Assembly (NCBI GenBank): GCA_937872925.1 | Contig: CALMUT010000259.1 | Span: 1-64,000 of the forward strand | Reading direction: 5' to 3' | Origin: an uncultured Myxococcales bacterium | GTDB lineage: Bacteria; Myxococcota_A; Polyangia; Polyangiales; Polyangiaceae | DNA length: 64,000 nucleotides | The notes under the pieces: generated by a model | What the model was told of the DNA's origin: nothing | The model's input: the letters and a program-made list of their open reading frames with translations, nothing else | The model's database searches: none | Position numbers and translations under genes: made by a program | In this document: positions 1 through 64,000 of the stretch, in pieces | How the letters are laid out: the number at the start of each line of letters is the position of its first letter | Position numbering within the stretch: position 1 is the stretch's first letter

Positions 1-145
1 CCCGCGCTGGGCGCTCTCGGCTTCGCGCGATGCGCGCTGGCGCGGGTTGCTCTGGGTGGCGGGCAGTGCGCTCTCGACTTCGCGCCGTCCGCGCTGGCGC
101 GGGTTGCTCTGGGTGGCGGGCAGTGCACTCCCGACTTCTCGTAGT
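1..145. repeat. 57-bp tandem repeat at window edge
   Basis: A unit containing GCGCTGGCGCGGGTTGCTC recurs at 34 and 91, a spacing of 57 bp, with a degenerate partial copy to the left. The copies end in related but diverged text (GCTCTCGACTTCGCG versus ACTCCCGACTTCTCG). The array is cut by the window start, so its full length is unknown. No convincing reading frame or hairpin function was seen. Confidence 0.75.
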
Positions 146-695
146 GCGCGTTATCGAGCAGCGCGGGAAAGCGTCTCACCCAGCGCGCAGCCTGAGAACG
201 TCGCTGCGCGTCTTCGGACATGCGCAGCTCGTAGACGCAGTAAGTGTACAAACTAGAGCAAGCTCGCTCGCGATGTAGCCCCCGGCAATGCACCTCAGCT
301 AGGTGCGCCAGCAAACTCGCTGACGCGAGTTGCCGGAATGGGAAGTAGATCCGCCCACTGCGACGCCCGGCAGCTGCGCTCGCCAACTTGCTCGCCTCGG
401 CAAGATCCGGCCCAGGTCGGTTTGGACTTCCGAGGCAATGAACATCCCAAAACCTTCCAGGCGTTCCGTCTTCCTGTTCCTTCTCCCCCGTCGCCCGCCG
501 CCAGCACCTTCACTGTCTTTCGGGGGCAGAAGGCGGAAGCACGCAGCCTTCGACGCCGGTGCGACCTGACACGTCCATGCGTGACCGAAGCCGTCGCGCG
601 TGCGCGCAGCGCCGTTCAAGGAAAGCCGCGAAGAAGCGGGCCTTGGCGGCGGAAATCTGGCCAATGCGTGGCGGCACGGACGTTGCACACAGTGT
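146..695. other. Non-coding stretch, nothing recognised
   Basis: Open frames exist on both strands here, but none has a signal peptide, a recognisable family motif or a good ribosome binding site, and several overlap each other. I treat the stretch as intergenic, upstream of the first lipoprotein gene, and see no promoter or RNA that I can support. Confidence 0.5.
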
Positions 696-2384
696 ATGAC
701 GATGTCGCACCAACGCCCCTTTGCCTGGCTGCTCGCGCCCCTGTGCGTGCTCGTGATGACGGCTTGCGTCGGAGACATTGAAAAGCCAGGTGGGTCAAGC
801 ACCTCGGGGCCAGGCGGCGGCACGGGCACAAGCGGGGCAAGCCTGCGCGCGTTCGGGCCTCCGCAGGCGCGGCTGCTCAGCGCTGCCGAATACCGCAACA
901 CCGTGCGGGACCTGCTCGGCCTGGAGGCAACCCCCGGGCTCACTCACGCAGATCTCGGCTCGGGCTACGACACCGGCGCCGGCGGAAAGCTCGACGAAAA
1001 CCTATTCAGCGCCCTGCTCGACGAAGCAGAGCGCCTGAGCATCGAGTACATCGCTACGCGCATCGAAACGGACTACCCCTGCTTTGACCCAAGCAACGTC
1101 ACCGACGCCTGCATCACCGACATCATCGAGCACCTGGGCCGTCGCGCGTACCGGCGCCCATTGGCTCCTGAGCAACGCTCTTCGCTGCTGGCGCTGTTCC
1201 AGCGCATCGTCACCGAGACCTCAGATCGCGGCTTGGCGGCTCAAAGCTTGGTCCCCCGCCTGCTTGCGTCCGCCCGCTTCTTGCATCGCACTGAAATCGG
1301 AGCTGCAAACAAACAGGGCTCGAATTCGACCCTCGATCAGTTCGAGCGCGCATCGCTGATCTCCTATGCCCTGACCGGCAGCATGCCAGACGAAGCGCTG
1401 TTCCAAGACGCCGAAGCTGGGCTGCTGGAAGGAGAGCGCATCCGCACGCACGTGCAGCGACTGCTGAATACCGACGCAGGACGCGCGCGCTTCGTTCAGA
1501 TCTTGCAGCAGTGGCTACGGCTGAGTGATCTGGACGCGATGGTCGCCGAGCCCGAGGCGTTCCCCAAGCTCAGCGGAGCCCCCCTCGCTCTGGGGCTGCG
1601 CAACGAGTTTTCAGCCTATGTCTCGGACGTCATCTTCGATGGGCCCGGCACGCTGCGCGCACTGTTGACCGCAAACCACACCTTCGTGAACCAGCACACG
1701 GCCCCTCTGTATGGCGCGACGGAAAGCGGGGATGCAATGGTTCGACTCAGCCTCGATGCGTCCCAGCGCAAGGGTGTGCTCGGTCTGGCCAGTGTGATGG
1801 CGGTGCACGCATCCGTGGGCGAGACGAGCAAGGACCGGCCAGTGATCCGCGGACTCCTGATCAAAAATCAGTTGCTCTGCGAAGAAGTCGGGCTGCCGTC
1901 GGGCATCGACACCGCCACTGCGGCAGCGAACGTTGCCACCGAAAGCGCCGACTTCGAAGCCCTGACCACCCGAGAGCAGTTCGAAACCATGATGAACCAG
2001 GGCCAAGAGTGCAAAAACTGCCACCAGCAGTTCATGCCCTACGGCTTCTTAATGGGGAACTTTGACGCTTTGGGCCAGTTCCAAACCAAGAAGGGCGACT
2101 TGCCCATCAATACCGCCGTGGCGGACATTGCCATCGGAGAGCGCACGGATTCCTACGCGGGGCTGACGGACTTCGTTGACGAACTAGCGCAAAGCGACGT
2201 GGTGAGCGCCTGCTTCACGCGCAACTTGGTGGCCTACGCCGTCGGCAGCGCCACGGGCAAGCACGTGGACGCCATGACCGTGGCGCTCGCCAAGTCCTTC
2301 GGCGGCAGCGGCGGCGATATCCAACAGCTGCTCGCTGACTTGCTCTCGAACCCAGATCTGTACGTGAAACGCTGGGACCCCTGA
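696..2384 (+). CDS. DUF1592/DUF1588 family lipoprotein (cytochrome-c-like)
   Basis: Predicted exported lipoprotein of about 562 residues. The ATG at 696 (or 702) precedes a signal peptide ending in a lipobox (VMTAC), followed by a Gly/Ser linker. The order of modules fits the planctomycete/myxobacterial DUF1587-1595-1592-1588-1585 architecture: AAEYRNTVRDLLG near residue 70, RRAYRRPL near 160, and a CKNCH heme-c type motif near residue 445. The biochemical role of this family is not established; a redox function is inferred from the CxxCH motif. It is followed 27 bp later by a DUF1552 gene, the usual partner, and a second copy of the same pair lies at 48148-51278. The much longer upstream extension of the frame lacks support. 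Confidence 0.88.
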   Translation: MTMSHQRPFAWLLAPLCVLVMTACVGDIEKPGGSSTSGPGGGTGTSGASLRAFGPPQARLLSAAEYRNTVRDLLGLEATPGLTHADLGSGYDTGAGGKLDENLFSALLDEAERLSIEYIATRIETDYPCFDPSNVTDACITDIIEHLGRRAYRRPLAPEQRSSLLALFQRIVTETSDRGLAAQSLVPRLLASARFLHRTEIGAANKQGSNSTLDQFERASLISYALTGSMPDEALFQDAEAGLLEGERIRTHVQRLLNTDAGRARFVQILQQWLRLSDLDAMVAEPEAFPKLSGAPLALGLRNEFSAYVSDVIFDGPGTLRALLTANHTFVNQHTAPLYGATESGDAMVRLSLDASQRKGVLGLASVMAVHASVGETSKDRPVIRGLLIKNQLLCEEVGLPSGIDTATAAANVATESADFEALTTREQFETMMNQGQECKNCHQQFMPYGFLMGNFDALGQFQTKKGDLPINTAVADIAIGERTDSYAGLTDFVDELAQSDVVSACFTRNLVAYAVGSATGKHVDAMTVALAKSFGGSGGDIQQLLADLLSNPDLYVKRWDP

Positions 2385-2411
2385 ACGGGCCCGACCCCGA
2401 ACGAGAAACTC

Positions 2412-3728
2412 ATGAAGCGTCGAAACTTTCTGTTCACCAGCATGCAGGCAGCGCTGCTGCTGTCGCCCGTGCTATCCGTGCGCCGCGCTGAAGCCGAAGC
2501 CGCACTGCCCAAGCGTGTCTTCTTCTGGGTGCACTGCGGCGGCTACCCTGACGAAGCTGCGTTCTTTCCGAGCGGCAGCGAAAACGACTTCCAGCTCTCG
2601 CCCATGCTGCAAGGACTTGGGGACGTGAAGAGCGAGATGGTCGTGGTCGAAGGCGTCGACCTACGCGACTCCGGTTTGAATCCCAAGGGCAACAACCATA
2701 TCCGCACCGTGGGCAAGGTGCTGACTGCGAAAGACGTCCTGCCGAATCCCACGGATTCTCTCAACGGAGAGCCCGGAGGGATCTCCATCGATCAACTGCT
2801 TGCCCGCGACTTGGGGCTGTCCTCTTTGGAAGTCATCGTGCACACCGGCGCCAGCAATCACATGCGTGGCAAGCCTTTCGCGACGGGTCCCAACCAGTTC
2901 AAAGTGCCCATCGCCCCACCGGAACAAGCCTGGGACAAGGCCTTTAAGGGTTTTCAGCCCGGTGACGTCGTCGACCCGGCAAAAGAAAAGGCTCGCATGA
3001 ACAGACTGCGCGCTCGGCGCAGCGTGCTCGACGACCTAACGACGGAGCTGAAGAACTTTCGTCAAGAGCTCTCTGGGATCGAAAAGCTCAAGCTCGATGC
3101 CCATGAAGACGCCATCCGCCGTGCCGAGCTGAGCGTGCTGGCGGATCTCGACACCACCCAACCCAAGACCGACGCGGAATGCAGCTTGCCAGGTCGGGAA
3201 ACCACCAACAGCTACGTGCCCAACCGCGCCAAAGCCCACCTCGACGTGATGTTCGCGGCGCTGGCATGCAACCGCGTACAGGTCGGCGGCATGATCTGGG
3301 GCTACTCCGGTTACTCATGGCGCTACGAGTGGGTGCCTGGCGTCAATACGGACGGCATTCACGATGACGTGCACCATCGCGCGTCCGCGGAGCGCGACGC
3401 CTACATCAAGTCCTGCCAATGGGACTGGAACCAGCTCGGTCAGTTCGTGAAGCGCCTGAAAGACACCCCGGAAGGCACCGGTAGCATGCTGGACAACACC
3501 GTCATTGTCGCGCTCTCCCACTTCGGCAAACACCACCAGATGAAGAAGATCCCGGTCGTGTTATTCGGCAACGCCGCGGGACAGCTGAAGACGAATCGCT
3601 ACCTCAAACTCGGCAGCAGCGTACACAACGACAAGCTACTGACCTCCGTGGCGCACCTCATGGGGCACAAAATCAGTGGTATCGGCGACGACCAGAACTG
3701 TGGCCCGCTCTCCGCGCTACATGGCTGA
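2412..3728 (+). CDS. DUF1552 family exported protein
   Basis: A 438-residue protein that starts MKRRNF followed by a hydrophobic stretch, resembling a Tat-type or ordinary export signal. The body has DUF1552 hallmarks such as FFWVHCGGYP near residue 37 and an internal coiled region (residues about 195-245) rich in Arg, Leu and Glu. Function is unknown; in Planctomycetota and Myxococcota members are almost always encoded directly after a DUF1592 protein, as here, which suggests a secreted two-protein module. The ATG at 2412 follows GAGAAACTC, a modest binding site. It ends convergently, without a gap, against the next gene on the other strand. Confidence 0.88.
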   Translation: MKRRNFLFTSMQAALLLSPVLSVRRAEAEAALPKRVFFWVHCGGYPDEAAFFPSGSENDFQLSPMLQGLGDVKSEMVVVEGVDLRDSGLNPKGNNHIRTVGKVLTAKDVLPNPTDSLNGEPGGISIDQLLARDLGLSSLEVIVHTGASNHMRGKPFATGPNQFKVPIAPPEQAWDKAFKGFQPGDVVDPAKEKARMNRLRARRSVLDDLTTELKNFRQELSGIEKLKLDAHEDAIRRAELSVLADLDTTQPKTDAECSLPGRETTNSYVPNRAKAHLDVMFAALACNRVQVGGMIWGYSGYSWRYEWVPGVNTDGIHDDVHHRASAERDAYIKSCQWDWNQLGQFVKRLKDTPEGTGSMLDNTVIVALSHFGKHHQMKKIPVVLFGNAAGQLKTNRYLKLGSSVHNDKLLTSVAHLMGHKISGIGDDQNCGPLSALHG

Positions 3729-5399
3729 CTAACCCGAACAGCAGCGGAAGCCGACGTTGGTGCTGCGCGCGTTGCGCTTGGACGCCTGCACCGTGCTGCA
3801 GGTGTTGTTGCCCATCACGCGACAATCGTCGGAGGCCCCGGCCGTGGCGCTGCAAGCGTCGATCCACTCCCGCATGTAGCCAACCATGTCGTACACCCCC
3901 GAGTAGCCGGCCTGGCAACACGGGAACTCTTTCACGTCGGCGATGGAGGTCGGACATGCGCCGGAGATAGACTCGGTCCCGTAGCCGTAGTCCAATTGGC
4001 CGCCCGCACTGCAGGCGTTGTACCACTGGGCGTCGGTCGAGTCGGCGCTCGAATACGTTGCGGCGCCTCCCGAACTGGCGCCGCACAGTCGCTTGCCTGC
4101 CCAGGCACAGAAAGCATAGGCGTCGCACCAGTCCACGAAGTTGATGGGTTCGTCGACATCCGTGTCGGGCCAAGGCGCGCCTGGCGCCAAGCTGGTCTTG
4201 AAGGCGCATTCCGGATTGGTCGGCAAAGCAGGGCTCGTCGCCAAAAACGCCTCGTACTGCGAATTGGTCACTTCCGTGGAGTCCACGCAGTAAGTGCCGC
4301 CCCCGGGCTTGGGCACCTCCACCATCTCCGGACCCTTGCCGGACGGACACGCTGCGGTGGTGCCGGCGCAACACATGGTGGTGGGCGCGTCTGGCAGCAC
4401 GCAGCCGCGGGGTGACCCGCCGCTGGCACTGCATGTGCCGCTGCTGTTCGCGCCGGTCATCGTCAGCCCCTGCACGTCCGCGGGCGCGGCGCAGCCGCCG
4501 GTGTTGGCAAACGTCGGAGTGCCGCAGCCCACGTCGGCGTAGCCCGTGACCGTTGCGTTGCAGCTCCCGGAATAAGCGCAGCTACAACTGCTGCAGCTGC
4601 GGGTGTCTTGGTTCGCGGTGTCCACCAAGCGCCGACGCGGGAAACCAGCCGGACACGCGTGCTCTCCGGCTTGCACGATACAAGGATCGGCCAGGGCCGA
4701 CGCGGGAGAGCAGACTTCGCCTGCTTCGCAGCCCGCGCCCGAGCCCAGGTCTGGGGATTCACAGGCCCGCACAGCGCTTGCCCAAGTCGGTGCCGTCTTC
4801 TGTACCGTGGCCTGCTTCGCCGAACCGCAGCTTCCGCTCGCGTTGAAGCTGACATTCGCTGCGTTGACCGGTCCCGGCAAACCGGGCGTCACGCAGCCGC
4901 TGCCAGTGAGCGGGACGGACACCGTCGCGGCACTGCAGCTGCCCGTGGTGGAGAGATCCACCACCCCCATGCAGCTCTCACTATTTGGCGAGCCACAAGA
5001 ACAGCCCGAGCAACTCGCGCGCTCAAAGCGGAGATCCCGAAAGTAGTCGCCGACGGCGTCCAAGCCCTCGGGGCACGACGGCAAGCTCGACGGGCCGCCC
5101 TCGAACACCGCCAATGGCCCCGTCCAACCCGCCGGCGCCGTCGGCACGCAGGCGTATTCTCCGCACACCGGGTCTTCACAGTCCGTCAGGCCATTGTCGT
5201 CGTCGTCCACTCCGTTGCCGCAGACCTCCACCCAGCCCGCAGCGTCGAAGGTTGCCGCATCACCACTGCCGCCACCGCTGGCGCTACCGTCCGGGCCGAC
5301 ACTCGAGCCGTAGATCAGCTCCTCCGGGGCGCAGCGGACCGTGATGCTCAGCAGCCCACAAGCGGCCGCACACGTCAGAAGTTTTCCAAGGAGGCGCAC
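3729..5399 (-). CDS. Cys-rich lipoprotein with formylglycine-generating-enzyme fold
   Basis: A 556-residue lipoprotein (signal ending SITVRC). The N-terminal half is Cys-rich, with repeated SCSGCSCG and CSSCSCAYSG elements and a Cys/Asp loop (VCGNGVDDDDNGLTDCEDP) typical of myxobacterial cell-surface proteins. The C-terminal ~200 residues form an FGE/SUMF1-like domain, starting near YCVDSTEVTNSQYEAF and ending NVGFRCC. True sulfatase-activating enzymes need a catalytic Cys pair; whether it is functional here is not clear, and many such lipoproteins are probably binding proteins. A smaller protein of similar type is at 9870-11060. The stop codon abuts the end of the DUF1552 gene, so the two are convergent. 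Confidence 0.8.
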   Translation of the reverse strand: MRLLGKLLTCAAACGLLSITVRCAPEELIYGSSVGPDGSASGGGSGDAATFDAAGWVEVCGNGVDDDDNGLTDCEDPVCGEYACVPTAPAGWTGPLAVFEGGPSSLPSCPEGLDAVGDYFRDLRFERASCSGCSCGSPNSESCMGVVDLSTTGSCSAATVSVPLTGSGCVTPGLPGPVNAANVSFNASGSCGSAKQATVQKTAPTWASAVRACESPDLGSGAGCEAGEVCSPASALADPCIVQAGEHACPAGFPRRRLVDTANQDTRSCSSCSCAYSGSCNATVTGYADVGCGTPTFANTGGCAAPADVQGLTMTGANSSGTCSASGGSPRGCVLPDAPTTMCCAGTTAACPSGKGPEMVEVPKPGGGTYCVDSTEVTNSQYEAFLATSPALPTNPECAFKTSLAPGAPWPDTDVDEPINFVDWCDAYAFCAWAGKRLCGASSGGAATYSSADSTDAQWYNACSAGGQLDYGYGTESISGACPTSIADVKEFPCCQAGYSGVYDMVGYMREWIDACSATAGASDDCRVMGNNTCSTVQASKRNARSTNVGFRCCSG

Positions 5400-5621
5400 A
5401 GCCGATCAGTCTACGGTTTCTCGACGCGAAGTACACGATTTGCGCAACCCCTGCGCCGCGCTGGTCTAGCGACGGCGGAGCGCGCAAGCATCGCGCCGAC
5501 CTTGAAATCCCCCACCTTTTGATGGTTTTTCCGCTGAGGGATGTCATGGGGCAGCGCCGGAACCGTGTGTAGATTCGGCTCGAACAGCGCCGGGCTCGGC
5601 GTCCCGCCAGGAGCGATCCAC

Positions 5622-6650
5622 ATGAAGGCAGCCATCGCATTTGCACTCGTCACCACCAGCATCGCCACTTCGGCCTACGCCCAAGACGAGGCGGTCGCGG
5701 AAACCACAAGTACGGACACGACTTTGGCTGAGGCAGCGGCGCCTCCGGAAGCCGCAGCGACTACGGGCGACACCCCGGCAGCGGACACGGCCAAGCCAAA
5801 ACCACCGTACTCCCTGCCCTGGCAGCTGCGTCCCACGGGCGTGGCCACGGTGCTGCGCTCGGACACCGCCGTGATGCTGTACAAACCCAAAGGCGGCGAC
5901 GAGAGCGGCAGCAACATCGCCACCACGCTGCTCTTCGCCTACAAGCTCACGGACGAAATCGGTCCGCTGATCCGCGTCGGCTACGTCAGCAACTCGCCGC
6001 CCGCACCCGGTGAGAGCGCCGGCGCGTTCATGAACCCCGCGCTGGGCGTGACCTGGGCGCCGAAGCTGGGCGGTTCCATCAAGGTTGCGGCGTTTCTAGG
6101 CGTCGCGCTACCGCTGGGCTCCACGTACGACGCGCCCGGCGACAAGACCAACGCCGCCCTGGGCACAGGCATCCGCGCGCGCAGCTCCATGGACAACGCC
6201 ATGTTCGCCGTCAACGATCTCACCGTCTTCCCCGGAGTGGGTGTGGCCTACGTCGCCGACGGCCTGACCGTGCAAGGCGAGATCACCGTGCTGCAGCTCA
6301 CCCGGGTGCGCGGCGATGACGTGCAGGAAGACAAATCCAAAACCAACTTCACCAGCGGCATTCACGTCGGCTACTTCGTGATGCCCATGCTCTCTATCGG
6401 CGCGGAGCTGCGCCACCAGCGCTGGCTCTCCACGCCAAGCTTCATCGAAGCCGACGAGGCATCCGGCGGACCCGACACCGGCGCCCGGGACGACACCACC
6501 GCGGCCATCGGCCCGCGCTTCCACTTCAAGCTGGGCGACAGCATGTGGCTGCGCCCCGGCATCGCCTACGCCCGCCACCTGGACGGCCCGGTGACGAAGG
6601 GCATGGACTCCCACCACATCTTCCAGCTGGACATCCCGATTTCGTTCTGA
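5622..6650 (+). CDS. Predicted outer-membrane beta-barrel protein
   Basis: A protein of 342 residues. The ATG at 5622 follows CCAGGAGC, a good ribosome binding site, and gives a clean signal peptide ending SAYAQ. Residues about 22-60 are an Ala/Thr/Glu/Pro-rich linker. From residue 70 on the sequence alternates hydrophobic and polar positions with Gly and aromatic residues at likely strand ends (LLFAYKL, GVALPLG, IHVGYF), and the chain ends in Phe, as outer-membrane barrels do. No enzymatic motif is visible. The upstream extension of the frame to 5541 has no signal peptide at its start and was not used. The specific transport or structural role is unknown. Confidence 0.7.
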   Translation: MKAAIAFALVTTSIATSAYAQDEAVAETTSTDTTLAEAAAPPEAAATTGDTPAADTAKPKPPYSLPWQLRPTGVATVLRSDTAVMLYKPKGGDESGSNIATTLLFAYKLTDEIGPLIRVGYVSNSPPAPGESAGAFMNPALGVTWAPKLGGSIKVAAFLGVALPLGSTYDAPGDKTNAALGTGIRARSSMDNAMFAVNDLTVFPGVGVAYVADGLTVQGEITVLQLTRVRGDDVQEDKSKTNFTSGIHVGYFVMPMLSIGAELRHQRWLSTPSFIEADEASGGPDTGARDDTTAAIGPRFHFKLGDSMWLRPGIAYARHLDGPVTKGMDSHHIFQLDIPISF

Positions 6651-6770
6651 GCATCCGCGCAAGCACGCCGAGCACCTCCGGGCCCGCCGTGGGCCCGCCA
6701 CTTTCGACCGCTCGGTCAAAGAGTCGCTATGCAATCGCCTTGGGTGCGCTACCCTCGCGCAGCACCCAGC

Positions 6771-7397
6771 ATGAACGACGACGATCGACGCATTCTTCTG
6801 AGACGCCGCGCGCTGTTCGTGAGCGCGGCCTTGGCGGCCACGGCGTGTGGCGGCAGCAAGCCCGCGCCAAAGCCGCAGCCCGGCGCGGTAGAAGTCACGC
6901 CCGTGGCAAGCAACGCCCCCACCGAAAGCGGCACGGCACCCGAACGCAACCCTGCGCCGGACTTGGCCGCACCGCCGGAGATCGTGATCCCTGCGGACGC
7001 TTCCGAAGACGCGCTCCGCATGTACGCGCACCTGAAGAAGCAAGTCGCCCGCACGCAAGTCGACGTCGCTGGCGTCGCCAGGAGCATGCTGACCTGCAAC
7101 GTGGACGACTGCCGCTCAGACGCCGCCGTCGAGCGACTGGCCAGAGCACACGCGGCTGCACTGCAAACGGTTGGTGCCCTAGAACCGCTGTGCCCGGGTT
7201 CGTCCGAGCACGGGCATCGCTACGCCGAGGTCGTCCGCGAGCAGCAGGCGTTTTTCGAAGCCAAGCTGAAGAGCTATACCTCGGAGCTCCACAAACGCAT
7301 GCACGCCGTCAGTGACTTCGCCGAACGCTTCCGGGCCGCTAGCCTGCGTGCCAATGCCGCGCAGCCCAGAGCGTGCCTAGACTGCGCCGACTGGTAG
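6771..7397 (+). CDS. Hypothetical lipoprotein
   Basis: A 208-residue protein. The start at 6771 gives MNDDDRR, a short charged n-region, a hydrophobic core and the lipobox LAATAC, so I prefer it over the upstream ATG at 6729. After the Cys comes a Pro/Ala-rich linker, then a mainly helical domain with a Cys pair (TCNVDDC near residue 95) and a C-terminal CLDCADW. The four Cys residues could form disulphides in the periplasm. No family was recognised. It runs convergently to isocitrate dehydrogenase with a gap of only 12 bp. Confidence 0.65.
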   Translation: MNDDDRRILLRRRALFVSAALAATACGGSKPAPKPQPGAVEVTPVASNAPTESGTAPERNPAPDLAAPPEIVIPADASEDALRMYAHLKKQVARTQVDVAGVARSMLTCNVDDCRSDAAVERLARAHAAALQTVGALEPLCPGSSEHGHRYAEVVREQQAFFEAKLKSYTSELHKRMHAVSDFAERFRAASLRANAAQPRACLDCADW

Positions 7398-7409
7398 TCA
7401 CGACGAGGC

Positions 7410-9869
<2,460 letters not shown>

Positions 9870-11060
9870 CTAGGGAGTGGGCGGGGTCGGGTACGCGCAG
9901 CGGAAGCCGACGTTGTTGCCCCCGCCGTCCCAGGAGTAGCGCCGGTTCGCGGCGACGTCGATGGCACCGCTCTCCCAGCCGCCACCGCGGATCGCGCGTG
10001 GATGCATCATGTTCGAGACGGACACACAGTTGGTGCAGGGAGTGAGCGGGTAGGATGCCGAGCTGGCATCCAGGGTCCACTCGAAAAGGCTACCCGCGAG
10101 GTCGAAGTGCCCCCAGCGCCCTGCGCCGTCGGGCGCGGATCCAACCTCGGGGGGCAGCGCGGTCGTCGCCTCATAGACGGCATACTTCGGGCCCAGCGCG
10201 GGGGGAGTGCCCCAGGGGTAGACGCGTTGCTCGTCACCGCCCACGAACGCGTAGTTCAGCTCGGCCTCGCTCGGCAAGAACCCACCGTCCCAAATACAGA
10301 ACGCGTACGCCGGAGCAAAGTCCACGCAGTTCAGTGGCAGGTTCTCGTTCTGCCCAACGCTTGCAGTCCAGGTTGGCTTCTTATTATTGCCGTTCTTGGC
10401 GCAAGTAGTCAGCGCGGTGTTCCAGTCGTTCAGCGGGACGCCAGCCTGCCACTCCGCGGCCCAGCCGGTCTCTTTCTCTGGCCCCGTGAGTCCATCGGGT
10501 CCCAGGTGCGTGTGCTTGCCAGCGCCAGCCACCGGCGCCCAAGCCGCCGCGCCCGCGGCAACGAAGTTTCGGAAGCGCCCTACGGTGACCTCGAACACAT
10601 CGAGGGAAAACGACGCCACCGTGGCCGTGTATTCCGGCGCGGGATCGTTGTCGCGTTGGAACTTGCCGCCTTCGACTTTCGCAGTCGCACAACACGAAAC
10701 GCCTCCAGCACAGGGCTTGAGCCCAGCGCAGCTCTTGCCGGTGGCGAGTCCAGACCCACCTTGCCCACCGGGCCCGGCGTCCTGCCCCGCGCTGCCACCC
10801 GCGCCCGCGGTGCCGCCACTACCTGCGGCGCCAGCGCTGCCGTCTCCGAGGCCGCCGTCACCACACTGGCACGCACCAAAGCTCCCACTGGCACACAGCT
10901 GCACCCCCGAGGTGCCGGCACAGGCGCAGGGCCGCTGATCTCCGTCTTGGCACGGCGTTGCGCTGCGCGAGGAGGACGAAGAACAGGCCGGAATACCCCC
11001 GAGGCCGAGGGAAAACAGCGCGCAAAGCAGGCCGAAGTCTCGAATTTGAGCGATACGCAT
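9870..11060 (-). CDS. Lipoprotein with formylglycine-generating-enzyme-like domain
   Basis: A 396-residue lipoprotein (signal ending GGIPAC). After the lipid anchor come Cys motifs (CQDGDQRPCACAG), a Gly/Ala/Ser linker at about residues 70-105, and then an FGE/SUMF1-type domain beginning near FSLDVFEVTVGRFRNF and finishing GFRCAYP. The RGGGWESGAIDVAANRR block is typical of the fold. As with the protein at 3729-5399, it is unclear whether this acts as an oxidase on sulfatases or as a non-catalytic surface domain. No sulfatase gene is visible nearby. It is monocistronic between icd and an alpha/beta hydrolase. Confidence 0.8.
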   Translation of the reverse strand: MRIAQIRDFGLLCALFSLGLGGIPACSSSSSRSATPCQDGDQRPCACAGTSGVQLCASGSFGACQCGDGGLGDGSAGAAGSGGTAGAGGSAGQDAGPGGQGGSGLATGKSCAGLKPCAGGVSCCATAKVEGGKFQRDNDPAPEYTATVASFSLDVFEVTVGRFRNFVAAGAAAWAPVAGAGKHTHLGPDGLTGPEKETGWAAEWQAGVPLNDWNTALTTCAKNGNNKKPTWTASVGQNENLPLNCVDFAPAYAFCIWDGGFLPSEAELNYAFVGGDEQRVYPWGTPPALGPKYAVYEATTALPPEVGSAPDGAGRWGHFDLAGSLFEWTLDASSASYPLTPCTNCVSVSNMMHPRAIRGGGWESGAIDVAANRRYSWDGGGNNVGFRCAYPTPPTP

Positions 11061-11192
11061 AGATATCCGTAGGCTAGCCGAAAACGAACGTCGGGTACGG
11101 ATCTTACGCTCGGCTCCAAGGCTGGCTTCCCGGCGCTTCCGCTAGGATGCCGGCTGGCGCCACCCTGGCGCGCGAAAACGAGGCAGCAGACC

Positions 11193-12035
11193 ATGCGAAG
11201 CTACGTGCCCGAAACGGGAATCGAGTCGGTACAGGCCAACGGCATCCGGCATGCCTTCTTCACGGAGGGCAGCGGCCCCCTGGTGCTGATGCTGCATGGC
11301 TTTCCGGACACGCCGCACACCTGGGACGCGATCCGCCCAGCGGTCGCCGCCGCCGGGTATCGCGTGGTCACGCCGTTTCTCCGCGGCTACGCGCCCAGCG
11401 AGATCCCCGAGCACGACACGGATGCAAAGACCCAGGGACAAGACGTGCTCGCCCTGATCGACGCGCTTGGCGAAAACAGCGCCATCGTCGTGGGTCACGA
11501 CTGGGGCGCGTCTGCCGCCTACTCGGCGGCGGCCCTCGGTCCCGAGAAAGTGCGCAAGCTAGTCACCGTCGGCATCCCGCACCCCGCGAGCCTCAAGCCG
11601 TCCCTGGGTTTGCTGTGGTCCATTCGCCACTTCGTCACCTTGCGCCTGCCGGGCGCCGTGACGCGCGCCGCAAAGAACGACTACGAACTGATCGAAACCT
11701 TGACCCGACGCTGGGGCCCGACCTGGAACTTTGGCGCGGAAGAACTCGAGCCCGTGAAGAACGCCTTCGCCGCTCCCGGCTGCCTCAACGCGGCCATCGG
11801 CTACTACCGCACCATCACGCCCATCATCCCAGCGTGGCTCCGCGGAAAGCTCTCCATGCCCACCCTGAGTTTCGCCGGAGCAGACGACCCGAACATCACT
11901 CCGCAGGACTTCGAAGCTGCGCGGCGTTACTACACCGACGAGTATCGAGTGGTGACCGTGCCCGGCGGACACTTCCTACATCGCGAGTCCGGCCCGGAAT
12001 TCACGCGAGAGCTGCTGGAGTTCTTGGACGCCTGA
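11193..12035 (+). CDS. Alpha/beta hydrolase, epoxide-hydrolase-like
   Basis: A 280-residue cytosolic alpha/beta hydrolase. The oxyanion-hole region HGFPDTPHTW (residues about 35-44) and the nucleophile elbow GHDWGA (about 98-103) are those of the epoxide hydrolase/haloalkane dehalogenase branch, with Asp rather than Ser as nucleophile. A late GGHFLHRE supplies the catalytic His, and DDPN near residue 230 could supply the acid. The substrate cannot be told from sequence. The ATG at 11193 is the first in-frame start consistent with the family; a longer overlapping frame of the same strand is a shadow. Confidence 0.88.
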   Translation: MRSYVPETGIESVQANGIRHAFFTEGSGPLVLMLHGFPDTPHTWDAIRPAVAAAGYRVVTPFLRGYAPSEIPEHDTDAKTQGQDVLALIDALGENSAIVVGHDWGASAAYSAAALGPEKVRKLVTVGIPHPASLKPSLGLLWSIRHFVTLRLPGAVTRAAKNDYELIETLTRRWGPTWNFGAEELEPVKNAFAAPGCLNAAIGYYRTITPIIPAWLRGKLSMPTLSFAGADDPNITPQDFEAARRYYTDEYRVVTVPGGHFLHRESGPEFTRELLEFLDA

Positions 12036-12099
12036 TAGGCGCGCGAAGCACGTCCTGTAGCCGCTCCCCAAGTCAATAAGATGCGCCAGCCGTGTTCGG

Positions 12100-14943
12100 C
12101 TAGTCGCCCAACAGACGAAGTGCCTTCTTCGCTTCCTTCAGATCCGGCTCGAGCTCGAGAGCATGCTCATAGGCCTTGCGCGCTCCGTCGCGATCGCCAG
12201 CCTTCTCCCGCAAGGCCCCCCGCGCCAGATGCACCGCGGCAACCTCGCCGGCCTCCGCTTCGGCCGCTTTCAGGCTTTCCCGGGCCTCGCTCACGTTGCC
12301 TTGCAACGCCAAGGCGCGCGCCTTGCCGGCATGGGCTTCCGCCAGAACGATGCGCAGACGAGGGTAGTCGTGCACCTTTCGTGCTTCTAGGGCCACGGAT
12401 ATTGCTTCGTCGAAACGCCCCCAATGGGTCAGGCGCCACGCAAAGTTCCCCCGCGCCCAGCCGCTGTTCGGCTGCAAGTTGATGACCGAGCGGTACATGC
12501 GCTCGCAGGCAGCCGTAGCACCCCGAGCCCGGAACACGTCCGCAAGATCTTGGTAGGCAAGTACGCGGTCTCGGTGGTTCGGGTCAGACTGGAGTAGGCG
12601 CCGCGCTAGCGCATGCACATCCATCCAGCGGCGCTCTCGCTCCGCGATATTCGCTTCCAGGCGAATCAGCCGATGCGGCTCGGCAGACAGTTCTGACGCG
12701 CGCTTCGCGTGTAGCTTTGCGACCGCAATTCGCTTTTCGATCAAGGCCAAATGACCTCGCGCAATCCAAACGGCGCCCGATTTCGGGTCGAGCTCTGCAG
12801 CGCGATCGAGCAGGCGCGCAGATTCGCGAAGCGACTCAGGCGTGTACTTTCGACCGAATAGATACCCTTCGTCCTGGGCAAAACGGGAGCGCGCGATGTA
12901 GAGCGGCGCATAGGTCGCGTCTGCCCGCTGTGCATCCTGAAGCAACCGCCGAATGCGTTGACCGGAGTACGTCGGCTCTCCAGACTCGTCCATGACGTGG
13001 TTGGCTTCCTGCACGAGTGCCGCGACCGGGCTCGAGCCCGGTTCCGGTGCAAAAGCGCCACGTGGCGTGGGCGTCTTGACTTCCGGCGGTTCCCACAACT
13101 GCTCCTGAAACGAGAAGATCTGAATTGCGCCGTTGGCCACGCCGGCAGCGAACCCGGCACCGGAAGGCGCAAATCCAAGCGTCAGAATGCCCGGGGATTT
13201 TTCCACCGCGGAATCGACGATCTCGCCGGTGTACATATCCCACAGCCGAAGGGCGCTGTCTTTTCCCCCGGAAACGATCAGCTTGCCGTTGGGCGAAACC
13301 GCGACGCACCATACTTCGTCGTTGTGGCCCCTTAGCCAACGGATCCGGCGCCGGGCACTGACGTGCCACACTCCGATCAAGCGATCGTCACCAGCACTGA
13401 CTAACGTCGCGCCGTCACTCGAGAACGCCAAGTCGCCAACCGTCCGCGAATGCTCCGTCAAACTGAAGACTGGCGCGCCATCCGCCGCCGAAAAGAAACG
13501 GATCCCCCCGTCCCGAGCGCCCGTCGCAAGGTGCTTACCATCGGGAGAGAGGGCGGCGGAGTACAGTGGCACTCCGACGTCTCGCTCCCAGATCAACTTG
13601 CCGTCGGCGAGACTCCATGCCGCAACTCGCCGATCCAAGCTCGTTGAGTAGACGCGCGCGCCATCCCCCGAAACCGCAAGCCCGCTCACTTGATCACGGT
13701 GCGCGTCGATCACGCGTAGCGACAGGCGAGTGTCCGTGTCCCAAATTCGGATCGAACCATCGCGACCCGCAGTGACCAGGCCCTCGCCGTCGGGCGTGGG
13801 GCGTACTTTTCCAACGCGAACCGTGTGACCCAGGTAGCTGCGGTCGGTTTCCCACGCGGGGATCCGCCAACGGCGAACCGTGCCATCGTGCGACGCGCTG
13901 TACAGATACTGACCGTCCGGGGAAAAAGCCGCGCTGAAAACGGCGTTCCAGTGGCCAGTAAGCGTGCGATCCCGATGCAATACGCCGCTGCTGGGAGGCG
14001 CTACGAAGGGTTCCTGTTTTCGGTGGGCGGTCCCGGGCAGCTCAGGAAACTGCAACGCAATCCAGCCCGCCGCGGGCAAGACGAGAGCACCCAACACAAA
14101 CGCCCCGGCAATGACTCTACGCGGCTGAACTTTGGACAATCGCTTCCGCTGGTGAAGTTCCCGTCGTGCGATGACCGCCGTTTGAAATCGGTCCTTGAGG
14201 TCGGGGGCGAGGAGTTTCTCCAACCAGGACCGAATCCGCGCGCTCGCCGGCAAGCCCTTCGGAACGCGTACGGTTGCAGCGCCGTCCATCTCGTCCGGGC
14301 GAAGGCCGGTGAGTAGCTGCAGGAGCGTCACGCCGAGCGAGTACAAGTCCGTCGCTGGCACCGCAACGCCACGCAACTGCTCCGGCGCCATGTAGCCAAA
14401 GGTGCCCACTACCGTGGTGCCTGCCCGCTCGACTTGCGTCTGGGATCGAACGGCTCCGAAGTCCACCAAGTACAGCCGCCCCTGCTCGGACATGATGATG
14501 TTCTGTGGCTTGATATCCCGATGGATCACCGGCTTTGGGCGACCATGCAGATACGTCAGAATATCGAGCAACTGATCAGCGACGCGCACGACCTGCTCCT
14601 CACTGAACCGTGGCGTGTGGCGAAGCCACTCACTGAGCGGCCAGCCTGGCGCCCGCTCCTGCACGACGTAGAACTGCCTGCCATCGGCTTCCTCGATTTC
14701 GAAGTGGTCGATGTAGCGAGGCACACTGGGATGCGTGAGCTCTCCGAGCACCTGGCACTCGCGTTGGAACAGGTCCAGCGACTTCCAGTCCCGCTCGTGC
14801 CATATGCGAAGCTGCTTGAGCACCACGGCGGCCTCGCTCGGCAGGTGCGTCGCGCCGTACGTCGTCGCAGCGCCACCGTGCCCGATGATCTCATCGATGC
14901 GGTAGCGATCCGCGATGATAACCCCCACTGCGTGTGCGCCCAT
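12100..14943 (-). CDS. Membrane Ser/Thr protein kinase with WD40 and TPR domains
   Basis: A 947-residue receptor-like kinase. The kinase domain spans about residues 13-270: Lys43 in VVLKQL, catalytic loop HRDIKPQN (141-148) and DFG (161-163) are all intact, so it should be active. The glycine loop reads GHGGAATTYG. One transmembrane helix follows near 282-303. Residues about 330-640 hold seven WD40-like units (for example SPDGQYLYSASHDGTVRRW), and the remainder holds TPR-like helices (AYQDLADVFRARG, AYEHALELEPDL). The WD40/TPR part is predicted to be outside the cytoplasm and could sense or scaffold. No partner gene adjoins it; substrates are unknown. Confidence 0.92.
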   Translation of the reverse strand: MGAHAVGVIIADRYRIDEIIGHGGAATTYGATHLPSEAAVVLKQLRIWHERDWKSLDLFQRECQVLGELTHPSVPRYIDHFEIEEADGRQFYVVQERAPGWPLSEWLRHTPRFSEEQVVRVADQLLDILTYLHGRPKPVIHRDIKPQNIIMSEQGRLYLVDFGAVRSQTQVERAGTTVVGTFGYMAPEQLRGVAVPATDLYSLGVTLLQLLTGLRPDEMDGAATVRVPKGLPASARIRSWLEKLLAPDLKDRFQTAVIARRELHQRKRLSKVQPRRVIAGAFVLGALVLPAAGWIALQFPELPGTAHRKQEPFVAPPSSGVLHRDRTLTGHWNAVFSAAFSPDGQYLYSASHDGTVRRWRIPAWETDRSYLGHTVRVGKVRPTPDGEGLVTAGRDGSIRIWDTDTRLSLRVIDAHRDQVSGLAVSGDGARVYSTSLDRRVAAWSLADGKLIWERDVGVPLYSAALSPDGKHLATGARDGGIRFFSAADGAPVFSLTEHSRTVGDLAFSSDGATLVSAGDDRLIGVWHVSARRRIRWLRGHNDEVWCVAVSPNGKLIVSGGKDSALRLWDMYTGEIVDSAVEKSPGILTLGFAPSGAGFAAGVANGAIQIFSFQEQLWEPPEVKTPTPRGAFAPEPGSSPVAALVQEANHVMDESGEPTYSGQRIRRLLQDAQRADATYAPLYIARSRFAQDEGYLFGRKYTPESLRESARLLDRAAELDPKSGAVWIARGHLALIEKRIAVAKLHAKRASELSAEPHRLIRLEANIAERERRWMDVHALARRLLQSDPNHRDRVLAYQDLADVFRARGATAACERMYRSVINLQPNSGWARGNFAWRLTHWGRFDEAISVALEARKVHDYPRLRIVLAEAHAGKARALALQGNVSEARESLKAAEAEAGEVAAVHLARGALREKAGDRDGARKAYEHALELEPDLKEAKKALRLLGD

Positions 14944-15066
14944 TGCGACGGGCTAGTGTAGCTCCCGACGACGCCCCGCGGAATCGCATTCGCCGCTATG
15001 CCTTGAGCAGATTCTGCACAACATCCCTATTTCGTTGGGATTCCGCGGAGTCACAAGGCGCTAGCG

Positions 15067-15324
15067 TCACTCCCCGGGAGGCGGCCCAGCGCCGTCACCG
15101 ATCCCCGGCTCACCGTCGGGCCCTGGCGGGTTCGTCGGTATGGGCGTCTCGCCCTCGGGTGGCGGCGGCGGCTCGACTGGCTCGACGGGCTCCTCAGGTG
15201 GCGGCGGCGGATTGCCGTGCTCGACCGGCGGCTGGTTTTCACCCGCACCGCCACACGCCGGCAGGGCCGAAGCGGCAAGAGTGATCACAACAGCGCGCGC
15301 CAAGGTCCGTGTTTTGAGCGACAT
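15067..15324 (-). CDS. Small proline-rich lipoprotein
   Basis: An 85-residue protein starting MSLKTRT at 15324, with a hydrophobic core and lipobox SALPAC. The mature part is almost entirely Pro, Glu and Gly (PPPPPEEPVEPVEPPPPPEG), so it is probably an extended, cell-wall-spanning or disordered tail. The longer frame upstream to 15405 lacks a credible signal peptide. No function can be assigned. It lies between the kinase and a divergently oriented lipoprotein gene, with which it may share a promoter region. Confidence 0.6.
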   Translation of the reverse strand: MSLKTRTLARAVVITLAASALPACGGAGENQPPVEHGNPPPPPEEPVEPVEPPPPPEGETPIPTNPPGPDGEPGIGDGAGPPPGE

Positions 15325-15510
15325 GCGCGCGAGGGTGGAGCGTGACGCGACGGACGTCAAGCCCGACGCACGGCAGGGCCGACACGGACAACGCCGGGAG
15401 CGCACGCGAGTGTAGGCGCTGGGATCCGCATCGCGAAATCTGTTTGCGGGACGTTTTCCGCCAGTCTAGCGTCATCGCCAGGTGTGGGCGTCACGGGAAT
15501 GGAGGGTGCC

Positions 15511-16119
15511 ATGAGCTTGTGGATCAAGTCTGCGGTGGGGGTTGCGACCGTTGGAATGCTTGTGCTTGGAGGGTGTGCCCTCAAGACAAAGATCAAGGAA
15601 GCCGCTGCGCCAGAGCTGAAGTGCGATCCAAGCAACATCAAAGTACGCGATGTGGATCGGATCCAGAGCATGCAGCTCAAACGGGACATTGCGGGCGCGC
15701 CGCCTCAAGCCATCGCCGAAGGCTGTGGCGACCGAATACTGTTGGTTGAGTTGTGCGCCCCCGGAGCCAGAGCCGGAAGTGACGCCTGTTCTTGGGTGCC
15801 TACGAACAAATTGAAGTACGACGCGATCATCCGCCGGTCAAGTTTCGATCTGTCCTGCGAACCAGGGCTCATCAAGGTGCAGTACCTGGATGCGCAAACC
15901 GTCGGAGTCAACGCCTGCGCAAGTCAGGTCACCTACATTTGGTCCTGCCCCCACGACCCCGACCTCTACAGCGCGAAGTGCACCTGGATCATGAACAATG
16001 AGACCCTGCGCCGCGCGGCCCCGGTGCCTCCCGCAGCACCCGCAGCGCCCGCGCAGCAGCCCGCTGAAGCGCCACCGCCCGAGCAACCGCCGATCCCGCC
16101 AGGCGATGTGAACATGTAG
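15511..16119 (+). CDS. Cys-containing hypothetical lipoprotein
   Basis: A 202-residue lipoprotein. The start at 15511 is preceded by GGAGGG at a good distance and gives a signal peptide with lipobox LVLGGC. The mature domain contains about eight Cys residues spaced as likely disulphide pairs (LKCDPS, EGCGD, ELCAPG, DACSW, LSCEPG, NACAS, WSCPHD, AKCTW), followed by a Pro/Ala/Gln tail. No family was recognised. The frame extends upstream to 15484 with two weaker ATGs. Its end faces the SPFH gene, with a hairpin between them. Confidence 0.7.
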   Translation: MSLWIKSAVGVATVGMLVLGGCALKTKIKEAAAPELKCDPSNIKVRDVDRIQSMQLKRDIAGAPPQAIAEGCGDRILLVELCAPGARAGSDACSWVPTNKLKYDAIIRRSSFDLSCEPGLIKVQYLDAQTVGVNACASQVTYIWSCPHDPDLYSAKCTWIMNNETLRRAAPVPPAAPAAPAQQPAEAPPPEQPPIPPGDVNM

Positions 16120-16245
16120 GCAGACCTTCGCCCTTTGACAACTCATGCGACGAGAAGCGTTGCGCGTGCCAGCGCGCGGGGTGAAAGCCAAACCTGCGCG
16201 TGAAAAACGCGCGGACGAAAAGAAAGACCGAAGCCCCACTCCGTT

Positions 16246-16263
16246 CGGCCTCGAATGAGGCCG
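16246..16263. terminator. Hairpin between convergent genes
   Basis: A perfect 7-bp inverted repeat CGGCCTC-GAAT-GAGGCCG sits between two converging genes. There is no T-run on either side, so it is at best a weak bidirectional terminator or an RNA-stabilising hairpin. Confidence 0.45.
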
Positions 16264-16287
16264 CAAACGAGGTGGGACTCCGACGCT

Positions 16288-17382
16288 CTAGTTCTTACCG
16301 AGCACGTCGGTCGGAAGCAGTGCCTTGAGCGAGTCGGCACCGACCACGAGACGCACCTCTTGGATGCTTCCCGCGATTTCTTTGAAGCTCTCGAGCTCCT
16401 TCAGACGGAGCAGCATCGGCTGATCCGCCATCACACGTGCGGTGTTGGCGAGCGAACGCGTCGCGGCCGTTTCCTCACGACGGAGGATCACGTTCGCGGC
16501 CGCTTCTTTCTCGGCCTCGATCACGCGGTTGAGCAGGGTTTTCATCTCACCCGGCAGCACCACGTCCTTCACACCCACGCGCTCGATGCGCACACCGAAG
16601 GCGGCCGCCTTGGGCACCGCGTCCTCTTCGAGGAAGCGGGTCATGGCGTCGCGACCCTCCAGCAGCTCATCGAGGGAAACGCCCGAGACGAACTGACGCG
16701 CGGCCAGCTGTACCAGCAGGTACACGGCGTCCTTCACGTTGGCCACTCCCGTGACCACCCGCGCCGGATCCGCAACGGCGTACTCCACCGTCAGGCTCAG
16801 ACGCAGCGTGACTTTGTCGCGCGTCATCAGCTCCTGACCTACCAGTGCAACCTGCTCCGTGCGCATGTCGACGGCCTGCAGCGCCACTTCGGCGCCCGGG
16901 TACGACCACAGCGCGTAGCGACCCGGCGGCAGCACTTCCGTCAGCTCACCGCGCACGAACTTCAGGCCGCGCTGGTGCGCAATGACCGTAGTCACCACGT
17001 ACTCGCCCTTCGGCAGTACGCGCACCAGCTCGTCCGTCAGTTCCGGCATCGGACCGTCCACACGGAACACCGTGAGACGCACCGACGGGTCCACCGTCCA
17101 GAAACGGTGTACACCCGGACGCAGGAACGCCACCGGCACATCGTCTTTGAAGATCACGCCGCGTTCCAGCGCACCGAGGTGCGCTTCGGCGAACCAATCC
17201 GCCGGCATCAGCGCACGCACTTCCGGCGCTGCCTTGAACAGGATCTTGTCCGTGTCCCAGCGCAGCTCCATCAGGCGCGTGCCCCACACCGTGTGTCGAC
17301 CGGGACCAAGCGCACGCATGGGCAGTCCGTCTTTGAAGACCACCACTCGCTCACTGAGTCCTACGTTGAATACTTTGATCAT
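16288..17382 (-). CDS. SPFH/Band-7 (slipin-like) protein
   Basis: A 364-residue protein starting MIKVFNVG at 17382, after GGAGGCC. It opens with short beta-rich motifs (ERVVVFKDGLP, ERGVIFKDDVP), and the SPFH/Band-7 core occupies about residues 115-300 (VTLRLSLTVEYAVADPARVV, then EAEKEAAANVILRREETAATRS, the helical flotillin-like segment). No long transmembrane helix is evident, unlike classical slipins, so it may be peripheral. SPFH proteins oligomerise as membrane or complex scaffolds. From memory, comparative surveys of RNA-repair systems mention SPFH/Band-7 modules with tRNA-like RNAs. This gene is 3.5 kb from the first Y RNA here, so a link is only a possibility. Confidence 0.85.
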   Translation of the reverse strand: MIKVFNVGLSERVVVFKDGLPMRALGPGRHTVWGTRLMELRWDTDKILFKAAPEVRALMPADWFAEAHLGALERGVIFKDDVPVAFLRPGVHRFWTVDPSVRLTVFRVDGPMPELTDELVRVLPKGEYVVTTVIAHQRGLKFVRGELTEVLPPGRYALWSYPGAEVALQAVDMRTEQVALVGQELMTRDKVTLRLSLTVEYAVADPARVVTGVANVKDAVYLLVQLAARQFVSGVSLDELLEGRDAMTRFLEEDAVPKAAAFGVRIERVGVKDVVLPGEMKTLLNRVIEAEKEAAANVILRREETAATRSLANTARVMADQPMLLRLKELESFKEIAGSIQEVRLVVGADSLKALLPTDVLGKN

Positions 17383-17540
17383 GGCTCGTGGCCTCCAGCC
17401 GGAACCGCCGGCATGCGGGAAGACAAATGTCTTCGGTAAGTTTTCAGAGTTGGCGTTCTGATTTGATTTTTTGGTTACACGTCCCTGGCGCCCATCGACT
17501 GGCGCACTTTTGCGTGTCGCAAAAGCGCATCGCGGAGCAC

Positions 17541-17705
17541 GCGGTCGCGCCGATAAACACACGGCGGCTCGCGGTCGCTTCGCAGCAACACACGGTGGCT
17601 CGCGGTCGCGCCGCTTCGCAGAAACACACGGCGGCCCGCGGTCCCGCCGCTTCGCGGAAACGCATGGCGGCGCGCACGCGGTCGCGCCGCTTCGCAGAAA
17701 CACAC
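17541..17705. repeat. Imperfect tandem repeats upstream of SPFH gene
   Basis: Four to five imperfect units of roughly 33-39 bp, built around CGCTTCGCAGAAACACACGG and CGCGGTCGCGCC, stand end to end in the 430-bp gap between the SPFH gene and its upstream neighbour. Substitutions differ between copies. The array could contain promoter elements, but no clear -10/-35 pair was found. Confidence 0.7.
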
Positions 17706-17813
17706 GGCAGGACGCGCTGTTGACGCGCGCTGTCGACCTGTCGGCGCGGGAGCTCCCCTGTGGGTGCTCTGCACCTCACCCGAGTGAAGGCGCTTCGCGG
17801 GGCTGCCGCGCGG

Positions 17814-18392
17814 TTAGAGTGGCTTGCCCTGACGGATCTTTTGCTTTTGCTTGGCGATTGCCGAGGAGCGGAGCGCCGCCGCAGCCGCGCCGCGCGGCCG
17901 ATCTTTCGGTGCGAGCTCTTTGACCACCGCCTCGAGCATGCGTTCGATGTCGCTGGTGAAGTGCGGGTCCTTGTTCGTCCCCAGACTCGCAATCACCTCG
18001 ACCCACGCCGCCGCGAACTTTGGGTCCGGCTTGCTCTTGGCCAGCCGCCCCGACCAACCCCACGCCGCAGTGACCCGCGCCAGCTTGTTGATCTCCAAGA
18101 TGTAGTTCCGGATGTACTGCGAGTACGCCGTCACTTGTTCCTTGGTGGGTTTGGCGCCCCGCGCGCCCGCAAGGCCTTCGTCGAATCGCCCCGAAGGGTA
18201 GGTCGCGCGGTCGTGCACGTGGAGCAGCAAGAGGGGTGAATTGCGATACCACAGGGCCGAGTCCAGCGGCACTCGGCGTCCGTAGATGATGCCTGCCCGG
18301 AGCTCCGTCCGCGGCATCTTCGCAAAACCGATGTACAGACCACCGTCACGAGCGTTGCCCTGGAAGTTGAGTCGAATGGGAGGTTCGGCCAT
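17814..18392 (-). CDS. Hypothetical protein
   Basis: A 192-residue protein with no signal peptide or transmembrane segment, so probably cytosolic. The ATG at 18392 gives MAEPPIRLNF. The sequence is mixed alpha/beta with a central block (YRNSPLLLLHVHDRATYP) and a basic C-terminus (KQKQKIRQGKPL). Two His residues in HVHD might bind a metal, but no family was recognised. It lies upstream of and in line with the SPFH gene, separated by a repeat-filled 430-bp gap, so co-transcription is uncertain. Confidence 0.6.
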   Translation of the reverse strand: MAEPPIRLNFQGNARDGGLYIGFAKMPRTELRAGIIYGRRVPLDSALWYRNSPLLLLHVHDRATYPSGRFDEGLAGARGAKPTKEQVTAYSQYIRNYILEINKLARVTAAWGWSGRLAKSKPDPKFAAAWVEVIASLGTNKDPHFTSDIERMLEAVVKELAPKDRPRGAAAAALRSSAIAKQKQKIRQGKPL

Positions 18393-18682
18393 GCCGAATC
18401 ATACTTCGGGCACCGGGTCGCGAACCAGCGCAATGCTATCGGCTAAGCGCGGCGCGCCGTAAAGATCGGGAAACCGCCGGCGTCGATGACGCACCGAGCG
18501 TGAAAGCCCAACAAAACCTCTAAACTCACTCAGCCCACTTCTCTTCGACGGCTACGCAACACCGCGGCGGGAGTTCCAGCTGCGCGGCGCGCGGTTTCGT
18601 GGGAGCGCGTCGCCCCATTGCGCGGCGCCTCGGTGGGCAGCTCGCTCGCCACTGAGCGGCATGCCGGCGGGCAGCTCGCACG

Positions 18683-19183
18683 CTATGGAGCGGCGTGGAG
18701 TCCGGCGGGCCGGGCGCCGATGTGGATGGCGTCGATGCGCTGCACTTGCACGTCGCGCACCCACTTGAGCGTGTGCCACAACAGGCGCGCGCCCCGCAAC
18801 CTGGCCACGGGGGCGATGCGTTTGCGAAAACGTGCGATCTCGGTCTCCGTCGCCAAGCGCCGCTCACGACTCGCGGTGCCCACCAGGCGCACGCCGGGGC
18901 GCTCGGAAAACCGCGCGCGAAAGAGCGCTCCGAGCCAGCTCGCTTTGCGCGAATCCACTGCCAGCAGGCTGACGCGCGGGTCGGCAGCGATGCGCCGACC
19001 AAGCCCCTGGGAAAACACTTCGAAGTAACAGGCACGGCCCGGCGCCGCGAGCAACACGGAGCCAATGGGCGTGACGAGGGGTTCACCATCGGGCCCCAGA
19101 GAGGCGATGGAGCAGTGCAAGCTGCTGGCGATGGATCGATGGAACACGCGCCGGACCTGGGCCCACTCGGTTTCGTCGATCAT
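18683..19183 (-). CDS. PNPOx-like FMN-binding split-barrel protein
   Basis: A protein of 166 residues whose N-terminal region (VFHRSIASSLHCSIASLG, then GEPLVTPIGSV) is that of the pyridoxamine-5-phosphate oxidase-like flavin split barrel. Such proteins bind FMN or F420 and reduce or oxidise small molecules; the substrate is not evident. The start at 19183 lies in the first of three 41-bp repeats, each carrying AGGAGC plus ATG, and the two upstream copies form 14-codon minicistrons. The gene is downstream of a TetR regulator and is probably controlled by it through the operator at 19853-19870. Confidence 0.7.
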   Translation of the reverse strand: MIDETEWAQVRRVFHRSIASSLHCSIASLGPDGEPLVTPIGSVLLAAPGRACYFEVFSQGLGRRIAADPRVSLLAVDSRKASWLGALFRARFSERPGVRLVGTASRERRLATETEIARFRKRIAPVARLRGARLLWHTLKWVRDVQVQRIDAIHIGARPAGLHAAP

Positions 19184-19224
19184 GACCGGCTCCTGCACAG
19201 CAAACACTCGGCTTCGTCAATCAT
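19180..19224 (-). CDS. 14-codon minicistron (second repeat copy)
   Basis: Reads MIDEAECLLCRSRS then TGA. Its ATG overlaps the stop of the preceding minicistron and its TGA overlaps the ATG of the PNPOx gene. Created by the 41-bp duplication. It would pass ribosomes by start/stop coupling; no independent peptide function is implied. Confidence 0.45.
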   Translation of the reverse strand: MIDEAECLLCRSRS

Positions 19225-19265
19225 GACCGGCTCCTGGACAGCAAACACTCAGCTTCGTCAATCAT
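19221..19265 (-). CDS. 14-codon minicistron (first repeat copy)
   Basis: Reads MIDEAECLLSRSRS then TGA, with its ATG overlapping the TGA of the TetR gene. The last residues match the C-terminus of TetR itself (CLLSRSRS), as expected from duplication of the junction. It may tune translation of the PNPOx gene. Confidence 0.45.
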   Translation of the reverse strand: MIDEAECLLSRSRS

Positions 19266-19849
19266 GACCGGCTCCTGGACAGCAAACACGCGGCCGTCTC
19301 GCGCACCAGCGCTTCCGCGCAGCGTGTGATGGGCGCGTCGGCAAGCAGTGGCCCGCGCAGCGTGGCCATCGGCACGGTCGCCAATGCAAACACGGTGCGT
19401 TCTACGGCCTCCGTGTCGCAACGACACAAGAAGCGCTCTGCAAGCTCTACCAAGCGCTCGGTGGAGCGCTGTTGCAATTCGCGGATCACGTTGCGCGCTG
19501 CTTCCGGTGTGTCGTCGGACAGGAACTCCCGCGGCGAGTTGACCAAGAGCACCTTGGCGCAGGCGCGCCGCTTGCGCGCCCAGGCGAGGGTGACCACGGC
19601 GGCGTCGCCGGGATCTTGCGCGCAGCCGGCCTTGTCCCACCAGAACAGTTGGAAGTCGTCCAGGCAGCGCGCCCACACCGTTGCCAAGAGCTCGGGGCGA
19701 CCCGCAAAACGATGATAGATGGAGCCGCTCGGCGCTCCGACCGCAGCAGCCACGCCCTGCATGGTGACGTTCCCAGGGCCGCCCGCAGCGGCCAACTCGA
19801 CGGCAGCGGCGGCGATTTCGTCTTTGCTGAAAGCGGCGGCGCGGGGCAC
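19262..19849 (-). CDS. TetR-family transcriptional regulator
   Basis: A 195-residue regulator. The N-terminal helix-turn-helix is typical: GGPGNVTMQGVAAAVGAPSG followed by SIYHRFAGRPELLATVW (residues about 24-60). The remainder is the helical ligand-binding domain, with no recognisable ligand signature. The gene overlaps, through an ATGA junction, a chain of two minicistrons leading to the PNPOx-like gene, so it probably represses that small operon. A perfect inverted repeat just upstream of its start codon is the likely operator. The last residues (CLLSRSRS) come from a duplicated 41-bp unit, so the natural C-terminus may have been altered by the duplication. Confidence 0.88.
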   Translation of the reverse strand: MPRAAAFSKDEIAAAAVELAAAGGPGNVTMQGVAAAVGAPSGSIYHRFAGRPELLATVWARCLDDFQLFWWDKAGCAQDPGDAAVVTLAWARKRRACAKVLLVNSPREFLSDDTPEAARNVIRELQQRSTERLVELAERFLCRCDTEAVERTVFALATVPMATLRGPLLADAPITRCAEALVRETAACLLSRSRS

Positions 19850-19852
19850 GAT

Positions 19853-19870
19853 TTAGAGAGTAGTCTCTAA
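19853..19870. promoter_or_regulatory. Likely TetR operator
   Basis: Perfect inverted repeat TTAGAGA-GTAG-TCTCTAA, starting 4 bp upstream of the TetR start codon. Position and symmetry fit an autoregulatory TetR site. Confidence 0.75.
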
Positions 19871-19902
19871 TTCGATCATGTCAAATTTCCGCGCAAGCGC
19901 AG

Positions 19903-20391
19903 TCATTTTCGTGCTTTCGCTTCGTCGATGGTCGCCTGGAGTACGGGCAGAGCGGCCAGGTCCTTCGGTCGACCGGCGCGGCGCTTCACTTCGACGAGTT
20001 CCCGCAGGCCCAGCACGCGAACGTGCAGGCCGCCCCCGAGAGAGAGTCGCAAGCTGTGCGGTTCAAGATCTTCGAAAGTTCGACCGCCGTCGATTTCGCC
20101 GAGGCAGTCCAGGTCGCCAAAATCAGTTTCGAGCAGTTGGTGCCCGGCGCCGAGCAGATGGGACGCCGTGGGCTGGAGCCGACGCGGGTCATGCCGATAG
20201 ATCGCGTTCACCCGCTTGAGTACGCGCAGCAAACGTTCAACGTTTTCGGGTGTGCGTCGGTGAACAATATCCACGTCCCCCGTTGTCACCGGCGCGCCCT
20301 GCAGCACTCCGGACAACATACCCACAAGGATGGCGTCCACCTCTTCCGCGGCCAGAGCACGCAGCAGTTCAGCAAACTTTGCGGTCTTCAT
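19903..20391 (-). CDS. Nucleotidyltransferase-fold protein
   Basis: A 162-residue protein of the Pol-beta-type nucleotidyltransferase fold. ILVGMLSGVLQGAPVTTGDVDIVH (about residues 21-44, written here as two parts: ILVGMLSGVLQ and GAPVTTGDVDIVH) matches the substrate-binding helix and the D-x-D metal motif; a third acidic residue may be the Asp in TDFGDLDCLG. Related stand-alone proteins occur as AbiEii/MNT-like toxins or as RNA-modifying enzymes. Its start overlaps by 23 bp the end of a small gene just upstream, as toxin-antitoxin pairs often do. It ends 33 bp from the TetR operator and is the last protein gene before the first Y RNA candidate. Confidence 0.7.
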   Translation of the reverse strand: MKTAKFAELLRALAAEEVDAILVGMLSGVLQGAPVTTGDVDIVHRRTPENVERLLRVLKRVNAIYRHDPRRLQPTASHLLGAGHQLLETDFGDLDCLGEIDGGRTFEDLEPHSLRLSLGGGLHVRVLGLRELVEVKRRAGRPKDLAALPVLQATIDEAKARK

Positions 20392-20548
20392 TCAGACGCC
20401 GGATCTCAGTCACGGACTCCATGAATTCCTGCAGCCACTGCAGCCGCTCTGCGGGAGACCAGGCAAGCATTCGGCGAATTTGCGCGCGGTCAACCCCGCG
20501 TGCGTCGACGCTGTCCGTCATGTCAGTGGTCCGCGGCGAGTCGCTCAT
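20369..20548 (-). CDS. Small partner of the nucleotidyltransferase
   Basis: A 59-residue protein (MSDSPRTTDM...) predicted to be largely helical and charged, with RAQIRRMLAWSPAERLQWLQ at residues 21-40. Its 3' end overlaps the nucleotidyltransferase start by 23 bp, so the two are translationally linked. The shape and arrangement fit an antitoxin or adaptor, but no family was recognised. The frame extends far upstream without coding character, and I chose the ATG at 20548 because the sequence before it reads as low-complexity Arg/Ala. Confidence 0.5.
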   Translation of the reverse strand: MSDSPRTTDMTDSVDARGVDRAQIRRMLAWSPAERLQWLQEFMESVTEIRRLNEDRKVC

Positions 20549-20852
20549 TGAAGGGCAGGTTACCATCGAAATAGCGGCCGAGCGAGCAGGACCTCCCGAT
20601 GCACGTGGGGCGGCCGTCGAGCGACTGCTTTGCGAAGCACCCGCCGTCATGGCCACCGCGCAATACAACGCGGCCCAAACGCGGCGCGAAGCACGCGGGC
20701 AAGAGTGCGTCTCGCTCCAACGGTCGCCGCAACGATGGTTGGAGTCGTTCGCACAAATGCGCACGTGCTTCGGGCACGCGTCTGGTTTCGTTCGCGAGCA
20801 GCACGGACGCGGCGCGCCTGCGCGACTCGAACGAAGGGGCTGTCCCACTCGC
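20549..20852. other. Gap between nucleotidyltransferase pair and Y RNA
   Basis: About 300 bp with several overlapping open frames but no recognisable gene, tRNA or hairpin. It lies downstream of the terminal Y RNA candidate on the minus strand and could contain its 3' processing signals. Confidence 0.4.
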
Positions 20853-20997
20853 TCGACCTGGTGTGAACACTTTGGCTTAGTGTTGTCATGACGGATTAAT
20901 AGTCCGTTGCTCTACCCAACTGAGCTACACGTTCTTTCATGAGCGTGACGGGATTTGAACCCGCGACTGACGGGTCGAATGACTTCGACCAGGTCGA
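20853..20997 (-). ncRNA. Y RNA candidate A with permuted tRNA-like module
   Basis: A 145-nt RNA read on the minus strand. Its ends pair perfectly over 9 bp (TCGACCTGG with CCAGGTCGA). Next to this helix stand GGTCGAAG on the 5' strand and GTTCACA on the 3' strand, resembling the Ro-binding loop of Y RNAs (GGUCCGA / UUCACU). Inside is a circularly permuted tRNA: T arm GCGGG-TTCAAAT-CCCGT, acceptor strand CACGCTC, cap ATGAAA, acceptor strand GAACGTG (6 of 7 pairs), D arm GCTCAGTTGGGTAGAGC, then anticodon arm ACGGA-CTATTAA-TCCGT with ATT in the anticodon place. Not a normal tRNA gene because the halves are in reverse order. Less certain than the copies near the Ro60-like gene. Confidence 0.68.
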
Positions 20998-21085
20998 TAT
21001 CCTCGGAACGCACGAAACCGATACGCCCGACAGAACGCGTGAGCGCTGCATGGCGTAGGCACGTGTGCCGACTATTGGACACCGG

Positions 21086-21156
21086 AGCGACGAGCGGGGA
21101 TCGCACCCGCATCTCGAGAGTGGCGCTCTCGGATCCTACTGTTGGACGACCGTCGC
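21086..21156 (-). tRNA. tRNA-Gly(GCC)-like
   Basis: Full cloverleaf: acceptor GCGACGG/TCGTCGC, D arm GTCC-AACAGTA-GGAT, anticodon arm CGAGA-GCGCCAC-TCTCG (anticodon GCC, C at position 33), T arm GCGGG-TGCGATC-CCCGC, discriminator T as in bacterial tRNA-Gly. The D loop lacks the GG pair and the T loop has G instead of T at position 55. CCG, not CCA, follows. Confidence 0.85.
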
Positions 21157-21248
21157 AAAAACAAGAGGCGCGCGCTCCGCACTGGGGTGCTTTGGCACTC
21201 CGCGCGAACGCGCGCTCCGCACAAACAAGAGGTACCCGCTCCGAACCA

Positions 21249-21570
21249 AGCGCGCGGCTGCGCGCCCGCGGCGAGCGAACGCGAGTCGCGTCGGGGTGCT
21301 CGAGGGGCGGTGAGCCCCCGCGTGGAGGATCCCGGTGGGGGCGACCCCATCCGGAATCCAAGCGCGCGGCTGCGCGCCCGCGGCGAGCGAGTGCGAGTCG
21401 CGTCGGGGTGCTCGAGGGGCGGTGAGCCCCTCGTGGAGGATTCCGGTGGGGGCGACCCCATCCGGAATCCAAGCGCGCGGCTGCGCGCCCGCGGTGAGCG
21501 AACGCGAGTCGCGTCGGGGTGCACGAGGGGCGGTGAGCCCCCTCGTGGAGGATTCCGGTGGGGGCGGGCG
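21249..21570. repeat. 111-bp tandem repeat in tRNA spacer, three copies
   Basis: Copies begin at 21249, 21360 and 21471 (AAGCGCGCGGCTGCGCGCCC). Each holds CGAGCGAACGCGAG-like text, then a hairpin (GGGGCGGTGAGCCCC) and GTGGAGGATTCCGGTGGGGG. Two diverged relatives of the same unit, with a different but still complementary hairpin, occur beside Y RNAs at about 29935-30058 and 31060-31138. The long overlapping open frames here are by-products of the repeat. Confidence 0.92.
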
Positions 21571-21632
21571 GGCGGGATGAGAATAGTGGCTAGCAAACGC
21601 GGACGCGCCCGGGCGTGCACGCTCACCAGCAG

Positions 21633-21716
21633 CGGAAGCAGGAGGACTCGCACCCCACACCTTGCGGTGCGCACTCGTTAGCAACGAGGCTCGCTCCTAT
21701 GAGCGATTCTACTTCC
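21633..21716 (-). tRNA. tRNA-Ser(GCT)-like, long variable arm
   Basis: Acceptor GGAAGTA/TGCTTCC pairs fully, the anticodon loop TTGCTAA gives GCT, and a class-II variable arm CACC-GCAA-GGTG supports serine. The D arm is aberrant (TCGCTC-ATAG-GAGCGA, a 6-bp stem with a 4-nt loop) and the T loop reads TGCGAGT. No CCA is encoded. Confidence 0.8.
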
Positions 21717-21722
21717 AATTAG

Positions 21723-21795
21723 TACGGGGCCGGAGGATCGAACTCCGCTGTGCCGCTTTGTAAGAGCGGTGCCGTCACCAGACGACAAGCCCCGC
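21723..21795 (-). tRNA. tRNA-Val(TAC)
   Basis: Complete and canonical: acceptor GCGGGGC/GCCCCGT, D loop TCTGGTGA with GG, anticodon arm CCGCT-CTTACAA-AGCGG (anticodon TAC), T arm CGGAG-TTCGATC-CTCCG, discriminator A. No CCA encoded. Confidence 0.92.
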
Positions 21796-21808
21796 ATGGG
21801 CTTTCCGG

Positions 21809-21878
21809 TCCGCTCGCCAGGGATCGCACCTGGAGGCTCTGCATATCAGACAGAGCTGAGCCACTAGCTCGCGAGCGG
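21809..21878 (-). tRNA. tRNA-Ile(GAT)-like
   Basis: Acceptor CCGCTCG/CGAGCGG is a perfect 7-bp stem, D arm AGCT-AGTGGCTC-AGCT, anticodon arm TCTGT-CTGATAT-GCAGA (anticodon GAT), T arm CCAGG-TGCGATC-CCTGG, discriminator A. The T loop has G at position 55. Confidence 0.85.
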
Positions 21879-21919
21879 ATAGGTTTCGCGCAACTCGCGC
21901 AACAGCCGACCCGACAAAT

Positions 21920-21941
21920 TGGCCCACCCCGGGGTGGGCCA
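21920..21941. terminator. Strong perfect hairpin in tRNA array
   Basis: Perfect palindrome TGGCCCACCCC/GGGGTGGGCCA (11 bp), flanked by AAAT and GTTTGAAAA. It could terminate transcription in either direction or act as a processing hairpin between tRNA-Trp and tRNA-Ile. Confidence 0.6.
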
Positions 21942-21968
21942 GTTTGAAAAGTTCGCGCAGCGAACGCA

Positions 21969-22040
21969 TGGCGGGTTCGCGAGGAATCGCACCCCGTCCT
22001 CCGGACTTGGAAACCGGTTGGTCACTATGACCTCGAACCC
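21969..22040 (-). tRNA. tRNA-Trp(CCA), encoded GCCA end
   Basis: Acceptor GGGTTCG/CGAACCC perfect, discriminator G and encoded CCA as in bacterial tRNA-Trp. Anticodon arm CCGG(T)-TTCCAAG-(T)CCGG reads CCA, with a T-T mismatch closing the loop. The D arm is tiny (GGTCA-TAG-TGACC). T arm CGGGG-TGCGATT-CCTCG, again with G55. Confidence 0.82.
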
Positions 22041-22125
22041 AAACAACGTAATTGCCGGTGCTGCGTGACGTGCGGGGCATCCCTCGACTCCACGAGTAGA
22101 CAGCACCAGCCAGAGGCTCCAAACT

Positions 22126-22707
22126 TTGTCTGGCATGACGACCAGCGCGCCCCACCGCCGCTACACCATCGCGGAGTTCGTCGAACTCGAGGCGTACGCA
22201 AATGTGCGGCACGAGTTTCTCGACGGCCAAATCTACGCCATGGCGGGTGGGACTCCCGAGCACGGGACCTACGCAGCCAATGTGATCGCGTTGATCTCCG
22301 CGCAGCTGGGCGACAAGCCCTGCCGCGTGCAAACTTCGGACGTGCGGATCCGGGTGCAGGCCACGGGCCTGGACACCTATCCGGATGCAAGCGTGGTCTG
22401 CGGCAAGGCCGAGCGCGACTCGGACGATGAAAACGCGATCGTGAATCCAATCGTGTTGGTGGAGATCTTGAGCGAGAGCACCGCCGCCTATGATTTGGGC
22501 GACAAGCTCGTGCACTACAAGCAGATCCCCGCGTTGCGCGAAGTCCTCTTCGTCGACCCAAGCGACCAGTCCGTGTCCGTGATGCGCCGGGACACGGAGG
22601 GCAGCTGGACCACGCATCGGGCAGCTCGCACGGAGTCGATCGAACTGCAGTCGATCGAGTGTCGCTTGGCGGTAGACGCCGTATTTCGTGATCCACTGGC
22701 GGACTGA
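22126..22707 (+). CDS. Uma2-family (DUF820) PD-(D/E)XK-fold protein
   Basis: A 193-residue protein of the Uma2/DUF820 family. RYTIAEFVELEAYANVRHEFLDGQIYAM (given as RYTIAEFVELEA and VRHEFLDGQIYAM) opens the fold, TYPDASVVCG near residue 88 carries the family Asp, and NPIVLVEILSESTAAYDLGDK near 106 carries the E-x-L motif. The fold is nuclease-like, but the cellular function of the family, common in multicellular bacteria, is unknown. It is the only clear gene on the plus strand inside the tRNA array, lying between tRNA-Trp and tRNA-Ala, and so is probably an insertion. ATGs at 22126 and 22135 are both possible. Confidence 0.88.
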   Translation: MSGMTTSAPHRRYTIAEFVELEAYANVRHEFLDGQIYAMAGGTPEHGTYAANVIALISAQLGDKPCRVQTSDVRIRVQATGLDTYPDASVVCGKAERDSDDENAIVNPIVLVEILSESTAAYDLGDKLVHYKQIPALREVLFVDPSDQSVSVMRRDTEGSWTTHRAARTESIELQSIECRLAVDAVFRDPLAD

Positions 22708-22742
22708 GTGCGTAGGGATCCGCCAGCGGCTGAAAGCAGCAG

Positions 22743-22813
22743 TGGAGCGGCCGGGAGTTGCACCCGGATCTCTGGTTTGCGACACCAGTGTCTTGCTATT
22801 GGACGACCGTCCC
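22743..22813 (-). tRNA. tRNA-Ala(CGC)-like
   Basis: Anticodon arm CTGGT-GTCGCAA-ACCAG (anticodon CGC), T arm CCGGG-TGCAACT-CCCGG with G55, acceptor GGGACGG/CCGCTCC with one A-C mismatch, discriminator A. D loop AATAGCAA lacks GG. Confidence 0.8.
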
Positions 22814-22867
22814 GAACGCCGCGACGCGCGCGGCTGAAAAAGAACGCCGCGACGCGCGGCTCGTAGT

Positions 22868-22943
22868 TGGGGTGACCGACGGGATTTGAACCCATACCTG
22901 CAGGGCCACAACCTGCCGTGCGACCCATTCACACCGCGGCCAC
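22868..22943 (-). tRNA. tRNA-His(GTG), encoded CCA
   Basis: Acceptor GTGGCCG/CGGTCAC, D loop GAATGGGTC, anticodon arm GCAGG-TTGTGGC-CCTGC (GTG), T arm ATGGG-TTCAAAT-CCCGT, discriminator C followed by CCA. C73 fits histidine; the position -1 base in the gene is T rather than G. Confidence 0.92.
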
Positions 22944-22985
22944 AAATGAAGATCGTCGCCGCCCGTTTCGGCGACACCAATCCAG

Positions 22986-23058
22986 TGCGTCGGGTTGGGA
23001 TCGAACCAACGCCTCCGGTTTTTCAAACCAGCGCTTCCACCAGGTTAGCTTCCGACGC
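22986..23058 (-). tRNA. tRNA-Phe(GAA)
   Basis: Acceptor GCGTCGG/CCGACGC perfect, anticodon arm CTGGT-TTGAAAA-ACCGG (GAA), T arm GTTGG-TTCGATC-CCAAC, discriminator A. D loop contains GGTGG. CTG follows instead of CCA. Confidence 0.92.
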
Positions 23059-23129
23059 AAGAGTGCACCCCAACGCGCTGGGGCGCTTCGGTGCCTCGCG
23101 CGAACGCGACGAACCACAAGAATAAACAG

Positions 23130-23197
23130 TCGCTACGCGCGGATTCGCACCGCGTCCCGAAGCCTTATGAGAGCTTGGTCCACCTTGGGTCGTAGCG
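23130..23197 (-). tRNA. tRNA-Met(CAT)-like with reduced D arm
   Basis: Acceptor CGCTACG/CGTAGCG perfect, anticodon arm AAGCT-CTCATAA-GGCTT (CAT), T arm CGCGG-TGCGAAT-CCGCG (G55), discriminator A. Only 14 nt separate the acceptor from the anticodon stem, so the D arm is much reduced. CAT could also be a tRNA-Ile2 type. Confidence 0.8.
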
Positions 23198-23226
23198 AAG
23201 TCCGCGCCCAAAAGCCGGGCGCGGTC

Positions 23227-23300
23227 TGGCGTCCCCACGGGGAATCGCACCCCGATTGCGAGATTGAAAATCTCGAGTCCTGCTCTTAGACGATGGGGAC
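23227..23300 (-). tRNA. tRNA-Glu(TTC), encoded GCCA
   Basis: Acceptor GTCCCCA/TGGGGAC, D arm GTCT-AAGAGCA-GGAC, anticodon arm CGAGA-TTTTCAA-TCTCG (TTC), T arm CGGGG-TGCGATT-CCCCG, discriminator G and encoded CCA. Stems are perfect, but D loop lacks GG and T loop has G55. Confidence 0.9.
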
Positions 23301-23364
23301 AAACGTGAAGCGGCGCTGGGGTACTGCGGCGCTTCGCGCACCCGCGCCGAACCACAAGAATGAG

Positions 23365-23449
23365 TACTCGAGGTGAGAGTCGAACTCACAAGCTCTCTAT
23401 GGAGCGACTGGTTCTGAGCCAGCTGCGTTTTCCGTTTCGCCACTCGAGT
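23365..23449 (-). tRNA. tRNA-Leu(CAG)
   Basis: Acceptor ACTCGAG/CTCGAGT, D arm GCG-AAACGGAAAA-CGC, anticodon loop CTCAGAA (CAG), class-II variable arm GCTC...GAGC, T arm GTGAG-TTCGACT-CTCAC, discriminator A. Canonical; no CCA. Confidence 0.92.
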
Positions 23450-23474
23450 GTGTGGGTCGGGTCAACCCGAACCG

Positions 23475-23550
23475 TGGAACGGGAATCAGGACTCGAACCT
23501 GAACCTCAAGGCTTCAAAGGCCTGCGCGCTGCCGATTGCGCCATTCCCGC
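23475..23550 (-). tRNA. tRNA-Gln(TTG), encoded CCA
   Basis: Acceptor GCGGGAA/TTCCCGT, D arm GCGC-AATCGGCA-GCGC, anticodon loop CTTTGAA (TTG), T arm TCAGG-TTCGAGT-CCTGA, discriminator T then CCA. The discriminator is unusual for glutamine (normally G). Confidence 0.9.
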
Positions 23551-23583
23551 AGACGCGACTGGTGCCTGCCGGTCACGTATTTG

Positions 23584-23655
23584 CTGCACGGGTAAGATTC
23601 GAACTTACGGTCCCGCGGTTAACAGCCGCGTGCCTTTCCACTTGGCTACCGTGCA
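23584..23655 (-). tRNA. tRNA-Asn(GTT)
   Basis: Acceptor TGCACGG/CCGTGCA perfect, D arm GCC-AAGTGGAAA-GGC, anticodon arm CGCGG-CTGTTAA-CCGCG (GTT), T arm GTAAG-TTCGAAT-CTTAC, discriminator G. Canonical; no CCA. Confidence 0.93.
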
Positions 23656-23687
23656 ATGCGGCGGACGCACTTCCAGCGTCTGCCCGG

Positions 23688-23770
23688 AGGAAGGTGGAGG
23701 TCACGCTCCCCAGACCTTGCGGTCCGATCTGTTTTCGAAACAGTCCTGGTCCTCGACCAGTTCACCTTCC
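23688..23770 (-). tRNA. tRNA-Ser(CGA)-like
   Basis: Acceptor GGAAGGT/ACCTTCC, anticodon loop TTCGAAA (CGA), class-II variable arm GACC-GCAA-GGTC. The D arm is an odd 6-bp stem (CTGGTC-GAG-GACCAG) and the T loop AGCGTGA departs strongly from TTCGAAT. First tRNA after the protein operon. Confidence 0.8.
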
Positions 23771-23797
23771 GGAGTTGCAACTCGTCGCGAGCGCGTT

Positions 23798-25084
23798 CTA
23801 GTCCACGAGCTCGAACGTCATGCCGGCTTTGCGTAGGCGCTGGGTGAGCGTGGCGCCCATGGCAGTCGCAGGCGTCAAGATCCCACCGCCCCTCGAAAGC
23901 TCTGCACCGTCCTGCGCCAAACACACCGCGGACTCACCAAGCATCTTCGCCGTCTCGCCGTAACCGGGATCGCTCGTGCCAACCACGCGGCCACGCAGCT
24001 TGAAAGGCTTGCCGTCCTTGGCAACGCCGCTGCCCAACAAGTGGATCTCGAAAAAACCACGCTCGCGCTCTTCTCGGCTCGGTCCTTCGCCGGGCTTCGG
24101 CAGCTTCTTTTCGAGCAGGCTGCGCGTGGGCCCGACGGCACCGGCGAGCATGAAGCCCGTCAATCCCGCGGCGACTCCCGCCGCCATCGCCAGACCCTTC
24201 GCCCCAGGGAAAAGACTCATCACCTCGGAGTAGCGAAAGTCTCGTCCATAGCGAAAACCGAGCAGCGCGTTGCTGCGCCGCACGATCCGCGTGTTGATCG
24301 CCGCCATGATGAACGGCGCCGTCCAGGCGCCAATGTCCGCGTCATAGCGCACGCCGCGCTGATCAGAGCCGTCGGGGCCCTTGCGTTCGCCTTCCGGGTT
24401 CAGCGCGTAAGGATGCCCCAGCACCTTGAGCACGCTGCGATCGCGCTTCACTTCGTCCACAACGTTGAACATGCTGGCGACAGTGCCGCCGCTGAAACCG
24501 CCCCGGGTCTTGCCGGCAAAAAACTTGATCTCCGAGCAGGGCGCGCCGTGCTTTTCGAACGCATGGTCCTGCAACATGAGACTGCCCAAATCCGACGGAA
24601 TCGAATCAAAGCCGCAGCAGTGCACGATGCGCGCGCCCGTTTCTTCCGCGCGGGCGTGATGCGCGTCGATCATGCGTCGGATGAACTGAGTTTCTCCGGT
24701 CAGATCGCAGTAGTCCGTGGCGTGCTCGACGCATGCGGCCACGAGCTCCGCACCGTATTTGTCGTAGGGGCCAACGGTGGTGCAGACGACACTGGCGTCC
24801 GCCGCCACTCGGTCTAGGGACGCTCGGTCGTAGCTGTCGGCGATCAAGATCGGAAGCTCCGCGTAACTCGGACGAATGCGCCCGAGGCGTTCCCGGACCT
24901 TTTCGAGCTTCGCCTTGCTGCGCCCGGCTAGCGCCAATCGCAAATCCGAATCCCCGTAGTGCTCAGCCAAGTATTCGGCGACGAGCTCGCCGGTGAATCC
25001 CGTCGCGCCGAACAGCACGACGTCATGAGGGCGAGAGCGATCCCGCAGACGTCGCGGCGATCCACCGTTGGCTTTGCTTTCCAT
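23798..25084 (-). CDS. Saccharopine-dehydrogenase-like NAD(P)-binding oxidoreductase
   Basis: A 428-residue protein of the saccharopine dehydrogenase/trans-acting enoyl reductase family. The Rossmann motif VVLFGATGFTGELVAEYL (residues 22-39) binds NAD(P), followed by LALAGRSKAKL and the conserved VVCTTVGPYDKYG and TDYCDLTGE blocks. A hydrophobic Gly/Ala segment near residues 290-315 may contact membrane or a lipid substrate, as in mycobacterial relatives. The reaction is not predictable. It begins 39 bp downstream of the E1 gene stop and ends 27 bp before tRNA-Ser(CGA), so it may be co-transcribed with the Ro60/Ubl operon, though its function need not be related. Confidence 0.85.
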   Translation of the reverse strand: MESKANGGSPRRLRDRSRPHDVVLFGATGFTGELVAEYLAEHYGDSDLRLALAGRSKAKLEKVRERLGRIRPSYAELPILIADSYDRASLDRVAADASVVCTTVGPYDKYGAELVAACVEHATDYCDLTGETQFIRRMIDAHHARAEETGARIVHCCGFDSIPSDLGSLMLQDHAFEKHGAPCSEIKFFAGKTRGGFSGGTVASMFNVVDEVKRDRSVLKVLGHPYALNPEGERKGPDGSDQRGVRYDADIGAWTAPFIMAAINTRIVRRSNALLGFRYGRDFRYSEVMSLFPGAKGLAMAAGVAAGLTGFMLAGAVGPTRSLLEKKLPKPGEGPSREERERGFFEIHLLGSGVAKDGKPFKLRGRVVGTSDPGYGETAKMLGESAVCLAQDGAELSRGGGILTPATAMGATLTQRLRKAGMTFELVD

Positions 25085-25123
25085 GGCGGGAGCCTAGGCC
25101 TGGCGCGCCCGACCCGAAAGGGG

Positions 25124-25702
25124 TCAGGCGCCGGATTCTTGCACGCCGTTCAAACTGATCATGTAGTCGCGCTTTTCGGAGGTCTTTGCGAAATCTTGAA
25201 GCGCGCGCGCAGCCGTTGCTGCCACCAGGGCGATCAGCGGCAAATGCTCGCCACCCTCGCAGGTCGCCTGCCCTTCTTCGTCTTCGGCGTCGGCGACGAA
25301 ACCTTCGTCCCAACGCACCAAGCCAAAAGTGCCGTCCGCGGAGATCGCCGCGTGCAGCAGGGCCTTGTTATTCTCGCGCGCATACGTACTGAGCAGCACG
25401 CGACTCTTTTGATTGTCGAAGGCGTCGATGACGAGATCAGCCTTGGCGAGCAGGGTGTCGACGTTGTCTTCCGACACACGCACGCCAAAGGCCTCACTCT
25501 TGATGCCGTGGAAGTTCAAGAGCTGAAGCTTCAGGGCCTCGGCTTTGTTCTTCCCCACGGACTGCTTCACGTAGGCCTGCGACAGCAGGTTCTTTGACTC
25601 GACGCGGTCGAAGTCCACGAAGCAGAGCGTGGCGTCTAAGTTGCGACACAGAAGTGCCGCAAGCGAACCGAGGGCGCCCACACCGCAGAAGACAATGCGC
25701 AT
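25124..25702 (-). CDS. Minimal E1/ThiF-type adenylating enzyme
   Basis: A 192-residue E1-like protein, predicted to adenylate the C-terminus of a ubiquitin-like partner. The nucleotide-binding loop GVGALGS is at residues 7-13, followed by FVDFDRVESKNLLSQ (acidic and Arg residues that contact ATP) and VGKNKAEALK. VIDAFDNQKSR matches the E1 D-x-D-N-x-x-x-R pattern. A Cys in TCEGGEHLPL near residue 145 sits where the thioester Cys of E1/MoeB proteins lies. It is shorter than ThiF/MoeB (about 240-250) and has no fused domain. It is the last gene of the five-gene set with a Ubl (8-bp gap), JAMM and Ro60-like protein. Confidence 0.85.
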   Translation of the reverse strand: MRIVFCGVGALGSLAALLCRNLDATLCFVDFDRVESKNLLSQAYVKQSVGKNKAEALKLQLLNFHGIKSEAFGVRVSEDNVDTLLAKADLVIDAFDNQKSRVLLSTYARENNKALLHAAISADGTFGLVRWDEGFVADAEDEEGQATCEGGEHLPLIALVAATAARALQDFAKTSEKRDYMISLNGVQESGA

Positions 25703-25709
25703 GGGCGCC

Positions 25710-25985
25710 TCAGTTCTCCACGCAGCGGCTCAGGCCGTAGCGCGCTGCGCCGAAGGGGACCTTCGGACGCAGGTAGATGCGACCCGTGCCGTGGCCGCCG
25801 AAGCGGTCGACCATGTAGTAGTCGAAGGCGTTGTCCGGCAGGTTTGCGATGTGCAAACCACGCAGGCCGCCGGTACGGATGACTTCGATCGCAATACGGC
25901 GCACGTCCGCATCCGACACGTAGTCGTCCAGTGGACGCGGGTAGTCCGCGCTGTAGCCGTTGTAAGTGATGTTCAAGATTGCCAT
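25710..25985 (-). CDS. Predicted ubiquitin-like (beta-grasp) protein
   Basis: A 91-residue protein. The ATG at 25985 has an excellent site (AAAGGAGG, 9 nt upstream). Secondary-structure reading is beta-beta-alpha-beta-beta: AILNITYNGYSADYP, then DADVRRIAIEVIRTG, then FDYYMVDRF and GRIYLRPKVPFG, which fits a beta-grasp and resembles Prok_Ub/PRTRC-C-type proteins (YNG...DVRR). The C-terminus is LSRCVEN rather than Gly-Gly, so activation by E1 would need trimming after VPFG or would use a different tail. Its place between JAMM and E1 is the main support for the Ubl call. Confidence 0.65.
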   Translation of the reverse strand: MAILNITYNGYSADYPRPLDDYVSDADVRRIAIEVIRTGGLRGLHIANLPDNAFDYYMVDRFGGHGTGRIYLRPKVPFGAARYGLSRCVEN

Positions 25986-26043
25986 GGAACGGACCCTCCT
26001 TTCGGGCCTTAGTTGGGTGCGAAAAACTCGGACCAGACTTTGT

Positions 26044-26433
26044 TTATTTAGATTGTTTGGATGTGGCGGTTGGTTCGTCATCGGCGAACGGCATGCCTGA
26101 CGCCAGACGCAGCAAGCTGGACCACCAAGGTTCGTCCTCGACCGTCGCCACGACGTCGCCACGTTTCGTGATCATGCCCGTGGGCGCGAGCACCGAGAAT
26201 CGCAACGTCTTGCCTAGCGCCGTTTCTAGCGCCTGCATCGTCGTCTCGTCTTCTCTAGAGAAAGCCAAGGGGCCATTGGGATGGCTGTGACTCAACTCTT
26301 CAAGTTCGTCGCGATGCTCCCAGATCATTTGCCAGCGCTTGCGAGAGTCCGGCAACTGGCTTGGGCTTTGCGACGCGTCGCTGAAGAGCACCGCGCCGCC
26401 CTTGCCGATCAGGAAGAACACTTCACGTTTCAT
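26044..26433 (-). CDS. JAMM/JAB-domain metallopeptidase
   Basis: A 129-residue JAB/MPN protein. The zinc motif HSHPNGPLAFSREDE (residues about 51-65) has His-x-His and, at the expected spacing, Ser-x-x-Asp; the N-terminal Glu may be Glu4 (MKREVFF). Such enzymes cleave isopeptide or Ubl-precursor bonds. The ATG overlaps the stop of the upstream gene (ATGA), so the two are translationally coupled. The Ubl gene follows 58 bp downstream. The C-terminus ends in a short charged tail (DDEPTATSKQSK). The set JAMM-Ubl-E1 recalls the PRTRC-type arrangement. Confidence 0.88.
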   Translation of the reverse strand: MKREVFFLIGKGGAVLFSDASQSPSQLPDSRKRWQMIWEHRDELEELSHSHPNGPLAFSREDETTMQALETALGKTLRFSVLAPTGMITKRGDVVATVEDEPWWSSLLRLASGMPFADDEPTATSKQSK

Positions 26434-27386
26434 GCCCGCCTCGTGATGTTGAGCTGAGCCGTATCAAAACCTTCTCGGATCACCGAAGGTAGGCTCTCCA
26501 AAGTGACTTCACGGTCAGAACCGCTGAGACAGATGCCAGCGTCGATGACCTGTAGCGAGACTTCATCGACGACGCTGATGAAGCGTTCGCCCATGAAGCG
26601 ATAGGTCACTTCTAGCATGCCTCTGCCCAGGGACCGAGACCCGACCAAGTCGGCACCCGCGGCATCCAGCGCTCGTGTTGCGCGATCGATGGGGGTCCCA
26701 GCATCGGCTGCGCTCCGGGGGCGCTGCCGTCCGCTGCGGTGCTGGACCACTCGCCCCTCGGCGGCGTCCCAAGCCTGCACCCGCACGCGCTCCAGACGCC
26801 GGCGTTCTTCCAAATCTAAGAGCAACGACGTCGCAACCTCGCGGCCACCGCTGGCCAATTCCAAGATAGCGCCGGCGATCTCCCGGGGAGATACGGCGAT
26901 GTCGAGAGCGCGCCCAACTCCCGTGACCAATGCAAACGCAAATGCCGCGCGAAGGGATGCCGCCACCCCTTTGATCTCGTCGATGCCGCGCACGTCTTCG
27001 AGCGCTTGGCGCACCGTGTCTTCGGCCTCGGATTCGAACTCGAGAGCGTCAAACACCAGATCGCCGGAATGCCAGCGTCGGGCAATGACGGGAGAAAGCA
27101 GCGCGGGCTCTTCTGCAGGCACCAGCTCGACTCGTGCGAGCTGACGCCCACCCGAGAAGAGCCAACCATGAGCGAAGTGCCCACGCACGGCTTCGAGGCC
27201 CTCCAAATCGGTCGCGTCCGCGTTGTCCACAATTGTGGCCACGCGGCCCTTGAAGCTGAAGCGATACCAGCCCGGCGGTTGCTGCACGTCTACGGCGTAG
27301 CGTCGGCTCGCATCATCCACGCGGGTGCCACCAAAGTATGGCAGCACCCGCGCTTCGTCTGTTTTTAGGAACTTACGAAAGTCCAC
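26430..27386 (-). CDS. Conserved protein of the Ro60-like/Ubl operon, unknown function
   Basis: A 318-residue protein without signal peptide or membrane segment. No catalytic domain was recognised. The middle (residues about 110-200) is helical and Ala/Leu/Glu-rich; the C-terminal 90 residues look like a compact alpha/beta domain: YRFMGERFISVVDE, then LQVIDAGICLSGSDREVTLE and SLPSVIREGF. One Cys lies in DAGICLSG; an E2-like role is conceivable from position in the operon, but the usual E2 active-site pattern is not seen. It overlaps the Ro60-like gene by 14 bp and the JAMM gene by 4 bp, so it is firmly part of this operon. Confidence 0.75.
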   Translation of the reverse strand: MDFRKFLKTDEARVLPYFGGTRVDDASRRYAVDVQQPPGWYRFSFKGRVATIVDNADATDLEGLEAVRGHFAHGWLFSGGRQLARVELVPAEEPALLSPVIARRWHSGDLVFDALEFESEAEDTVRQALEDVRGIDEIKGVAASLRAAFAFALVTGVGRALDIAVSPREIAGAILELASGGREVATSLLLDLEERRRLERVRVQAWDAAEGRVVQHRSGRQRPRSAADAGTPIDRATRALDAAGADLVGSRSLGRGMLEVTYRFMGERFISVVDEVSLQVIDAGICLSGSDREVTLESLPSVIREGFDTAQLNITRRA

Positions 27387-29148
27387 GAGGCAACTCCAAC
27401 AGAGGAGTGGACATGACGCGCTCCACGAGTCCGAATTGCTTCTTCGGCGCGTTTCGCGGTGCTTCGAGCAACGCCTTCAGCACACGCGGCACTTGATACG
27501 GATCGTCGAACTGTTCGATGGATACTTCACTGAACGGAATGTTCAGCGCAGTCGCGGCTTCCCGCACTGTGTTTCCACGCAGTACGGATACGTTGAGTAA
27601 CAGCGCCATGGCACTCGGATCGTAGCCAGCTCGACGGAACCCTTCGGCAAAATTGCTGCCGCTCTCTCCCGCTTCATCGCCGACAACGATGACGACTAGC
27701 TTCGCATCCAAAGAAATCTCAACACCAGCACGTCGCAGCGCATGCACGCCGGACGAATGCAGCGTTCCACCTTCAGCGCGGATGCCGCTGAGCATGTGCT
27801 GGATCGCCGCGCGGCTTGGAGCCTTGGGGCGGAGCACCGTGCCCATGGTGTCAAAGCTGGCGATGTGCACCTTGTCCGCTGGGAAGCCGGCCAAGATGCG
27901 GGACAGCGCTTCTTTGGATTGTTCGATGGCGCCCTGCATGCTTCCGGATTTGTCGATCAGGAACATGACGTGCACGTCCACCTCTCGAGTCGCTTCGGTG
28001 ACTGCTTTTTGAGCAGCGACATCGGCGGCCTCTTCGAGCTTTTCGCGCACGCCCTGGTCGCGCACGTTCTTGGCGATGTTGAGGGCGCGTTGATCCGTGG
28101 ATGCGGCGATTGCGGTCTCCCAACGTTCGCGGACTTCCGGCGCTGCAAGCAGCCCCAGTTCTTCGAGAGTCGGCGTCATGATGCGCAGATCGCGATCCGA
28201 GAGCGTGGGCAGCACGGCCACCATGATGGCAGGCGTGAGGCCCATGTCTTTCGGCAATCGGCCCACCACGTCTTTGAACTTCAGACGCTGGGACTCGATG
28301 GCCTCGCAGATTTCCACTTCGCTCAAACCGTCGAACCGTTCGCGCTTCTGCAAGTTGAGGCCTTCCAGCCCCACGCTGCGGTGACCCGCAGCGGCTTGTT
28401 TCTGCTTCCAGCCCAAGATCTCGAAGAACCCCTGACTGCTCGGCTTGTAGCCAGCTTTGCGCGCGATCTTCTTGATGGTTTCCTTGTAGCCGGCGCTCAC
28501 GAGACCTTCCAACATCGGTTGGTTTTCTTCGCGCACCCGCAGCCACTTTTGCGCCGCGGCTTTCCAACGGCCCAGGGGCGGCTTTTTTGCGGCGGGATCG
28601 CCAAACCCCGCCAAGCGGTTGAGCTCGACGATTTCCGGCGTTTCCAAGAGCTGCGCCACACGCAATACGCTTTTGGGCGTCATCATGCGCTGCGACTTTT
28701 TTTCGTAGGTCAGCAGCATGGCTTCGCCAATTCGGCGAAAGTCGTCATCGTAGAAGCCAACGCTGCCGTCGTCGTCGTGTACGGGCTGACCGGAGCGTTG
28801 CTGCACCAGCATCAGCGCCGCAGCGGCGACTTTCAGGTCACGCCAATCCGTCTCTTTCAGCGCGTAGCTGGCGAAGTGCGCCGCAAGCTCCACGTTCAGC
28901 TCGTAGATCTCGAGCAGCTTCGAGTAGAGGGTCGCCGCCGCAGGTACGAACAGACCCGGGCGCACCTGCACTCCTTGAGTGCCCGCCGCGCGAGCGCGAC
29001 CGCGCACACCACGGCGGGGATGCCACACGCCGCCAATGTCAACGCCGGGGCGGTTGTGCCATAGGTGCGCGGACGAAGAGAGCACCAAGTCCAGGAGCTT
29101 CTCCGCGGGACCCATCTGTGATTCCGGAAGGGGCTGTGGGTTCGTCAT
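27373..29148 (-). CDS. Ro60-like protein: TROVE-type helical domain plus vWA domain
   Basis: A 591-residue protein. The start at 29148 has GGAGG upstream; extension to 29301 would read through a structured RNA. Residues about 90-345 are HEAT-like helices with TROVE-style features (SYALKETDWRDLKVAAAALM, LGRWKAAAQKWLRVREENQP, GLTPAIMVAVLPTL followed by a Leu-rich segment). Residues about 390-560 form a vWA domain with a full MIDAS: DKSGSM, the Thr in EGGTLHSSG, and Asp in VVGDEAGES. This is the order found in Ro60/Rsr, which binds Y RNAs and misfolded RNA. Its divergence from Deinococcus Rsr is large, so the TROVE call rests partly on the adjacent Y RNAs. First gene of the Ubl operon. Confidence 0.8.
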   Translation of the reverse strand: MTNPQPLPESQMGPAEKLLDLVLSSSAHLWHNRPGVDIGGVWHPRRGVRGRARAAGTQGVQVRPGLFVPAAATLYSKLLEIYELNVELAAHFASYALKETDWRDLKVAAAALMLVQQRSGQPVHDDDGSVGFYDDDFRRIGEAMLLTYEKKSQRMMTPKSVLRVAQLLETPEIVELNRLAGFGDPAAKKPPLGRWKAAAQKWLRVREENQPMLEGLVSAGYKETIKKIARKAGYKPSSQGFFEILGWKQKQAAAGHRSVGLEGLNLQKRERFDGLSEVEICEAIESQRLKFKDVVGRLPKDMGLTPAIMVAVLPTLSDRDLRIMTPTLEELGLLAAPEVRERWETAIAASTDQRALNIAKNVRDQGVREKLEEAADVAAQKAVTEATREVDVHVMFLIDKSGSMQGAIEQSKEALSRILAGFPADKVHIASFDTMGTVLRPKAPSRAAIQHMLSGIRAEGGTLHSSGVHALRRAGVEISLDAKLVVIVVGDEAGESGSNFAEGFRRAGYDPSAMALLLNVSVLRGNTVREAATALNIPFSEVSIEQFDDPYQVPRVLKALLEAPRNAPKKQFGLVERVMSTPLLELPRGLS

Positions 29149-29219
29149 GGAACGCCTCCAGTGTAAGGGTGAAAGATGCGCGAGCGTCAGGCTTTGTGCG
29201 CGCGCGTGGGGGAGACAAT

Positions 29220-29368
29220 TTTTCCGTGTCCGAGTGAAGAAGCCATTAACTTGTGTGTCAGTTCCATAGACTGATGCCTTTACCGTTTGGCTACAAATCA
29301 TTGCTGATTCGGACGGATTCGAACCGCCATTGTGTGCGTGTAGGGCCTCGTCGGCCGGACACGGAAAA
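29220..29368 (-). ncRNA. Y RNA 1, directly upstream of the Ro60-like gene
   Basis: A 149-nt RNA ending 71 bp before the Ro60-like start codon. Ends pair over 13 bp (TTTTCCGTGTCCG with CGGACACGGAAAA). Then GGCCGACGAGGCC on the 5' side faces GGCTTCTTCACT on the 3' side; GAGGCC/GGCTTC form a second helix, leaving the loop GCCGAC / TTCACT that resembles the Ro site of Y RNAs (GGUCCGA, CUUCACUUGAC). The body is a permuted tRNA: T arm GGCGG-TTCGAAT-CCGTC, acceptor CGAATCA, short cap, acceptor TGATTTG, D arm GCCAAACGGTAAAGGC, anticodon arm TCAGT-CTATGGA-ACTGA (ATG). Confidence 0.85.
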
Positions 29369-29381
29369 GATGTAGACGCGA

Positions 29382-29562
29382 GTCGCCCAGGGGTACTTTG
29401 GCACTCAGCGTGGCCGCGACGGATCGCGGAAGTGAATCCAAGCTGTCGCCCAGGGGTACTTTGGCACTCAGCGTGACCGCGACGGACCGCGGAAGTGAAT
29501 CCAAGCTGTCGCCCAGGGGTACTTTGGCACTCAGCGTGGCCGCGACGGATCGCGGAAACAAG
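29382..29562. repeat. 63-bp tandem repeat, nearly three copies
   Basis: Units start at 29382, 29445 and 29508 (GTCGCCCAGGGGTACTTTGG). Each carries the GGGGTNCTTTGGCACTC element also dispersed in other spacers of the island. It stands between Y RNA 1 and Y RNA 2, in the region where the Y RNA 1 promoter must lie. The remaining text to 29720 holds nothing I recognise. Confidence 0.95.
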
Positions 29563-29720
29563 TTCGGGCCCGAGGCGCGCGGGGGATGAAGGCGCGGCTC
29601 GAGGGCCCAGGCCCCGGGGGTCGTCGGTTGCGGCGAGGCAAGCGACCCGCGGCAGGTAGCAGTTGCCTACCGGTGCCTTGTCTGGTCGTGGTGCGACAAC
29701 AAAACGCAGTCGCAGAGTGT

Positions 29721-29870
29721 TCTTCCGTGCCCGAGTGATGAAGCCATTAACTTTCGTCAGTGTTAAAAACTGATGCCTTACCGTTAGGCTACAAATCGCT
29801 TTGGGTGATTTGAGCGGATTCGAACCGCCACTATTGTGCGTGTAGGGCCTCGTCGGCCGGACACGGAAAA
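29721..29870 (-). ncRNA. Y RNA 2
   Basis: A 150-nt RNA. The closing helix TTTTCCGTGTCCG/CGGGCACGGAAGA keeps pairing through two G-U wobbles relative to copy 1. GAGGCC/GGCTTC and the GGCCGA / ATCACT loop are retained. Permuted tRNA body: T arm GGCGG-TTCGAAT-CCGCT, acceptor CAAATCA then CCCA, cap, acceptor CGATTTG, D arm GCCTAACGGTAAGGC, anticodon arm TCAGT-TTTTAAC-ACTGA, whose anticodon place reads TTA (complement of the UAA stop). CACAATACAAAC directly precedes it, as for copy 3. Confidence 0.83.
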
Positions 29871-30058
29871 GTTTGTATTGTGCGGCGCTCGCGGTGCTCA
29901 GAACGCCAAAGCACCCCAGTGCGGCTTCGTGCGGCCACGCACGCGAGTGCGAGCGAATGCGAGCCCGCGTCGAGCGGTTCCCCGAAGGGGACAGCGAGGC
30001 GCGTTGGGGGTCTGGGGGTTCACCCCCAGGGAGGACTACGGCGGGGGTGCGCGGGCGG
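29871..30058. repeat. Duplicated Y RNA upstream segment (copy 1)
   Basis: About 160-190 bp directly upstream of Y RNA 2 that recurs upstream of Y RNA 3 (30981-31138). It includes GTTTGTATTGTGCGGCGCTC next to the RNA, the dispersed CCAAAGCACCCCAGTGCGG element, and a hairpin CTGGGGGTTCACCCCCAG followed by GGAGGACTACGG. It likely carries the Y RNA promoter (CAATAC as a -10-like hexamer on the minus strand, not certain). Confidence 0.85.
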
Positions 30059-30108
30059 GAATGTGAAGAGCTCCCCGCGGCTCACCCATCGCGGTGAGCC
30101 GCGGGTTC

Positions 30109-30639
30109 TCAAGCGACACCGGTGCGCGGCATCGCCGCGCAGAAGTCGTGCCATTCCGGCGGCGCGTTCTTCACGTCGAAGAGCACCGGCGGCAGCGGCA
30201 GACTCGTCGGGCGCTGCGGACGCTGACGCGGACGCATGCCGACTTCTTCCAGAGTCTTGTTCGCCTTCTTCGCGTTGCAGGCGTAGCAGGCGGTGACGAT
30301 GTTTTCCCAGACCGTGAGACCACCGCGAGAGCGCGGGATCACGTGGTCATAGGTCAGCTGACTCACCGGCAGCTTCAGATGGCAGTACGCGCAGCTGAAA
30401 CCGTCACGCAGGTACACGTTGATGCGCGAGAACCGCACGCCACGTTTGTGTACCTTCACGTTCTTCTTCAGGCGAATCACGGCAGGCAGCGCCATGCTGA
30501 CCGACGGCGAGTGTACTTCTTCGTCGTAGTTCACCACCGCGTCGGCCTTGCCCAAGTAGAGCAGCGTGATCGCGTCCTGCCACGACACGACGCAACGCGG
30601 CGCGTACCATGGCGTCAAAACAAGCGTGCGCGCATTCAT
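30109..30639 (-). CDS. HNH endonuclease
   Basis: A 176-residue HNH nuclease. The ATG at 30639 has a very strong site (AAGGAGGTGACCG). The zinc/HNH core spans residues about 80-130: CAYCHLKL, then LTYDHVIPRSRGG with the catalytic DH, and WENIVTACYACNAKK with the second Cys pair. The N-terminal block NARTLVLTPWYAPRCVVSWQ is shared by a widespread family of short stand-alone HNH proteins. It lies between tRNA-Tyr and Y RNA 2, in the same direction. HNH proteins inside tRNA arrays are common in phages, where they act as homing enzymes; here the family is usually chromosomal, so a housekeeping or conflict role is equally possible. Confidence 0.9.
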   Translation of the reverse strand: MNARTLVLTPWYAPRCVVSWQDAITLLYLGKADAVVNYDEEVHSPSVSMALPAVIRLKKNVKVHKRGVRFSRINVYLRDGFSCAYCHLKLPVSQLTYDHVIPRSRGGLTVWENIVTACYACNAKKANKTLEEVGMRPRQRPQRPTSLPLPPVLFDVKNAPPEWHDFCAAMPRTGVA

Positions 30640-30718
30640 CGGTCACCTCCTTCGGCAGTTTGTTGCGTGCTCCAGTTGAGTTGCGCCGCCCGCGACACCA
30701 TTGCCGCGAAGCAGCCGG

Positions 30719-30798
30719 TGGGATGATCAGGAATCGAACCTGCCTAGCCATTCAGGCGCCCGGTTTACGGCCGGACCTGCGTCCCAGCGCCTCATCCC
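30719..30798 (-). tRNA. tRNA-Tyr(GTA)
   Basis: Acceptor GGGATGA/TCATCCC perfect, anticodon region CCGG-CCGTAAA-CCGG (GTA, C at 33), class-II variable arm GCC-TGAAT-GGC, T arm CAGG-TTCGATT-CCTG, discriminator A then CCG. D loop has GGG. Confidence 0.88.
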
Positions 30799-30872
30799 AA
30801 AATCTTCTCCCCAGCCCACCGCTCCGCGCGGGGGTGCTTTGGCATTCCGAGCTCGCGCTCGAAGAGAAGGAT

Positions 30873-30980
30873 TTTCCCGCGTCCGAGTGAGAAAGCCATT
30901 TCCTTCATCGGTTGGTAACGATTGCTCTCCATGAGCCAAGGTGGACTCGAACCACAAATTGGTCGGCCGGACGCGGGAAA
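30873..30980 (-). ncRNA. Y RNA 3, short form
   Basis: A 108-nt relative. The closing helix is TTTCCCGCGTCCG with CGGACGCGGGAAA: compared with copy 1, GTGTCC/GGACAC has become GCGTCC/GGACGC, a compensatory change. GGCCGACC and TCTCACT preserve the Ro-like loop. The body has a T arm (TGTGG-TTCGAGT-CCACC) and acceptor strand TTGGCTC, then a cap and GAGAGCAA, which pairs imperfectly, followed directly by an anticodon-like hairpin (ATCG-TTACCAAC-CGAT). The D arm is missing. Confidence 0.78.
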
Positions 30981-31138
30981 GTTTGTATTGTGCGGCGCTC
31001 GCGGTGCTCAGAACACCAAAGCACCCCAGTGCGGCTTCGTGCGGCCCACGCACTGCCCCGCGAGCGAATGCGAGCCCGCGCTGAGCGAGCGAAGCGGCGT
31101 TGGGGGTCTGGGGGTTTACCCCCAGGGAGGACTACGGC
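30981..31138. repeat. Duplicated Y RNA upstream segment (copy 2)
   Basis: Near-identical to 29871-30058 for its first 75 bp and again around the hairpin (CTGGGGGTTTACCCCCAG, then GGAGGACTACGGCGG). It stops at the homopolymer tract at 31139. Confidence 0.85.
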
Positions 31139-31176
31139 GGGGGGGGGGGGGGGGGGGGGGGGGGCGCCCCCCCCCC
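31139..31176. repeat. Homopolymer tract: 26 G, CG, 10 C
   Basis: A run of 26 G, then CG, then 10 C. The equivalent place in the other copy of the segment reads CGGGGGTGCGCGGGCGGG, so this tract is not conserved. It may be a sequencing or assembly artefact and breaks the neighbouring reading frame. Confidence 0.9.
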
Positions 31177-31177
31177 T

Positions 31178-31696
31178 GGGGGCGAACCAAAACAACCCGC
31201 TTCGTAGGCCGATGCCTGCCTTCCGGCAGGACAGAGAGAAAGCCGCGCGCCGGCGTTTCCGCCGGGCGCGGTTGACCTTTTGCAGCACGCCATCTTCGTC
31301 CACGGTGAAGCGCCCCCAGCGGCTATTCCTATCTGGGTGATGGTCTTCACCGACGTACTCGATGCTATCGAGCAAATGATCGAAGAGAATGTGCCGACCC
31401 GCGGTCGTGCGGTCGTCGAAACGCCGTCGCAGCAAAGAGTACGACTCGTTCCAGGGAATGCCCGCGCGTGACGAAAGAAAGCGGTACGCCGGTGCCAGGT
31501 TGTCGCGAAAGTATTTCGGGACTGGCTGGCGCTTGGGCAAGACAGTCGCGTCCCAAGTGTCGGGGTCCCGGCAGAGCGCCCGCAGGTGCTCACGCACTCG
31601 GACCCGCTCGACCTGGGAGCTGAAGCGCCTGAACCAAGCATTGTGGAAGTACCGCCCGCCTTCAATCACGGTACGGGCCAGGTTTTTGGTGGACAA
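31178..31696 (-). CDS. Hypothetical basic protein, 3' end uncertain
   Basis: About 173 residues up to the homopolymer tract. The TTG at 31696 is preceded by AAAGGA at a normal distance; the frame extends 30 codons upstream only by reading through tRNA-Asp. The protein is rich in Arg, His and aromatic residues (EGGRYFHNAWFRRF, RDNLAPAYRFLSSRAGIPW, DRTTAGRHILFDHLLDSIEY) with a basic end (NRARRKRRR), which suggests nucleic-acid binding. I do not recognise the family. It sits between tRNA-Asp and Y RNA 3, in the same direction. The natural stop is probably lost in the poly-G region; the open frame that continues to 30905 through it is not credible. Confidence 0.55.
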
Positions 31697-31731
31697 AAGT
31701 GTCCTTTCTAACGGAAGCAGCAGGCTTCCGG

Positions 31732-31803
31732 CGCCCGCGGAGGGAATTGAACCCTCCTCGCCGGATCGACAATCCGGTCGCCTCACCAGATGCGTACGCG
31801 GGC
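31732..31803 (-). tRNA. tRNA-Asp(GTC)
   Basis: Acceptor GCCCGCG/CGCGGGC perfect, D loop with TGGTG, anticodon arm CCGGA-TTGTCGA-TCCGG (GTC), T arm GAGGG-TTCAATT-CCCTC, discriminator G. Canonical; CCG follows. Confidence 0.93.
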
Positions 31804-32010
31804 AAGCGTGGGTGACCGTGGCAGGTCACCCATGACCTGTTCACAGTGAACAGGTCGTAAAAAGAGACTGCGCGCGCTCTTTGCGGGCGCAGCCCCTTCT
31901 CGTCGCATAAGTTGTCAAAGTGCCATGACGCAAAGTGCGCCGAGCCCGGCTGGGCTTGCTCACGCGTCCGAGGACGAGCAAGCGGGTGTCTCGCGATCCG
32001 AAGACCGCAG

Positions 32011-32081
32011 TGGGGCATCAGGGGATCGAACCCTGATCAACCGGTTAAAAGCCGGTAGCTCTACCGTTGAGCTAATGCCCC
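32011..32081 (-). tRNA. tRNA-Lys(TTT)
   Basis: Acceptor GGGGCAT/ATGCCCC perfect, D arm GCTC-AACGGTA-GAGC, anticodon arm ACCGG-CTTTTAA-CCGGT (TTT), T arm CAGGG-TTCGATC-CCCTG, discriminator A. Canonical; CTG follows. First tRNA of the island in the direction of transcription. Confidence 0.94.
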
Positions 32082-32179
32082 CGAGATGAATCGGGGTGTG
32101 TGAATGGATCGAGGGAATCGATATTGGACAAAGCTCTCCTGTTCGACTTCGCTCGAAGTGTGAGCGAAGCGCCAAATGC

Positions 32180-32214
32180 AAAAAGGCCGCCTCTGGTTTT
32201 CACCGAAGCGGCCT
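32180..32214 (-). terminator. Intrinsic terminator of element 1
   Basis: On the minus strand AGGCCGC pairs with GCGGCCT around a 17-nt loop and is followed by TTTTT. It ends the transcript that carries the small open frame at 32249-32401. Confidence 0.8.
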
Positions 32215-32248
32215 CGCGCGCTAAAGCAATGCTCTATGCGTGCGCCGC

Positions 32249-32401
32249 CTAGGTGATCTCCTCTTGTTCGCCGCGGATCTCTATCCGCAGACTACCGACA
32301 CCGGTATTCCATGCGCCGTAAGAGCGCGTGGGACAGGGCTCGGCCTTCTGCGAACGAAGATGTCGCAAGCTGAAGCTTAGGGTTTTGAAAAACGGGTTCA
32401 T
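32249..32401 (-). CDS. Possible 50-aa small protein or small RNA (element 1)
   Basis: Open frame MNPFFKTLSFSLRHLRSQKA... of 50 residues ending EEIT, then TAGGCGGCGCACGC and an intrinsic terminator. A second element at 32605-32824 has the same end signature (stop TAG, GCGGC, ACGC, terminator). Basic N-terminal half, possibly amphipathic. No family recognised and the binding site is weak, so the functional unit could equally be the RNA. Confidence 0.4.
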   Translation of the reverse strand: MNPFFKTLSFSLRHLRSQKAEPCPTRSYGAWNTGVGSLRIEIRGEQEEIT

Positions 32402-32604
32402 GGATTGCTCGAAACTCTGACGTACGGACGACGCTCTTTATTGGATCTTTTTTCGTTCCGATGTGTCGCCGGGGTTGTGGTGCGTTTTTGTCGTTTCTAT
32501 GGGATTTCTGGCCTGTTTTCTCCCTCGGAGCTGGAATCAGATGCGCCGGTTTTCCGAGCACCGGACCGGAGCCGGGAGTGGTTGCGAAACGGAAAAAGCC
32601 GAAA
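32402..32604. other. No gene recognised
   Basis: Short overlapping frames on both strands only. It should contain the promoter of element 1, but I could not define one. Confidence 0.4.
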
Positions 32605-32638
32605 CGAAAAAAGGCCGCTGGGTTTCCCGAGCGGCCTT
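32605..32638 (-). terminator. Intrinsic terminator of element 2
   Basis: On the minus strand AAGGCCGCT pairs with AGCGGCCTT around a 10-nt loop and is followed by a T-run. Similar in sequence to the terminator at 32180-32214. Confidence 0.85.
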
Positions 32639-32675
32639 CGTCTTCGCACCATGTGGGTGCAAAAGCGTATGCCGC

Positions 32676-32783
32676 CTACCCGGGATCACCTCCGAACAGC
32701 AAGCGCTGTTTGGCAGATGCACTCATAGCCTCGGGCCGGATGCCCGCGGTGAGTGTGTTTGGGTAGTTGCAATGCGTGTTCAT
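32676..32783 (-). CDS. Possible 35-aa small protein or small RNA (element 2)
   Basis: Open frame MNTHCNYPNTLTAGIRPEAM... of 35 residues ending GGDPG, starting only a few bases after the predicted transcription start, so nearly leaderless. It ends in TAG inside GGGTAGGCGGCATACGC, matching element 1. GCACTCA near the start pairs with TGAGTGC inside the frame, so a structured ~180-nt RNA is an alternative. GGAGGTGATCC within it is complementary to the 16S 3' tail. Confidence 0.4.
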   Translation of the reverse strand: MNTHCNYPNTLTAGIRPEAMSASAKQRLLFGGDPG

Positions 32784-32795
32784 GCTGAGTGCTTA

Positions 32796-32824
32796 GGGAT
32801 ACGCCGAAGTTAGTGTCCTGTCAA
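32796..32824 (-). promoter_or_regulatory. Sigma70-type promoter for element 2
   Basis: TTGACA (32819-32824), a 17-nt spacer, and TATCCC (32796-32801) on the minus strand. Start predicted near 32789; the transcript would run about 180 nt to the terminator at 32605-32638. Confidence 0.75.
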
Positions 32825-32856
32825 CTTCCTATGTTTCAGATTTTTTCATTTTTCGT

Positions 32857-33279
32857 TCACGCGCGCTGCAGTTCCTTTCCGGGGATCCAACCCGCGGCGA
32901 CGTGGGTCAAGCGCCAGCGCTGCACGTTGAACTGAACGGCGATGAGCCCCTCAAGGCCAACGAGTGGCGCGCTCGCTGGCGTCTTCTTGGCAATGGCCGC
33001 ACGCACTTGCTCGTGCTGTTCGTCGATGACGACCGCGGCTGCACTTGCCTGCCCAAACAGCGCCATGGCGTCTCCGTTTTCGACCATCAACGCGAGCTTG
33101 GGGTTCGCGCGGATGTTGGTCAGCGTGCGACCGGTGTTTTCGATCAGCACTTGGAGCGTGAACAGGTCCTTTTCGACGAAGTAGGCCGTCGCTATCCAGG
33201 GCTCGGCCTCGGAGCTTGCCGTTCCGAGCTTGAGGGTGGCGTTTTCGTTCAGTAGCTTGCGCAGCGCGGTTTCGGTCAT
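32857..33279 (-). CDS. PNPOx-like FMN-binding split-barrel protein
   Basis: A 140-residue protein starting MTETALRK. The order of strands fits a flavin split barrel: TLKLGTASSEAEPWIATAYFV, then TLTNIRANPKLALMV, and a C-terminal WRLTHVAAGWIPG. It resembles small general stress or pyridoxamine-phosphate-oxidase-like proteins; neither cofactor nor substrate can be fixed. It is unrelated in detail to the barrel protein at 18683-19183. It lies just outside the RNA island and 150 bp downstream of the ArsA-type operon, in the same direction, and could be a separate unit. Confidence 0.75.
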   Translation of the reverse strand: MTETALRKLLNENATLKLGTASSEAEPWIATAYFVEKDLFTLQVLIENTGRTLTNIRANPKLALMVENGDAMALFGQASAAAVVIDEQHEQVRAAIAKKTPASAPLVGLEGLIAVQFNVQRWRLTHVAAGWIPGKELQRA

Positions 33280-33430
33280 CGTTTCTTCCTTTGGTTGCGC
33301 AGAGAGCACTGCAAAGCACGTGCCGCTAGCGCAGGATCCCTTGGCAGCGCGCAACGCGTGCCTGCGAAACGCAGGCTTTGCTCACGGAACGCCGCGAGCC
33401 GCACAACGTGCGCGTCTCCCATCGCTGTAC

Positions 33431-34525
33431 TCAGTCGGTGAACAACGCCTGGCTCAACGCCAGCAGGTCGCCGACGGAGTTCACGTCTCGCCCAAGCAGC
33501 GGCACGCGTGCCCGAGCCACTTCGTCGGGAAGCGTTCCGGTGAAGTGCTTCCACGCCGTTTGCTGGGTGCGCGCCATGCACGCGGCGTCCGCGTGGATCT
33601 GCCGCAGCCAGGAGACGCTGCTGTCGTCCACGCCAGAGCTGGACAGCGCGGCCAAGACACGTTCTGCATCCGTGATCTGCGCCCCATCGAAATGCGGCTG
33701 GACCCGATTCTGAACCACGGCCGAAAGCGAGAGTCCCAACTGCCTCATGGAGGTACGCAGCGACTCAGCGCCTCGCAGGACGTCGGGCTCTGGGCCTGCA
33801 ACCAGCACGAACGCAGTCTGCTCGCCCCACAGCAGCGCTCGGGATTCCGCGGACCGACGGCGTATGGCAGCGGACAAGCGCCCGAAGGCGGCGGCGAAGT
33901 CCGTTACTTCCCGGAGCGCGTCGCGGCCGGTTGCTCGCTGGAGGCGATGCAGAAGCGTCGCGGCGCGGGGATGCGGCCCGGTGAGAAGACCAACCACGCC
34001 TGAGTCCAGGAGTCGGTCAACACGCGCTGGGGCGTATACGAAGTCCAGCGCGTGGGCTGCAGGAGGTGTATCGAGCACAATCAGATCGAACTCCCCGGAC
34101 TCGTGCAGTCGACACAGCTCTTCGAGCGCCACGTACTCGGTGCTTCCGGAGAACCGCCGGGAGAGTTGGCGATAGAACGGGTTGTCCAGCAGGGCGCGTG
34201 CGGCCGCGTCGCTGGGGGCGTGACGTCGGACAAACGCGTCCCATGCGCCCTGTTGCTCCAGCATGCCCGCGTGCAGCGACACGTCCGTGGCAAGACCCGC
34301 TTGCGCGAGCAGCGCGGGGTCGATGCGTGCGATCTGTGTGCTGAGCTGGGCGATGCCCAGGGCGCGTCCCAGCGCTCGCGCGGGGTCGATGGTCAAGACC
34401 GCCGCCCGTCTGCCCGTACGGGCGGCGGAGAGTGCGATAGCGGCGGAGAGACTTGTTTTGCCAACACCGCCCGTGCCGATTCACACGACGAGTCGAGCCC
34501 GGGCGCAGATGGATCGCAGGCTCAT
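33431..34525 (-). pseudogene. ArsA-type ATPase 2, in-frame UGA before the P-loop
   Basis: If read from the ATG at 34525, which overlaps the upstream stop (ATGA), codon 15 is TGA (34481-34483). It falls in RLVV-stop-IGTGGVGKTS, directly before an intact Walker A motif; a one-base change (TGC or TGT) would restore Cys at that place. The rest is open and well conserved (LTIDPARALG, FDLIVLDTPPAAHAL, VVQNRV), 364 codons in all. A start after the stop (TTG near 34396) would delete the P-loop. So it is a fresh pseudogene, a sequencing error or a recoded gene. ArsA/GET3-type ATPases drive metalloid export or membrane-protein targeting; no arsenite genes are nearby. Confidence 0.7.
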
Positions 34526-35454
34526 ATCAGCTCCGGCGCAAGGGCGTTTGCGAGCGCGCTCAGCTCGGCCATGCCGAAACGCGCGCTCGGGAGCAGCGGT
34601 AGCAGCAATGCCCGTGCATGGGTCGCTGCCTCCAGCTCCGCGACGCCGCGTGTTTGGATCTGCAGCCAACCAAGGCGCTGCCGCGCGACGCTTTGGAGTT
34701 GCTCGCGAGCGGCGCGCTGCCCGGCGTCTTGGATCGGCATCTGTGCCAGGACCTCCAGGGCCCCGGCGACTGCAGCAGGTGCCGGCGGCGCGTGTCGGTT
34801 CACGATGATCCTACCCAAGGGCAGGCCAAGTTCGTCCCGAAGGCGCTCGGTCGTCTCGATGGCTTCTAGCACCGGCATCTCTTCCGGCGTCGCCACCACG
34901 TGCACCGCCGTGCGAACGGGATCGGCCAGCAGGGCGTGCACGCGGGAGGCTTCACGATGCACCCGGCCGCGACGGAAGGTTGCTCGCGTGGCCGCGGGCA
35001 TGCGCAAGTACTCAAGGGCGTGACCGCTCGCGCCGGCATCCACGACGACGAAGTCCCAATGCGACTTCAGCACCAGCTCGTCCCGCACTTTGCCGATGGC
35101 CATCAGCTCCTTCACGCCCGGGGCGGCCTGCACGAAGGCTTGGTATAGCGGGTGCTCGACGACGGTGTCCGCCAGACGGCCCAGATGCATTTTGCGACGC
35201 AAGTACTCGGTCAGGGCATCCGCCCCGTCAAAGTAGGTGAGCGACACGCCGGCCGGCGTTTCCACGATCGCGCCGGGGCGCGGGAGCGCGACACCGAGCA
35301 GTCCGCTCAGACCGCCGGGTGCGTCCAGCTCGATGCCAAGCACGCGCGCGCCTCGCTGTGCGAACATCAAGGCGAGGGCGGCAGCAACCGTTGACTTGCC
35401 CACACCGCCTTTGCCCAGCACGAAGTGGAGCCGCGGTTGGCGCAGCTCAGCCAA
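34522..35454 (-). CDS. ArsA/GET3-type ATPase 1
   Basis: About 310 residues. The deviant Walker A GKGGVGKST starts near residue 14 (RLHFVLGKGGVGKSTVAAAL), followed by VLGIELDAPGG and the switch region DFVVVDAGASGHALEYL. This is the SIMIBI/ArsA family, which works as a dimer; with the second ATPase it could form a heterodimer. The start is not certain: TTG at 35454 overlaps the end of the UbiA gene by 8 bp and gives a sensible N-terminus, while a longer frame upstream lies inside UbiA. Its stop overlaps the start of ATPase 2. Position in a prenyl-lipid-like operon is unusual for the family. Confidence 0.82.
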   Translation of the reverse strand: MAELRQPRLHFVLGKGGVGKSTVAAALALMFAQRGARVLGIELDAPGGLSGLLGVALPRPGAIVETPAGVSLTYFDGADALTEYLRRKMHLGRLADTVVEHPLYQAFVQAAPGVKELMAIGKVRDELVLKSHWDFVVVDAGASGHALEYLRMPAATRATFRRGRVHREASRVHALLADPVRTAVHVVATPEEMPVLEAIETTERLRDELGLPLGRIIVNRHAPPAPAAVAGALEVLAQMPIQDAGQRAAREQLQSVARQRLGWLQIQTRGVAELEAATHARALLLPLLPSARFGMAELSALANALAPELI

Positions 35455-36424
35455 ACAACACAACCCCCGCCGCCGCGCCCACCGCAAGCAAGACGAAAGA
35501 CAGCAGCGTGGCGCCCTGGGCGGGAACGAGCTCGGCAGGGGTTTCCGGAAAACGCAGCAACTGGCGAGTGGCACGCAGCGCCAGTGGCAAGCCAACGAAA
35601 CCACCCAGCACGCCCAAAGGCAGACCGGCCAAAGGCAGTGCCGCGACGCCCAGATAGGTCACAACAACGAGCACGGCGAAGGCTCGCGCTGCCCGCGGCC
35701 TCCCCAAGCGCACCACCAACGTGCGCTTGCCGGCCTGCGCGTCCGCGCGGGCGTCGGGGAACTCGTTGATCCAGAGGAACGCCATGATGGCCAATCCAAG
35801 GGGCAGGGATGCAAAGATCACTGCCGCCGACACGTCGTGGCGCTGCACCAAGTAGGTGCCGCACGCAATCACGGGTCCGTACGCGGTGGCCACTGCGACC
35901 TCCCCCAGTCCCCGGTAAGACAGCGAGAGCGGGGGTGCATGGTAGAAAAACGCCAGCGCCACGCCGACCACGCCGAACCAAAGCACGCGCGGCTCGCGGA
36001 GCAGCACAATCGAAAGCCCTGCCCCAATGCCGAGGGCGTAGAACACAGCGGCCATCACGGCGCATTGGCGCCTGGTCATCAGTCCGTCGACCAGCACGCG
36101 TTTGCCTCCGCTGAAAGGCGTGCGTTCGCCGTCCGTGATGGCCTGGTCGGTGCCGGAGTCCCAATCGAATATCTCTCCGGACGCGTTCTTGGCTGCTTCG
36201 ATGAAGAAGATCCCGAGCACCGTGGCCCCAAGCCAGGGCCAGGAGATCGGCCCCTGCCACGCGGCGATCCCGCTGCCCAAGATCATCGCTGCGACGGACG
36301 CCAGGGTGATTTTCGGGTCCGCAACACGCCAAATGCCAAGGGCGATGTTCCCGCGCTCGCCCTGAGGAGCGGCCGTGGGCAGCGTCGGGGCTGCGGTTTC
36401 CGTTGGGCTGTCTGTCGTGGTCAT
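35447..36424 (-). CDS. UbiA-family prenyltransferase
   Basis: A 325-residue membrane protein with about eight to nine hydrophobic helices. First Asp-rich motif is in AAKNASGEIFDWDSGTD (about residues 80-96), second in WINEFPDARADAQAGKRTLV (about 212-231), both as in MenA/UbiA enzymes that transfer a polyprenyl chain to an aromatic acceptor. The N-terminal ~30 residues are soluble and Thr/Pro-rich. Start and stop overlap the neighbouring genes (ATGA with the kinase-like gene). The acceptor is unknown; neighbours suggest prenyl-alcohol or carotenoid-like chemistry rather than menaquinone alone. Confidence 0.88.
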   Translation of the reverse strand: MTTTDSPTETAAPTLPTAAPQGERGNIALGIWRVADPKITLASVAAMILGSGIAAWQGPISWPWLGATVLGIFFIEAAKNASGEIFDWDSGTDQAITDGERTPFSGGKRVLVDGLMTRRQCAVMAAVFYALGIGAGLSIVLLREPRVLWFGVVGVALAFFYHAPPLSLSYRGLGEVAVATAYGPVIACGTYLVQRHDVSAAVIFASLPLGLAIMAFLWINEFPDARADAQAGKRTLVVRLGRPRAARAFAVLVVVTYLGVAALPLAGLPLGVLGGFVGLPLALRATRQLLRFPETPAELVPAQGATLLSFVLLAVGAAAGVVLFG

Positions 36425-37089
36425 CGCGAAGCCTCCGCCAGCGCCCACACCATGGCCGGCACGGTCACGTTGTCCGTGCCGCGCGGTGAAAGCGCTTCTG
36501 CCAGTGCCGCGCCCAGGCCCAGGCCAAATGCAGCGAGCAGCGAGACGTCGGCGCCGAAACGCCACGCGGCCAAGAGCACACCGCAAGTCGCCGCGCAAAG
36601 GACCGTGAGGGAACCTTCGAGACTCTTGCGTTTGCCGCCGGGCACGCTGAAGTGATGCTTGCCATAGCGGCGCCCCACGAATCCGCCGACGCCATCGCCC
36701 AGGGACAGAGACAGGAGCGCTGCTGCGGCCGGAAACGCCTCGACGGAAAATCCCACCCAAGTGAAGAGGGCGTACGCGCCGGTGTACAGGGTGAGCCCGC
36801 CCCAACGCTCATCACCGCCCGCAAACAGATCGCGGAAGTGCGCGACGCTTGGACTGTGCCGCGCCAAAACCGGCACCGACGCGGTCGCAAGCGCGACGAC
36901 CAGCACGATGGCAACCGGCGCGAGTTGCTCCTGAAACAGCGGCCAAGCGAGCACCCAAACTCCGGTACCAATGTGAAGTACGTCACGCACGTAGGTCGTC
37001 TTCAGCCCAAGTCGATGCAGCAGCGCGCAGCCCGAGAGGCCGGCAGCAAGCACCCCCCAAGACAGCAGGAACAGGGTGCTGTCGCTCAC
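36421..37089 (-). CDS. Phytol/dolichol-kinase-like membrane protein
   Basis: A 222-residue protein with several transmembrane helices. The signature SLGDGVGGFVGRRYGKHHF (about residues 127-145), followed by VPGGKRKSLEGSL, is that of CTP-dependent phytol/dolichol kinases and the related cytidylyltransferase fold. It likely phosphorylates a prenyl alcohol. The GTG at 37089 overlaps the stop of the desaturase gene (GTGA), and its own stop overlaps the UbiA start, so all are translationally coupled. Together with UbiA it could activate a prenyl alcohol and then transfer it. A long overlapping frame to 38118 is a shadow. Confidence 0.85.
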   Translation of the reverse strand: MSDSTLFLLSWGVLAAGLSGCALLHRLGLKTTYVRDVLHIGTGVWVLAWPLFQEQLAPVAIVLVVALATASVPVLARHSPSVAHFRDLFAGGDERWGGLTLYTGAYALFTWVGFSVEAFPAAAALLSLSLGDGVGGFVGRRYGKHHFSVPGGKRKSLEGSLTVLCAATCGVLLAAWRFGADVSLLAAFGLGLGAALAEALSPRGTDNVTVPAMVWALAEASR

Positions 37090-38588
37090 GCTGCGCTCCG
37101 GCTGTTCATGCGCAGCTCGATGGCGGCAGCAGCTTCCAAACCCGACAGCGTGGCAAGCTCGGTGCCGATGCCACGACCACCGGCTCCGTCCCCGGCGATG
37201 AACAGCCCCGGCACGGGCGTGTCGACGGGCAAACGGTCGCGTCCTACTTGGCCCGGGAACTGACCGTTGGAGATCGCCGCGTTGTTGCTCTTGCCCATCC
37301 AGTCGCCCACGTCCGGCACGGGGGTGAATTCCGTGAAGATCAGCGCGTCGCGCAGACCAGGGACGACCTGGGCAAAGGCGTCCACGATGCGCTGTTGCCA
37401 ACGCTCCGGAGGGTCCGCGGGCTGCTCGCAGACCGGACCATAGATGCTGGCGACGACGAGCTGCGCGCCCTCGGGGCCGAGGGACGGATCGTAGTTCGTT
37501 GGGATCGGAGCGTAGATCGCCATGGGGTCGGACACCCGCCCCGCGTCGATGGCTCCAACGGTGTCTTGCATCAGCTTCAGGCTGAGATCGGCCATGGTGC
37601 GGCCCCCCAAGGACACGCCGGCGATCAAGCAGCCCTCTTCGATCAGGGGTCGGCTGAGCCCAAACTTGATCTGGTGCGCGTTGCCAGAGCCGCGGATGGC
37701 GTTGACGCGCGCAACGTACTCCGGTGGTAGCTCGACGCCATCGAGCAGACTGACGACGTCTCGTGGAGCCAGATTGCAGATCACGTTCTGCGCGCGATAC
37801 TCCGAGCCGTCCTCCGTAGCCACCACGAGCTCTTGACCGTGCTCGCGAATGGATACGACGCGGCAGCGCGTGACGATGTCCCCTTCTGCCGGAGCAACCA
37901 GGCCAAGCAAGGCGTGGATGATGCTGTCCATTCCGCCTTCCACGTAGGACAGGCTGTAGGAAGCAATGACCCAGCGTAGACAGCGGATGGATTCCCCCGC
38001 AGCCACTTGCCACGGCGGCAACACAAAAAAGATGCTGGCGAGAAAGCTGAACAGGAAATACGCGCCAGGATGCTCCGTATGCTCGCGGATGAAGTCGTCG
38101 AGAGTCCTGCGATCCCAACGACGTAGCTCTGCCTCCGTCAGCGTGAACACTTGAAACAACATGCGCGCCAAACCCGCCATCTCGCCCGCGGACAGCCCGA
38201 GCTTGCGCGCGGCCTCTAAGGCGTAGACCGGCAACTCGCGTCGCCGGGCCGGCGCGGCGAGCTCAAACATGCCCCGCGAGCGTACTGGGATCGGATGCGT
38301 GAGAAAGCGTGGCTCGGCGAGTCCTAGCTGGCGCAGGGCGATGCCAATGGGCCCCTTCTCGCCGCGAGATATCAGGTGGCTGCCCACGTCGATTTTGAAA
38401 CCATCACGGCGGTACGACGCGAGGATGCCGCCCAGGGCGGCGTTCTTTTCGAGCACGAGCACGCTCGCGCCGCGCCGTGCGAGGCTAGCCGCAACCACCG
38501 AGCCCCCGATGCCGCTCCCGACCACGATCGCGTCGTAACAGCTACGTTCCCCGCGGGACTTGGTGGGCGGGACGGGGATGGGGGGCAT
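37086..38588 (-). CDS. Phytoene-desaturase-like FAD oxidoreductase
   Basis: A 500-residue flavoprotein of the CrtI/retinol saturase branch. The FAD-binding motif DAIVVGSGIGGSVVAASLAR is at about residues 18-37, with the second half VLVLEKNAALGG; the C-terminal GLFIAGDGAGGRGIGTE is the family's closing FAD motif. Such enzymes desaturate, saturate or isomerise polyprenyl chains. First gene of a five-gene operon with overlapping ends: oxidoreductase, kinase-like, UbiA and two ArsA ATPases. No crtB, geranylgeranyl synthase or cyclase is in the window, so the exact isoprenoid is not known. The start at 38588 is chosen because the upstream frame has no family character. Confidence 0.87.
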   Translation of the reverse strand: MPPIPVPPTKSRGERSCYDAIVVGSGIGGSVVAASLARRGASVLVLEKNAALGGILASYRRDGFKIDVGSHLISRGEKGPIGIALRQLGLAEPRFLTHPIPVRSRGMFELAAPARRRELPVYALEAARKLGLSAGEMAGLARMLFQVFTLTEAELRRWDRRTLDDFIREHTEHPGAYFLFSFLASIFFVLPPWQVAAGESIRCLRWVIASYSLSYVEGGMDSIIHALLGLVAPAEGDIVTRCRVVSIREHGQELVVATEDGSEYRAQNVICNLAPRDVVSLLDGVELPPEYVARVNAIRGSGNAHQIKFGLSRPLIEEGCLIAGVSLGGRTMADLSLKLMQDTVGAIDAGRVSDPMAIYAPIPTNYDPSLGPEGAQLVVASIYGPVCEQPADPPERWQQRIVDAFAQVVPGLRDALIFTEFTPVPDVGDWMGKSNNAAISNGQFPGQVGRDRLPVDTPVPGLFIAGDGAGGRGIGTELATLSGLEAAAAIELRMNSRSAA

Positions 38589-38819
38589 CGGTAATTTTCG
38601 CGCTTTGCAGGGTGCAAACGCCGAATGTGCGCGGGCACCGAGCGCCACGCGCTCTGTGCTTCGGTTGGTGCAGGCAGTGTGCCAACGCGCGCCCATTTTG
38701 GCCCTGCCAGGGATTAGTGGCCCGGTGACGCCGCGGGCCACGACCCAAAACCACCAGACGCCACTGCTGACAAGATCGGCGTTGGATTCAGCAGGCGCAA
38801 GGTCTGCGCTGGGCAGCGT

Positions 38820-39578
38820 CTAGTTTCGAGATCGCTTCTTCGCAGCGCGCCGCTTGCGAATCGCTGCCGGCGTCGCCTTCGCGGGCCGCTGGGCGCGGGT
38901 TTTGGACGCCTTGGTGGCAGCCGACTTGGACTTTTTGGGTTTCGCTTTGGCTTTGGCGTTCTTGGCTGTCGAGGCCTGTTTGCGCGGAGCCAAGTACTTC
39001 TCGCTGCGCCGTTCGCCTTTCTGGAGTTTCTCGATGGCTTGTTCCACGCGGCGCTGGCGCGTTTCGTCGCGTTTGGCTTCGGTGATCCACTGCACGTATT
39101 CGCGGCGGTGGGATGGCGCGAGGGCGTCAAAGCTGCGTTTGGCGCGGGGCACGCGAGTGAAAGCAGTGGACAGATCTTTGGGAACTGCGACGGACCGCAC
39201 CGCGCGCTTGGGTGCCGGCACGCCGGAGGTGTTCAGCTCGATCGCTTGTCGGACTAGCCGCTGGAGCTGCGACGCGTTCACCTGCCGCGCGTCCGTGAAT
39301 TGAATCGCGCGCATCGCGATGGTCTTGCCCGGAATGAGGATCTCGTCCGGATCCGAGAGCAGCGCTCCCTTGTGGAACCACAGAGCAACATGTTTCTGAA
39401 AACCCACGAAGGAACACACCAAGCCGTCTTTCATCAGCGTGGGCGCGCCCCACTTGATGTCCTCTTGCGCGGTCTTGTCGGCTGCAAGCACGGCCGTGCG
39501 GATCTTCTTCAGAATGGGCTGGGCGAAGTCCGGCGCCTGTGCGATGTAGGCGTCGACTCGGGGGTCCTTGCGCGGCAT
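38820..39578 (-). CDS. DUF1801/YdeI-type protein with basic tail
   Basis: A 252-residue protein. Residues 1-110 match the DUF1801 fold (DPRVDAYIAQAPDFAQPILKKIRTAV, given here as DPRVDAYIAQAPDFA and PILKKIRTAV; then IKWGAPTLMKDGLVCSFVGF and VALWFHKGALL). The middle resembles the YdeI/OmpD-associated segment (APSHRREYVQWITEAKRDET, then RRVEQAIEKLQKGER). The last ~55 residues are Lys/Ala/Arg-rich, like histone H1 tails, and may bind DNA or RNA. No catalytic role is established for these domains. An ATG three codons upstream (39587) is also possible. Confidence 0.8.
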   Translation of the reverse strand: MPRKDPRVDAYIAQAPDFAQPILKKIRTAVLAADKTAQEDIKWGAPTLMKDGLVCSFVGFQKHVALWFHKGALLSDPDEILIPGKTIAMRAIQFTDARQVNASQLQRLVRQAIELNTSGVPAPKRAVRSVAVPKDLSTAFTRVPRAKRSFDALAPSHRREYVQWITEAKRDETRQRRVEQAIEKLQKGERRSEKYLAPRKQASTAKNAKAKAKPKKSKSAATKASKTRAQRPAKATPAAIRKRRAAKKRSRN

Positions 39579-39782
39579 GCGCCGCATGTTGCCACGAGTG
39601 CCGCGCTCTGCGGGCGTGTGCAGGTGGCAGCCGCCGGGGAGTCGGCCCGCAGCGGTAGCGACCGAACCCGTCAGGGGTGACCATTTGTGTCGCGACCTTC
39701 GCGGTCACTGGCCCTTGAACGTGCACCAAAAGCGCGGATCTGGCCGCATCGAAGCGCAAGTCGCGACGGTACGCGTCTTGCG

Positions 39783-41261
39783 ATGGCGGCGGCCATGTCC
39801 GATCCCTCACGCACACAAGCGGTCCGGCGCCTGAGCGAGCTTCTCCGAACGACGCTGCTCGGCGCAGCCTTGATGGCGCTCCTGTTTGCCTCGGCCTGCG
39901 GCGGGGATGACGCGGGGGGCGCGTCCAGCGGGGGACAAGCGGGCGCAGCAGGCGGAGGCTCCGGAGGCACAGGAGCGAGCGTGGGGTCCGGCGGCGCCTT
40001 CACCGGCGGCAGCGCGGGAGCGGGAGGATCCGCGGCAAGTGCGGCGGCGGGAGGGAGCGCCGGCGCCGGGGGAAGCAGTGGCAGCGCGGGAGCCGCCGGC
40101 GGAGGTGGCACGGGCGGGCAGATCGAGACCGCGGACTACTACGTGTCGCCCTCGGGCTCGGATTCAGATCCCGGAACCATCGACAAGCCCTTCAAGACCT
40201 TCGCAAAAGCGAACGCGGTTGCCAATCCGGGACAACTGATCTATCTACGCGGCGGCATTTACAAAGAAACCGTGAAGCTCACGAAGTCCGGCAGCTCCGG
40301 CAATCCGATCCGCTGGCACGGCTACCCAGGCGAAGCGGCGATCATCGAAGGCCCGGGACGCACGACCAGCCTCGATACCGCGTTGACCATCAACGGCAGT
40401 TGGCTGAGCGTTCGGGATCTGACTGTGCGCAAGTCGGCTCGTGCCGGGATCTTGATCTTCGGCGACGAGGTGCACCTGCAGCGCATTGTTTCCCATGGCA
40501 ATGGCCGCGTCGGGATCAACTTCTACCACGCGAAGAACGGAAGCCTGACCGACTGCGCGACCTTCGACAACTACGATAAATACGACAGTGACGGCTCGCT
40601 GTCCCATGGGCAGGACGCTGACGGGTTCGCCGCTTCTGGCTCCACGGGAGTCGTGGTCAAGCGCTGCCTTGCTTTCAACAACGCCGATGACGGGTTCGAC
40701 TTTTGGGAAGCGTCCAACTCGTCGGTGGAAGACTCTTACGCCTTCGGAAATGGCGTCAACCGTTGGGGAGACAGCGCCTTCGAAGGCAACGGCAATGGCT
40801 TTAAGATGGGCGGCCCCGGCAGCACCAACAATCTGGTGCAGCGCTGCCTGGCCTTCGACCACCCCATGCGCGGCTTCGTAGACAACGCCGCGGTGAGTAG
40901 CAACTTCTACAACAACACGAGCATCAGCAATAAGGTGGGCTTCCAGAGCGGCTCGTCCACGAACACGTGGGCGAACAACGTGGGCTTCCAAAACGCAAAC
41001 GACCGCCCAAGCAGCTGGTCGGGTGCTTCCGAAAGCAACACCTGGGATCTGAGTATCAACGTGCAGAGCAGCCACTTCGCGTCGCTGAAGCGACCCGCGC
41101 CCACGGGCGCGGAGAGCCTCGATGCCATGCTCGCGCTGTTCGAGAAGTCGGACTTCGCCTTACCAGCGTCGGGAAGCCCACTGGTGGACGCCGGCAAGAA
41201 GCTATCCGGCGTCAGCTACACTGGCTCCGCGCCGGATCTGGGAGGCAGGGAGCGGCCTTAG
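39783..41261 (+). CDS. Beta-helix (PL9-like) lipoprotein 1
   Basis: A 492-residue lipoprotein (lipobox LFASAC) with a long Gly/Ala/Ser linker and a right-handed parallel beta-helix from about residue 120 (YYVSPSGSDSDPG, then FKTFAKANAV and IYLRGGIYKETV). Repeated coils (LQRIVSHGNGRVG, VKRCLAFNNADDGFDFW, SVEDSYAFGNGVNRWG) and the DADGFAASGST region resemble PL9 pectate lyases, but catalysis is not assured. Another ATG lies at 39795. It is the first of three such proteins in a row and ends 75 bp before the second, in the same direction. Probably surface-exposed and carbohydrate-binding or degrading. Confidence 0.82.
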   Translation: MAAAMSDPSRTQAVRRLSELLRTTLLGAALMALLFASACGGDDAGGASSGGQAGAAGGGSGGTGASVGSGGAFTGGSAGAGGSAASAAAGGSAGAGGSSGSAGAAGGGGTGGQIETADYYVSPSGSDSDPGTIDKPFKTFAKANAVANPGQLIYLRGGIYKETVKLTKSGSSGNPIRWHGYPGEAAIIEGPGRTTSLDTALTINGSWLSVRDLTVRKSARAGILIFGDEVHLQRIVSHGNGRVGINFYHAKNGSLTDCATFDNYDKYDSDGSLSHGQDADGFAASGSTGVVVKRCLAFNNADDGFDFWEASNSSVEDSYAFGNGVNRWGDSAFEGNGNGFKMGGPGSTNNLVQRCLAFDHPMRGFVDNAAVSSNFYNNTSISNKVGFQSGSSTNTWANNVGFQNANDRPSSWSGASESNTWDLSINVQSSHFASLKRPAPTGAESLDAMLALFEKSDFALPASGSPLVDAGKKLSGVSYTGSAPDLGGRERP

Positions 41262-41336
41262 CCGTGCGCCCTGCCTTTCGCTGCCAGCGGCGCTCTTGTG
41301 TACCGGGTCGATCCGAAAGAAACTTCGAGAGAACGC

Positions 41337-42668
41337 ATGAACAAATCCCTATGTAGCAGTCTGTTGGCAGTGGCCTTGATCGCATGCGGGTCGGACGACG
41401 ACGGCAGTGCCAAACCCGCTAGCGGCGGCACGGGTGGCAACGCTAGCGGTGGATCGGCGAGCGGTGGGACCGCAGGCAGCGCTGGAGCTGGCGCGGGCGG
41501 CGGAGGCGCTGGAGGCGCTGCGGGCTCCGGGGGCAGTGCGGGCTCTGCGGCAGCGGCAGGCGCGGGCGGCAGCGCGGGCAGCGGCGGCGCCCCGAGCACT
41601 TCTGCTTTCGGACCGCAGCCTGTGGCGCCAACTGCCCTGAGCGAAGGAACGATCTTCGCGGCGCACGATGGAAGCGGCACCACCTGCTCACAGACTGCGC
41701 CCTGCGACCTCTGGGCGGCCGTGCAGAAGGCCAAGGGCGGCGACGTCGTGTTCTTGCGTGGGGGCACCTATGCCATCAGCAAGAATCTCAGCTTCTCGAA
41801 CAAAGCAAGCAGCGGCTCGCCGGTGATCTACGAGAGCTACCCCGGCGAGTCCGCCGTGCTAGACGGAAGCCAGCATCAGAAAGGCACGCAGATCTACGTT
41901 CGCGTGACTGGACAGTTCGTCCGCCTGCGACGACTCGAAGTGAAGAACATGCCGATGCAAGGCGTCTGGATTGGAGGCACGGACAACGTGCTGGACGGCG
42001 TGCACTCGCATCACAACGGCCTGTCCGGCATCCAGATTTACAGCCCGTACGCAGACTTTCCCTATGGCGCCAACGGATCGCGGAATACCCTGCGCAACTG
42101 CACCGCGAACGACAATTCCGGCGCGGGGATCTTCGACGCAGAGTTCGCCAACGGCGGCAACTCCGATGGCATCTCGATCTCCAGCGGCGCGGACAATCGC
42201 GTGGAAAACTGCCTGACCTACAAGAACTCCGACGATGGCATCGATACCTGGCGATCCACCGGTAGCTACGTGGGCTACAGCATCAGCTACGAAAACGGCA
42301 TCGCCGATGGCAACGGCCAGGGCATCAAGGCCGGCGGCGCGGTGCCCAGCGCGGACACCCTGGTGGAGCGGTGCCTGTCTTTTTCCAATAAGGCCGCGGG
42401 CATCGACTACAACTCCGTCAAGAACGGCACGTTCAAGAACAACACGACCTGGGACAACAAGCGCGGCTACACCCTGGGCTCAGACACTGTCGTGAACGAC
42501 TGCATCGCCGGCGAAACCGCGAACAACAGCGGCACGGGCGTGGCAACGAACAACTCGTGGCAGCGCTCCGGCAGCGTCGCGTTCCTCAGCACCGATCCGA
42601 AGTCCGCGGACTTCCTCAAGCCCACGGCCGGCGGCGGCTTCGAAGACATCGGCGCCCACGCGAAGTGA
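41337..42668 (+). CDS. Beta-helix (PL9-like) lipoprotein 2
   Basis: A 443-residue lipoprotein starting MNKSLCSS, lipobox ALIAC, followed by about 80 residues of Gly/Ala/Ser linker. The beta-helix shows coils such as FVRLRRLEVKNMPMQGVW, VLDGVHSHHNGLSGIQ, RVENCLTYKNSDDGIDTWRS and KNGTFKNNTTWDNKRGY. The arrangement is parallel to the preceding gene and suggests an old duplication, although the sequences have diverged. It is convergent with the third beta-helix gene, only 21 bp away. Enzymatic activity unproven. Confidence 0.82.
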   Translation: MNKSLCSSLLAVALIACGSDDDGSAKPASGGTGGNASGGSASGGTAGSAGAGAGGGGAGGAAGSGGSAGSAAAAGAGGSAGSGGAPSTSAFGPQPVAPTALSEGTIFAAHDGSGTTCSQTAPCDLWAAVQKAKGGDVVFLRGGTYAISKNLSFSNKASSGSPVIYESYPGESAVLDGSQHQKGTQIYVRVTGQFVRLRRLEVKNMPMQGVWIGGTDNVLDGVHSHHNGLSGIQIYSPYADFPYGANGSRNTLRNCTANDNSGAGIFDAEFANGGNSDGISISSGADNRVENCLTYKNSDDGIDTWRSTGSYVGYSISYENGIADGNGQGIKAGGAVPSADTLVERCLSFSNKAAGIDYNSVKNGTFKNNTTWDNKRGYTLGSDTVVNDCIAGETANNSGTGVATNNSWQRSGSVAFLSTDPKSADFLKPTAGGGFEDIGAHAK

Positions 42669-42689
42669 GCCGGGCGCTAGCACGCGCGG

Positions 42690-43916
42690 CTAGTTCGACG
42701 CTTCCCAGGCGCCCAGATCTGGCGCGCTGCCCGCGAATTCGAAGGGCCGGTCAGCGAGTTCGACGCCAGCGTCGATGACCGCGCTGCCAGGCTTGGGTTT
42801 CAGAAAATCGCTGGTTTCGAAGACAGCCCATGGGGAGCCGACAGCGGGCCATAGCTCCGACGCCGCGGGCGGGTCTTTGCTGAGCACGACGTCGTCGCCG
42901 ATGCCGAGCTGCCAGGAGTTGTTGATTTGGTCCATCTCGGAAGGATCCGGCAAGAAAAACGATGCCTCTAGGAGCAGGTTGTTGCGGATCTTGAACTCCG
43001 TCGGCGTCGTCTGCAGGGTGTAGGAGAATTGGTTACGCAGCGCCGTACAGTGATCCCAAGCGCCGCTCGTGCCGTCGAAACTACGGAAGCCCGAACTCAG
43101 GTTGTCGAAGGCTAGGCTGCGGTAGATCTGGCCGCCGTCGCCGGAATAGAAACCCTGGCCGTCGTCCGTCGTGACCAGGACCTTGCCCGTGGCATTGTCC
43201 AACGCCCTGCCGTTCTCGAAGGCGGCACAGTTTTCCACGACTGCCCCGGTGTACACGTCCCAGCCGCGGTTGAAGTTGTTGTGTGCCACGCAGCGCCGCA
43301 CGGACACATTCGTGCCGCGCACGGCAAAACCCTTACCCCGCTTGGTATCGCTCGGATCCACGTGGTCATGGGACAGGCAATCCTCCAGCACCACATTCGT
43401 CGCATCAAGGACGTTGAAGCCCGTGCCGCGACTGTAACGCGCGCGCACGCGACTGAGGGTCACGTTGTTCGCCTCGTAGACCAGCACGCTGCCGCCGCTG
43501 TCGGAACCGCCACCTTCGACGGTGATGTTGCGTATGGCAATGTGGCTCCCGGAAAGCGAGAGCACGTAGCCAAAGGCATCCTTCGCCGATTCTTGCAACG
43601 TGACGTCTTCACCTGGATAGCCTGCGATCTGTATGGGGTCGCTCTCGGTGCCCGCGTCGCCGATATGGAACTCGCCGGTGTACGTGCCCGTACGCAAACA
43701 CACCGACACGCCAGGAGCGAGGCCAGTGAGCGCTTCTTGAAGGGTCTGAAACGGCGCGCTGCGCGAACCGTCCCCGGGTTCCGTTGCCGCGGCGTCGACG
43801 TAGCGAAGGCTGCCCGAAACCCCACAGTTGTCCGCGGTGTCGTCCGCGGGTTCCGGAATGCTGGGGAAACAACCCGTGGCCATCCCTACGCCAAGGCATG
43901 CAAGACGGAGTCGCAT
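42690..43916 (-). CDS. Beta-helix lipoprotein 3
   Basis: A 408-residue lipoprotein; the start at 43916 (MRLRLACLGVGMATGC) gives the best signal, although an ATG at 43946 would overlap the sigma54 activator gene by 11 bp. Beta-helix coils: SHIAIRNITVEGGGSDSGG, VTLSRVRARYSRGTGFNV, VVLEDCLSHDHVDP, SVRRCVAHNNFNRGWDVY, IYRSLAFDNLSSGFRS. No long Gly-rich linker, unlike the other two. It lies downstream of the activator in the same direction and may be co-transcribed with it. Confidence 0.8.
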   Translation of the reverse strand: MRLRLACLGVGMATGCFPSIPEPADDTADNCGVSGSLRYVDAAATEPGDGSRSAPFQTLQEALTGLAPGVSVCLRTGTYTGEFHIGDAGTESDPIQIAGYPGEDVTLQESAKDAFGYVLSLSGSHIAIRNITVEGGGSDSGGSVLVYEANNVTLSRVRARYSRGTGFNVLDATNVVLEDCLSHDHVDPSDTKRGKGFAVRGTNVSVRRCVAHNNFNRGWDVYTGAVVENCAAFENGRALDNATGKVLVTTDDGQGFYSGDGGQIYRSLAFDNLSSGFRSFDGTSGAWDHCTALRNQFSYTLQTTPTEFKIRNNLLLEASFFLPDPSEMDQINNSWQLGIGDDVVLSKDPPAASELWPAVGSPWAVFETSDFLKPKPGSAVIDAGVELADRPFEFAGSAPDLGAWEASN

Positions 43917-43935
43917 AGGCAGCAGCGCAAATGGA

Positions 43936-45324
<1,389 letters not shown>

Positions 45325-45337
45325 ATCGTGACTCCGC

Positions 45338-46264
45338 CTAGAAACTGAGGTGGACTAGGGGCCCCTGCCCTCGTTTCGCGCGATGCTGAGGTTTCGAGTT
45401 GGCGGAGGAACCGCTGTCAGCCGAAAGCAGCAGATAGATGCCCGTCGCGCCCAGAACCACGGCGCCCACGGCCGTTGCATTGGACCAGGTCCGAAGTCGC
45501 AGCGCACGATCGCGCGCGTCGAGATCCTTGCGGCCGCTTCCTTCGAAATTGTCGAGGGCACTGAAAGTCTGCACGGTCAATACCGTCGACGCCGCTGCGA
45601 GTGCGCCTGCAACTCCAAGGCTGACCCAACCCCAGGTTTGCTGCCCGCTGCCCGAAGCGCGATCCGGTGTCGGGGACGGCGCGGCACTCGGCATAGGCGC
45701 CGGACGCTGCGGCGCTTGAGTCTGCGCCATGGGTGGCGGTCGCTCTGCCGCCACGCTCTGGGTTTCGCCTGCCAGGAGGCGCAAGGGTTTGCGCACGTCC
45801 GCGCCCGAGCCGAGATTGAAGACGACAGTGTGCGACCCGGGTGCGAGGTGCACCGCCGCGGGTATGGCGACGTTCTTCGCGTGCGCCACAGTCGCAGTTG
45901 CACCAATGGGCGCGGTCAGTCTCAAGTAGCCAAGGCTCTTCTTGAGCACTGTCAGTCGTTCCTGCGCGTAGGCCGCTTGTTCAGATGCGAGGCCCCCCAT
46001 GGACAGCGCTGTCTCGTAAGCGTCCGCCGCGCGGGGCCTCTCCCCCGCCTGCTCCCAGGCGGCGGCTGCGTTGAAAATCGTGGCCGGGTGCGGGGCTTGT
46101 CGATGGGCACGCTCGAACAGTTCCGCCGCCTCCCGGTAGGCCTCGCGCTGCACCGCCTCGTTCGCGCGCTGAAACAAGGCTGCGGAATCCTCCTCAGCCC
46201 ATGCCGTGGCGGCGCAACACGTGACGATCGCCAGTCCGCGCGCGATGACGTGACGCTTCTTCAT
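45338..46264 (-). CDS. Exported TPR/PEGA-like membrane protein
   Basis: A 308-residue protein with a signal peptide (MKKRHVIARG... ending AWAEE). Residues about 27-110 are TPR-like (ALFQRANEAVQREAYREAAE, then AAAAWEQAGERPRAADAYET). Next comes a beta-rich PEGA-like segment (LRLTAPIGATATV, HLAPGSHTVVFNLGSG), a Pro/Ala/Gln linker and two hydrophobic helices near the C-terminus. Its start overlaps the stop of the Ser/Thr kinase gene (ATGA), so it is the kinase's immediate partner. Function is unknown; similar proteins accompany kinases throughout Myxococcota. Confidence 0.8.
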   Translation of the reverse strand: MKKRHVIARGLAIVTCCAATAWAEEDSAALFQRANEAVQREAYREAAELFERAHRQAPHPATIFNAAAAWEQAGERPRAADAYETALSMGGLASEQAAYAQERLTVLKKSLGYLRLTAPIGATATVAHAKNVAIPAAVHLAPGSHTVVFNLGSGADVRKPLRLLAGETQSVAAERPPPMAQTQAPQRPAPMPSAAPSPTPDRASGSGQQTWGWVSLGVAGALAAASTVLTVQTFSALDNFEGSGRKDLDARDRALRLRTWSNATAVGAVVLGATGIYLLLSADSGSSANSKPQHRAKRGQGPLVHLSF

Positions 46265-47823
46265 TTATTCTTATAAGGCGTGGTCGCGAAGGGCACGGCT
46301 TTGGTTTTTGGTTTGCCGGTGGGCCGGACCCGCGGACGCGGTGGAGAGGACGCCAAAGGAGGGAATACCACCATGAGAGTATCCGCGCCGGGCGCCAGAG
46401 TGGCAACCCGCTCCCGTCCATCCGCAGCTTGGACGGTCACCCGACGCGGTTCGCGGGAGTCGACCAGGGGCAGTAGCAGACTGCCCTTTGGCCGCTGCGC
46501 CAGGAGCGGGGGCTCGTCGCCCAACCGCACGCTCTGAATCGGGGCGTCCGCGGTCACCCGCAATTGCTTTTGACGTTTCAGCGAGGACGTCGTGTTCCGA
46601 CCTGCGGCGGAACGCTCCGCCAGCATCGGTGACGAAGTGGGCAGCGCGATCAGCGCAAGCCCGGCGGCGCCCGCGACTATGAAGGCGCCCACGAGCCACC
46701 TCACCAGACGTGAAGACTTCGGCGCGCCGGTGGCCCGCGCCGCCCAAACGCGCTGCGCGTCCACCCGACTCGGCGTGGTCTCGGTAGGCTCGTCCGCGAC
46801 TTGCATGGCCTGGTCAGCAACGTGCTTGAGCCGCGTGCGCAGTTCCACCACACGCTGCGCTGCTGCGCGGCGTTCGCGCAGCTTCGTCTCCGCCACTTCG
46901 CATACATATCGACCGACTTCGTCCGAGTCAGCAACACCCCCGTGGGATTTGAACGCTGCGGCGAGTGCTTCCTCGTAGGCATGCGCACTGGCCACTCGCC
47001 CGTTCACGTCGCGCTGCAGAGCCCGATTGACCACATCGGAAAGCTCCCGCGACAGCTCAGGCACGACGCTGTTGAGAAGCGGGACGGGCGCCTCGCTAAC
47101 GATGTGCAACAACGTAGCCACGTCGTCTTGCTCTCGGAACAAACGCCGCCCAGCCATGACCTCCCAGGTCACCACGCCGGCCGCCCAGACGTCGCTCCGC
47201 CGATCCAGCGCCGCCGAGCCCCGCACTTGTTCTGGCGACATGTAGCCGATCTTGCCCTTCAGCACATTTTGAGTGGTGGCTCCGAGCCGACTCACGGCTT
47301 TGGCGATGCCGAAATCCGTGAGTCGACTCACGCCGTCGATGCCAACCAGGATGTTTTGTGGGGAAAAGTCCCGATGCACCAAGTTCTGTTCCGCCCCGGT
47401 TGCGTCTTTCAGTTCATGGGCGGCGTGGAGGCCGCGCAGCGCGTCGATCAAGATCCGCGCGCAGATGCGTGTCGGCACGCGAGTCCGGGCACGTTTGGCG
47501 GCGCTGATCAGGCCGGCGAGGGTTTCTCCCTCCACGTACTCCATGACGAGGCACAGCTTGCCGTCCTCTTTGACGACCTCGACCCCCGGCCCGACGTGGG
47601 GATGACGGCCCGAGGCTGCTAGTTTCGCTTCTTCGACTAGGTCCTGGCCCGCCTCTGGCGCCGCGTCCCAGTTGGTCTTGAGCACCTTCACCGCAACGTC
47701 GCGGTGCACCTCGCCCGCGACTGGCGCCCGCGCCAAGTACACGGTGGCCATGCCGCCAGCACCGATAGGGACCAGCAGTTGGTAGCGACCTGCCGTCTCG
47801 GGTGGTTGGGTGGTTTCGGACAT
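46261..47823 (-). CDS. Membrane Ser/Thr protein kinase
   Basis: A 520-residue kinase. Glycine loop GAGGMATVYLA and Lys46 (DVAVKVLK) open the domain; the catalytic loop is HRDFSPQN (Phe in place of the usual Leu or Ile) and DFGIAK is intact. Residues about 300-360 are helical, one transmembrane helix lies near 385-405, and the outer part is a PEGA-like beta domain (LRVTADAPIQSVRLG, RRVTVQAADGRERVATL). It is the first gene of an operon with the TPR/PEGA-like protein and the FHA sigma54 activator, giving a plausible chain from envelope signal to phosphorylation to sigma54 promoter. The long upstream extension of the frame is not coding. Confidence 0.9.
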   Translation of the reverse strand: MSETTQPPETAGRYQLLVPIGAGGMATVYLARAPVAGEVHRDVAVKVLKTNWDAAPEAGQDLVEEAKLAASGRHPHVGPGVEVVKEDGKLCLVMEYVEGETLAGLISAAKRARTRVPTRICARILIDALRGLHAAHELKDATGAEQNLVHRDFSPQNILVGIDGVSRLTDFGIAKAVSRLGATTQNVLKGKIGYMSPEQVRGSAALDRRSDVWAAGVVTWEVMAGRRLFREQDDVATLLHIVSEAPVPLLNSVVPELSRELSDVVNRALQRDVNGRVASAHAYEEALAAAFKSHGGVADSDEVGRYVCEVAETKLRERRAAAQRVVELRTRLKHVADQAMQVADEPTETTPSRVDAQRVWAARATGAPKSSRLVRWLVGAFIVAGAAGLALIALPTSSPMLAERSAAGRNTTSSLKRQKQLRVTADAPIQSVRLGDEPPLLAQRPKGSLLLPLVDSREPRRVTVQAADGRERVATLAPGADTLMVVFPPLASSPPRPRVRPTGKPKTKAVPFATTPYKNK

Positions 47824-48147
47824 CGGGACTGTAGGTGCATGTACTCTATCACGCGCCCTTCCTGTGCTCGGACGACCGCCGCTTTTCGAGCGGAGACGGC
47901 GCCTCCTATTCCACGCCTCGCTGCGTCCTGCACTCGGGCCCCGCGACTTGTAGTGGAATCGGACAGCGTCCAGTTCGACAGACGCACAGCGGACGAAAGG
48001 CGACGCAGAGCTGACCATTCCCTGCCTGCATGGACCCCTTTGGTCGGGGGTGACAGATTTGGTCGTGACCCGTGGCGTCCCCATCAGGCATTTCACCCGG
48101 GGAATTCCCTTGCGACGCCGCATTCTGAATCGGCACGCAGTTTGCTG
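47824..48147. other. Divergent intergenic region
   Basis: 324 bp between the kinase (minus) and the second DUF1592 gene (plus). It must contain promoters for both. I did not find a convincing sigma70 or sigma54 consensus by eye, nor any RNA gene. Confidence 0.4.
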
Positions 48148-49809
48148 ATGTGGGTGGCTGTGCGCTCTACACTCAGCTCTTCCATTCCCTGGATTCACGT
48201 CGCGCTGCTCACGTCTGCAGCTGCGATCGGTTGCTCCGGGCTCATCACAGAACCAGGTGCTGGCGATGGTCCAAACGGCTCCTCCGGTCCCGGCGGGACC
48301 AGTTCGGCGAGCTCCGATCTCACGGCGATCAGCGGCCTGCGGCGCCTGACCGTCAAGGAATACGCCGACACGATTCGCCAACTCGTGGGCGACGACGCAG
48401 CGAGCAGCGAACAGCTTCTGCCCACCGACCCCAGACTTCCCTTCGACAACGACTACGAGAATCAAGAGCCTTCAAAGGCACTGATCCAAGGCACGGAGTT
48501 GCTCGCGGACGACATCGTGGGACGCCTGCTCGACGACTCTGCGCGCCTTGCGTCCGTGGTTGACTGCACGCCTGCGGGGCCAGAGGACGCCGCGTGCTTC
48601 GAGCATTTTGTTAGACGCTTTGGGCGCCTCGCCTTCCGGCGCACCTTGGACCCAGAGGAAGTCACTCGCTTCATGGGAGCTCAGGAGCTTTCCAAACAAC
48701 GCGGCGACTTCTACGAAGGCGTCGGAGTCGCTGTGCGCGCGTTCCTACAAGACCCGAACTTTCTGTATAGAGTCGAGTTCGGGACCGCGATCCCGGGCAA
48801 GTCCGGGCTCTACCGACTGGCGGGCCCGGAAGTGGCCACACGCCTGTCCTACCTGCTTTGGGGTGTCAGTCCCGACAGCGCGCTCCTGGACAAAGCCGAG
48901 ACTGGCGGGTTGGACACTTCGAAACACATCCGTGCCGTCGCCAAAGAGATGCTGGAGGATCCTCGAGCACGGCAGCGCATGCAGCGGTTCCACGCCATGT
49001 GGATCGGCTATGAAAAGAGCGGCGGCGGCGCGTTGGGCGCGGCGATGCAGCAGGAAACGGAAAAGCTCATCGAACGCGTGGTCTTCGGAGAGAAGGCCGC
49101 GTGGACAGACTTGTTTCGAGCCGAAGACACCTTCGTCACATCAGAACTCGCTGCACACTATGAATTAGATCAACCGAGCGATCCGGACGGCGCCTGGGTG
49201 AAGTACGCAAATTCGGGTCGCCAAGGCCTGCTTTCCCACGGCAGCTTTCTTGGAGTCGGGACCGAAGGAGAGGATACCAGTCCGACGCTGCGCGGCGTGA
49301 TGGTGCTGGAGCGGCTGCTCTGCGAGACCGTGCCGCCGCCGCCTTCGAGCGTCGTGGTCAAGGACTTGCCAGCACCGGCACCGGGCAGCTGCAAGATCGA
49401 CCGCTTCAAGGAGCACGCGCAGGAGGGCTGCAACTCCTGTCACGACCGTACCGACCCCATCGGCTTCGGACTCGAAGCCTACGACATGCTGGGCAAGAAG
49501 CGGGACCACGAGCCGAACGCGGCCGAATGCAAGATCAGCGGGCAAGGCAGCTTGCTCGATGAAGGCAGCTTCAACGGCCCCGGCGAACTCTCAGCGTTGA
49601 TCGCGAAGTCGAACGCGGCAGCTGCTTGCCGCGTCACTCAACTCTACCGCTTCACGACCGGTCGGGCCGAGCTCGACTCCGTCGACGACGCATTCGTACA
49701 GCGCAGCGTCGAGCGCGTGGGACGCGACGCATCTCTCCAGGACTTGATTCTGGAAATCGTGAGTTCACCTGAATTCGTACAACGCCGCGAAGCGGCGGAG
49801 GGCAAATGA
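48148..49809 (+). CDS. DUF1592/DUF1588 family lipoprotein, second copy
   Basis: A 553-residue lipoprotein starting MWVAVRST with lipobox AAAIGC. Same module order as the protein at 696-2384: RRLTVKEYADTIRQLVGD (DUF1587-like), RRFGRLAFRRTLDPEEV (DUF1595), SYLLWGVSPDSALLDKAE (DUF1592), RGVMVLERLLCETVPPPP then a CNSCH heme-c motif near residue 430 (DUF1588), and ITKSNAAAACR-like DUF1585 at the end. Conservation with the first copy is at motif level only. The stop overlaps the start of the DUF1552 partner. The frame extends upstream to 47704 without support. Confidence 0.9.
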   Translation: MWVAVRSTLSSSIPWIHVALLTSAAAIGCSGLITEPGAGDGPNGSSGPGGTSSASSDLTAISGLRRLTVKEYADTIRQLVGDDAASSEQLLPTDPRLPFDNDYENQEPSKALIQGTELLADDIVGRLLDDSARLASVVDCTPAGPEDAACFEHFVRRFGRLAFRRTLDPEEVTRFMGAQELSKQRGDFYEGVGVAVRAFLQDPNFLYRVEFGTAIPGKSGLYRLAGPEVATRLSYLLWGVSPDSALLDKAETGGLDTSKHIRAVAKEMLEDPRARQRMQRFHAMWIGYEKSGGGALGAAMQQETEKLIERVVFGEKAAWTDLFRAEDTFVTSELAAHYELDQPSDPDGAWVKYANSGRQGLLSHGSFLGVGTEGEDTSPTLRGVMVLERLLCETVPPPPSSVVVKDLPAPAPGSCKIDRFKEHAQEGCNSCHDRTDPIGFGLEAYDMLGKKRDHEPNAAECKISGQGSLLDEGSFNGPGELSALIAKSNAAAACRVTQLYRFTTGRAELDSVDDAFVQRSVERVGRDASLQDLILEIVSSPEFVQRREAAEGK

Positions 49810-51278
49810 CCATGGCGCTTTCGCGACGTTTCTTCTTGCGCGGACTGGGCGGCATCGCCCTAGCGGTGCCCACGCTGGAGCTGTCCCAGGTGGGCAAGGC
49901 CGGCGCCGCGGGCACCTCCATCCCCAAGCGCTTTCTCAATTCCTACGCTGGTGTTTCGTCTGGCCGCTCCGAGAACAACGAATCCACGACCAAGGACAGC
50001 ATCGCGCCGACGGGCGTCGGCGCCAACTACGACTTCCCACGCTCCTTGAAAGCGGTAGAAGATCTGGGTCTCGGCAACGACATCAGCATTGTCTCCGGTC
50101 TGCTCGTACCCTGGGAGAAGAACGGCGCAATCCCAACCGGAGGCCGCCCGGCTCAGCTCCACTACAACAATGTGCAGCCGCTGGTTGCCGGAACCAAGGG
50201 CGGGAAGACGCCCAGCACACCGACGGCCGACCAGCTGGTCGCCGAGGCAATCGGCGCGGAGACGCCCCATGCAAATATGGTCCTGCGCCTGCAAGCGTCG
50301 GACTATCTCAGTGCCAACGCCGGCAGCGCCGGGCGCATTTCTTGGAAGCGCAACGGCAACGGCACCGTGGCTGTGGACCCGATCGTCAGCCCTCGGCTGG
50401 CTTTCGAGACGCTGTTCAAGGGGCTGGCACCTCAAACCGTCGACAATGGGGAAGCCGCCTATCTGCTCAAGCAACGCAAGAGCGTGATCGATCTCGTGCA
50501 GGCCAGTCGCCAGCGACTCCTTTCGAAATTAGGGACCCATGACAAGCAGCGCATGGAGCGGCACTTCGACGAGCTGCGAGCGCTGGAACTGCGCGTGGAG
50601 GAGCTTGAGGCCGCGGGGCCGACGGCGGGCGTCTGTGTGCCACCGCAGAACCCCGGTGACGATCCACCCATCGGGAAGCTGACGTCGCTGGGTTGCACCT
50701 TCGATCAGAAGACCGGCTCTTGCTACGATTCCTCTACCGGCTACAGCAATGAAGAGCTGCGTGGTGACCTGCTGTCGGACTTCATCGCGATGGCATTCGC
50801 CTGCGACCTGACGCGCGTCGTCTCGTACCAACTGTCTTTCTGGAAGTGTTATATGAACGCCTACGCGGCGACAGGAGTGAAGTCAGACTTCCACAGCCTG
50901 TCGCACCAACACATCTTCAATCACGACGCCTTCGCCGACGGCGTTGGCTGGCATGTGAAACAGTTCGCAAAAGTGGTCTCCAAGCTGGGCAAACTCAAAG
51001 AGATCGACGGCAGCAGTCTGCTCGACCACTGCGCCATGTCTCTGGTTTTCGAGGGCGGCCGCGGCCTCGATCCCCAAACCGGTACCAAGCACAGCACGCA
51101 CTCCAGCGAGAATATGGTGATGTTGGTTGCCGGACGTGCGGGCGGGCTCAAAGCGGGACAGCACATCGTGGCACAAGACGCACACCCCGCTCAGGTAGTG
51201 GCATCGACCATGCACGCGGTCGGCGTGAAGCAGAGCTTAGGCGAGGTCAGCGGAACGGTGCCAGCGCTCTTCGCATGA
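49806..51278 (+). CDS. DUF1552 family exported protein, second copy
   Basis: A 490-residue protein whose start overlaps the DUF1592 stop (ATGA). It begins MTMALSRRFFLRGLGGIALA, a twin-arginine signal (SRRFFLRG), so it is probably exported folded. The body has DUF1552 features (FLNSYAGVSSGRS, a coiled segment with KQRMERHFDELRALELRVEE, and HSTHSSENMVMLVAG near the C-terminus, close to an alkaline-phosphatase-like fold). The pair likely acts as a unit in the periplasm or at the surface; the reaction is unknown. Confidence 0.9.
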   Translation: MTMALSRRFFLRGLGGIALAVPTLELSQVGKAGAAGTSIPKRFLNSYAGVSSGRSENNESTTKDSIAPTGVGANYDFPRSLKAVEDLGLGNDISIVSGLLVPWEKNGAIPTGGRPAQLHYNNVQPLVAGTKGGKTPSTPTADQLVAEAIGAETPHANMVLRLQASDYLSANAGSAGRISWKRNGNGTVAVDPIVSPRLAFETLFKGLAPQTVDNGEAAYLLKQRKSVIDLVQASRQRLLSKLGTHDKQRMERHFDELRALELRVEELEAAGPTAGVCVPPQNPGDDPPIGKLTSLGCTFDQKTGSCYDSSTGYSNEELRGDLLSDFIAMAFACDLTRVVSYQLSFWKCYMNAYAATGVKSDFHSLSHQHIFNHDAFADGVGWHVKQFAKVVSKLGKLKEIDGSSLLDHCAMSLVFEGGRGLDPQTGTKHSTHSSENMVMLVAGRAGGLKAGQHIVAQDAHPAQVVASTMHAVGVKQSLGEVSGTVPALFA

Positions 51279-51374
51279 TACTCCTAGAAAGCGTCTGCAA
51301 GGAGGGCATCCCGCGCCGGAGCGGCGTTCGCGCTCCGTTCGGAGCCCGGCGAGAAGTCGTGATACGTTCGCTGC

Positions 51375-52427
51375 ATGATTGGGGTACGAGTCTTGCGACT
51401 GTGGGCGTTGGCCGCGGTCGCGTGCGCGGTCTTGACGACCATTCAAAGTGACGCTGGCGCTTGTGGCGGGTTCTTCTCCCGCAGCACCATTGAGGGCCCG
51501 CGGCGGCCGTCGCTTGCCTACGAACAAACTCTGATCGTCTTCGACGAGCAGAAACAGCGGCAGCACTTCATCCGAGAGGTGGCATTCAAGACCTCCAATG
51601 AAGCGTTTGGATTCGTGGTGCCCACGCCCACGCGTCCGGATGTGGGCGCGGTGAAGCCGAGTCCATTTGCCGAACTACGGCGTCGCTTTCCCTTCCAGCG
51701 TAGCTTCGTTGGCACCCGGGGTAAGGGCGCCGGACTTGGTTTCGGATCTGGGCCGCCTCCAGCCGGCGGTGGCGTCACGGTTCTCGAGAAGAAGACCGTG
51801 GGAAGCTTCACAGCCTTCGTGCTCGCTGCGGACGACGAAAAGGCACTCGCCAGTTGGCTAAAGAAGCACCAATTGGTCAGCACCCCGGAGGCGGACGTTT
51901 GGCTCGCACACTACGTGAAGATGAAGTTCTTCTACGTCGCCATGCGCTACAATCCTCCTAAGGGCGGGGCGAAGGCGACCGGCAGCGTGAGCGCGGAGAC
52001 GATGCGCATCTCCTTTGACACACCGGTCGCGTACTATCCCTACTTCGAACCCAATCCACCGAAAGGGGTGAGCGGGACGGAGCAGCGCATGCTGGAACTC
52101 TGGTTTGCTTCGGCCCGACAAGCGGTGCCGGTGGCATCTCGAATGGAAAGCAACGTGGCCAAGTGGGTGCGCCCCATGGCCGAGGGCGTGCAGCACGCCA
52201 GCGCACGCGGCGCCCTGGAATCGGTGCTGGGCACAGACGCCAAGCTACTGCCGGAAGGGGAACTCCAGGTACAGACTTTCATTGATCAGAAGCGTTCCCG
52301 CTCCGGATTCGGCGACGTGCTGTTCGTGGCGAAGGAAAGGCGAGCCCTGAGTGACGAGCAAAAGCAGAAACTCGGTCCGCTGCTGCCCATCCTGGATCCC
52401 AGCCTGATCCCCGGAGCAAAGCCATGA
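51375..52427 (+). CDS. DUF2330 family exported protein
   Basis: A 350-residue protein with a signal peptide followed directly by ACGGFFSRS, the DUF2330 hallmark in which the conserved Cys sits at the mature N-terminus. Typical next blocks are LAYEQTLIVFDEQKQRQHFI and FGFVVPTPTRPDVG. Such proteins are common in Myxococcota and unknown in function; they are predicted to be periplasmic or surface proteins, often with a C-terminal membrane anchor, which is not evident here. The stop overlaps the next start (ATGA), so the two are co-translated. Confidence 0.85.
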   Translation: MIGVRVLRLWALAAVACAVLTTIQSDAGACGGFFSRSTIEGPRRPSLAYEQTLIVFDEQKQRQHFIREVAFKTSNEAFGFVVPTPTRPDVGAVKPSPFAELRRRFPFQRSFVGTRGKGAGLGFGSGPPPAGGGVTVLEKKTVGSFTAFVLAADDEKALASWLKKHQLVSTPEADVWLAHYVKMKFFYVAMRYNPPKGGAKATGSVSAETMRISFDTPVAYYPYFEPNPPKGVSGTEQRMLELWFASARQAVPVASRMESNVAKWVRPMAEGVQHASARGALESVLGTDAKLLPEGELQVQTFIDQKRSRSGFGDVLFVAKERRALSDEQKQKLGPLLPILDPSLIPGAKP

Positions 52428-53086
52428 GCCGCCTCGCGTATTTCGCGACCGTCGCCCTCTTGGGTTGCTTCGCCTGCAACGAAAAGCCGGCGAGTCAGAA
52501 CGCGCCCTCCAGCACGCCGGCAACGAATGAGACGAGGCAGCCGCAAATGCCCGAAAGCTCTGCGTCTGCCGGAATCTCGGCCAGCGCTGCCCCTGCGGCG
52601 CCACCGGCCCCGGCGTCGGGGTCCGAGGCAGAGCGCACTGCCGCGGTGTCGCGACTGATCAGCGGCGAGGTCTCGGCCGCGGAGCTGCCAGTCGTTGCCA
52701 CTGAGCCCGGCGAAACCCTCAATCCCTCCATGCGCTCGACATTGTCGCCGGTGAGCCAGGCGCGCATTCGGATGGGCAAGGTCAACGTGAAGGGGGATCT
52801 GATGCCGGAAATCGTCCAGCGCATCCTGCGACGTCACTACGGTCGATTCCGCGCCTGCTACCAAAGTGGCCTGTCGCAGAATCCCAACCTGCAGGGCCGA
52901 ATCACACTGCAACTGGCAATCGCAAAAGACGGCAATACCGCGACGGCCAAAAGCTTGAATAGTGACCTGCCAGACGCGGATGTCGTTCGCTGCGTCGTCA
53001 GTGCGGTTCGCGCCGTGCGCTACCCCAAATCCAACAGCGGCTCGGTCAACGTGGTGTCCGCACCGCTGGTCTTTTCTCCAGACTAA
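52424..53086 (+). CDS. AgmX/PglI C-terminal-domain lipoprotein
   Basis: A 220-residue lipoprotein (lipobox LGCFAC). Residues 25-80 are an Ala/Ser/Pro linker; from about residue 120 a TonB-C-like fold appears: EIVQRILRRHYGRFRACYQSGL, then LQGRITLQLAIAKDGNTATA and VVRCVVSAVRAVRYP. This is the AgmX/PglI-type domain common in myxobacteria, linked in Myxococcus to gliding motility and envelope complexes. Two Cys residues of this domain (RACYQ, VRCVV) are conserved in the family. It is coupled to the DUF2330 gene upstream. Confidence 0.85.
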   Translation: MSRLAYFATVALLGCFACNEKPASQNAPSSTPATNETRQPQMPESSASAGISASAAPAAPPAPASGSEAERTAAVSRLISGEVSAAELPVVATEPGETLNPSMRSTLSPVSQARIRMGKVNVKGDLMPEIVQRILRRHYGRFRACYQSGLSQNPNLQGRITLQLAIAKDGNTATAKSLNSDLPDADVVRCVVSAVRAVRYPKSNSGSVNVVSAPLVFSPD

Positions 53087-53289
53087 GCCCACGCAGTCGG
53101 CTGGCTTCGGCACTTGTGAGAGCACCGGCGCGACGCCGGTGCTGGGCATGTCCCCACTTCCGCACGGAGACCGCTGGGGCAGGCACGCCTCCGCTGCCGC
53201 ACGCGAAATGGCGAAACGATGCGGCATCCTGAAAACTTTTCGTAGCGAAGACCGGGCGTTTTTGCCGGATTTTCGCGATTTCTCGATAA

Positions 53290-53649
53290 ATGGCGATGGA
53301 CCGCAGCTTGCAGCTACTGCCACGCAGTATGGCAATGCTTGCGCCCAATACCGAGCGCCGCGCCCACCGCCGCGTGCTCCTCATAGGGGACGTGCGCGTC
53401 ACGTCCAAAGCCGGAACCCAGGTAACCCGCGCCAAAGATATTTCTGTCGGCGGCGTGGGCTTCATGCGCCTAGATGGGCTTCGGCAAGGCGAAGAGCTGA
53501 GCGTCGAGATCTCACTCGGACTCGGTCGCTCATTCGTGACCCGCGCGGAACTGACGCGGGTGGGTGACACCGACGCAGGCGCGCGCTTCCTGCAACTCGA
53601 TCAGCGCGCGCTGGTCGCACTGATCGGCTTCGTGGGCCGCGCCGCCTGA
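53290..53649 (+). CDS. PilZ-domain protein
   Basis: A single-domain PilZ protein of 119 residues (fewer if it starts at 53329 or 53335). The c-di-GMP binding motifs are present: RRAHRR (R-x-x-x-R type) near residue 24 and DISVGGVGF (D-x-S-x-x-G) near 50. It would act as a cytosolic c-di-GMP receptor controlling motility or envelope processes. It is monocistronic. The reduced length is normal for stand-alone PilZ adaptors. Confidence 0.88.
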   Translation: MAMDRSLQLLPRSMAMLAPNTERRAHRRVLLIGDVRVTSKAGTQVTRAKDISVGGVGFMRLDGLRQGEELSVEISLGLGRSFVTRAELTRVGDTDAGARFLQLDQRALVALIGFVGRAA

Positions 53650-53674
53650 TATCAGACGGGGAGTAGCGAGTCGG

Positions 53675-54271
53675 CTAGTTGGTCGCGAAGGTGACCTTCT
53701 GCTCTTTTTCGTCTGCCGGAGTGCCAGAACGATAGGGGCGGCGGTTCGTGAACACCACGTTCACGCTCTTCACGCTCTCTGGGATTTGAAAGAGCACCCA
53801 ACCTCGCGTCTTTTCACCACTGCCCACGCGTCCAGACTTCAAGGTTGGACTGCAGTCGGTGCCGGAACGAATGGTCGATCGGAAGGTCAACCCCTCCGGA
53901 TCCGTGACTTTGAAATTCGAGTACGAGACGCTGTGTTCCTTGTCTCCGTTACCCTCGAAAAGCACGTTCACGCCGACCAGCTTCTCCTTCTTCGTGGTGA
54001 GGCTGCGCCGACTGTAAAAATTCGATAAGCGGCAGTCTTGGAACTCTTCCAACGTCAGAGTCACACCGTCCAATACGGCGGCGGTCTTCAGCTTCTGGAT
54101 GCCTTTCGGGGTTTCAGTGAGCACCGGAGCCGTCCGGGTCGGCACTGTTGGCGGCGCCACCACGCCGGCAGCTCCAGATGGCGGCGCCTTCTTCTTCTTG
54201 CAGGCGAACAACGCGACAGCAACCACCATCAAAGGAACACTCAGGGACCGCGCCCCACGCATCAACTGCAT
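53675..54271 (-). CDS. Hypothetical lipoprotein, DUF4352-like
   Basis: A 198-residue lipoprotein with lipobox VALFAC followed by KKKK and a Pro/Ala linker. The C-terminal ~120 residues look like an Ig-like beta sandwich: EKLVGVNVLFEGNGDKEHSV, then SNFKVTDPEGLTF and TRGWVLFQIPESVKSVNVVF, similar to DUF4352 domains of exported proteins. A role in binding or envelope stress is possible but not shown. The start may be MQLMRG (54271) or MRGARS (54262). Confidence 0.72.
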   Translation of the reverse strand: MQLMRGARSLSVPLMVVAVALFACKKKKAPPSGAAGVVAPPTVPTRTAPVLTETPKGIQKLKTAAVLDGVTLTLEEFQDCRLSNFYSRRSLTTKKEKLVGVNVLFEGNGDKEHSVSYSNFKVTDPEGLTFRSTIRSGTDCSPTLKSGRVGSGEKTRGWVLFQIPESVKSVNVVFTNRRPYRSGTPADEKEQKVTFATN

Positions 54272-54431
54272 CCGTAGACCTCCATGAACAAACTTCCGTC
54301 TCACACGCGTGAGAATTTGGCGGGACCATAACATCCCAGTTTTGTTGCGGGGCTCGTTTTTCGAGAAGCGGGCGAAATCCGGGACATGTGTCCAGAGGCA
54401 AGCGCAAAAAAAATGCACGACGGGGTTGCGA

Positions 54432-54968
54432 ATGGGCGCGTGGCGGGCAGCAGCCAGACTACGCTCGCGCCCTGTGGCAATACTCTCGGACACGGACCCA
54501 TGGCTGCTGCCGTTCCGCGCGCAGGTGATTGAGCTGCCGGATAGCGTTGAGGAAACCGTTCGGCGCCTCAACACTTTGATTGCGCGCCCGGGAATCCCAA
54601 CCAGCGAGACGCTTCCGTTTCGCGGAAAGATCGAAGACGCGCAGCTGCTGCTGACCGTGCGTATTCCGACGTCTGGGGTGGCCAAAGGATTCGTGCAGCA
54701 CGAGCGCGCCCTCGTCGTGGTGCATGGGGAGCTCAGCGCCCGCGATGGCGGGTCCACGCTGCGGCTGGTCATGCGTCAGCCACTGCCCGCGTTCGTGCTG
54801 CTGTTCATCGTTTGGGTGGGCTTCATCTACAGCATGTTCCACGGGACTTCGCCGGCGCTTCTGATGACACCGATCATGGGGCACGCGATCTTGATCTTCT
54901 TCTTCCGGATGGCTAGCCGTCAGCGCGTGCTGGATCCTGTCTCGAAAGTCCTTGGCGTCCGGCTCTGA
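54432..54968 (+). CDS. Hypothetical membrane protein
   Basis: About 178 residues; the start is uncertain (ATG at 54432, or a GTG about 14 codons later). The N-terminal part is soluble (VIELPDSVEETVRRLNTLIA, KIEDAQLLLTVRIP, ALVVVHGELSARDGGSTLRL), and two hydrophobic helices follow near the C-terminus (PAFVLLFIVWVGFIYSMF, LLMTPIMGHAILIFFF). No family was recognised. It runs divergently from the lipoprotein to its left and is followed by a small exported protein in the same direction. Confidence 0.6.
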   Translation: MGAWRAAARLRSRPVAILSDTDPWLLPFRAQVIELPDSVEETVRRLNTLIARPGIPTSETLPFRGKIEDAQLLLTVRIPTSGVAKGFVQHERALVVVHGELSARDGGSTLRLVMRQPLPAFVLLFIVWVGFIYSMFHGTSPALLMTPIMGHAILIFFFRMASRQRVLDPVSKVLGVRL

Positions 54969-55045
54969 CGCAGCTCGCGGCTTAGGGAGAAGCGCTCGTG
55001 CCGGCAAAGCAAACTAGGGCCCGGCAGCGTGGTATCCTAACGCCG

Positions 55046-55471
55046 ATGAAACCGAAGACGAACTCCCTAGCGGCCTTCGCTGCGCTTCTCCTGGCCATGA
55101 CGTGCACCCTGGACACGGCGGCAAGCTCCCCTCAGAAAGTGGAATACAGCGTAAGCGTGTCCGAAAACGGAGCGGCGCTCGATTCCGTCAAGCTCACTGC
55201 AACCGGCGGCAAGATCCCGCTGCCGCGAGGCGCGTGGAAGTGTGAGTACGCCGCGCCGGAGGCGACGACCACCGGTAGCACGACGCGAGGCCAGCTAGAT
55301 CTAAAGTGCTCCATGGGAGCAGCGGTGATCAAGATGCGCACCTCCTGCCAATTCACATCCGGCCCGGCGCGCTCCGAGGCCGACGTTCTGCACGACGCCC
55401 AAGGCGTGACCCTCACGGTGCCCAACGGCAAGTACTCCGCCTACATCGCGTTGGGCTGCTCGGTGCGTTGA
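55046..55471 (+). CDS. Small exported hypothetical protein
   Basis: A 141-residue protein starting MKPKTNSL with a signal peptide (cleavage near DTAASS). The mature part is beta-rich with four Cys residues (KCEYA, LKCSMG, TSCQFT, LGCSVR) likely to form disulphides. No family was recognised. The upstream ATG at 54998 would add 16 residues without signal character. Its stop lies 14 bp from the end of the ankyrin gene on the other strand. Confidence 0.62.
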   Translation: MKPKTNSLAAFAALLLAMTCTLDTAASSPQKVEYSVSVSENGAALDSVKLTATGGKIPLPRGAWKCEYAAPEATTTGSTTRGQLDLKCSMGAAVIKMRTSCQFTSGPARSEADVLHDAQGVTLTVPNGKYSAYIALGCSVR

Positions 55472-55484
55472 ACGCGAACACGAG

Positions 55485-56888
55485 TCAAGCCAGGCGAAGC
55501 GTTGCGTAACCGTTGCGGCGGGACCGGGGGCTCGCTTCGTTGAGCAAGCGCTGCACGTGGGCATGTCCTTCGCGTTCTGCCCAGTCCCGTGCGCTCAACC
55601 CGTGACGGTCGCGTAGCCCAGTATCAGCGCCCAAGGCGAGCAGGGTCTCGACGACGCGGGTTTGCCCCTCCATCGCTGCTTTCATCAGTGGCGAGTGGCC
55701 CAATGGCGTGCAGCCATCCAGCGGACTGCCCGCCGCAACCAGCACTTCCACAACCAGTGGCTGATCTTCGGTGGCGGTCAGCGTGAGCGCGGTATTGCCG
55801 GTGCGGTCTCTGAGCTCCGTCGCGGCACCACGCGAGAGCAGCAAACGGACGCAATCCACGTGTCCCTGCCATGCGGCAAGGTGCAGCGGAGTTTGATCTG
55901 CGATTCCGGCAATGTTTGGATCGGCGCCCGCGTCGAGCAGCAGAGCGACCACTTGCGCGTGCCCCTGATCCGCGGCAAGCGCAAGGGCGGTGCGCCGCTG
56001 GATGTTCTGAGCGTCCACCTCAGCTCCGTTCTCCAAAAGCACGCGGACCGCCGGGGCTTGACCGAGCAGCGCTGCGTGGTGCAGCACGCTTCGACCGCTG
56101 GTATCCCGCAGGTTCGGGTCCAGGCCGCCTGCGATCCGGCGGGTCAGCTCTGGCGCGTCCCCGCAGGCGGCCCAGAGACGCGCCAAGTCGGCGCGCTTTC
56201 GCCGCATCGCCTCTGGCATCGTCGACTCGAACCAAGGTGCCCCCTGGATCGCCGCGATACACTCGAGTGCTCGAGACGAAAAGGCGTCAGCAGAGAGCGC
56301 CGTGAGTTTTGGCAAGGTCGCGATGAGCCGACTGTGATCGCGACCGTTCAGAGCGCCGCCCGCCGCCAGAAGGTACTGGCAGCCGTGCAAAAGCAGCGGA
56401 GGCTCCTCAAGCTGCTCATGCCAATCCAGCAGCTCCCGGGAAAACCGCAGATTCAGGTCATCCCGGGAGAGCTCCGCAAGAAGCAAACACGCCGTCCGCA
56501 GACACTGAATCCGAGCCGCAGTATGTTCCGCCCCCGTGCGTAGCTCCAAGCAGCGCTCTGCCCAGCGCACCACTTCCTGTGGCAGCCCCAGATGCATCGC
56601 GAGTTCGGCGGCAACGGAGTACATCCACGCTACGTTCGTCGCGGTCATCGTGAAGTGCACGCCTGGAGGCAGTCGCACTAAATCGTAGGCAGCGCGATAG
56701 TCACACAGCTCATAGCTGCACTTGAAGTCGTAGAAACGCGCCCAACCGCGCAGTACCGGATCCGCGTCCGCAGACGCGAAAAGGCGCGCCCACAACTCCC
56801 GTGCGCGTCGTCGTGCTTCGCCAAAATCTCGGCTGAATACCAGGTCTGAAATCTGCGTGAGCGCCAGCTTAGAAGCGTCGTTCTTCAT
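55485..56888 (-). CDS. Ankyrin-repeat protein
   Basis: A 467-residue cytosolic protein starting MKNDASKL after GGAGGA. The N-terminal ~250 residues are helical, TPR-like (DLVFSRDFGEARRRARELWA, ALECIAAIQG). From about residue 270 there are six to seven ankyrin repeats (GRSVLHHAALLGQAPAVRVL, RTALALAADQGHAQVVALLL, TPLHLAAWQGHVDCVRLLLS, SPLMKAAMEGQTRVVETLLA). These are protein-binding modules; the partner is unknown. It is monocistronic and divergent from the Sel1-repeat gene. Confidence 0.88.
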   Translation of the reverse strand: MKNDASKLALTQISDLVFSRDFGEARRRARELWARLFASADADPVLRGWARFYDFKCSYELCDYRAAYDLVRLPPGVHFTMTATNVAWMYSVAAELAMHLGLPQEVVRWAERCLELRTGAEHTAARIQCLRTACLLLAELSRDDLNLRFSRELLDWHEQLEEPPLLLHGCQYLLAAGGALNGRDHSRLIATLPKLTALSADAFSSRALECIAAIQGAPWFESTMPEAMRRKRADLARLWAACGDAPELTRRIAGGLDPNLRDTSGRSVLHHAALLGQAPAVRVLLENGAEVDAQNIQRRTALALAADQGHAQVVALLLDAGADPNIAGIADQTPLHLAAWQGHVDCVRLLLSRGAATELRDRTGNTALTLTATEDQPLVVEVLVAAGSPLDGCTPLGHSPLMKAAMEGQTRVVETLLALGADTGLRDRHGLSARDWAEREGHAHVQRLLNEASPRSRRNGYATLRLA

Positions 56889-57098
56889 CGGTCCTCCGCC
56901 GGCAGTCCTGTGCAAAGACGCGGCCAAGCAGAAGACCCTGAAATTCGCGGTATTCCGCCGGGGATCGCTGCACCAGTATCGGGCAGTGCCCCGTTTTCGA
57001 GCGCGCAGGGGGTCGTTGCCGGGGATTTGCCGCTTTTTGGCCCGCGCCTGCGGGCAGTCTCCCTTTTGGGACCGGCTTTCGTTAGGGTCCCGACAAAA

Positions 57099-58835
57099 AT
57101 GAGCGACGAAGAATCCAACTTGCCGGTGATCTGGACGGGCATCGGGCTGACCGTGGCCGCCGCACTTGGCATCGTGGTGTGGATGTGGGCGAAGAGCGCT
57201 GGCGCGAGCGACACGGCTGCGCAGCTAGATGCGTGCAAACAAGGGCAGCGCCTTGCCTGTGCGACGTTATGCAGCGCGACCCCTTCCGACGCGACCGCCT
57301 GTCTAGAACTGGGCAAGGCGCTGGCGGACGGCTCCGACGCAGAAGCGCTGCGCGCCGTGCAGATCCTGAACCGCGCCTGCCTGGCCAACAGTGCTGAGGG
57401 CTGTGCGCGCTTGGGGCGAGCGCAGTACAACGGCCGTGGCACCGCTCGCGATCCCGAAGCGGCGGAGAAGAACTTCATCAAGGCGTGCGACGCCGACAGC
57501 CCGCTGGGATGCGCCGGACTGGGACACCTGTTGTTGTTCGGACGCGGGGGCAAGGGCGCCGACCCGAAGCGCGGCGTTGAGCTCGCCAAGCGCGCCTGCG
57601 ACGCCGGAGAACAACGCGGCTGCGCGTTGCTGGGTTTGGCCAGCCTGAACGGCATTGGCACGGAGCGGGACCCTGCCAAGGCACGCGGCTTTTTCAAAAC
57701 ATCCTGCGACGGCAAGGAAAACCGCGGTTGTCTCGGGCTGGCGGTCCTTCAGTACCACGGACAGGGAGGCTTCGAACGAAACCCGGAAGCCGCCGTGAAA
57801 CAGTTTCGAAAGTTCTGTGACGGGGAGCTTGAGGATGCTTGCGCCTACGTTGGCATGGCGCACTTGTCCGGTATCGGCGCGGAACGCGACATCCCCCGTG
57901 CGATCCGCGTGCTCGAGCGCGCCTGCGATCGCGCGCCCCCCGCCGGTTGCGCACTTCTCGGCGAGATTTACGCGGGAGCTGGCAGTGGCAAGCCCGACGC
58001 CGGCAAAGCGATCACGTATTTTGAACGCGCATGCTCACACGGGCTCCCGGACGGCTGCGCAGCGTACGGACGTGCCCTGGTCGTGGGCGGTCCCGGCATT
58101 GAACGCGACGTGTCCCGCGGAACCAAACTCGTCCAAGAGGCGTGCGATGCTGGCAGCCCGCATGGCTGCACCACGTTGGCCATCTTTGAGCTGTCCGGAG
58201 GCACCACAATCAAGCGCGACCCTGAGAAGGCGCTGAAGCGCGCACGCGCGGCGTGCGACGCAGGATTCCCTCCCGGCTGCACATTGCTCGGTGGGCTCGT
58301 GGTGCAGGGGCTTAGCGGCAAGCCGGACGTGCAAGAAGCAGCCGGACTATTCAAGCGAGGCTGCGAGGGCGGCGACGCAAACGGTTGCGCGTACTACGGC
58401 GCTCAAATGCTAGAGGGCCAAGGCGTGGACCGCGACGCGGAAAACGGGCTCAAGATCCTCGAGCGCTCGTGTCGGGCGCAAGGTTCCCTGCAAGGCTGCA
58501 GCATGTTTGCGCGTGCCCTCGTCCTCGGACAGGGCGGCAAAGCGCGCGTAGCCGAAGGTGCGGAGCAGGCGGAGAAACTCTGCAAGCTGGGTGAGGTCCA
58601 GTCGTGCCTGATTGCAGGGGTCGCCTTTGGCCAAGGCAAGGGAGTCAAACGGGACATCCCGCGCGCGGCAAGCCTCGTGGTCCGGGCGTGTGCGGCGGGA
58701 TTCGGTCCCGCGTGCCAGCTGGAACAGCGCTTGCCCAAGGACGTGGTCGCGAAGGCAAAAGCTACCCTGAATATCCCAACAAACGCCGCGTCGGGCGCCG
58801 GCGAGGCTCCCGAAAGCGCCGCACCGCCCGGCTGA
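57099..58835 (+). CDS. Cys-rich Sel1-repeat protein with N-terminal membrane anchor
   Basis: A 578-residue protein. A transmembrane helix (TGIGLTVAAALGIVVWMWA) lies near residues 13-31; the rest, likely outside the cytoplasm, is made of about twelve Sel1-like repeats of 36-38 residues. Each contains a pattern like CDAGEQRGCALLGLASLNG with two Cys residues, so each repeat probably has a disulphide, as in HcpA-like proteins. Such solenoids bind other proteins or peptidoglycan. The first in-frame ATG with a sensible start is 57099; earlier frame is non-coding. Confidence 0.88.
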   Translation: MSDEESNLPVIWTGIGLTVAAALGIVVWMWAKSAGASDTAAQLDACKQGQRLACATLCSATPSDATACLELGKALADGSDAEALRAVQILNRACLANSAEGCARLGRAQYNGRGTARDPEAAEKNFIKACDADSPLGCAGLGHLLLFGRGGKGADPKRGVELAKRACDAGEQRGCALLGLASLNGIGTERDPAKARGFFKTSCDGKENRGCLGLAVLQYHGQGGFERNPEAAVKQFRKFCDGELEDACAYVGMAHLSGIGAERDIPRAIRVLERACDRAPPAGCALLGEIYAGAGSGKPDAGKAITYFERACSHGLPDGCAAYGRALVVGGPGIERDVSRGTKLVQEACDAGSPHGCTTLAIFELSGGTTIKRDPEKALKRARAACDAGFPPGCTLLGGLVVQGLSGKPDVQEAAGLFKRGCEGGDANGCAYYGAQMLEGQGVDRDAENGLKILERSCRAQGSLQGCSMFARALVLGQGGKARVAEGAEQAEKLCKLGEVQSCLIAGVAFGQGKGVKRDIPRAASLVVRACAAGFGPACQLEQRLPKDVVAKAKATLNIPTNAASGAGEAPESAAPPG

Positions 58836-58885
58836 GCATGATCGACGCCCCTTGTGGAATCTCCCCTGCGATCTAGCCTTGCGGG

Positions 58886-59293
58886 GTGAACTCAAGCCGG
58901 CAAGAACATGCCCCCTCGGCGTCTTTGCGACGCAGCGCCGACAGATTGCACGTCATCATCTCCGCCCCACCCGGAGTGTTACCCGCTGTGCGACTGCGCA
59001 GCGTGCTTGAGCACGAGCTAGTCGCGTTGCGCGCACTCTTGTTTGGGCACTTTGCGAGCGAAGAAGAAGGCGGCTACCTCGCAGACTTGGTGCAAGCAAA
59101 ACCAGATCTGCTCGACGCCGCTGAGGAACTACGAGCGCAACACGCGACGCTTCGCAACGAATTCGAATCACTGGTGCAGGCAGCAGCGGACGCACCGCTA
59201 GACGCGCTCGTGGAACGCATTGGCGCAGCGCTCGAAACATTTGACGCCCATGAGCACGCTGAAGCGAAACTGATCAGTGGAGATCTTGAGTGA
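58886..59293 (+). CDS. Hemerythrin-like (HHE) protein
   Basis: A 135-residue helical protein with a GTG start at 58886. His and Glu placement fits a hemerythrin/HHE four-helix bundle: VLEHELVALRALLFGHFASEEEG (shown as VLEHELVALRA and LLFGHFASEEEG) in helices one and two, QHATLRNEF in three, and DAHEHAEAKLI in four. It may bind a di-iron centre and sense or buffer oxygen or nitric oxide; the exact ligand set would need structure checking. Its stop overlaps the start of the next lipoprotein gene (GTGA), so the two are coupled. Confidence 0.72.
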   Translation: MNSSRQEHAPSASLRRSADRLHVIISAPPGVLPAVRLRSVLEHELVALRALLFGHFASEEEGGYLADLVQAKPDLLDAAEELRAQHATLRNEFESLVQAAADAPLDALVERIGAALETFDAHEHAEAKLISGDLE

Positions 59294-59673
59294 CGGGGCG
59301 GGCACGGCAAGCGCCAAAGCGCTTGCTCGGATCGCTAGTGCTGACTCTGCTCGTCTTTGCGGGCTGCTCGTCCGAGGAGGCGGGCTGCAAAAACGACAAC
59401 GACTGCAAAGGCGATCGGATCTGCCACGCCGGCAATTGCACCGACCCAAGCAGCACCGGAACTGGGGGCTCTGCGGGCGTGGGCGACTCGGGCACGGGTG
59501 GACTTGGCACCGGTGGACTTGGCACAGGTGGACTTGGCACGGGTGGATCGACAGCAACCGGCGGCAGCGCGGGCTGCCCGTCCGAGTGCCGCACCAGTGC
59601 AGGCACGTGCTGCCAGGGCGACGGCGTATGCGACATCACGCCGCCATGCAGCGGCAATCCCTGCTGTAGCTAG
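59290..59673 (+). CDS. Short Cys-rich lipoprotein with GTGGL repeats
   Basis: A 127-residue lipoprotein (GTG start overlapping the upstream stop; lipobox VFAGC). A Cys-rich first part (CKNDNDCKGDRICHAGNC) is followed by a Gly/Thr linker with three GTGGL units, encoded by a 15-bp tandem repeat at about 59495-59545, and a second Cys cluster at the end (CPSECRTSAGTCC, CSGNPCCS). No enzymatic motif. The linker repeat could vary in length between strains. Ends 9 bp before the convergent protease gene. Confidence 0.75.
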   Translation: MTGRARQAPKRLLGSLVLTLLVFAGCSSEEAGCKNDNDCKGDRICHAGNCTDPSSTGTGGSAGVGDSGTGGLGTGGLGTGGLGTGGSTATGGSAGCPSECRTSAGTCCQGDGVCDITPPCSGNPCCS

Positions 59674-59682
59674 GGCGACGCC

Positions 59683-61479
59683 CTAGGCGGCCCCTGCGGC
59701 AGACTTTTGCAGGATCACTCGAGCCAATGTGGCGCATAAGAGCGCGTTGATGACGCACCAGACCGTCAGCGCGAAAGCCCCCAAAGGGAACGCCAAGTCC
59801 TGGAGCAGCACCTCCGCGCATAGGTAGCTTGCCGTGCCCACACACAAGCCCGCGAGCGCCCCCCGCATTCCTCGCACGTTCAGCAGCAACAAACTGACGC
59901 CTAAGGGGATGAGTACATTGGCCAAGGGCAATGCGGAGTGTAGCTGAACGCTCCAGAGCAGGTCCCAGTCGGCGAAAGGCCGGGCAAGCAGATCCACAAA
60001 CCAAATCGTCCGCGGCAGCAGCAGCGGCGCAAAAAACAGCAACCCGGGTCCCGTCAGCAGAGCCGAAATCAGGAAGCCAGGTCGCCAGGGGGAAAGCGAC
60101 TCACGACCGCGACGCCGGGCCCAGCGAAAGACCAAAAAGATCATCAGAGACAGCGAAAGGGTGCGCGCCACAACCTTGCGCAACGCAGCACGGGTCACCG
60201 CAGCGCCGGCGTCGACGATCCCATGGCCAAACTGCGCGCGGCCCTCCTTGCTATCATCTACCTTCATCGCGGTCGCAAGCAGCAGCTTTTCCACCTTGTC
60301 CGGACGCGTGACCCCCATGCTGGCCAGCAGAGCGGCAGTCCCGGCAACGTGCGGGGACGCCATGCTGGTGCCACTCCAACTCGGGAACAGTTCACAGTGG
60401 TTTTTGCCGCCTTCGCAAATGGACTGCTGCACCACTCCCACCCCGGGCGCAGCGATGTCCACACCCGCGCCTCGGGAAGAGAAGCGCGCCAGCTTGTTCT
60501 CAGGGTCCGTCGCGCTCACTCCTAGGACATGGGGGCTGGCGCCGGGATAATCCACGCTCCCGCCGCTGTTTCCTGCGGCCGCAATCACCACCACGGCGCG
60601 TTGCCGCGCGTAGCGCACGGCCTTTTCGACGGCTCGCGACTGGAACGGCCCGCCCAGGCTCAAGTTGATAACGTTGGCGCCGTTGTCCGCAGCGAAACGG
60701 ATTCCATCCGCGACGGTGGCAAAGCTGCCCCAACCCATCGCGTCGAGTACTTTCACCGGCATCAAACGCGCGCCGAATGCAACGCCCGCAGTGCCCACCC
60801 CATTGTCTGTGGATTGCGCGATGGTGCCGGCGACGTGAGTGCCATGCCCATGGTCGTCAGCGACTTCTTTCGTCCTGGAGATAAAGTCGTAGCCGCTAAC
60901 GCATTTGGTCTCTGCTAGGTCGCTGGCCTTTGTGAACGGGCCGAAACTCTCGCAGGCGATCCCTGTGTCCACGACAGCCACGGTAACGCCCCGCCCGGTG
61001 GCGAAATCCCAAGCCCGCCCCGTATTGACGCGCTTCAAATGCCACTGCTCCCCTAGCATCGGATCATTCGGCTCGAACAGGACACGCACGCGGTGGTTCG
61101 GCTCTACGATCTCGACGCGATCGTCCCTTTCCAGGGTGCGGCGCAGCTCGTCCATACGCGACGGCGCTGCGCGTAGGACAAAGCTCCGGGTGGTTTCGAA
61201 CAACGCGGTCGGCCGCACTTCCACGGCCAAACGAGAGAAGATGTCCTTGTAAGTGACTTCGTCAACATCGTCATCGAGATCGACCAGCACTTCGCCAGTG
61301 GATTCGAAGCTCTCCCGGGTCAGCGCGGATGGGGACTCACCACCGGCCCAGCCCGCCCTCGTCCACGCCAGCGCCAGTACCAGCCCGCATAGCTGCACCA
61401 GCCAAAGCTGGCGACTGTGACTGGTTCGCGTCGTGAGCTGCACGGATCCGACCTTAGCGCGCAACGGCGCGCTAAGCAC
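59683..61479 (-). CDS. Subtilisin-like (S8) protease with C-terminal membrane domain
   Basis: A 598-residue protein. After a signal peptide comes a propeptide-like region (about residues 60-135) and a complete S8 domain: Asp in AVVDTGIAC, His in DHGHGTHVAGT, oxyanion Asn in AAAGNSGG, Ser in GTSMASPHVAGT. Residues about 435-598 contain four or five transmembrane helices, so the protease is tethered, which is unusual for secreted subtilisins. Start may be the ATG at 61479 or a GTG 12 codons later. The start region overlaps slightly the 5' region of the HAD gene on the other strand. Confidence 0.9.
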   Translation of the reverse strand: MLSAPLRAKVGSVQLTTRTSHSRQLWLVQLCGLVLALAWTRAGWAGGESPSALTRESFESTGEVLVDLDDDVDEVTYKDIFSRLAVEVRPTALFETTRSFVLRAAPSRMDELRRTLERDDRVEIVEPNHRVRVLFEPNDPMLGEQWHLKRVNTGRAWDFATGRGVTVAVVDTGIACESFGPFTKASDLAETKCVSGYDFISRTKEVADDHGHGTHVAGTIAQSTDNGVGTAGVAFGARLMPVKVLDAMGWGSFATVADGIRFAADNGANVINLSLGGPFQSRAVEKAVRYARQRAVVVIAAAGNSGGSVDYPGASPHVLGVSATDPENKLARFSSRGAGVDIAAPGVGVVQQSICEGGKNHCELFPSWSGTSMASPHVAGTAALLASMGVTRPDKVEKLLLATAMKVDDSKEGRAQFGHGIVDAGAAVTRAALRKVVARTLSLSLMIFLVFRWARRRGRESLSPWRPGFLISALLTGPGLLFFAPLLLPRTIWFVDLLARPFADWDLLWSVQLHSALPLANVLIPLGVSLLLLNVRGMRGALAGLCVGTASYLCAEVLLQDLAFPLGAFALTVWCVINALLCATLARVILQKSAAGAA

Positions 61480-61567
61480 GGGGCCACGCGCTAGCGGCGA
61501 GCGTGGCGGCGGCTTCGGCCAACTTTACGCGCCCGGCGTCTTCGCGCAGCATGGGCGAGTGCGCCCC

Positions 61568-62341
61568 GTGAACACGCTATCCCCTGCCGACGCAAAGGCG
61601 TTGCGCGGAGTACTCTTCGACTTAGACGATACGCTCTTGGACCACGGTCGACTGACTGAGAACGCCTATCGTACCCTGTTTCGCTTGCGCGAAGCTCAGC
61701 TTGAATTGGTAGCGGTTACCGGACGCCCTGCGCTTTGGGGAGAACTGCTCTGCCGCCAGTGGCCGGTATTGGGGGCGATCACCGAAAACGGCAATATTTC
61801 CTTCGCTCGGGTAGACGGCAGAGTTCGCAGAATGGACCCATTGGGCGACGCGGTTCGTGCTGAGCGCACTCTGCGCCTGCAAACCCTGGCGGAGGGAATG
61901 AGTCGCGAGTTCCCCGAATTGCAGGCCGCCGACGACAACGGAGCACGCTGTTCCGACTTCACGTTCGACATTGGAGAACACCGTCAGGTGGATGACAGCG
62001 TGGTGCGCAGCGCCATGGACTTCGCCAGGGCTCGCGGGGCCAAGACCCAGCGCTCAAGCGTGCATCTGCATGTGACCTTCGACCGCCACGACAAGGCATC
62101 AGGCGCGCTGCTCTTCCTCCGCAGCGTTGCGAAAGAAGACCCCACGGTAGCCCGTGCCCGCTATGCGTTTATCGGTGACAGCGAGAACGACGCCGCATGT
62201 TTCGCCGCGTTCAAGCACAGCGCCGCCGTGGCCAATCTCCGGGGCCGCCCCAGCATGCTGCCTCGCTACCTCGCCGATCGCCCCCGCAGTGCGGGCTTTG
62301 AGCAGTTCGCCACGCAGCTGATCTCGGCCCGAAACGCCTGA
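61568..62341 (+). CDS. HAD-superfamily phosphatase (Cof/MPGP-like)
   Basis: A 257-residue HAD hydrolase. Motif I FDLDDTLLD (nucleophile Asp near residue 19), motif II VAVTGR, and motif III/IV FIGDSENDAACF near residue 215 are intact, and a cap domain sits between II and III, as in Cof-type and mannosyl-3-phosphoglycerate phosphatases. The sugar-phosphate substrate is unknown. The GTG at 61568 is chosen because the frame upstream overlaps the promoter region of the divergent protease gene. It ends 47 bp before argD, so co-transcription is possible. Confidence 0.85.
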   Translation: MNTLSPADAKALRGVLFDLDDTLLDHGRLTENAYRTLFRLREAQLELVAVTGRPALWGELLCRQWPVLGAITENGNISFARVDGRVRRMDPLGDAVRAERTLRLQTLAEGMSREFPELQAADDNGARCSDFTFDIGEHRQVDDSVVRSAMDFARARGAKTQRSSVHLHVTFDRHDKASGALLFLRSVAKEDPTVARARYAFIGDSENDAACFAAFKHSAAVANLRGRPSMLPRYLADRPRSAGFEQFATQLISARNA

Positions 62342-62388
62342 AAGGCGTGACGATTGGCGCCGAAGGGGCGCTGCGCTAGTGCTCGGGC

Positions 62389-63588
62389 ATGCCCAGCGAT
62401 GCGGAGTTGCTCGAAAAAGCCAAACGCTACCTGTACCCGAACTATCGCCAGCCTGATCTGGTGATGAGCCACGGAAAGGGTGCCCAGCTGTGGGACCAAT
62501 CCGGAAAGCGCTACTTGGATCTCTACGCCGGCATCGCGGTCAGCACCTTGGGGCATGCGCACCCGGCGCTGGTCCAGGCGCTTGCGGACCAAGCGGGTCG
62601 GGTGATCCACCTGTCCAATTACTACTATAACGCTCCGAACATCTTGCTCGCGGAGAAGCTCTGCACCCTTTCGGGCATGTCTCGAGCCTTCTTTTGCAAC
62701 TCCGGCACCGAGGCCATGGAGGCCATGCTCAAGATGTGTCGGCGCCATTTCTTCGCCGCTGGCCAAACCGAGCGCTACCGCATGATCGCGTTCGACAGTT
62801 CCTTTCACGGACGCTCGCTCGGCGCACTCTCGCTGACGGGACAAAAAAAGTACCGCGACGGATTCGGACCATTGCCCGGCGTGACCCACGTGCCCTACGG
62901 CGACTTGGACGCGGTCGAACGGGAACTGGGCCCCGACGTCGCCGGTATAGTGGTGGAGCCCGTGCAGGGCGAGGGCGGCGTCGTGCCGGCACCCTCAGGT
63001 TTTCTGCGCGGCCTGCGCACGCTGACGGAGCAGCATGGAGCGCTGCTCCTCGCTGACGAAATCCAGACCGGCGTGGGACGCACCGGGCGCTTCCTGGCAT
63101 GTCAACACGACGATGTGGTTCCGGATGCGGTGTCCTTGGCTAAGGGCCTGGCGGGGGGCGTGCCTATTGGTGTCATGTTGTGCGGTGAGCATCTAAAAGA
63201 CGCACTGCCACCCGGAAGCCACGGCACGACCTTTGGAGGTAATCCTCTGGCTTCCCACGCTGCGCTCTGCGTGCTGTCGTTGATCGAGTCCGAAAACCTG
63301 ATGCTGCGGGCCCGAGAATCGGGCGAGTTCCTGAAACAACAACTCGGCCAGCTGGCGGACAAACACGCAAAGCACGTCGAACTGGCACGGGGCAGCGGGT
63401 TGCTCTGGGCCATCGTGCTGAGGGCAGACGTCGACGCACGAGCTTTTGTGGGCGCGATGCGCGACGCGGGCGTTCTGGTCACCCTCGCAGGTGGCCAGGG
63501 GGTGCGGCTCAGCCCTGCTTTGACCATCACCCAAGACGAGCTCGCGGAAGGGATTGCGGTGCTCGACCAAGTATTGGGAGAGCTCTGA
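62389..63588 (+). CDS. argD: Acetylornithine aminotransferase
   Basis: A 399-residue class-III PLP aminotransferase. Typical ArgD blocks: LDLYAGIAVSTLGHAHPALV near residue 44, NSGTEAMEAMLKM near 103, SFHGRSLGALSLTGQ near 140, LLADEIQTGVGRTG near 222, and VSLAKGLAGGVPIG with the PLP Lys near 249. It converts N-acetylglutamate semialdehyde to N-acetylornithine in arginine synthesis. The next gene is argF, overlapping by one base (TGATG), and the pair is the usual argDF arrangement. Confidence 0.93.
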   Translation: MPSDAELLEKAKRYLYPNYRQPDLVMSHGKGAQLWDQSGKRYLDLYAGIAVSTLGHAHPALVQALADQAGRVIHLSNYYYNAPNILLAEKLCTLSGMSRAFFCNSGTEAMEAMLKMCRRHFFAAGQTERYRMIAFDSSFHGRSLGALSLTGQKKYRDGFGPLPGVTHVPYGDLDAVERELGPDVAGIVVEPVQGEGGVVPAPSGFLRGLRTLTEQHGALLLADEIQTGVGRTGRFLACQHDDVVPDAVSLAKGLAGGVPIGVMLCGEHLKDALPPGSHGTTFGGNPLASHAALCVLSLIESENLMLRARESGEFLKQQLGQLADKHAKHVELARGSGLLWAIVLRADVDARAFVGAMRDAGVLVTLAGGQGVRLSPALTITQDELAEGIAVLDQVLGEL

Positions 63589-64000
63589 TGCCTCATTTGC
63601 TGAACCTCTCGGACTTGGGAAGCGCCGGATTGGTCCAGGTCTTGGATCGCGCCGATCGCCATCGGGCGCAGCGCGGAAAGACCGCCACGGACACGCTACG
63701 AGGCAAGTCCATCGCGCTGGTATTCGAAAAGGCGTCCACCCGCACGCGCATCTCCCTCGAAGTCGCCGTCGCGGAACTTGGCGGGCATCCCCTCGTCATC
63801 ACGAGTCAAGGCAGTCAGATGGGCCGCGGCGAGCCCATCCGAGACACCGCACGGGTGCTTTGCCGCATGGTGCACGGCATCACCTTCCGCACCAGCGGCG
63901 ACGAGCGCCTTCGAGAGATGGCGGAGTTTAGCAGCGTCCCAGTGCTAAACGCCCTGACGGACACCAGCCACCCAATGCAGTTGCTCGCCGACTTGATGAC
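63588..64000 (+). CDS. argF: Ornithine carbamoyltransferase (truncated by window end)
   Basis: The first 137 codons of ornithine carbamoyltransferase, cut by the window end. The carbamoyl-phosphate motif STRTR is at about residues 47-51 (FEKASTRTRISLEVA), then GGHPLVITSQGSQMGRGEPI, and the HPMQLLADLM block that ends the N-terminal domain. It makes citrulline from ornithine. Its ATG overlaps the argD stop by one base, so translation is coupled. Nothing abnormal is seen in the visible part. Confidence 0.95.
   Translation, partial: MPHLLNLSDLGSAGLVQVLDRADRHRAQRGKTATDTLRGKSIALVFEKASTRTRISLEVAVAELGGHPLVITSQGSQMGRGEPIRDTARVLCRMVHGITFRTSGDERLREMAEFSSVPVLNALTDTSHPMQLLADLM

Follow-up and report, generated by a model that had tools for sequence, protein, structure and literature searches.

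In the window, the whole stretch of 64,000 nucleotides from an uncultured Myxococcales bacterium that was analyzed, an array of tRNA genes contains members in which positions 18 and 55 change together while G19, C56, U54 and A58 stay. Few contacts in biology are as conserved as G18-Psi55 of the tRNA elbow, and its alteration here, from G18-U55 to A18-G55, is an exchange of the contact and not its loss. We propose, with moderate confidence and on sequence grounds, that the locus is an auxiliary phage-type array of decoding-type tRNAs in which A18-G55 has replaced G18-U55(Psi) as a unit. We found no description of an A18-G55 elbow in the papers that could be searched.

What has changed in the elbow of these tRNAs, and what has not? 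Seven minus-strand genes between positions 21086 and 23300 (Gly, Ser(GCT), Ile, Trp, Ala, Met and Glu; Table 1) read U54-G55-C56, as a sequence-only reading of this DNA had recognized from their TGC T loops; tRNA-Ser(CGA), added here, is an eighth G55 gene, and its T loop starts A-G-C, differing at positions 54 and 58. With that one exception at 54/58, G19, C56, U54 and A58 are unchanged in the swapped genes. The same reading held that several of its seven genes lack the D-loop GG, which is true of G18, replaced by A18 (AACAGTA, AATAGCA, AAGAGCA, CTAGTG, ATAGTG, ATAGG, CGAGG), and untrue of G19, which is retained; tRNA-Met is ambiguous. It had also considered the G18-U55 contact lost: both sides are indeed altered, but the pair is swapped, and G19-C56 and U54-A58 persist. 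Compared with the Rfam tRNA family RF00005, eight window genes lack the G18G19 plus TPsiC elbow (G55, with A18 in 7/8); the paired acceptor, D, anticodon and T stems of the family's cloverleaf are present, at scores from above 60 bits to below threshold. The stems, earlier called perfect, are intact apart from a single acceptor mismatch in tRNA-Ala and T stems that are 4/5 paired in both Ser genes. The covariance model accepts several swapped genes as tRNAs (Glu 52.5, Ala 45.8 and Gly 41.4 bits), Ile, Met and both Ser fall under the Rfam gathering score and Trp scores low; the other tRNAs of the genome mostly reach about 52-76 bits. Tiny or over-paired D arms do occur in Ser, Trp and Met, as had been noted, but they are a separate trait also seen in U55 array tRNAs such as the Ser tRNAs of phage Mx1.

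Table 1. Features of the tRNA array and its surroundings (positions in the window)
Feature	Position	Strand	Remarks
tRNA-Gly(GCC)	21086..21156	-	A18/G55; D loop AACAGTA, T loop TGCGATC
tRNA-Ser(GCT)	21633..21716	-	A18/G55; over-paired D arm TCGCTC-ATAG-GAGCGA, T loop TGCGAGT
tRNA-Ile(GAT)	21809..21879 or 21807..21878	-	A18/G55; 5-nt D loop TAGTG
tRNA-Trp(CCA)	21972..22040	-	A18/G55; D arm GGTCA-TAG-TGACC; 26.5 bits
tRNA-Ala(CGC)	22743..22813	-	A18/G55; D loop AATAGCA, T loop TGCAACT
tRNA-Met(CAT)	23130..23198	-	G55; odd D arm; D loop AAGGTGG, nt 18 ambiguous
tRNA-Glu(TTC)	23230..23300 or 23227..23300	-	A18/G55; D loop AAGAGCA, T loop TGCGATT
tRNA-Ser(CGA)	23688..23770	-	A18/G55 plus 54A/58T; T loop AGCGTGA
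tRNA-Val(TAC)	21722..21795	-	canonical G18/U55
tRNA-His(GTG)	22868..22943	-	canonical
tRNA-Phe(GAA)	22985..23058	-	canonical
tRNA-Leu(CAG)	23364..23449	-	canonical
tRNA-Gln(TTG)	23475..23550	-	canonical
tRNA-Asn(GTT)	23583..23655	-	canonical
tRNA-Tyr(GTA)	30717..30798	-	canonical
tRNA-Asp(GTC)	31730..31803	-	canonical
tRNA-Lys(TTT)	32010..32081	-	canonical
Band_7/SPFH protein	16288..17703	-	Band_7 genes also within the G120 and G124 arrays
YrlA-like RNA	20846..21002	-	Rfam YrlA 40.5 bits, cut-off 69; fold z -2.5
Uma2-type putative endonuclease	22126..22707	+	within array; PF05685, 1e-33
ThiF/E1-like protein	25124..25702	-	
Weak Prok-JAB domain protein	26044..26433	-	2.5e-4, below curated cut-off
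Unknown-family protein	26430..27386	-	Ro60-like operon
Ro60/TROVE-like protein, 591 aa	27373..29148	-	helical N part + VWA with DKSGS
Y-RNA-like hairpin	29215..29373	-	permuted tRNA-like core; terminal stem CUUUUCCGUGUCCG/CGGACACGGAAAAA; z -4.2
Y-RNA-like hairpin, second copy	29716..29874	-	z -4.8
HNH_5 endonuclease	30109..30639	-	array-associated; similar genes in other arrays
Y-RNA-like hairpin, third, shorter	30868..30984	-	z -3.75

The tRNAs were aligned by a structural scanner without a T-loop constraint, and nucleotide 18 was called by rule, a few D loops being ambiguous. Within the arrays of the window's genome, positions 18 and 55 are associated at Fisher p = 2e-6 (Met excluded; assignments by hand). 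The U55 array genes (Val, His, Phe, Leu, Gln, Asn, Tyr, Asp and Lys) keep GG, which had been described as mostly kept, and the change is absent from the housekeeping tRNAs of the genome, with no G55 in the roughly 40 genes read. The genome contains a gene for TruB (pseudouridine-55), and Psi55 is expected to be absent from the swapped tRNAs because their position 55 is G.

The claim that the change is coordinated on two sides and is not random decay has strong support: the two positions covary both in related arrays and in phages that are unrelated. In Polyangiales arrays, 46/51 G55 tRNAs have A18 (4 are ambiguous and 1 has C), whereas 162/167 U55 tRNAs have G18 and 1 has A18 (Fisher 9e-41). 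When position 18 was left unconstrained in the search pattern, A18 accompanied all 18/18 Myxococcota G55 matches (15/15 + 3/3) and 117/123 viral ones; type I tRNAs have a spacer of about 25-26, and the counts from viral and genome pattern scans set to 30-48 or 28-46 were disregarded. Unselected tRNAs on viral contigs gave 102 cases of G55 with A18 and 224 of U55 with G18 (Fisher 3e-79). Near-minimal pairs exist, for example Arg-CCT in L379/L380 versus L381, which are 86-89% identical. The swap is found in most isotypes, and the Myxococcota arrays are mixed, with about one quarter of their tRNAs swapped. A shift to A57 is correlated with the swap (52% versus 23% in phages, p 3e-9) and is also seen in Polyangiales; it fits the anatomy of the elbow, since nucleotide 57 is the stacking neighbor of nucleotide 18 (PMC4810234).

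Uncultured phage contigs can be fully swapped (25/25, 17/17, 13/13 and 10/10 tRNAs in L322, L255, L342 and L324), and these sets span many isoacceptors, a wide coverage that suggests decoding. Phages T5, Mx1 and XacN1 are canonical, no swapped tRNA occurs in phages RpAliso and RcXuper or in the Miltoncostaea plasmid array, and the cultured phages searched for the swap yielded only canonical tRNAs. Neither a gene common to the swapped phages nor a nuclease discriminating 18/55 was identified. Could this distribution arise by neutral compensatory drift, in weakly selected and poorly modified array or phage tRNAs for which A18-G55 is about as good as an unmodified G18-U55 and is kept without benefit? 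Drift would accommodate mixed arrays in which homologous tRNAs switch between states, and the confinement of G55 to accessory tRNAs, but whole phages are nearly all-or-none and the equally mobile arrays just listed have no swap; we consider it rather unlikely. Tentatively, we advance the possibility that selection has made A18-G55 a second elbow code: some phages and phage-derived bacterial arrays would carry complete swapped sets that need no elbow modification, or that escape a tRNase of the host or a competitor, or a nuclease of phage takeover, recognizing G18-Psi55. Two observations count against the explanation we favor: the Myxococcota arrays are mixed, which a simple rule of nuclease evasion would not predict, and the five phages named above have no swapped tRNA.

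Two further explanations concern whether the swapped genes encode decoding tRNAs at all. The staphylococcal cell-wall tRNA-Gly has lost GG, has a GUGC T loop in the sequenced tRNA-Gly and is removed from normal translation. By analogy, the swap could take tRNAs out of translation, to serve as aminoacyl donors or as Ro60 ligands or decoys; S. aureus has a dedicated tRNA-Gly little used in translation (PMC4810233, PMC9976931), and Ro60 and Y RNAs lie close to the arrays. The staphylococcal case, however, involves the glycine isotype only, with loss of EF-Tu determinants, whereas the swap extends to most isotypes and to full isoacceptor sets. In addition, G19-C56 and U54-A58 are retained, which does not resemble a wholesale loss of elbow contacts, and a non-decoding role is improbable. 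Still harder to credit are decaying pseudogenes: the poor covariance-model scores of Ile, Trp, Met and Ser would suit them, but the acceptor and T stems are almost fully paired, and the recurrence of the same paired change in several genera and phages, with its covariation, contradicts decay.

In the exchanged elbow that we favor, A18 would stack between nucleotides 57 and 58 and pair with G55, and the tRNA would keep its L shape and its exposed G19-C56 face. TruB (Psi55) and Gm18 methylation would be unable to act on such tRNAs. As for the purpose of the swap, we infer, by way of hypothesis, a reserve set able to function when the elbow is unmodified, an escape from RNases targeting the TPsiC/GG elbow, or both; the swapped tRNAs may be resistant to elbow-directed nucleases. 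Any tRNA that is damaged or misfolded could be dealt with by the Ro60-like protein and the Y-like RNAs encoded close by. A matched alternative pair that recurs in almost every isotype offers a natural test of what the G18-Psi55 contact and its modification do, and suggests a property beyond the anticodon loop that could separate phage from host tRNAs. Finders of tRNA genes tuned to TTC/GG would miss or down-score such genes.

The array is part of a phage-type module that also includes an HNH gene, Y-RNA-like hairpins and a gene for a Ro60/TROVE-like protein. The predicted structure of the protein (a moderate model, pLDDT 74) matches the folds of the 9kop Trove domain and 1yvp Ro with prob 1.00, and on this model it would share the TROVE plus VWA fold of Ro60/Rsr. 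Pfam TROVE has no match in it and does match Ro60 within six related arrays (G049, G093, G116, G120, G121 and G179). The YrlA-like RNA comprises a T arm, an acceptor-like hairpin, a D arm and an anticodon-like arm, their order being permuted, with closing stem CGACCTGGT/ACCAGGTCG; window scores for RF02553 (YrlA) are 40.5 and 23.8 bits against a gathering cut-off of 69, and the G179 array reaches 70.6 bits. The window contains about 17 tRNA genes, about 14 within 2.7 kb and 3 farther along. A second array of the genome, with 9 tRNAs on contig C116 (L033) that keep GG in nearly all cases, supplies the Thr, Arg, Cys and Pro tRNAs lacking in the window cluster, and jointly the two cover all amino acids with redundancy.

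Which known systems does this locus resemble? Mycobacterial tRNA array units, also found on plasmids and phages, are dense redundant clusters with a proposed anti-defense role (Morgado and Vicente 2018, PMC5966550; PMC12803027), and their commonest protein gene encodes an HNH endonuclease. They have at least 20 tRNA genes at high density, a number the window cluster falls short of and related arrays such as G116 and G120 exceed; the window locus differs in its Ro60-like protein and Y-like RNAs, and in elbow changes, which are not described for the mycobacterial units. Myxococcus phage Mx1 (OR576727) likewise combines about 31 tRNAs with TROVE/Ro60 and HNH genes, and also has RNA ligase and peptidyl-tRNA hydrolase, but its scanned tRNAs are, unlike those of the window, all G18/U55. 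Bacterial Ro60 (Rsr)/YrlA with the rtcBA RNA-repair operon (PMC7790460) shares a Ro60-type protein and a tRNA-mimicking Y RNA near tRNA biology, whereas the protein in the window is a diverged relative of Ro60 whose gene neighbors are JAB/ThiF-like, and RtcB is encoded on other contigs (C56/C225). Finally, tRNA-Pyl and type II mitochondrial tRNAs (PMC7609411) are also natural tRNAs without the standard G18/Psi55, but there the whole D/T-loop motif is absent, and in the window tRNAs one pair is exchanged.

What has changed at the elbow of the array tRNAs? Re-reading the minus strand between 20.5 and 32.5 kb bore out the sequence-only reading that the T loop starts TGC in seven genes (Gly, Ser-GCT, Ile, Trp, Ala, Met and Glu) and added an eighth G55 gene, Ser-CGA, with the T loop AGCGTGA; TTC is present in all remaining array tRNA genes. 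The D-loop GG, described in that reading as lost, is indeed altered, but the altered tRNAs have A18G19 at the site of the canonical G18G19 and thus differ by a single G, the C56 partner G19 being kept. U54 and A58 are likewise retained, except in Ser-CGA, where A54 and T58 are exchanged on top of G55. Leaving aside Met, in which position 18 is not assignable, GG with TTC and altered GG with G55 separate completely in the window genome's arrays (Fisher 2e-6, assignment by hand). The swap is not genome-wide, since the genome encodes TruB, the Psi55 synthase, and G55 occurs in 0 of ~40 housekeeping tRNAs read from it, which answers the concern that all housekeeping tRNAs might be altered too.

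The coordinated change suspected at the two sites recurs as covariation in related arrays and on viral contigs: positions 18 and 55 change jointly, and the remaining elbow motif is retained. Using a scanner written for this purpose, which locates tRNAs by their stems and leaves the T-loop letters unconstrained, we found A18 in 46 of 51 G55 tRNAs in the arrays of related genomes (C in one; an ambiguous loop in four, e.g., GAAGAGGCGA, counted as G under a conservative GG-preferring rule). U55 tRNAs of these arrays have G18 in 162 of 167 cases and A18 in one (Fisher 9e-41), although p-values for the 18/55 association, here and throughout, overstate certainty because tRNAs share descent and hence are not independent. 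Similarly, a pattern with G55 fixed and position 18 free matched 15 times, always with A18, in 13 out of 183 genomes from the order, and a second such pattern gave A18 in 3/3 matches among 359 genomes of the phylum. Near-minimal pairs, differing at 18 and 55 and otherwise 80–89% identical (Arg-CCT, Ala-CGC, Pro-GGG, Lys-CTT and Arg-TCT), indicate that switching between elbow states happened repeatedly.

Among the IMG/VR matches listed for the second pattern, near-identical copies included, position 18 is A in 117, T in 4 and G in 2. A selection-free test used all other tRNAs on the viral contigs of these matches, with duplicates removed: G55 tRNAs have A18 in 102 cases, G in 3 and C in 2, and U55 tRNAs have G18 in 224, A in 2 and T in 1 (Fisher 3e-79). 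Several viral contigs carry solely swapped (A18/G55) tRNAs (L322, 25/25; L255, 17/17; L342, 13/13; L324, 10/10; L276, 9/9) and L262 carries 12 of 13; with a lower score cut-off, canonical tRNAs appear (Met in L342, Met and Leu in L262). Other viral contigs hold one swapped tRNA amid many canonical ones. The scanned stretches of phages T5, Mx1, XacN1, RpAliso and RcXuper and of the Miltoncostaea plasmid tRNA array yielded no swapped tRNA.

Residue 18 stacks between residues 57 and 58 (PMC4810234). A57 is found in 52% of G55 and 23% of U55 phage tRNAs (p 3e-9), and in 27% and 7%, respectively, of Polyangiales tRNAs (p 1e-4).

We propose that A18 would remain stacked within the T loop, pairing with G55, and that TruB and the Gm18 methylase would both lose their target. 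Swapped tRNAs may constitute a back-up translation set that does not depend on elbow modification. Contact-dependent inhibition systems include T-loop-cleaving tRNase toxins, and tRNases that read the canonical elbow might be blind to swapped tRNAs. A simple evasion story is, however, difficult to reconcile with the mixing of swapped and canonical tRNAs in myxobacterial arrays, where Asp, Asn and Tyr are never swapped.

Structural studies exist on suppressor tRNAs with altered D and T loops. The swap is undescribed in the reviews we examined; the literature searched was mostly open-access, and an earlier description may exist. Reviews covering the tRNA elbow, modification of the T loop and non-canonical tRNAs mention neither G55 (PMC4810234, PMC7912444, PMC7609411, PMC7566577) nor A18 (PMC4810234, PMC7609411, PMC7566577), and two articles on how phage tRNAs escape tRNase defence leave the D/T loops undiscussed (PMC10264068, PMC11555353).

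The window cluster looks phage-type, given its accessory genes and RNAs and the similar cassette carried by Myxococcus phage Mx1. HNH_5 and Uma2 genes are interspersed among its tRNAs, and HNH_5 of the same kind occurs in every large array checked for it. Thr, Arg, Cys and Pro, all absent from the window cluster, are provided by the cluster on contig C116. A Band_7 gene is also part of the tRNA cluster of Xanthomonas phage XacN1. A long G run, then C, lies between tandem repeats in the window and is possibly an assembly artefact.

Coordinates of features in the window and related loci
Feature	Location	Strand	Content
Ser-CGA	window 23688-23770	-	
Ro60-like operon	window 25124-29148	-	Ro60-like, JAB-like, ThiF-like proteins
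Y-RNA-like hairpins	window 20846-21002, 29215-29373, 29716-29874, 30868-30984	-	
G run, then C	window 31139-31178		
Second tRNA cluster, window genome, contig C116	L033:7517-8400	+	nine tRNAs
Hyalangium array	L103:16161-19281	+	>20 tRNAs
XacN1 Band_7 gene	L393:1116-2024	+	

A 591-aa protein near the array is probably a divergent Ro60-like protein, TROVE/Ro60 being the best match to its predicted fold (mean pLDDT 74); no Pfam TROVE or vWA_Ro60 profile match reaches it. After it in the operon come a protein of unknown family, a weakly matching JAB domain and a protein resembling ThiF/E1. Relatives with 60–82% identity are common across Myxococcota, mostly without adjoining tRNAs, and Ro60-like relatives also occur in Planctomycetota and Actinomycetota records. 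Arrays lie beside such relatives (60–82% or ~40% identity) in G083 (L078), G113 (L094), Hyalangium (L103) and a Kofleriaceae MAG (L163), and six further Polyangiales arrays (G049, G093, G116, G120, G121, G179) contain a recognisable Ro60 gene. The Hyalangium array has U55 throughout. In array-less loci (L139, L143, L145, L147, L150, L153), a lone tRNA-like gene (TCTGGAATAGCTCA...TTCCAAAAC) with a variable anticodon lies upstream of the Ro60-like gene.

The Y-RNA-like elements of the window comprise one YrlA match below threshold and three hairpins, each combining a long terminal stem with a permuted tRNA-like core. In the four elements the core is circularly permuted: the T arm comes first, then the acceptor-like hairpin, the D arm and finally the anticodon-like arm. 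The anticodon-like loops are CTATTAA, CTATGGA and TTTTAAC. The G179 array contains YrlA matches of 70.6, 67.9 and 56.5 bits.

What the first reader, a model, noticed from the sequence alone, without database searches (positions are those of the whole stretch)
25124..29148. Ro60-like gene fused by operon structure to a Ubl/E1/JAMM set
Five genes in one direction with overlaps of 14 and 4 bp, then gaps of 58 and 7 bp: TROVE-type+vWA protein, unknown protein, JAMM peptidase (HSHP...S..D), beta-grasp Ubl-like protein, minimal E1. The sequence directly shows motifs and coupling. Known families: JAMM with E1 and Ubl form conjugation or sulfur-carrier systems. Inference: a Ubl tag may control the Ro60-like particle, or the vWA protein recruits RNA-bound clients for tagging. 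I do not know an experimentally described system of this composition.
Basis: partly seen in the sequence, partly recalled or inferred. Interest (0 to 1): 0.88.

Follow-up and report, generated by a model that had tools for sequence, protein, structure and literature searches.

The report
Ro60-like protein with ubiquitin-like cascade
Myxobacteria and giant phages share a five-gene module, often set inside clusters of transfer-RNA genes, that pairs a relative of the human RNA-binding autoantigen Ro60 with what looks like its own small ubiquitin-type tagging system, a combination for which I found no description.

Summary
The 591-aa protein has a Ro60/TROVE-like fold: its AlphaFold2 model (pLDDT 90) finds Ro60/TROVE structures as its top nine Foldseek hits, although Pfam's TROVE model misses the family. 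The five genes recur in Myxococcota and in 33 viral contigs of up to 618 kb, almost always in the same order and strand. Where the Ubl-E1 pair lies elsewhere, 27 of 27 genomes still keep it. In 379 genomes, the Ro60-like and Ubl genes co-occur (14 both; 2 and 1 alone).

Best reading: a Ro60-like RNP platform served by its own Ubl cascade (E1, E2-like RNA-binding protein, JAMM maturase), acting on tRNA-like RNPs. The Ubl fold, the E2 identity, conjugation and the target are inferred, not shown.

The parts
27373..29148 (-). Ro60-like protein, 591 aa: N-terminal TROVE-like helical-repeat domain plus C-terminal vWA with intact MIDAS (D399, S401, S403, T462, D491)
   Evidence: AF2 pLDDT 90.4, pTM 0.86; Foldseek top hits 1yvp (6.9e-9), 9kop, 9nep, 9l5y; VIA Z 15.1 over 426 residues to 9kop, 14.8 over 429 to human Ro60; MIDAS residues invariant in 60 homologues
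26430..27386 (-). P318: N-terminal S1/OB-like domain (about 60-118) and C-terminal alpha-beta4-alpha domain with invariant D282-x-G284-x-C286-L287; candidate RNA-binding, E2-like carrier
   Evidence: AF2 pLDDT 91.3; Foldseek to exosome Rrp4-type chains 5e-4, VIA Z 7.4 to IF1; D282/G284/C286 in at least 97% of 102 sequences including 31 from viral contigs
26044..26433 (-). JAMM/JAB metallopeptidase, 129 aa; E4, H49, H51, S59, D62
   Evidence: Prok-JAB 2.5e-4; motif residues in at least 97% of 90 sequences
25710..25985 (-). Ubl candidate, 91 aa; conserved part ends at P77-F78-G79, followed here by the 12-residue tail AARYGLSRCVEN
   Evidence: F78 and G79 in at least 97% of 63 sequences, tail variable
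25124..25702 (-). Minimal E1, 192 aa: GxGxxG, D30/D32, N38, K53, D93/D96-N97, invariant Cys148 in TCEGG; no CxxC zinc pairs
   Evidence: ThiF 7.8e-21; invariants in 54 sequences
20828..23655 (-). tRNA array downstream of the module, same strand: tRNAs including Val, Ile, Ala, His, Phe, Glu, Leu, Gln and Asn, several of low score
   Evidence: ARAGORN; Rfam; low scores against tRNAs elsewhere in the genome
29246..29300 (-). 55-base truncated tRNA-like element about 100 bases upstream of the Ro60-like gene
   Evidence: Rfam tRNA 31.0 bits, gathering score 29
30717..32081 (-). tRNA-Tyr, tRNA-Asp and tRNA-Lys upstream of the module, same strand

Best explanation
One conserved functional unit: a Ro60-like ring/vWA protein acts as an RNA-binding platform, and a dedicated ubiquitin-like cascade acts around it. 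The JAMM peptidase trims the Ubl precursor to its ...PFG C-terminus and may also remove it from targets. The minimal E1 adenylates the Ubl and may hold it on Cys148. P318, which carries an S1/OB-like RNA-binding domain and an E2-like domain with the invariant Cys286, takes the Ubl and places it on a target held by the Ro60-like RNP (the RNP itself, or proteins on bound tRNA or tRNA-like RNA). The link to tRNA arrays suggests that tRNAs or tRNA-like RNAs are the clients: their quality control, storage or turnover in giant phages and myxobacteria. Shown: gene order, recurrence, TROVE-like fold (predicted structure), catalytic motifs, tRNA-array setting, tail/JAMM correlation. Inferred: Ubl fold, conjugation, E2 role, the target and the biological outcome. 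My estimates: functional unit 0.95, TROVE-like fold 0.93, Ubl trimmed by JAMM 0.8, protein conjugation 0.6, P318 as E2-like 0.5, tRNA-type clients 0.65.
For: Ro60 fold. Recurrence in order. Ubl kept in 27/27 genomes examined where it was missing or incomplete at the locus, always next to E1, in 16 on another contig and in 10 at 10-24 kb on the same strand; co-occurrence 14/2/1/362, Fisher 1.6e-22. JAMM and E1 motifs invariant. Ubl ends at PFG with variable tails; tail length zero in 5/5 loci with JAMM missing or broken (L014, L075, L104, L105, L106) against 9/54 with JAMM, Fisher 4e-4. P318 structure and invariant Cys. tRNAs: 266 in 33 viral loci, 262 on the module's strand; 85 in 83 bacterial loci, 84 on the module's strand. 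Independent precedent: a TROVE gene in 20 of 29 archaeal tRNA clusters (PMC6333295).
Against: No biochemistry. Ubl beta-grasp fold not modelled; no profile match to ThiS/MoaD. P318's C-terminal domain has no E2 hit by profile or structure search, and the HPN motif is absent. The Ubl ends in one Gly, not GG. Most Myxococcaceae loci have no tRNAs beside the Ro60-like gene. Related sequences are not independent, so the p-values overstate.
Confidence: 0.5

Rival explanations
1. Sulfur-carrier system: the E1 thiocarboxylates the Ubl, which passes sulfur to tRNA (Urm1/TtuB-like), with P318 and the Ro60-like protein presenting the tRNA. P318's Cys286 would carry persulfide rather than a Ubl thioester.
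For: tRNA arrays; minimal MoeB/ThiF-type E1; P318 S1/OB-like domain and invariant Cys; Urm1 and TtuB precedents for tRNA thiolation (general knowledge; Urm1 in PMC5349211, listed).
Against: Single C-terminal Gly rather than GG; variable tails plus a dedicated JAMM fit maturation of a modifier; no recurrent tRNA thiolase or rhodanese was noticed beside the phage modules (not a systematic test); no profile relation to ThiS/MoaD, of which this genome has its own.
Confidence: 0.2
2. The Ubl modifies the Ro60-like protein or P318 only, as an assembly switch (a self-modifying RNP), with no external substrates. A special case of the best explanation.
For: All five genes are kept together even when split; no recurrent extra substrate gene in the phage loci.
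Against: No direct evidence; the target is unknown.
Confidence: 0.25
3. A tRNA-protection or anti-defence module of giant phages (replacing or repairing tRNAs cut by host nucleases), kept by myxobacteria as defence or stress response. This concerns the purpose; the cascade would work as in the best explanation.
For: Giant-phage distribution and tRNA arrays; jumbo phages were reported to carry TROVE proteins as RNA-repair platforms (PMC7824862).
Against: No RNA ligase or kinase was noticed recurring beside the module; the bacterial clade is old and well supported, not a recent prophage.
Confidence: 0.35
4. Coincidental neighbours carried along with a tRNA array, with no joint function.
For: tRNA arrays gather passengers.
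Against: 27/27 retention, 16 of them on another contig, fixed order across clades whose Ro60-like proteins are about 40% identical, tail/JAMM correlation.
Confidence: 0.03

Closest known systems
Ro60 / Rsr (TROVE-vWA RNA-binding proteins), including the Thermus phage phiLo Ro60
   Same: Fold over 426-444 aligned residues and vWA with intact MIDAS; phage and tRNA-cluster setting known for TROVE genes (PMC7824862, PMC6333295)
   Different: 12-16% identity; not found by Pfam TROVE in any of 42 members; linked to Ubl/E1/JAMM genes, which I found reported for no Ro60 system
Bil (BilABCD) and related bacterial E1-E2-Ubl-JAMM systems
   Same: Ubl + E1 + JAMM with a candidate E2; JAMM processing of a Ubl precursor (for Bil, PMC11354881)
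   Different: E1 minimal (192 aa); E2-like domain fused to an S1/OB-like domain and not matching known E2 families; Ro60-like partner; tRNA arrays
Sulfur carriers (Urm1-Uba4, TtuB-TtuC, ThiS-ThiF, MoaD-MoeB)
   Same: E1 of ThiF/MoeB type; tRNA link for Urm1 and TtuB
   Different: Single terminal Gly with tail; no CxxC pairs in the E1; no profile match to ThiS/MoaD
PRTRC system (ThiF family protein, JAB, Ubl-like protein C, protein B)
   Same: Similar set of parts (from memory); the E1 scores weakly against PRTRC_ThiF (2.8e-7, far below its cut-off)
   Different: Ubl and P318 do not hit PRTRC models; no Ro60-like member that I know of

Membership tests
Ro60/TROVE | TROVE helical-repeat fold joined to a vWA domain | tested here: met
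   Top nine Foldseek hits are Ro60/TROVE structures; VIA Z 13.7-15.1 over 426-444 residues. Lone vWA domains score as high, so the long aligned range is the argument
Ro60/TROVE | Sequence match to Pfam PF05731 | tested here: not met
   No hit in 42 members. Profile-profile: 92% probability with vWA included, 20% (P 1e-3) for the N-terminal part alone, reversed controls 0.2-0.3%. I call it Ro60-like, not a member of PF05731
Ro60/TROVE | Associated Y RNA or tRNA-like RNA | tested here: inconclusive
   tRNAs or truncated tRNA-like elements lie upstream in several loci; binding not testable
JAMM/JAB peptidase | E-x(n)-H-x-H-x(n)-S-x-x-D motif | tested here: met
   E4, H49, H51, S59, D62 in at least 97% of 90 sequences
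E1 (ThiF/MoeB type) | Rossmann adenylation core with its catalytic residues | tested here: met
   ThiF 7.8e-21; invariants
MoeB/ThiF equivalogs | CxxC zinc pairs and full-length equivalog score | tested here: not met
   No CxxC pair in the sequence; all equivalog scores below cut-off
Ubiquitin-like protein | Conserved C-terminal Gly at the end of the domain | tested here: met
   G79 in at least 97% of 63 sequences, tail variable
Ubiquitin-like protein | Beta-grasp fold | not tested
Sulfur carriers | C-terminal Gly-Gly | tested here: not met
   Conserved ending is PFG, not GG
E2 conjugating enzyme | Active-site Cys in a G-x-(I/V)-C-L context after the fourth strand, followed by a helix | tested here: met
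   D282-x-G284-x-C286-L287 near-invariant; Cys follows strand 279-282 and precedes helix 299-308
E2 conjugating enzyme | UBC/RWD fold by structure comparison | tested here: inconclusive
   Searches with the full model were filled by the S1/OB domain
E2 conjugating enzyme | HPN motif | tested here: not met
   Absent in the alignment shown; I therefore do not file P318 as an E2

The most novel reading that the evidence does not exclude
A new class of system in which a Ro60-type RNA-binding platform directs ubiquitin-like modification of an RNP, possibly of RNA-bound proteins or even of the RNA itself, used by giant phages and myxobacteria to control tRNAs or tRNA-like RNAs.
Probability: 0.3. Interest if true: 0.95.

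Novelty: new variant of a known kind. Interest (0 to 1): 0.85.

Why it matters
I found no description of a physical or genetic link between Ro60-type RNPs and ubiquitin-like modification in prokaryotes. Here it recurs in cultured myxobacteria and giant phages, with two protein families (Ubl and P318) unmatched in Pfam, NCBIfam and PHROGs. It would open a testable route to the question of what Ro60 does in bacteria and why tRNA arrays carry TROVE genes, and would add a modification cascade tied to RNA to the list of prokaryotic ubiquitin-like systems.

Tried and rejected
Pfam TROVE on 42 members: no hit; the fold search settled the question instead. Profile comparison of the N-terminal part alone with true TROVE: too weak by itself. 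Pfam E2 families PF14460 and PF14461 in the phylum: nothing rang anywhere, controls included, so no information. Ubl against ThiS/MoaD profiles: no relation, same as the reversed control. P318 against PDB sequences, Pfam and viral models: nothing useful for the C-terminal domain; no E2 among the structure hits shown. Terminase PF03237 found few phage hallmarks; phrog_2 found terminase-like genes in 12 of 20 viral records, but also rings in most control bacteria, so phage identity rests on this together with contig size, the IMG/VR classification and the annotated Caudoviricetes record KX853510. Bystander cluster: rejected on retention.
Full report
Observation. The five minus-strand genes at 25124-29148 are exactly as described, overlaps and gaps included. 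Pfam sees vWA and ThiF, and weakly Prok-JAB; it sees neither TROVE nor anything in the 318-aa and 91-aa proteins. The genome belongs to a Polyangiaceae-type myxobacterium: the same-genus genome G001 holds the module on a contig of the same length and place as JAHBVX010000001.1, titled Polyangiaceae bacterium ACE_MYX3.

The Ro60-like protein. No member of a 42-sequence alignment hits Pfam TROVE. Profile-profile comparison with true TROVE proteins gives 92% probability over 344 columns, but only 20% for the N-terminal part without the vWA domain; reversed controls give under 1%. The AlphaFold2 model made with 60 sequences (pLDDT 90.4, pTM 0.86) settled it: the top nine Foldseek hits are Ro60 and TROVE structures, among them the Ro autoantigen with RNAs (1yvp, 6.9e-9), a TROVE domain (9kop) and the Ro60 of Thermus phage phiLo (9l5y). 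VIA-align gives Z 15.1 over 426 residues to 9kop, 14.8 over 429 to human Ro60, 14.6 over 428 to Deinococcus Rsr. Isolated vWA domains score as high, so the weight lies in the aligned length, which runs through the N-terminal helical repeat. The MIDAS residues are invariant.

Recurrence. A genome scan gave 70 loci, nearly all Myxococcota, including cultured Myxococcus, Corallococcus, Archangium, Hyalangium and Pyxidicoccus. A viral scan gave 33 contigs, up to 618 kb, whose proteins are 36-42% identical to the window's; most hold the whole module. P318 follows on the same strand in 101 of 103 loci with room for it; 51 loci hold all five genes on one strand, 50 of them in the order Ro60-like, P318, JAMM, Ubl, E1. 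Of 20 viral records, 12 hold terminase-like genes, and a Caudoviricetes record, KX853510 (Virus Rctr197k), carries the Ro60-like sequence (marked as a misc_feature, not as a coding gene), a ThiF-like gene, and dozens of tRNAs. A tree separates a well-supported bacterial clade (22 sequences, support 1.0), holding the window, from a phage clade in which a few MAG contigs are nested, probably phage contigs in bins.

Joint retention. In Archangium and Corallococcus the Ubl-E1 pair lies about 5 kb downstream, beyond other genes. In 27 genomes chosen because the pair was not found in the locus held, or the module there was incomplete, the Ubl is present in all 27, once each, and E1 sits beside it in all 27. 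Matching contig lengths shows that one is in the locus itself (L023), ten lie 10-24 kb downstream on the same contig and strand, and 16 lie on another contig; in several of these (L019, L024, L026, L086) the Ro60-like gene is over 50 kb from either contig end, so the parts are truly separated. In 379 genomes drawn from the phylum, 14 have both Ro60-like and Ubl genes, 2 and 1 have one only, 362 neither (Fisher 1.6e-22). About half of the positives are of the phage-like clade, and relatives are not independent, so the p-value is only a guide.

tRNA arrays. The module sits in a run of tRNA genes on its own strand: nine downstream, three upstream, plus degenerate ones. Many of their scores are low (25-55 bits) against mostly 50-76 bits for tRNAs elsewhere in the genome, so this looks like a supplementary array, not the main set. 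Viral loci: 26 of 33 have tRNAs, 266 in all, 262 on the module's strand. Bacterial loci: 20 of 83, 85 tRNAs, 84 on the module's strand. By locus, 44 of 46 have all tRNAs in line (sign test 3e-11). Most Myxococcaceae loci have none beside the Ro60-like gene, but four of the separate Ubl-E1 loci have 3-5 tRNAs within 1.5 kb, and Hyalangium has 25 downstream. The literature gives an independent parallel: a TROVE gene in 20 of 29 archaeal tRNA clusters (PMC6333295), and TROVE proteins in some jumbo phages (PMC7824862). Neither passage mentions a ubiquitin-like system; full-text searches found none, within open-licence papers only.

P318. The AlphaFold2 model (pLDDT 91.3) has an N-terminal beta domain, an S1/OB-like domain at about 60-118 (Foldseek to an exosome subunit of the Rrp4 type, 5e-4; VIA Z 7.4 to IF1), long helices, and a C-terminal alpha-beta4-alpha domain. 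D282, G284, C286 and L287 are present in at least 97% of 102 sequences. The order of elements, the G-x-C-L context and the helix 13 residues after the Cys resemble E2 enzymes (UBE2D2 compared by eye, sequence checked). There is no HPN motif, and no search hit an E2, because the S1/OB domain fills the lists. I hold the E2 reading at about 0.5.

Ubl and JAMM. The 91-aa family ends at PFG, with F78 and G79 in at least 97% of 63 sequences, followed by tails of 0 to over 50 residues. Of loci with JAMM, 9 of 54 have no tail. Five loci without a working JAMM (L075, L104, L105, L106; in L014 an internal deletion removes the stretch between the Glu motif and HSHP) all end exactly at PFG (Fisher 4e-4). 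L023 lacks JAMM and P318 in the locus and has a one-residue tail; its JAMM may lie elsewhere, and counting it gives 5 of 6 (P 0.0019). Absence of JAMM was judged within the loci held, not in whole genomes. This is what one expects if JAMM trims the precursor, as BilC does for BilA (PMC11354881). The beta-grasp fold was not modelled, and there is no profile relation to ThiS/MoaD.

Mechanism. I favour Ubl conjugation over sulfur transfer because of the tail/JAMM pattern, the single terminal Gly, and the invariant Cys in an E2-like position. The RNA-binding parts (Ro60-like ring, S1/OB domain) and the tRNA arrays point to tRNA-like clients. Neither the conjugates nor the target is known. Novelty: parts of known kinds in a combination that I could not find described, with two families absent from the libraries searched.

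Noticed in passing
window 29246-29300 (-): 55-base tRNA-like element apparently without a T arm, about 100 bases upstream of the Ro60-like gene; a 53-base one lies about 320 bases upstream in L059 (7646-7698). Possible Y-RNA-like partner.
   Followed up: partly
window 29385-29560: Three direct copies of a repeat of about 60 bases (cgcccaggggtactttggcactcagcgtg...) upstream of the module.
   Followed up: no
window 30109-30639 (-): HNH endonuclease gene within the tRNA array; a homologue lies beside the module or the tRNA array in L023 and L111.
   Followed up: partly
G000 contig C116:7517-8396: A second run of about eight tRNAs, most of low score, in the same genome.
   Followed up: no
L014 about 8096-8332 (-): JAMM gene with an internal deletion between the Glu motif and HSHP; the Ubl of the same locus ends exactly at PFG.
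   Followed up: yes
L222 9831-10586 (+): Recurrent gene in four phage loci resembling a 3'-5' exoribonuclease (by eye, not tested).
   Followed up: no
L083 (BNCN01000002.1): Record titled Comamonas sp. KCTC 72670 carries a Myxococcaceae-like module; probably a mislabelled or contaminated record.
   Followed up: no
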